A DNA stretch of 18,608 bases, from the NCBI GenBank assembly GCA_025352585.1, contig JANXTD010000411.1:1-18608 (forward strand). The letters are read 5' to 3'. Of the stretch, positions 1-18,608 are shown one piece after another. Both the position numbers and the translations under genes were made by a program. The notes below the pieces were generated by a model that searched no databases, was not told where the DNA came from, and was given only the letters and a program-made list of their open reading frames with translations. The DNA is from Fimbriiglobus sp. GTDB lineage: Bacteria; Planctomycetota; Planctomycetia; Gemmatales; Gemmataceae. Within the stretch, counting starts at the first letter, position 1; each line of letters starts with the position of its first letter.

Positions 1-1
1 G

Positions 2-2509
2 CACCAGTCGATCGAGGCCAAGCACAAGCGCGACGGCGTGACTATCAAGCAGGAGACGCAGACCCTCGCCACGGTGACGCTGCAAAACTTCTTCAAGCTC
101 TACGGCAAGCTCGCCGGCATGACCGGCACGGCGATGACCGAGGCCAACGAGTTCATGAAGATCTACAAGCTCGACGTGGTGGCGGTGCCGACGCACCGGC
201 CGCTGCGCCGCGTCAACTCGCCCGACCTGATTTACAAGACGCAAAAAGAGAAGTGGGACGCCGTCGTCGGCGAGGTGACCGAGGTCGCCAAGACCGGCCG
301 GCCGATCCTGATCGGCACGACCGACGTGAAGAAGTCCGAGTACCTCTCGACGATGCTGAAGCGCCGCGGCGTCAAGCACGAACTCCTCAACGCCAAGCCG
401 GAGAACGTCGCCCGCGAGTCGGAGATCGTCGCGCAGGCCGGCCGGCTCAACGCCGTGACGATCAGCACCAACATGGCCGGGCGCGGCACCGACATCATCC
501 TCGGCGGCAACGCCGAGACGCTGGCGTGGGCGAGGCTCAAGCTCGCCACCGACGCCGACGGCCGGCTCGCCTACCCGACGCGCCTCGAAGTGCCCGACGA
601 CCTGTGGAAGCAGACCGTCGACGAGATCGAGTCGAAGGAGAAGATGAAGGAGCAGGGCCGCAAGGTCGCCGAGATGGGCGGCCTGCACATCGTCGGCACC
701 GAGCGCCACGAGTCCCGGCGCGTCGATAACCAGCTGCGCGGCCGCGCCGGCCGGCAGGGCGACCCCGGCTCGAGCAAGTTCTACCTGTCGCTCGAAGACG
801 AACTGATGCGCCTCTTCGGCGGCGAGCGGCTGCAACGCCTGATGAACAACCCGTGGCTCGGGATGCAAGACGGCGAAGCCCTCGAGAGCAACATGCTCTC
901 GAAGCAGATTCAAAATGCCCAGCGCAAGGTCGAGGAGTACCACTTCGAGCAGCGCAAGAGCCTGCTCGAGTACGACGAGGTCATGGACTACCAGCGGAAG
1001 CGCACTTACGGCGCGCGCCAGTCGATCCTCGACGGCCGCAACCCGCGCTCGATGCTGCTCGAAATGCTCGACGCGCAACTGACCGACGCGGTCAAGCGCT
1101 ACGGGGCCGAGGACTACGGCGCGGCGAGCTTCGCGGCCTATGCGTCGGAGGAGATGGGCATCGAGGCCGAGTCGTCGGACTTCCGCAACGTCGCCTTCCC
1201 CGAGGCGGTCAAGATCGCCCAGGACCGCGCCAGCCAGGCCGCCCCGGTGTTCATCTCCGAAGCCCTCGAAGAGAGCCTGAACCCCAACGACGACCCGCGC
1301 GACTGGAAGTGGCAGGAACTCACCCGCGCCGTCAACACCCGCTACGGCCTCAAACTCACCGACCGGGACTTGAAGAAGGTGCCGCGCGAGGAACTCGACA
1401 CGTACCTCATCGCCGAGGCCGACAAGGCGATTCTCGGCGTGGAACTCGCCGCCGGGGAACGCTACCTGGTCAAGACGTACGCGGCCGAGAGCCTCTGCGA
1501 TTGGGCGCGGCAGCAGTTCGGCATCAAGCTGAGTCTCGACGACGCGGTGGCGAAGGAAGGCCCGGAGTTGCTGGAGTTGCTGCGGCAGAAGGTGCGCGAG
1601 ACGTACCGCGCCAAGGACGTGCAGTTCCCCGTCCACGTCGGCCTGTCGAGCTACCTGCCCGACAAGAGCAAGGGCGGCGAGCGCCGGCCCGACCGCGAGG
1701 GCCTGCTGCACTGGATCGCCACCCGCTTCCCCGGCGCGGCCGAGACGCTGGGCGAGGACGTGGTCCGCACCGAGGGCAAGGGCAAGATCGAGGCGCTGCT
1801 GCTGGCCCACAGTGCCGCGCAGTTCCCGAACGCCGACTACGCCGAGGTCGCCGCGCGGGTCGCCGACGCCCTGAGCGGGTCGGGCGTCGCCGAGGCGGCC
1901 GACGCCAAGGAGGTCACCGACTGGGCCGCGACCGACTTGCGGCTCGAACTCGACCCGGCCAAGTTCACCGGCGTCACCCCGGCCGCGGTCACCGACGCGC
2001 TGCTGAACGCCTACGACGAGAAGTACCGCCCCGAGATGCACCACGTCGAGCGGCGGCTGGTCCTCGACATCATCGACAGCTCCTGGAAGGCCCACCTCCT
2101 CACGATGGACCACCTGCGGAGCGTGGTGCAACTCAACTCGCACGCGCAAGAGGATCCCAAGATCATCTTCAAGCGCGAGGGCATGAAGATGTTCGACACG
2201 ATGTGGGAGGGGGTCCGCGACAAGGTCGGCGAGAGCATCTTCCGCATCGAGGACGTGGCCGACGAGGACGTGCAGACGGCCCTGTTCGCCGGGGCGCGGG
2301 CGCAACAGCAGCAGGCGGTGAGTGCCATGCAGGCCCGCTCCGCCCAGGCGGCCCAGACCGAGGCCGGCACCCAGGCGCTCAACTCCGGCGAGCCCAAGAA
2401 GCCGGAGACGATCCGCAACGTCGGCAAGAAGGTCGGCCGCAACGACCCGTGCTACTGCGGCAGCGGCAAGAAGTACAAGAACTGCCACATGAAGCTCGAA
2501 GGCAACTGA
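2..2509 (+). CDS. secA: Preprotein translocase ATPase SecA, C-terminal part (5' end outside window)
   Basis: SecA is the cytosolic motor ATPase that pushes unfolded preproteins through the SecYEG channel. The reading frame is open from position 2, before the first in-frame GTG at 38. The residues there (HQSIEAK, then QTLATVTLQNFFKLYGKLAGMTGTA) match the middle of SecA, so the gene is truncated by the window edge and not by mutation. The second helicase half is complete: NMAGRGTDIILGG near 470-515 and QLRGRAGRQGDPG near 730-770. The scaffold helix (DIIDSSWKAHL, about 2067-2100) is recognisable. The protein ends in the zinc-binding tail CYCGSGKKYKNCH (2450-2488) that binds SecB or ribosomes in relatives. 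Between about 1010 and 2060 the wing/scaffold region is roughly 200 residues longer than in E. coli SecA. The next gene begins 40 bp downstream. Confidence 0.97.
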   Translation, partial: HQSIEAKHKRDGVTIKQETQTLATVTLQNFFKLYGKLAGMTGTAMTEANEFMKIYKLDVVAVPTHRPLRRVNSPDLIYKTQKEKWDAVVGEVTEVAKTGRPILIGTTDVKKSEYLSTMLKRRGVKHELLNAKPENVARESEIVAQAGRLNAVTISTNMAGRGTDIILGGNAETLAWARLKLATDADGRLAYPTRLEVPDDLWKQTVDEIESKEKMKEQGRKVAEMGGLHIVGTERHESRRVDNQLRGRAGRQGDPGSSKFYLSLEDELMRLFGGERLQRLMNNPWLGMQDGEALESNMLSKQIQNAQRKVEEYHFEQRKSLLEYDEVMDYQRKRTYGARQSILDGRNPRSMLLEMLDAQLTDAVKRYGAEDYGAASFAAYASEEMGIEAESSDFRNVAFPEAVKIAQDRASQAAPVFISEALEESLNPNDDPRDWKWQELTRAVNTRYGLKLTDRDLKKVPREELDTYLIAEADKAILGVELAAGERYLVKTYAAESLCDWARQQFGIKLSLDDAVAKEGPELLELLRQKVRETYRAKDVQFPVHVGLSSYLPDKSKGGERRPDREGLLHWIATRFPGAAETLGEDVVRTEGKGKIEALLLAHSAAQFPNADYAEVAARVADALSGSGVAEAADAKEVTDWAATDLRLELDPAKFTGVTPAAVTDALLNAYDEKYRPEMHHVERRLVLDIIDSSWKAHLLTMDHLRSVVQLNSHAQEDPKIIFKREGMKMFDTMWEGVRDKVGESIFRIEDVADEDVQTALFAGARAQQQQAVSAMQARSAQAAQTEAGTQALNSGEPKKPETIRNVGKKVGRNDPCYCGSGKKYKNCHMKLEGN

Positions 2510-2549
2510 CGCCCCGTGTTCGCCCACGCCACCCCGGAAGGATTCCCCA

Positions 2550-3344
2550 ATGGCCCTCGGCAGTACCCTCGACTTGATCCCCGGTGTTCGCGGCTTCAAG
2601 AACCGCTACCACCGCTGGACGCCGGTCTACCCGGCCCCGATCGAGGGGCAGTACCACTCGGCCGGGTACCTGATCTTCGACCCCGGCATCCCCGAGGCGA
2701 CCCTGAACGCCGCGACGAAGGAGATGCTCGACTCGGAGCCGATCAAGGGCAAGGAGTGGCACCACGGCGCTCGCTACTTCGACGGCTGGCGGGCCTGCCC
2801 GGCGATCAAGGCGATCGCCCTGGCCCCGCGCGTCTTGCGGCTGCTGCGGCAAGTCTACGACCGCGAGCCGCTGCCGTTCCAGACGCTGAACTTCCCCGTC
2901 GGCACGGAGCAGCGGGTCCACTCGGACGCGATCCACTTCAACTCCGACCCCGCGACCTACATGTGCGGCGTCTGGGTCGCCTTGGAGGACATCGACCTCG
3001 ACAACGGGGCGCTGGTCTACTACCCCGGCAGCCACAAGTTGCCGGTGGTGACGATGGAGGACTTCGCCCCCGGCCCCGGCGCGGCCCACTACCCGCTCTA
3101 CGAGGCGTACATCGCCAAGTACGTCGAGGACCACAAACTCGTCGCCGAGCGCGCGATCCTCAAGAAGGGCCAGGCGCTGCTGTGGGCGTCGAACCTCTTG
3201 CACGGCGGCGGTACGCACGTCGATAAGTCGCGGACGCGCTTCAGCCAGGTGACGCACTACTTCTTCGAGGGCTGCTCGAACTTCACGCCGCTGGAGAGTT
3301 ACGGCGGCTACCGCCACCTCCGCAAGCGCGACTGGATCGCGTAA
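2550..3344 (+). CDS. Phytanoyl-CoA dioxygenase (PhyH) family Fe(II)/2-oxoglutarate oxygenase
   Basis: The 264-residue protein has the non-haem iron facial triad of the PhyH family. His124 and Asp126 lie in RVHSDAIHF, the distal His218 in NLLHGGG, and the 2-oxoglutarate-binding Arg is probably Arg228 or Arg230 in KSRTRFSQVTHYFF. Conserved strands around them (CGVWVALEDIDLDNGALVYYPGSH) are typical of the double-stranded beta-helix fold. Members hydroxylate small molecules such as phytanoyl-CoA, ectoine or secondary metabolites, and the substrate cannot be told from sequence. No signal peptide is visible, so it should be cytosolic. The ATG at 2550 is supported by a GGAAGGA ribosome site about 8 bp upstream. 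It lies 40 bp after secA, on the same strand; co-transcription is possible but no functional link to secretion is evident. Confidence 0.85.
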   Translation: MALGSTLDLIPGVRGFKNRYHRWTPVYPAPIEGQYHSAGYLIFDPGIPEATLNAATKEMLDSEPIKGKEWHHGARYFDGWRACPAIKAIALAPRVLRLLRQVYDREPLPFQTLNFPVGTEQRVHSDAIHFNSDPATYMCGVWVALEDIDLDNGALVYYPGSHKLPVVTMEDFAPGPGAAHYPLYEAYIAKYVEDHKLVAERAILKKGQALLWASNLLHGGGTHVDKSRTRFSQVTHYFFEGCSNFTPLESYGGYRHLRKRDWIA

Positions 3345-3411
3345 GGCGTTGGTCGCCCCGCCGCGGGCGAAATCACTCGCCTCGGCGCTCCGGGGGAAGT
3401 CGTGTCCTAAG

Positions 3412-3441
3412 CTCGTCGGAGGAACCCACCCCCCCGACGAG
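3412..3441 (+). promoter_or_regulatory. Hairpin in the leader of the lipoprotein gene
   Basis: CTCGTCGG (3412-3419) and CCGACGAG (3434-3441) are perfect 8-bp complements around a 14-nt loop. The 3' arm covers most of the GAGG ribosome-binding site of the lipoprotein ATG at 3451, and a second purine-rich GGAGGA begins at 3418. A structure here could dampen translation, but short GC-rich hairpins arise easily by chance in this base composition. Confidence 0.3.
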
Positions 3442-3450
3442 GCCGACGCC

Positions 3451-4011
3451 ATGCGCCGACTACCGACTCTCGCCATCGCCACCGCCATTTTGCTCACCGC
3501 CGCCGGCTGCTCCGACGCCCCCGAGGAGAAGTCGGGCGTCGCCGCGCTGACGCCGTTCGTCGTCGAGCGGTCGGTGCGGCCCAAGGGCGACGCCACCGCC
3601 ACGCCCGAGCAGGCGGCCGTGCAGGCGTTGCTGGAGGCCAACCGCGCCGAGTTCAACGGCCACTTCGCGCTGCTCACCGCCGAGGCGACCCCGGCGGACG
3701 TGGCGAAGGGCCTCGCCGGGTACGTCGCGGCGATGGAGCAGCAGCCGCTGGCCGGCTGCCCCCTGACGGTCCGCGCCGCGTTCGGCCGGCACCTGAAGGA
3801 CTGGAAGGCCCTCACGGCGGCCCTGAGTCGCCTGCCGAACGCCTACGAGGGCGTCGAGTTCCTGGACATGCTCCAGTCGCTTTTCCTGAGCGCGTCGGAG
3901 CGCGGCAAGCCCCTCGGGGCCGACGTGGTCAACGGCGTGCGGGCGGTCAACAAGTCGCTGGCCGAACTGTACGCGGCCGCCGAGAAGGCCGGCATGGAAG
4001 TGGTCAAGTAG
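3451..4011 (+). CDS. Small predicted lipoprotein of unknown function
   Basis: This 186-residue protein begins with a basic n-region (MRRLP), a hydrophobic stretch and a lipobox-like TAAGC, with Cys20 as the likely lipidated residue, so it should be anchored to a membrane facing the periplasm. I recognise no family. The mature part is mostly helical in character, with Ala/Leu-rich segments and one more cysteine in PLAGCPLTV. The frame is open upstream to 3349, but ATG 3451 is chosen because it directly begins a clean signal peptide and has GAGG 7 bp upstream. It lies 106 bp after the dioxygenase gene and 109 bp before the rhomboid-like gene, on the same strand. Confidence 0.75.
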   Translation: MRRLPTLAIATAILLTAAGCSDAPEEKSGVAALTPFVVERSVRPKGDATATPEQAAVQALLEANRAEFNGHFALLTAEATPADVAKGLAGYVAAMEQQPLAGCPLTVRAAFGRHLKDWKALTAALSRLPNAYEGVEFLDMLQSLFLSASERGKPLGADVVNGVRAVNKSLAELYAAAEKAGMEVVK

Positions 4012-4120
4012 CCCGACTTGCGCGAAAGCCGGCGGGCGAGTGTCCCCCGCGCCCCGACTGTGATAGCATGCTCGGGTGCAGCGCGGGGACGCACACCGCC
4101 AACCACACCGGGGCGCGCCG

Positions 4121-5092
4121 ATGGGGATTCAGGACCGCGACTACTACCGCGACGACGAGCCGACCTGGTGGGCCACCGCCGCGCGGGCGCGGGTGACCTA
4201 CGGCCTGATGCTGCTGCTCGCCGCGGTCTTCGTCGCGCAAGTCCTCGGCTCCAACCCGCGCCGCGGCGGCCAGGACGACGTGCTGCTCAACGGGGGCCTC
4301 TACGACCTCGCGGCGACCCTGCGCGGGCAGGTCTGGCGGCCGGTCACGTCGTTCTTCGTCCACCGCCGCGAGGCCCTGCTGGTCGTCGGCCTGGCGCTCT
4401 GGGGCTTCTACTACTTCGGCAGCCGCGTCGAGGGCAAGTACGGGTCGCTCGAGTACGCGGCGTACCTCGCCGCCACGGTAGCCGCGATCGCCGCCGCCAA
4501 GCTCGCCGCCGGCCTGGGCGGCTTCGAGGCCGAACTGAAGACCTTCGGGTCGCTGCCGCTGCTCTGGAGCGTCCTGACGCTGTACGTCTGCGTCGCCCCG
4601 CGGTCGCAACTCTTCCTGGGCCTGAACGTCCCCACGCTGGTGCTGGTGCTGGTGCCGTTCGGCCTGACGCTGGGCCTCGAACTCGAGGGCGGCCCCGTCG
4701 CCTCGGGACTCGTCGCCCTGCCGGTCGGGGTCGCCTGGACCCTCGCGTACTTCAAGCTCGACCCCCGCCTGGCCAGCCGCCTGGGCCTCGACCGCCTGCT
4801 CGGTATCGCCCGGCCGCGAGGTTCTCGCCTCAAAATCGCCCGGACGCCGGCCGAGACGCCGCGCGAGCGCGAGGCGGCGACCGACCAGACCGCCCGCGAG
4901 ATCCTGGGGGCCTACTCCCGCCCTACCCCGCCGACGCCCGCCGCGCCCGTGGCGCTCGACGAGCAACTCGAAGCGAAGCTCGATCAGGTGCTCGAGAAGG
5001 TCTCCCGCAGCGGCAAGGACAGCCTGACCGGCGACGAGCAAAACATCTTGCGCCGGGCCAGCGAGATCTACAAGCAGCGTCGCGGCACCTGA
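4121..5092 (+). CDS. Rhomboid-family membrane protein, probably a pseudoprotease, with C-terminal DUF6576-like segment
   Basis: The 323-residue protein has the rhomboid layout. A first membrane helix spans about 25-43. Then comes WRPVTSFFVH (about 72-81) before helix 2, followed by GFYYFGSRVEGKYGSLEYAAYL (about 95-116), and further helices run to about residue 212. The C-terminus (about 280-318, with SRSGKDSLTGDEQ) resembles the DUF6576 tail found on many bacterial rhomboids. The catalytic residues look lost. Where GxSG is expected the sequence reads GSLPLLWSVLTLY (143-155). Where helix 6 should carry AH-GG it reads PVASGLVALP (192-201). It is therefore more likely a non-proteolytic membrane adaptor than an active intramembrane protease. 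ATG 4121 has a GGGGCG stretch just upstream. An upstream in-frame GTG at 4076 would add a hydrophilic stretch and is not preferred. Confidence 0.78.
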   Translation: MGIQDRDYYRDDEPTWWATAARARVTYGLMLLLAAVFVAQVLGSNPRRGGQDDVLLNGGLYDLAATLRGQVWRPVTSFFVHRREALLVVGLALWGFYYFGSRVEGKYGSLEYAAYLAATVAAIAAAKLAAGLGGFEAELKTFGSLPLLWSVLTLYVCVAPRSQLFLGLNVPTLVLVLVPFGLTLGLELEGGPVASGLVALPVGVAWTLAYFKLDPRLASRLGLDRLLGIARPRGSRLKIARTPAETPREREAATDQTAREILGAYSRPTPPTPAAPVALDEQLEAKLDQVLEKVSRSGKDSLTGDEQNILRRASEIYKQRRGT

Positions 5093-5583
5093 GTCGGGAC
5101 AGCTCAACCGGCGTCTCAGCCGGCGTCCCCGCTCCCGGAATCTCTCGCCAATCCGCCCCCACTTTCTACAGATCACGACAGTCATTTCTCAAGTCGAATG
5201 TAGCTTGCCCAAAAATATTCTTGGATCGCTCTTTGTTAAGGCCAAGGTGCCAGTGGACACTTATCGGCTCCGATCTTCGCCGGAGAAATACCGATTTCGC
5301 GAAAGAATTCGGCATCCTGGGCCATTGGAAAGGGCCAAAAAGGGCGAAATTTTCATGCCCACGGCTAGAAATTGAGCCGCTGCCTCAAATTGATAGTCTT
5401 TTTGGGGAAATGCGTCCCAAAGACAGGCAATAAGTCTTGATAAAAAATCTGGCACTCGATATATAGATGAGTATTGCATTGCGTGCCGCTCTCAAATGCC
5501 GCCACCATCTGAGTCATGCGAAGCAATAACTGGTCGCGCCTCGGGTTCCATGTTCCTTCTTCCCCTTGTCGGAGTTCACTGTG
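5093..5583. other. AT-richer intergenic stretch without a convincing gene
   Basis: After the rhomboid-like gene there are 491 bp with many A/T runs, unlike the GC-rich genes on both sides. Short open frames exist on the minus strand (5261-5479 and the one reaching 6006), but neither has a recognisable family or good ribosome site. A small two-part hairpin can form between 5263 and 5295: ATCGG and CTCCG pair with CGGAG and CCGAT. The 3' end carries a predicted promoter for the ArsR-type gene. The stretch could be the degraded remnant of a transferred element or simply a long regulatory region. Confidence 0.6.
5437..5465 (+). promoter_or_regulatory. Predicted sigma-70 type promoter for the ArsR-type regulator
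   Basis: TTGATA (5437-5442) is followed after exactly 17 bp by TATATA (5460-5465). This is close to consensus and stands out in a GC-rich genome. Transcription would begin near 5472, leaving a leader of about 110 nt before the ATG at 5584. No clear palindromic operator overlaps it. Confidence 0.55.
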
Positions 5584-5895
5584 ATGACTGACACGCACCA
5601 AGCCAAAGACTGTGCCGACCTCCTCCAGGCAATCGCCGAGCCGAATCGCATTCGGATCATCGACTGCCTGCGGACCGGCTCCAAGAACGTCACGCAGCTC
5701 GCGGACCTGCTCAAGGTCGAGATCGTCAACGTCTCGCACCACCTCGGCGTGCTGCGGACCGCCCGCCTCGTTCAGGCCGAGAAGCACGGCCGCTTCGTGA
5801 TCTACAGCCTCGACCCCAAGTACTTCACCAACGACACGACGAACGCCACGCTCGTCGATCTCGGCTGGTGCAAGATCGAGATCCCGCAGAACTAG
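5584..5895 (+). CDS. ArsR-type winged-helix transcriptional regulator
   Basis: This is a 103-residue single-domain DNA-binding protein. The winged helix-turn-helix is complete. LLQAIAEPNRIRIIDCL (13-29) starts the domain, VTQLADLLKVEIVNVSHHLGVLRTARLV (36-63) gives the helix-turn-helix with recognition helix, and AEKHGRFVIYSL (65-76) gives the wing. The classical ArsR/SmtB metal motif ELCVCDL is absent; the only cysteines are Cys10, Cys28 and Cys96. The C-terminal tail VDLGWCKIEIPQ could be a dimer or ligand element. The chosen ATG is 9 bp after CGGAG; GTG at 5581 and TTG at 5566 are in frame but less likely. It is not adjacent to an obvious transporter or metal gene, so its target is unknown. 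A GC-rich hairpin follows the stop codon. Confidence 0.85.
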   Translation: MTDTHQAKDCADLLQAIAEPNRIRIIDCLRTGSKNVTQLADLLKVEIVNVSHHLGVLRTARLVQAEKHGRFVIYSLDPKYFTNDTTNATLVDLGWCKIEIPQN

Positions 5896-5903
5896 TCGGC
5901 CGC

Positions 5904-5936
5904 GGTCCCCCGGCGTAGCGGTACGCCGGGCCGACC
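5904..5936 (+). terminator. GC-rich hairpin after the ArsR-type gene
   Basis: CCCGGCGTA (5909-5917) and TACGCCGGG (5922-5930) pair perfectly around a GCGG loop. An outer GGTC/GACC pair extends the stem, with a small internal loop. It begins 8 bp after the stop codon, as a terminator would. It lacks a U-tract, so it may instead be a dispersed intergenic palindrome or an RNA-stabilising structure. Confidence 0.45.
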
Positions 5937-5962
5937 TTCCGAAGCCCGCCGTGAACTCCGAG

Positions 5963-5978
5963 GGCAGGTCTGCCTGCC
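5963..5978. repeat. Short perfect hairpin in the ArsR-truB spacer
   Basis: GGCAGG (5963-5968) and CCTGCC (5973-5978) are 6-bp complements with a 4-nt loop. Nothing else recognisable was seen in the 213-bp spacer, and no confident truB promoter could be placed. Confidence 0.3.
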
Positions 5979-6108
5979 AGCCGTTGTTCGCGGGCCTCTC
6001 AAGCAATTTTCCCTCCCCGCGCCCACGCGGTAGCGGCCTTTCTCCACTTCAAGCCACGGCCACTACCGAAGACCCCATCGCACGGCCCGCCCCCCGAAGA
6101 GCGCGACG

Positions 6109-6966
6109 ATGAACGGACTGCTCGTGATCGACAAGCCGGCCGGCATGACCTCGCGCGACGCGGTCAACTACGTCGAGCGGACGTTGCCGCGCGGCACGAA
6201 GGTCGGCCACACCGGCACCCTCGACCCGCTGGCGACCGGCGTCCTCGTCGTCTGCGTCGGCCAGGCGACGCGGCTGGCCGACGACGTGCATGCGATGGGC
6301 AAGGGCTACGCGGCGACGGTTCGCCTCGGGGCCACCAGCAGCAGCGACGACGCCGACGGCGAGGTGACCGAAACCCCCGACGCGCCGGTCCCGACGCGCG
6401 AGGATGTCGAGGCGGCGTGTGCGGAGCTGGTCGGCGTCGTCGCGCAGTTGCCGCCGCAGGTGTCGGCGTTGAAGATCGACGGCAAGCGGGCGCACGACCT
6501 GGCCCGCAAGGGCGTGGCGGTGCCGGTCCAGCCGCGCACCGTCCACGTCAAGTCGGTGGCCGTGACCGCCTACGAGTGGCCGCGCGTCGAACTCGCCGTC
6601 GAGTGCGGCAAGGGGACGTACGTCCGCAGTATTGCCCGCGACCTGGGGGCGAGCCTCGGCTGCGGCGGCTACGTCACGGCGCTACGGCGGACCCACGTCG
6701 GCCCGTTCGACGCGGGGCAGGGCGTGAGCGTCGATGCGAGCCTGGCGACGCTGACCGCGAGCCTGCGGCCGATGGCGGAGGGCGTGTGCGACCTGGCGAC
6801 GGTTCGCGTCAGCGAGGGGGAGGCGAAGGCACTATTCCAGGGGCAGACGCTGGCCACCGCGCTCGTCGGCCGCGTCGCCGTGTTCGTCGGCGACACCCTG
6901 CACGCGCTGGCCGAAGGCGACGGCAGCCGCTTGCGGCCGCGCGCGGTGTTTCCGAGGCCTTGTTAG
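6109..6966 (+). CDS. truB: tRNA pseudouridine(55) synthase TruB
   Basis: TruB converts uridine 55 in the T-loop of most tRNAs to pseudouridine. The 285-residue protein starts with GLLVIDKPAGMTS and carries the catalytic motif GHTGTLDPLATGVL, with Asp39 as the nucleophile. Further family signatures are KGYAATVRLGATSSSDDADGEV (about 65-86), GVVAQLPPQVSALKIDGKRAHDLAR and VECGKGTYVRSIARDLG. The length fits the bacterial form with a short C-terminal domain. The ATG has GAAGAG 7 bp upstream. The stop codon TAG (6964-6966) lies inside the left arm of the 44-bp inverted repeat, so the last residues are encoded by, or were altered by, that element. It converges on valS, whereas in many bacteria truB is near rbfA and infB; no such neighbours are visible here. 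Confidence 0.96.
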   Translation: MNGLLVIDKPAGMTSRDAVNYVERTLPRGTKVGHTGTLDPLATGVLVVCVGQATRLADDVHAMGKGYAATVRLGATSSSDDADGEVTETPDAPVPTREDVEAACAELVGVVAQLPPQVSALKIDGKRAHDLARKGVAVPVQPRTVHVKSVAVTAYEWPRVELAVECGKGTYVRSIARDLGASLGCGGYVTALRRTHVGPFDAGQGVSVDASLATLTASLRPMAEGVCDLATVRVSEGEAKALFQGQTLATALVGRVAVFVGDTLHALAEGDGSRLRPRAVFPRPC

Positions 6967-7091
6967 CCGGACGCGCAAGCGACGGGAGCAAATCCCGGCG
7001 GACAGTGCTGTTTTGGAGGAATAGAAACCGCCACCCCAAGGGGCATCGTCCGCCGGGATTTGCTCCCGTCGCTTGCGCGTCCGGCTAACAA
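6960..7091. repeat. 44-bp perfect inverted repeat, likely bidirectional terminator or mobile palindrome
   Basis: The left arm (6960-7003) and right arm (7048-7091) are exact reverse complements over 44 bp, separated by a 44-nt loop that itself contains CCCC-AA-GGGG. Arm landmarks are GTTAGCCGGACGCGC at the outer end and AATCCCGGCGGAC at the inner end. The element fills the space between the convergent truB and valS genes, supplies the truB stop codon and ends 8 bp before the valS stop codon. The RNA would form a very stable hairpin in either direction, which suits a shared terminator. No transposase is encoded. Confidence 0.9.
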
Positions 7092-7099
7092 AACCGCCG

Positions 7100-10039
7100 T
7101 CACCCCTCGCGTAACTCGCGCAGGTTCTCTTCGAGCGTCTCCGCCTGGCGCGTCAACTCGGCGACCTTCTCGCGCGACTCTTGCACGACCTCGGCCGGGG
7201 CGTTCTTGACGTAGCTCGCGTTGGCCAGCTTCGCTTGTAGGGCGGCGGCCTGCTTGCGGGCCTCGGCGATCTGCTTGTCGAGCCGCTTCGACTCGGTCGC
7301 CGGGTCGATCAGCCCTTGTAGCAAGACGCGGGCCTCGAAGTCGGCGTGGACGATCGAAGCCGACTGCTTCGGCTTCGTCGGCGACTCGGTCAGCGTGATG
7401 CCGCTGAGGTCGGCCATGCCGACGATGAAGGGCACCAGCTTCTCGAACGGCTTGGCGTGGGCCGCCGTCATGACGAGTTCGACCTTGGTCTTGTCGTCGA
7501 GTTGGTAGCGGTTGCGGACCTCCCGGATGGAGCGAATCAACTCCTGCATCCGGCCGATCTCGGCTTCGGTCTCGGGGGCCGTGAACGCCTCGGGGTAGCT
7601 CGGCCACTCGACCATGCAGACGTTCTCGAGCTGCGGCATCGGGGCCGCCAGCCCGCGGATCGGCGCGACCTCGTTGAGCGCCGTCCAGAGCGACTCGGTG
7701 ACGAACGGCATGATCGGGTGGGCCAGCCGCAAGATGCCGTCGAGTACGCCGACGAGGACGCGCTGGCCGACCGGGTCGCTGCGGCGCGACTTGGCCATTT
7801 CGAGGTACCAGTCGCAGAACTCGCTCCAGGTGAACTCGTAGATCAGCCGCGTCGCCTCCGCGAAGCGGTAGCCGTCGAGCGCGGCACTCACCGCGACAGT
7901 CGTGGTCGCCAGCCGCGAGACGATCCAGCGGTCTTCGACGGCGAGCGTGGCCGGGTCGATCGGCGCGGGGGTGTAGCCGTCGAGGTTCATCAGGATGAAG
8001 CGGGTCGCGTTCCACAGCTTGTTGGCGAAGTTGCGGCCGACCTCGAAGCGGTCCGACGCCTGCTTGGCGGTCGGCAACTCGGGGTCGTCCGCCGGCCACG
8101 GCCCGCCGGGGCGGAACGCTTTCTTGCATGCGGTGCAAACGAGCTTCTTAGTGCGCAAGTTCATGTGCTCGGCCTTGACCGGCACGAGGTTGCCGCAGTG
8201 CGGGCAGACGTTCGACACCGGCAGCCGCGAGTCTTGCGTCTCGCCAGCGATCGACGTGACGTAGTAGCGCAGCGCGTCGGTGCCGTACATGGCGATGATG
8301 TCGAGCGGCTCGACGCCGTTGCCCTTCGACTTCGACATGCGCTCGCCGAGGCCGTCGAGGATCGTCGGCGTGATGACCACGTCGCGGAACGGCACTTCGC
8401 CGAGATTGTACAGGCCCATGATGACCATGCGGGCCACCCAGAGCGTGATGATGTCGCGGCTCGTCACCAGGGTCGAAGTCGGGTAATACTTCGCGAGGTC
8501 GGCCGTCTGCTCCGGCCAACCGAGGGTCGAGTGCGGCCACAGCGCCGACGAGAACCAGGTGTCGAGTACGTCGTCGGACTGGACGAAGCCCTCGGCCTCC
8601 AAGTTGGTCGCGTCGCCGTCCTGTTCAAGGCAGACGTGAAGGACGTTGCCGACGAGGTCGGTCTGAACCGCGCGACCCGGTTCGCAGAAGCCGAGCCGCT
8701 TGCCGTGGACCAGTTCGTAGGCGGTGACTTCGGTCGCGCTGGCGAACTTCTTCGTCCAGACCGGGATGCGGTGGCCCCACCAGAGTTGCCGGCTGATGCA
8801 CCAGTCACGCTTCTCGCCGAGCCAGTCGAGGTACGTCTTCGCATAACGCTCAGGGAAGAAGCGCACGCGGCCGTCGGTCACCGCGTCCATCGCCGTCTGC
8901 GCGAGGCCGGGCTTTTCGGGCCGGTCGCCCATCGCCACGAACCACTGGTCGCTCAGGTACGGCTCGATCGGCGTCTTCGACCGGTCGGAGTACGGCAACG
9001 GGATGTCGCGGTCCTGCTTGTCGAGGAAGTAGCCGAGGGCTTCCATGTCGGCGACGACGAGTTCGCGCACTTTATAGCGGTCCAGCCCGGCGTATTTGTC
9101 GCCGCCGACGGCGTTGATGGTGCCGTCGGGGTTGAGGATGTTCAGGATGCCGATTTCGGGGTGCCGCTGCCAGCAAGCGTAGTCGTTGGGGTCGTGGGCC
9201 GGCGTCACCTTGACGCAGCCGGTGCCGAGCGTCGGGTCCGCGAGTAACGCATCAGTGATGATGGGGATTTCGCGGCCGGTGAGCGGCTGCAACGCCTTCT
9301 GGCCGTGGAGGGCCGTGTACCGCGCGTCGTCGGGGTGGACGCAGAGTGCCGTATCGCCGAGCATCGTTTCGGGCCGCGTGGTGCTGAACGAGATAAACGT
9401 GTCCGGCATCCCGACGACGGGGTACTTGAACGTCCAGAAGCCGCCCTTGACCGTCTCGGTGTACGTCTCGTCGTCGGCGACGCTGGTTTGCAGTTGCGTG
9501 TCCCAATTGACGAGCCGCTTCCCGCGGTAGATGTACCCGTCGCGGAACATCTTGAAGAAGGTTTCGCGCACCGCTTTCGTGCAGAGTTCGTCGAGGGTGA
9601 AGCGGGTGCGCGACCAGTCGAGCGACGCGCCGAGTACGCGCAACTGCCCGAGGATGCGCGTCTCGTACTTGGCCTTCCACTCCCAAATCTTGGCAACCAA
9701 CGCTTCGCGGCCGAGGTCGTAACGGGTCTTCTTCTCCTGGGCGAAGATCAGCTTCTCGACGACGGCTTGCGTGGCGATCCCGGCGTGGTCGGTCCCCGGC
9801 ACCCAGAGCGTGTTGAAGCCCTGCATCCGCTTGCGGCGAATCAGCACGTCTTGGAGCGTGTTGTTGAGCGCGTGCCCCATGTGCAGCGCGCCGGTGACGT
9901 TGGGCGGCGGGATGACGATGGTGTACGGCTCGCCGGGCTTGGCGGGGTCGGCGGTGAAGTAGCCGCGCGCCTCCCAGTGGGCCAGCCAGCGCTCCTGGGC
10001 GGCCTGGGCGTCGAAACTCATGGGCAACTCGGTCGGCAT
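7100..10039 (-). CDS. valS: Valyl-tRNA synthetase, with a zinc-ribbon-like insertion
   Basis: ValRS charges tRNA-Val with valine. The 979-residue protein has the class I signatures PPPNVTGALHMGH (HIGH motif, 53-56) and GERMSKSKGN (567-571, Arg in place of the first Lys). It has the CP1 editing domain with TTRPETMLGDTA (220-231), WWGHRIPVW (420-428), and the anticodon-domain start FANKLWNATRF (671-681). The C-terminus is the coiled-coil tRNA arm (about 905-975, rich in K, E, A and Q). Between the KMSKS loop and FANKLWNA lies an extra segment with two CxxC pairs (Cys612/615 and Cys635/638) that looks like a zinc ribbon. The start at 10039 has AAGGA about 9 bp upstream; an in-frame ATG at 10021 has a weaker site. 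It is the last gene of the minus-strand cimA group, 10 bp after a Uma2 gene. Confidence 0.96.
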   Translation of the reverse strand: MPTELPMSFDAQAAQERWLAHWEARGYFTADPAKPGEPYTIVIPPPNVTGALHMGHALNNTLQDVLIRRKRMQGFNTLWVPGTDHAGIATQAVVEKLIFAQEKKTRYDLGREALVAKIWEWKAKYETRILGQLRVLGASLDWSRTRFTLDELCTKAVRETFFKMFRDGYIYRGKRLVNWDTQLQTSVADDETYTETVKGGFWTFKYPVVGMPDTFISFSTTRPETMLGDTALCVHPDDARYTALHGQKALQPLTGREIPIITDALLADPTLGTGCVKVTPAHDPNDYACWQRHPEIGILNILNPDGTINAVGGDKYAGLDRYKVRELVVADMEALGYFLDKQDRDIPLPYSDRSKTPIEPYLSDQWFVAMGDRPEKPGLAQTAMDAVTDGRVRFFPERYAKTYLDWLGEKRDWCISRQLWWGHRIPVWTKKFASATEVTAYELVHGKRLGFCEPGRAVQTDLVGNVLHVCLEQDGDATNLEAEGFVQSDDVLDTWFSSALWPHSTLGWPEQTADLAKYYPTSTLVTSRDIITLWVARMVIMGLYNLGEVPFRDVVITPTILDGLGERMSKSKGNGVEPLDIIAMYGTDALRYYVTSIAGETQDSRLPVSNVCPHCGNLVPVKAEHMNLRTKKLVCTACKKAFRPGGPWPADDPELPTAKQASDRFEVGRNFANKLWNATRFILMNLDGYTPAPIDPATLAVEDRWIVSRLATTTVAVSAALDGYRFAEATRLIYEFTWSEFCDWYLEMAKSRRSDPVGQRVLVGVLDGILRLAHPIMPFVTESLWTALNEVAPIRGLAAPMPQLENVCMVEWPSYPEAFTAPETEAEIGRMQELIRSIREVRNRYQLDDKTKVELVMTAAHAKPFEKLVPFIVGMADLSGITLTESPTKPKQSASIVHADFEARVLLQGLIDPATESKRLDKQIAEARKQAAALQAKLANASYVKNAPAEVVQESREKVAELTRQAETLEENLRELREG

Positions 10040-10049
10040 GGGGAGTCCT

Positions 10050-10973
10050 TTACTTCGCGTCGTTCAGTCGGGCCTTGAGTGCCGCGAGTTCGCGGGCCAA
10101 GGCTTCGGCGCGCTCAGTCGCCTCGTCGGCGCGCTGCTTTTCGGCCCCGGCCTCTTGCGTCGCCTCGTCGGCGCGCAGTTTCTCGGCTTGAGCCACCACG
10201 ATCGCCTCGTCGGCGCGTTGTTTCTCGGCCCCGGCCACCTGGGTGGCCTCGTCGGCCCGCTGACTTTCCGCGTCGGCGCGGCGCGCGAGATCGACGCCCG
10301 TGAGGATGTCATGGCCGGCCTCCGTTGTCGCGATGAGTCGGTCGTCGGCCCAGCGAAGCCAAACGTTGACGCGGGGGAGGAAACACCCGAGCTGTGCGTC
10401 TCGCGGCAGCGGTTTGTAGTCTTCCACGCTGCGACGGAAAGCCAGAACCTTCTCCGCCCCCGCAGGGCCTGCGGCGTCCACGATCACGTAGTAGGGGATG
10501 CCGGCCTCGTGGTACTCGATGAACTTGGCCTCGAAGTCGGTCGCCCTCGTCGCTTCGGAGGTCACCTCGATGACAGCCATAACCCGCGCGCCCAAGTCTC
10601 GCACAGGGAGCGTCCCCCGGAGCGGGTCCCAATCGGCGTGAAAGTTGTCGAACACGACGACATCCGGGCCGTGAGGGGCGATTCCCGGCACCTGCCAATC
10701 GACGCGGTGGTCCGTGAAGACCCTGACTTCCGGCTCACTCTCGTGAAGAATCTCGATCGCTTCGCGGAGGTAGTTCACCGTCACGGTGTGCAGGTCGGTG
10801 AGCATCTCGCGGTCCTCTTCCTGGGGGTGCAGGAAGTCTTCTTCCGTGAGCGGGACCATCACCTGACGCGCGACGCCGTCCGGCCCGACACCGGGGACGT
10901 ACCGGTAGCCGATGCGGAACGGGTCGAGCGCCGCGGGCGGGTTCTGGGCGTCGTGGCGGGTGTCGATCGACAT
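10050..10973 (-). CDS. Uma2 family (DUF820) restriction-endonuclease-like protein with repeat tail
   Basis: The first 230 or so residues of this 307-residue protein have the PD-(D/E)XK core of the Uma2/DUF820 family. Asp104 is in GPDVVVFDN, Glu136 in VIEVTSEATRATDFEAK, Lys150 follows, and YHEAGIPYYVIVDAAG completes the core. The catalytic set looks intact, but the natural substrate of this family is unknown. The C-terminus (about 230-305) is an Ala/Glu/Arg-rich tail built of 14-residue units beginning RADEA, ending in a leucine-containing coiled coil. It is tightly placed, 13 bp after cimA and 10 bp before valS, so it should be on the same transcript. GGGGGCAG precedes the ATG. It is distinct in sequence from the shorter Uma2 protein at 12780-13343. 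Confidence 0.82.
   Translation of the reverse strand: MSIDTRHDAQNPPAALDPFRIGYRYVPGVGPDGVARQVMVPLTEEDFLHPQEEDREMLTDLHTVTVNYLREAIEILHESEPEVRVFTDHRVDWQVPGIAPHGPDVVVFDNFHADWDPLRGTLPVRDLGARVMAVIEVTSEATRATDFEAKFIEYHEAGIPYYVIVDAAGPAGAEKVLAFRRSVEDYKPLPRDAQLGCFLPRVNVWLRWADDRLIATTEAGHDILTGVDLARRADAESQRADEATQVAGAEKQRADEAIVVAQAEKLRADEATQEAGAEKQRADEATERAEALARELAALKARLNDAK
10092..10259 (-). repeat. 42-bp tandem repeats inside the Uma2 tail
   Basis: Four consecutive 42-nt units (boundaries near 10259, 10217, 10175 and 10133) encode 14-residue repeats: RADEATQVAGAEKQ, RADEAIVVAQAEKL, RADEATQEAGAEKQ, then a diverged RADEATERAEALAR. A unit of two heptads is consistent with a coiled-coil oligomerisation tail. 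Near-identical DNA makes copy number prone to slippage. Confidence 0.8.
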
Positions 10974-10986
10974 GGTCTGCCCCCGG

Positions 10987-12555
10987 TTACTGTGCGGCCT
11001 CGTCGGCGTCCTTGAACAGCTTGTACTCGATCGAGTCGGCCAACGCGAGCCACGAGGCCTCGACGACGTTTTCGCTCACACCCACCGTGCCCCAGATGGC
11101 GTCGCCGTCGCGGCTCTCGATCACGACCCGCACCCGCGCCGCCGTGCCGGCCTTCGAGTTCACGACGCGGACCTTGTAATCGACCAACTGCAACTCGTCG
11201 AGTCGCGGGAAGTGCGGCAGCAACGCCTTGCGCATCGCCGCGTCGAGGGCGTTCACCGGGCCGTCGCCCTCGCTCACGGTGTGTTCGACACCGCCCGCGA
11301 CGTTCAACTTCACCGTCGCCTCGGTGACCAGTCCGGCCGGCCCCTGCTCGATATTGACGCGGTACGCCAGCCGCTCAAACCACGGCGTGTACAGCCCCGC
11401 CGCCTGCTTGACGAGCAGGTCGAACGACGCCTCGGCCGCCTCGTACTCGTAGCCGGCGAACTCGCGGTCCTGCACCGTCGTGAGGATGCGCGTCATCAAC
11501 GCCTTGTCGTGGCCCACGGCGTACTTCGTTGTCTTGGCCAGGATCGTCGATTGCCCCGACAGTTCGCTCACCAGCAGCCGGCGTTCGTTGCCGACGAGCG
11601 TCGGCTCGATGTGCTCGTAACTCGTCGGGTTCTTGGCGACGGCGTGGGTGTGCATGCCGCCCTTGTGGGCGAACGCACTCGCCCCGACGAACGGCTGGCC
11701 GTTGCGGAAGTTCATGTTCGCCAGCTCGTAGACGTAGCGCGACGCCTCGGTGAGCCGGCCCAGGCTGCCGGGGACGAGCACGTCGTGGCCGTACTTCACC
11801 GCGAGGTTGGCGACGACGCTGACCAGATCGACGTTGCCGCAGCGCTCGCCGATGCCGTTCATCGTGCCCTGCACCTGCGTCGCCCCGGCCCGCACCGCGG
11901 CGAGCGTGTTGGCCACGGCCAGGTCGCAGTCGTTGTGGCAGTGGATGCCGACCTCGCACGGCACCAGTTCGCGCACCTGCCGCACGGCGTCGGCGACGAA
12001 CTCGGGCATCGTGCCGCCGTTGGTGTCGCAGAGGATCACGGCACTCGCGCCAGCCTCGGCCGCGACCCGCAAAGTGCGCAAGGCGTAGCCGCGGTTGGCC
12101 TTGAGGCCGTCGAAGAAGTGTTCGGCGTCGTAGAACACCGTGCGGCCCTGCTCGACGCAGTGGCGCACCGAGTCGGCGATCATGGCGACGTTCTCGTCGA
12201 GCGACGCATTGAGCACCTCGGTGACGTGGAAGTCCCAGGTCTTGCCGACGATGGTGACGTGCGTCGTGCCGGAGTCGAGCAGCGCGTTCAGACCGATGTC
12301 GTTCTCGGGCGGCGAGTTCTTGCGCCGGGTCATGCCGAAGGCGACGACCTTGGCGTGGCACAGCTTCAGGTTGCGGACGGCCTGGAAGTACTCGAAGTCC
12401 TTGGGGTTCGAGAGCGGGTAGCCGCCCTCGATGAAATCGACCCCGAGTTCGTCGAGCCGCTTCGTGAGGAGCAATTTGTCTTGCAGGGAGAAGTTGACGC
12501 CTTCGCCCTGGCTGCCGTCGCGAAGGGTCGTGTCGTAGATGGACGTGCGAGTCAC
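10987..12555 (-). CDS. cimA: (R)-citramalate synthase
   Basis: CimA condenses pyruvate with acetyl-CoA to citramalate, the first step of the threonine-independent route to isoleucine. The 522-residue protein has a DRE-TIM barrel: [15 protein letters not shown] (9-23, with Arg12 and Asp13), [14 protein letters not shown] (141-154), LCDTNGGT (175-182), the metal-binding HCHND (206-210) and [12 protein letters not shown] (230-241). A LeuA-type C-terminal regulatory domain begins at roughly residue 390. The DAEHFFDG and LCDTNGG wording favours CimA over 2-isopropylmalate synthase or homocitrate synthase. The GTG at 12555 is chosen because [15 protein letters not shown] follows at once and GGA lies 8 bp upstream. 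The frame is open to 12813, but that part overlaps the promoter, leader ORF and hairpin and has no homology-like character. Isoleucine feedback through the C-terminal domain is expected from the family. Confidence 0.92.
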
Positions 12556-12592
12556 GGGGAGTTCCGGGGTGGGGTGAGGGTGGGAAACGAAG

Positions 12593-12622
12593 CAAGCCCT
12601 GAAGCGCAGGCTCCAGGGCTTG
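12593..12622 (-). terminator. Attenuator-type hairpin in the cimA leader
   Basis: On the minus strand, CAAGCCCTG (12622-12614) and CAGGGCTTG (12601-12593) pair perfectly. An inner GAGC/GCTT (one G-U) extends the stem to 13 bp with a CTGC tetraloop. The following CTTCGTTTCC is only a weak U-tract, so termination efficiency is uncertain. The 5' arm contains CCCTGGA (12618-12612), which can alternatively pair with TCCAGGG at the end of the leader ORF. The palindrome could also be a dispersed intergenic repeat. Confidence 0.55.
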
Positions 12623-12653
12623 GGCGTCCGGCCGATCGCTCGACCCCCTGCCG

Positions 12654-12728
12654 CTACCCTGGACGAACCCCGGCCGCACGCACTCCCTGCGCGGCGAGAA
12701 TCACGACTTGGGCGGCGGCGACAGTCAC
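12654..12728 (-). CDS. Putative branched-chain amino acid leader peptide of cimA
   Basis: This is a 24-codon ORF starting with GTG at 12728, with a strong GAGAGG ribosome site exactly 7 nt upstream. Residues 8-11 are Val-Val-Ile-Leu, and Val also occurs at 3, 16 and 21, so 7 of 24 residues are branched-chain. The Ile codon is ATT and the last Val codon is GTT, both uncommon in this GC-rich DNA. The final codons contain TCCAGGG (12663-12657), which can pair with the 5' arm of the downstream hairpin. By analogy with known ilv and leu attenuators, stalling at the Val/Ile/Leu run would leave this segment free to form an antiterminator. A ribosome reaching the TAG would mask it. Function is inferred; chance short ORFs are common in such DNA. 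Confidence 0.55.
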   Translation of the reverse strand: MTVAAAQVVILAAQGVRAAGVRPG

Positions 12729-12754
12729 GGCGAAACCTCTCGGTAGGTGCAATC

Positions 12755-12783
12755 AATGTACGGCGGCCCGCTGCGCGCGTCAA
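12755..12783 (-). promoter_or_regulatory. Predicted sigma-70 type promoter of the cimA-Uma2-valS group
   Basis: On the minus strand, TTGACG (12783-12778) and TACATT (12760-12755) are separated by exactly 17 bp. The -35 overlaps the TGA of the upstream Uma2 gene. The predicted transcript start is the A near 12748, about 20 nt before the leader ORF start and 13 nt before transcription passes its ribosome site. Confidence 0.6.
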
Positions 12784-13343
12784 GCGAACAGCGCGTCGAG
12801 GGCGAGCGTCCACCCCGGCACCGCCGGCTCCGAGTCGGCGACACTCCCGGCGGCAAAGACGACCGGCGTGAGCGGGTCGGCCGCCGCGTACTTCGTCACG
12901 GTCTTCGCCCGCGGATCGACATCCCAGACTACGAGGGTGCCGGCGTAAAAGTAGTCCTTCCGCTTCGCCTCATACTCGGCGTCCCCGGCGGAACTGAGTT
13001 CTTCCGAAGTACGAATTTCCACCGCGAAGGTTGGCGGACCGGGGACAGGCCCCAACAAAGTCTTCGACAAGTTGAACGCGTAGTACGACGCGTCTGGCGA
13101 GAACGACTGACGCCCCGATTCGAGCGGCTCATCAAGGGCATAGGCCAGCAAGCCGGTGAAGGTCTCGCCGACGCCTAGAACCTCGATGTGCCGATCAAGG
13201 CTCATCACAATCCTCGACGCCAGACGCGCGTGCCAGTACCCATTCGGCGGCTGCGTCACGACGTAGCCGTTGACGAGCTCGGCCTTGTCTTTGGTGCTCA
13301 TCAAGTCGGCGATCGTTGCCGTGCCGCGGACTGCTTTCGGCAT
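12780..13343 (-). CDS. Uma2 family (DUF820) restriction-endonuclease-like protein, short form
   Basis: The 187-residue protein has the typical Uma2 outline: ELVNGYVVTQPPNGYWHARLASRI at the N-terminus (22-45), then SFSPDASY (Asp84), FAVEIRTSEE (Glu109), and YEAKRKDYFYAGTLVVWDVDP (Lys127). The PD-(D/E)XK residues appear intact. Family members are very numerous in planctomycetes and cyanobacteria and their biological role is unsettled. AAGGAG lies 7 bp before the ATG at 13343. The gene begins 39 bp after the isomerase-like gene, so the two may be co-transcribed. Its stop codon is embedded in the -35 of the cimA promoter. Confidence 0.85.
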   Translation of the reverse strand: MPKAVRGTATIADLMSTKDKAELVNGYVVTQPPNGYWHARLASRIVMSLDRHIEVLGVGETFTGLLAYALDEPLESGRQSFSPDASYYAFNLSKTLLGPVPGPPTFAVEIRTSEELSSAGDAEYEAKRKDYFYAGTLVVWDVDPRAKTVTKYAAADPLTPVVFAAGSVADSEPAVPGWTLALDALFA

Positions 13344-13382
13344 CGCATCACTCCTTCGGACCGGCGGTCTGGGGACGCAAGG

Positions 13383-14252
13383 TCAACTCGGCAGTAGGCT
13401 CTCCCAGAGCTTCTTGTACGCGCGTAGGTACTCGACGCCCTTCGCCGGCTCGACCGACTTGCCGACCTCGCACAGCGTGTAGCGGTCGTAGCCGACGCCG
13501 GCGAGCTTGGCGAACAGCTCGCGGTACGGGTACTTGCCGGCCGCGTCGTTGGTCAGCTCGTTGATGTGGCAGGACTTGATGTGCTTTTCGAGCAACTTGA
13601 AGCCCTCGGCGACCGAGCCGTTGACGACATCGGTGGCGTTGGAGTTCCACGTCAGGCCGACCGCGGGGTGGCCGCAAGCGTCCATGATGGCCTTCGTATT
13701 CTTCGGCACCTGCGTGACCGCGCCGTGGACCTCGACCCAGATTTCGAGGCCCAGGTCGGCCGCGGCGCTGCCGCAGAGTTTCAGCGCGGTGCCGATCTGC
13801 TCGCACGCCTCCTCGACGGTTTGGCCCTTGGCGACGCCGTTGGGCCGGACCTTGACCCCGCGGCCGCCGAGGTCTTTGACCAGCTCCAGGAACTGCTTAC
13901 ACTCTTCGACGTTCCGGGTCACTTCCGCCCGGTCGGCGGCGTGGAACTCGCACACACTACCGCAGCCCCAGAACTTGACCCCCGAGTCGGCGAACCGCTT
14001 CTTGACAGTGGCCCGCTCGTCGGCGGTCAGCTTCGGCTCGACGCCGTGCTTGTGCGTCGTGCGGCACTCGATCGCCGCGACGCCGGCCTCGCTCGCGATG
14101 CGCAGCAGCGTGGGCAAGTCCCAGTTCTGCGCGACGTTGTACGTGACCAGCCCGAGCTGGAACTTCGCCGCCGGTGCGACGGCCTGGGCTTGCGACGCGG
14201 CCAGGGTGGTGGCGAGCGCCGCCCCGAGGAATTCCCGACGATTGATGGCCAT
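13383..14252 (-). CDS. Sugar phosphate isomerase/epimerase-like TIM-barrel protein with Tat signal
   Basis: The 289-residue protein begins MAINRREFLGAALATTLA, a twin-arginine signal (Arg5-Arg6) with likely cleavage after the AQA around residue 24, so it is probably exported folded. The remainder resembles xylose-isomerase-like AP-endonuclease family 2 barrels. Recognisable parts are FQLGLVTYNVAQNWDLPTLLRIASEAGVAAIECR (31-64, with Glu62 as a likely metal ligand), a central EIWVEVHG strand, HIKSCHINELTND and YTLCEVGKS. Such planctomycete proteins are usually called sugar phosphate isomerase/epimerase; the true substrate is unknown. The ATG at 14252 directly starts the Tat motif and has GGAG about 8 bp upstream. 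The frame extends upstream to 14624 but crosses the divergent trpC start. Confidence 0.85.
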   Translation of the reverse strand: MAINRREFLGAALATTLAASQAQAVAPAAKFQLGLVTYNVAQNWDLPTLLRIASEAGVAAIECRTTHKHGVEPKLTADERATVKKRFADSGVKFWGCGSVCEFHAADRAEVTRNVEECKQFLELVKDLGGRGVKVRPNGVAKGQTVEEACEQIGTALKLCGSAAADLGLEIWVEVHGAVTQVPKNTKAIMDACGHPAVGLTWNSNATDVVNGSVAEGFKLLEKHIKSCHINELTNDAAGKYPYRELFAKLAGVGYDRYTLCEVGKSVEPAKGVEYLRAYKKLWESLLPS

Positions 14253-14451
14253 GACTGCGACTCCGGAGGGGTGAGGAGTCGCCATCATGCCCGCAAGCCC
14301 GCTGCAATGCGAGCGCCGAACGCGCGGCGGCCCGCGAATCCCGGCCGGCGCGACGCTCGCCCCGCGAATCGGTCGTGGCGGTCGAAGGTCACTCCCGTAA
14401 GATCCGAGGGTATCGGGTTTCGCACCGAGTTGAACGATGAGACTCCACGAC

Positions 14452-15234
14452 ATGCCCACGATCCTGGACGAAATCGTCGCCGCCAAGTGGCTCGAACTTG
14501 CCGCGGCGAAGGAACGCACGCCGGTGGCGGTGCTCGAATCGCGCATCGACTTCGGCGCGGCCCGGCGGGGGTTCGGGGCGGCCCTGCGGCGGCCGGGCGA
14601 GGTCGCCGTCATCGCCGAGGTCAAGAAGGCGTCGCCGTCGGCGGGGGTGCTCCGCGCCGACTTCGACCCCGTCGCCGTCGCGCTCGCCTACGAGGCCCAC
14701 GGCGCGGCCTGCCTCAGCGTCCTGACCGACGAGGGGTTCTTCCAGGGCCACCTCGACTACCTGCGGGCCGTCCGCGCCGCCGTCGCCATCCCGGTGCTGC
14801 GCAAGGAGTTCATCCTGGAGCGGTACCAGCTCGTCGAGGCGCGCGAGGCGGGGGCCGACGCCGTGCTGCTCATCGCCGAGATTCTACCCGGACACCGGCT
14901 CAAGGAGTTGCACGCCGAGGCGGTCGAGTTGGGGCTGGAAGTCCTCGTCGAACTGCACGACCCGCCGGAGCTGTCGCGCGTCCTCGACTGCGGGGCCAAG
15001 ATCGTCGGGATCAACAACCGCGACCTGCGGACCTTCGTGACCGGCCTCGACCGCACGCTCGAACTCTTGCCGCGCGTCCCGGCCGGCGTCACGCTCGTCA
15101 GCGAGAGCGGCATCCGCACCCACGCCGACTTGCTGATGCTGCGAAGTCACGGCGTCCACGCGGTCCTCGTTGGCGAGGCGCTCATGCGAGCCCCGGACAT
15201 CGGCCTCGCGCTCGACGCCCTACGCGGCCGGTAG
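14452..15234 (+). CDS. trpC: Indole-3-glycerol phosphate synthase
   Basis: IGPS closes the indole ring in tryptophan synthesis, converting CdRP to indole-3-glycerol phosphate. The 260-residue barrel shows the catalytic sites IAEVKKASPSAG (Glu56 and Lys58), LRKEFI (Lys118), LVELHD (Glu167), GINNRDLRTF (Asn188) and LVSESGI (Glu218). The ATG at 14452 is preferred because MPTILDEIVAAK aligns with the family N-terminus; an in-frame ATG at 14437 would add five residues, and neither has a strong ribosome site. No other trp gene is visible nearby, so trpC stands alone here. It is divergent from the isomerase-like gene and its last 15 bp overlap the 3' end of the convergent glycosyltransferase gene. 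Confidence 0.95.
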   Translation: MPTILDEIVAAKWLELAAAKERTPVAVLESRIDFGAARRGFGAALRRPGEVAVIAEVKKASPSAGVLRADFDPVAVALAYEAHGAACLSVLTDEGFFQGHLDYLRAVRAAVAIPVLRKEFILERYQLVEAREAGADAVLLIAEILPGHRLKELHAEAVELGLEVLVELHDPPELSRVLDCGAKIVGINNRDLRTFVTGLDRTLELLPRVPAGVTLVSESGIRTHADLLMLRSHGVHAVLVGEALMRAPDIGLALDALRGR

Positions 15235-16884
15235 CGGCGGCTCGCCGTCGTCGCCGCGGGCCAGCAGTGTGACCGCCAGCGCCGCCCACAGCGTCAGCAG
15301 GATTACCGTGTCGAGCGGCATGTAGATCGACGTGTTCGCGCTGAGCCGACGGACCGAAGGGGCCTCGCCGAAGGCCGCGGTGAACTCGACCGTGAACGTC
15401 CGCAGGAAGTTGTCGCAGAGCAGCAGCGCCGCGAGGGCCGTCGCCACGACGCCGTTGACCGAGGCGTAGGCGTCGCCCGGTTGCAGGCGGTAGACGTTCC
15501 CGGCGAGGCGGCGCGGGGCGGCGGCCAGCACGGCGATCGGGAAGAGGCCCAGCAGCGAGTCGTAATACATGAAGCGGTAGCAGCAAAGGTACGCGCCCAG
15601 CAGCAGGAAGCCGGCCGCGGTGCCGGTCACGTTGCCGGGCTTGCGGCGCAGGCGGTAGACGGCCACCGTCGTGACGACCACACTCAGCAGCAGTGCGGCG
15701 GCGGCGCGGTGGATCGCCGGGGCGTCGCGCTCGGCGGCCGGCTTCGTGAAGTCCACGGCGACGCGGCGGACGAGGCCGGTCAGGTCGCGGCTCAGCGTGA
15801 TCCAGTTCTCGTTGACGTTGTAAGTCGCCGTCGCCTCGCCGCCGACGGCCAGCCAGTCGAGCCAGGTCCGCACGCCGACGACCGGCAGCGTGAGCAGGAC
15901 CGCGGCGGCCCCGGTCGCGCACATCGCGGCGAGCATGCACCAGCGGCCCATGACCAGCGGCACCGCCAGGAACGCGACGGCCCAGACCGGCTTGAACGCC
16001 AGCAGCCCCCAGGCGAAGCCGCCCCAGCCGTCGCGGCCACTCGCCAGCAGCACCCAGCCCCACAGTAAGATGTTCAGCGTGAGCACCTGATTCTGCCCGA
16101 GGTCGAGGCCGCTGAGGTAGCCGGGGAAGAGCAGCACCGTGAGCGTCGCCAGCGGCCACCAGACCCGGCCGCGCGCCACCCGGTTGATCGCCAGGCCGGC
16201 GGTGAAGGTCAGGGCGAGCGACAGGTACTGGAAGCGCGCGTAGGCCGCCTGCGGGTCGTCGCTCAGGGCCAGCGGCGCGTACAGGAAGGCGTGGACCGGC
16301 GGGTACAGCGGCCCGCCGACGGCCGGCTTGTTAACCGCCTCGACGAGTTGCGGCGTCAACTGCCCGGTGCCGTGCGCCGCCAGGGCCGCGGCGGTCAGGG
16401 GGTCGCCCGCCAGCAGCGGCAGGGTCGCGGCGGCGGCGGCCGGGGTCCACTCCCCGGCGTCGGCCCCCATCACCGACGCCATCAGCGTCTCGGCGTCGTG
16501 ACGCAGCGGCCGGTCTCGCTCGGCGGGGGGGCGGAGGTGCGTCGGGAAGCCGTCGCGGGCCTGCGGGGCCTCGGCACCCTGCGGGTAGGCCGCCCAGACG
16601 ACGGGCCACAGCGACTGCCGGCGGTAGAGTTCGCGGCCGCGGCCGGTCGCGAGCATCCGGCCCATGAGGTACTGCCCGCCAAAGTCGATCTCCGTGTGGC
16701 CGGAGTTGCCGTCGGCGCGGCACTCGCGCGCGGACGCCGAGCGGTTGCGGAACTCGCCGCGGGCGTGGTCGATCCGCCCGGCGGCGACGGCCAGGCAGGC
16801 GATCCAGGCCACCAGCCAGGCGGCGACGACCCCCGGCCGGCGTACGGACTCGGGGACGGTTCGCGAGAGGGAGTCGGGGTCCAA
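15220..16884 (-). CDS. GT87/DUF2029-type polytopic membrane glycosyltransferase
   Basis: The 554-residue protein is a multi-pass membrane protein, with hydrophobic segments near 18-36, 195-206, 217-233, 241-256, 266-281, 290-312, 316-335 and several more to the C-terminus. It matches the GT-C family that includes polyprenol-phosphate-mannose dependent mannosyltransferases. Features are an early Asp67 in EIDFGGQYLMGR, GPLYPPVHAFLYAPLA (191-206), LGQNQVLTLNILLWGW (262-277) and LLAFKPVWA (294-302). The likely role is transfer of a lipid-linked sugar at the outer face of the inner membrane; the acceptor is unknown. The only good start is TTG at 16884, with no alternative ATG before the first helix, so the start is uncertain. 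It begins 13 bp after the acyltransferase gene, suggesting an operon with dapF. Confidence 0.8.
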   Translation of the reverse strand: MDPDSLSRTVPESVRRPGVVAAWLVAWIACLAVAAGRIDHARGEFRNRSASARECRADGNSGHTEIDFGGQYLMGRMLATGRGRELYRRQSLWPVVWAAYPQGAEAPQARDGFPTHLRPPAERDRPLRHDAETLMASVMGADAGEWTPAAAAATLPLLAGDPLTAAALAAHGTGQLTPQLVEAVNKPAVGGPLYPPVHAFLYAPLALSDDPQAAYARFQYLSLALTFTAGLAINRVARGRVWWPLATLTVLLFPGYLSGLDLGQNQVLTLNILLWGWVLLASGRDGWGGFAWGLLAFKPVWAVAFLAVPLVMGRWCMLAAMCATGAAAVLLTLPVVGVRTWLDWLAVGGEATATYNVNENWITLSRDLTGLVRRVAVDFTKPAAERDAPAIHRAAAALLLSVVVTTVAVYRLRRKPGNVTGTAAGFLLLGAYLCCYRFMYYDSLLGLFPIAVLAAAPRRLAGNVYRLQPGDAYASVNGVVATALAALLLCDNFLRTFTVEFTAAFGEAPSVRRLSANTSIYMPLDTVILLTLWAALAVTLLARGDDGEPPLPAA

Positions 16885-16897
16885 GGCGGGTCCGGGG

Positions 16898-17620
16898 TCA
16901 GGAGGTTCGGGGCGGCTGGTGGGGCGACGGCAACACGCTGCGCGGGTCGAGCTTGCCGGTCGCGGCCCACAGCTCGGCGAGCGCGTTGAGGCGGTCGAGT
17001 TCGGACTGCAACGGGGCGAGGGCCGCTTCGAGTTGGGCCATCTTCAGGCCGGCGGGGACCGCCACCGGCTCGCCGGTGATGAGCCGGGCGCGCGTGAACG
17101 GCCTCGGCACGGCGAAGCGGTCCCAACTCATGGCCCGCCACGCCCGCCCGAAGCCGACGCCGACGGGGACGACCAGCATCTCCGTGCGCGACGCGATGTA
17201 GACGACGCCCACTTGCGCGACCCGGCGCGGCCCGCGCGGCCCGTCCGGCGTCACGACGAGGTGCCGGTGGACGTCCCGGTCGCGCAGGATCTGCCGGATC
17301 GCCTCGACCCCGCCGCGGTTCGTCGAGCCGGCCACCATGCCCATCTTCACCGAGCCGAGCAGGTGCCCCAGCAGTTGCCCGTCGGCGTGCTTGCTGACCA
17401 GGCCCGCCATGTTCGGGTGGCCGAACTTGAAGATCGGCAGCAGCACGTACTCGTGCCACATCGCGAAGACGTAGCGCTCGCCGAGCCGGATGTTCTCCGC
17501 CGGGATCACCTGGGTGCCGATGCAGTAGTAGTCGAAGCGTAAGGTGCGAACGAGCAGCTTCAGGACCAGCGCCGCGACCCGGCCGGCGAAGCCGAGGACG
17601 TACCGGTTGCGAATCTTCAT
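16898..17620 (-). CDS. DUF374 family lysophospholipid acyltransferase-like protein
   Basis: The 240-residue protein carries the DUF374/LPLAT pattern: an N-terminal hydrophobic helix (about 8-25), [11 protein letters not shown] (52-62, His56 as the presumed catalytic base), [15 protein letters not shown] (74-88), [15 protein letters not shown] (98-112), [21 protein letters not shown] (123-143) and a following VVPVGVG strand. It probably transfers an acyl chain to a membrane lipid or lipid A-like acceptor on the cytoplasmic face; the acceptor is unknown. Its ATG overlaps the dapF stop codon as ATGA (17617-17620), so translation is likely coupled. The open frame continues far upstream inside dapF in another frame, which is not coding. 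Confidence 0.86.
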
Positions 17621-18495
17621 CGCGCGTCGCCCCAGGTGCCGGTGAAGACTTCGGTCGCGGGGCCGGTCATGAACACCGCCCCGGAGTCGTCGGGCCACGC
17701 GAGTTCGAGGTCGCCGCCGGGCAGGTGGGCCAGCAGCGTCCGCCCCGTGCGCCCGGTCAGCACCCCGGCGACGGCGACGGCGCACGCCCCGGTGCCGCAG
17801 GCCAGCGTGACGCCGCTGCCGCGCTCCCAGGTGCGCATCGTCGCTTCGCCGGGCGCGTGGACTTGCACGAAGTGGACGTTGATTCGCTTCGGGAACACAC
17901 TCGCGTTCTCCAGAATCGGCCCGACGAGTTCGAGCGGCACTTTCGCCACGTCGGCGCAGTAGATCACGACGTGCGGGTTGCCCATCGAGACGCAGGTCAT
18001 CCGCGGGTCGAGGCCGCACGCGCCGGCCCAGCCGGCGGGCAGGCTCGCCGGCAGCTCGATCAGCGGCACATCGACGACCGGGTCGCCGGGCAGCGTCGTC
18101 GGGATGCGCGCGGCGTCGAGGATCGGCGTGCCCATGTTGACGCGGACACGCTCCGCCTTGCCGGCGACGACTTCGAGATCGACCGTCAAGACGCCGCGGC
18201 CGGTCTCCAGCGTCAGCCGCGACTTGACGGCGATGCCGCGGTCGTGGACGTACTTCGCCACGCAGCGCAGGCCGTTGCCGCACATTTCGGACTCGCTGCC
18301 GTCGGCGTTGAACATCCGCATCCGGGCGTCGGCGACGGCGCTGGGCGTGATGAGGATCAGCCCGTCGGAGCCGACGCCGAAGTGCCGGTCGGCGACGCGG
18401 ACACTCAGCGCGGCGGGGTCGGCCGGGGTCGGCTGGTCGAAGGTGCTGACGTAGACGTAGTCGTTGCCGAGGCCGTGCATCTTCGTGAAGCGCAT
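17617..18495 (-). CDS. dapF: Diaminopimelate epimerase
   Basis: DapF interconverts LL- and meso-diaminopimelate, the last step before lysine and the source of the peptidoglycan cross-link residue. The 292-residue protein starts [15 protein letters not shown] and has both catalytic cysteines: Cys72 in [16 protein letters not shown] and Cys233 in [19 protein letters not shown] (172-178) and RTWERGSG (221-228) are also present. The ATG at 18495 is chosen because the conserved N-terminus begins there, although its ribosome site is weak. The frame stays open to 18588, but that extension is Pro/Thr/Arg-rich and unlike the family. Meso-DAP synthesis indicates a peptidoglycan-containing organism. The next gene overlaps by 4 bp. 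Confidence 0.96.
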
Positions 18496-18608
18496 GTCGA
18501 TCGTCGCCCGTGGGTGTGTCTGCGGTCGGGGTGTCTCGACGGTCTTTTCTTCTGTAGCTGGCCGCTGTGAGGCCGGTCTTCCTTCCACGCTGGGGATCGT
18601 TAACCCAG

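Follow-up and report, generated by a model that had tools for sequence, protein, structure and literature searches.

A candidate leader-peptide attenuator for isoleucine and valine upstream of the citramalate synthase gene cimA in Gemmataceae

In the classical attenuators of the enterobacterial ilv, leu, and trp operons, a leader ORF with control codons ends at a stop codon near region 2 of the transcript, the 2:3 and 3:4 pairings are mutually exclusive, and a 1:2 hairpin serves as pause or protector hairpin. A uORF attenuator before ilvBNC in Corynebacterium, the ilvB-II motif, is treated in sections of PMC10272879. The openly licensed literature yielded no report of an amino acid attenuator for cimA or for planctomycetes. 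Here, the leader of cimA was analyzed in an 18,608-nucleotide stretch of DNA (the window) and in related genomes, following a first-pass annotation of the same stretch. We consider it likely from the comparison of sequences that the leader forms a ribosome-mediated transcription attenuator, which would sense charged tRNA-Ile and tRNA-Val and set transcription of cimA and probably of valS.

Table 1. Features of the cimA region, in window coordinates
Feature	Position	Strand	Remarks
valS, valine--tRNA ligase	7100..10039	-	TIGR00422 and NF004349, both over cut-off
Uma2-domain gene separating cimA from valS	10050..10973	-	PF05685
cimA, citramalate synthase	10987..12555	-	TIGR00977, 662 bits versus cut-off 450
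Candidate terminator hairpin (3:4), 13-bp stem	12593..12622	-	-23.1 kcal/mol
Region 3, terminator 5' arm, CAAGCCCTGGAGC	12610..12622	-	
Leader ORF GTG..TAG, 24 codons plus TAG, VTVAAAQVVILAAQGVRAAGVRPG	12654..12728	-	Conserved in relatives
Region 2, TCCAGGGT, at leader stop	12656..12663	-	8 bp with region 3
In-ORF hairpin word GCGCAGGGAGTGCGT, codes AQGVR	12678..12692	-	
Val-Val-Ile-Leu, codons 8-11, candidate control codons	12696..12707	-	
GAGAGG, possible ribosome-binding site of leader ORF	12736..12741	-	
-10 hexamer TACATT, 17 nt from -35	12755..12760	-	
-35 hexamer TTGACG	12778..12783	-	Overlaps stop codon of upstream Uma2-domain gene
Second Uma2-domain gene, upstream of cimA	12780-13343	Same as cimA	PF05685
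Indole-3-glycerol phosphate synthase gene	14437-15234	+	PF00218

The cimA leader of the window

The elements on which the first-pass annotation had built its proposal (the promoter, GAGAGG, the 24-codon ORF with its Val-Val-Ile-Leu codons, TCCAGGG, and a 13-bp hairpin containing CCCTGGA) were all present in the sequence (Table 1), and its statement that the downstream gene makes citramalate agreed with the TIGR00977 assignment. TCCAGGG (12663-12657, minus strand) lies within the last codons of the leader ORF, CCCTGGA (12618-12612, minus strand) is part of the terminator 5' arm, and the stem stands 37 nt ahead of the cimA GTG. TTGACG-N17-TACATT was the only sigma-70-like site on both strands between 9900 and 13000, with 0.2 expected, and would place the transcription start ~20 nt ahead of the leader GTG. 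In the window, cimA is flanked on both sides by Uma2-domain genes. A cimA-valS spacing of ~0.9-1.0 kb was also observed in genomes G006, G014, G019, G022, G026, G036, and G075.

The hairpin had been suspected of being a dispersed palindrome. AGCCCTG-N3..25-CAGGGCT was found at one place in the 4.82-Mb source assembly (87% complete), as was the backwards control pattern; by count, therefore, the bare presence of the hairpin is not shown to be above chance, and the case rests on relatives. The suspicion was dropped, since the assembly contains no further exact copy (a diverged one would have escaped the search). Within the window, no Rfam family reached its gathering score. For related loci, given in sets of 11 and 20, Rfam returned only three matches at E≤1, to unrelated families and all below gathering score: two micro-RNA families in one locus (L005) and a cyanobacterial sRNA in another (L186). 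The micro-RNA matches, located between cimA and valS, scored 44 bits versus a gathering score of 124 and 30 versus 90 and were taken as chance. The covariance models of ilvB-OMG and other Rfam leader families gave no match at gathering score in the leaders tested.

The window's copy is a weak representative of the family. The poor U-tract stated by the first-pass annotation was confirmed (tail CTTCGTTTC), and the copy has RAAGVRPG where the same-genus genome G006 has RTVVVVSTG, a reduced Val run. Pairing of TCCAGGGT with region 3 gave -15.7 kcal/mol versus a mean of -12.3 for shuffled spacers, which, at p=0.07, is not beyond chance for this copy alone. In a modelled nascent RNA, upstream pairing of region 3 was 0.44 with a stalled ribosome and 0.29 with the ribosome at the stop. 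A copy that is decaying, no longer regulates, or acts via Rho or translation, with working attenuators only in relatives, would account for the poor tail, the reduced Val run, and the pairing value. We regard this reading as unlikely: the copy passes the strict rule given below (six V/I/L in the last 20 codons, with a run of four), and promoter, in-ORF word, frame, and the -23 kcal/mol stem are all kept. Moreover, five elements of genus g37 likewise pair strong stems with short tails, and stem strength rose as the T count fell across 74 elements (Spearman 0.33, p=0.004), so that a strong stem with a short tail may be the form of a clade. Because the copy is weak, confidence in its own activity is lower than for the family; we judge it fairly probable that the attenuator in the window is active.

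Distribution of the element and gene order

At E≤0.001, which admits distant paralogues, 92 of 95 Gemmataceae genomes had a CimA match; the figures were 145 of 158 for genomes sampled from the class (E≤1e-150) and 36 of 119 for genomes sampled from the phylum (E≤1e-140), 30 of these lying outside the class. Many of the genomes compared are incomplete; the named isolate Limnoglobus roseus PX52 is among them. Upstream DNA was read for 82 Gemmataceae loci with close CimA homologues, for 40 loci belonging to further families of the class, the sister family within the order contributing three, and, of the 30 loci outside the class, for 20, reduced to 19 by removal of L194, in which no start motif was recognizable. 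L031, which is the window's own place, and L084, with ten bases only, were also left out.

One rule was applied throughout. It called for a hairpin at or below -14 kcal/mol followed by four or more T within 8 bases, an ORF 12-50 codons long with its stop 15-60 nt ahead of the hairpin, and, in the last 20 codons, at least six V/I/L or at least five with a run of three; the strict rule additionally required a V/I/L run in all cases. This comparison is the fair version of an earlier one of leader frames, which was biased in that the richest ORF had been picked. Locus L106 entered from the one-rule comparison on. Two loci positive under a previous, looser rule (L083 and L099) look like false positives and were negative under the later rule, as were L012, L053, L058, L082, L085, and others.

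The element precedes cimA at 52 of the 82 Gemmataceae loci, at 19 of the 40 in other families of the class, and at 3 of the 19 in other classes (42, 17, and 3 by the strict rule), compared with 1 of 101 control genes (none by the strict rule); since the relatives share ancestry, these counts, and the p-values given throughout, are not those of independent samples. Upstream of Gemmataceae ilvB, the same rule gave 0 of 21 loci, with one at a contig edge (L155) left out of the 22 over the family cut-off. When leaders were shuffled and the terminator was kept, three replicates gave 5, 0, and 1 hits for the 82 loci and 3, 2, and 6 for the 40. By the rule, the element was absent in 30 of the 82 Gemmataceae loci and 21 of the 40 from other families. 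Candidate terminators, irrespective of the ORF, preceded cimA in 60 of 82 and 29 of 40 loci, respectively, versus 19 of the 101 control genes. A promoter pattern TTGAC-spacer-TANNNT stood upstream of 54 of the 74 elements, versus 0.2 in shuffles. Among Gemmataceae genera, 21 of 32 had at least one element and 11 had none. Three of the latter (g3, g4, and g7) were positive under the looser rule, and in several (g25, g26, g30, g35, and g36) a longer ORF occupies the place of the leader.

Outside the class Planctomycetia, Ile-run leaders were observed before cimA in L185, L186 (for example MNIQNIIISIIINIGGD), L187, and L191, three of them by the rule and L187 by eye only and not counted. The element may therefore be older than the class.

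Some single loci deserve mention. Genome G061 carries two cimA copies (L062 and L078; 69% and 62% identity to the window's), each with its own leader and terminator. In L042 (genome G040), an open frame with a very Ile-rich end part stops 36 nt before the terminator upstream of cimA. This frame could be a long leader or else encode a small membrane protein; the locus was counted as negative and was part of the pairing set. Three records titled Bacteroidales, Isosphaera sp., and "Bacterium" (L141, L144, and L134) contain Gemmataceae-like cimA loci with 78-80% identity to the window's CimA.

The first-pass annotation had placed valS under the same control, which agrees with the gene order in most loci with downstream sequence: among 66 element-bearing loci, 57 have valS behind cimA (42 of 50 in Gemmataceae, 15 of 16 in others), where valS was counted if it began within the downstream stretch, some stretches being truncated at contig ends or otherwise short. 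The same order is seen in 17 of 24 element-free loci and is thus independent of the element. Judging from the short gaps and the shared strand, cimA and valS are probably on one transcript. The Val share of the leader was not significantly related to adjacency of valS (0.54 with valS, n=57; 0.42 without, n=9; p=0.16), nor within Gemmataceae only (p=0.06).

Leader codons, in-ORF hairpin, and alternative pairing

Relative to shuffled sequences, the Gemmataceae leaders (n=52, up to the last 18 codons) contained 2.6-fold Val, 3.1-fold Ile, 2.3-fold Thr, and 0.33-fold Leu. The 19 leaders from other families of the class showed 2.8-fold Ile, 2.1-fold Val, and 0.36-fold Leu, and the 3 leaders from other classes 2.7-fold Ile with Val absent. 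The Val and Ile enrichments are inflated, since leaders were picked for their V/I/L content. The choice treats Leu like Val and Ile, and the Leu contrast is therefore not its product and is the sounder part of the result. With Leu codons depleted to about one-third, leucine is unlikely to be a control residue, and the leaders point to Ile and Val as the signals. Of the Val, Ile, and Leu codons named by the first-pass annotation, Val and Ile were thus retained as likely control codons and Leu was not.

A 14-base word, GCGCAGGGAGTGCG, occurs in the leader ORF, where it codes for AQGVR. It was identical in 31 of 31 AQGVR codings of the loci read, even though its glycine codon, GGA, accounts for 5% of the Gly codons when the cimA genes of 30 loci are counted. 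The word can fold as GCGCA-GGGAG-TGCGC, with a 5-bp stem and a GGGAG loop. In three loci from two genera (L019, L045, and L049), the sequence is GCGCG-GGGAG-CGCGC, in which stem and loop are preserved and two amino acids differ, giving ARGAR; another three (L027, L029, and L036) have a variant with only four of the five stem pairs. Counting close variants of the word, the local in-ORF hairpin was present in 38 loci. In all 38, the first stop in the frame of the word fell 20-60 nt ahead of the terminator, compared with only 6 and 8 in the other two frames, and the distance from word to stop ranged from 30 to 57 nt, varying in threes.

The exact word was found in 33 of 95 family genomes, at 34 sites versus 10 for the backwards control. 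Just ahead of cimA stand 29 of the 34, and L200 runs into cimA at a contig edge. The word was rejected as a mark of other genes, only L199, L201, L202, and L203 being without cimA context. In the genome collection, the exact word gave 24 hits, 18 of them 96-178 nt before cimA and one (L145) at a contig edge; the hits without cimA (L125, L132, L133, L137, and L147) are all in records titled as other phyla. Within the largest genus, g6, which we take to be Gemmata, 5 of 18 loci had the exact word, and the 37 class loci examined beyond the order all lacked it.

Conservation of the word beyond coding need speaks for a nucleic acid function. It also favors an alternative in which the leader works mainly via the in-ORF hairpin or via nascent-peptide arrest, not via stalling under Val/Ile starvation. 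The ARGAR variants, with an altered peptide on an intact stem and loop, argue against peptide arrest, and the loci that lack the word, to which 13 of the 18 in genus g6 (for the exact word) and all 37 outside the order belong, include many with Val/Ile runs and terminators. We therefore consider the alternative highly improbable.

Stalling at Val/Ile codons would act through region 2, which in the family lies at the leader stop or just past it, and its partner, region 3, the terminator 5' arm. Over 83 loci, the 2:3 pairing energy averaged -15.1 kcal/mol versus -11.1 for shuffled spacers; taken singly, 37 of the 83 reached p≤0.05 and 15 reached 0.01. With row and column means removed, own 2:3 pairs were 2.78 kcal/mol better than exchanged partners (permutation p=0.0005), the residual being negative in 60 of 74. 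By simple rank, only 20 of 74 own pairs were in the best 10% of exchanges. GAAG arms occur with CTTC (L014, L027), for example, and GGAG arms with CTCC (L018, L035). The putative antiterminator and terminator arms co-vary, and formation of the former would exclude the latter. In the model of a nascent RNA ending before region 4, with assumed ribosome footprint sizes, upstream pairing of region 3 was 0.70 with the ribosome in the Val/Ile run versus 0.30 at the stop, and the drop exceeded 0.2 in 54 of 74 elements. For the classical 1:2 pairing, the same exchange test gave a mean residual of -0.43 (p=0.13; negative in 40 of 74), and this pairing was not supported.

The short ORF with Val/Ile runs and the co-varying alternative stems that the first-pass annotation had expected across Gemmataceae are accordingly conserved there and in other Planctomycetia. 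Its analogy to ilv/leu attenuation is supported for codon content, terminator, and antiterminator and not for the 1:2 hairpin; the mutually exclusive 2:3 pairing that it had described is borne out by co-variation in the family and not by the window's copy alone. At the level of the family, an attenuator is very likely on these grounds.

Proposed mechanism and comparison with known systems

The comparison supports leader ORF, residue bias, terminator, co-varying 2:3 pairing, promoter, and gene order; from these we infer stalling, termination, read-through, and joint transcription of valS. When isoleucine or valine is short, the ribosome would stall on the Val/Ile codons of the leader, region 2 would pair with region 3, and RNA polymerase would continue into cimA. 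With both amino acids ample, the ribosome at the stop codon would cover region 2, and 3:4 pairing would form the terminator. That the hairpin instead serves to end transcription from the upstream gene, or terminates constitutively, with an incidental short ORF, is most improbable: the window's Uma2-domain gene does lie on the same strand and end 157 nt before the hairpin, and terminators do precede control genes, but a promoter conserved in relatives stands between that gene and the hairpin, and conservation along with cimA extends to the Val/Ile ORF, its frame, and the co-varying 2:3 pairing, such an ORF occurring before 1 of 101 controls. As a tentative and rather doubtful extension of the attenuator model, Ile/Val attenuation might reach across the phylum, with the in-ORF hairpin (GCGCA/TGCGC, loop GGGAG) replacing the 1:2 hairpin in the order of Gemmata and timing the polymerase relative to the ribosome.

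According to Gottshall 2014, as cited in PMC6212462 and PMC6554331, transcription is kept apart from translation in Gemmata obscuriglobus. For a leader-peptide attenuator to work in Gemmataceae, the two processes would have to be coupled, at least at the cimA operon. Because such attenuation depends on a ribosome that closely follows RNA polymerase, conservation of the mechanism across Gemmataceae, if true, would be genetic evidence for coupling in bacteria with a claimed spatial separation of the two processes and would bear on an old dispute. If real, the attenuator would also provide a testable logic for how Planctomycetota control isoleucine synthesis from pyruvate, with a link to a tRNA-synthetase gene.

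Like the enterobacterial ilv, leu, and trp attenuators, the cimA leader has control codons, a stop near region 2, and exclusive 2:3 and 3:4 pairings; it differs from them in that a 1:2 hairpin is not supported, Leu codons are avoided, and the target is cimA-valS. The ilvB-OMG and Leptospira ilvB motifs, in the sections of PMC10272879 that cover them, are predicted attenuators with uORFs rich in branched-chain codons and threonine, and threonine was enriched in the Gemmataceae leaders too. Those motifs precede ilvB, and the cimA leaders tested had no Rfam match. The Corynebacterium ilvB-II motif, as covered in the same source, shares the branched-chain-rich uORF, the terminator, and an alternative antiterminator before an amino acid operon. 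However, it belongs to another phylum, stands before ilvB, and has a consensus of two stems, P1 and P2, and an in-ORF hairpin like the GGGAG hairpin of the cimA leader is not mentioned for it in those sections of PMC10272879. Finally, as in the Streptomyces leuS and trpS attenuators, for which leader-peptide control is predicted in the relevant part of PMC1262725, an aminoacyl-tRNA synthetase gene lies downstream of the leader; here, unlike in Streptomyces, the synthetase gene stands behind a biosynthetic gene.
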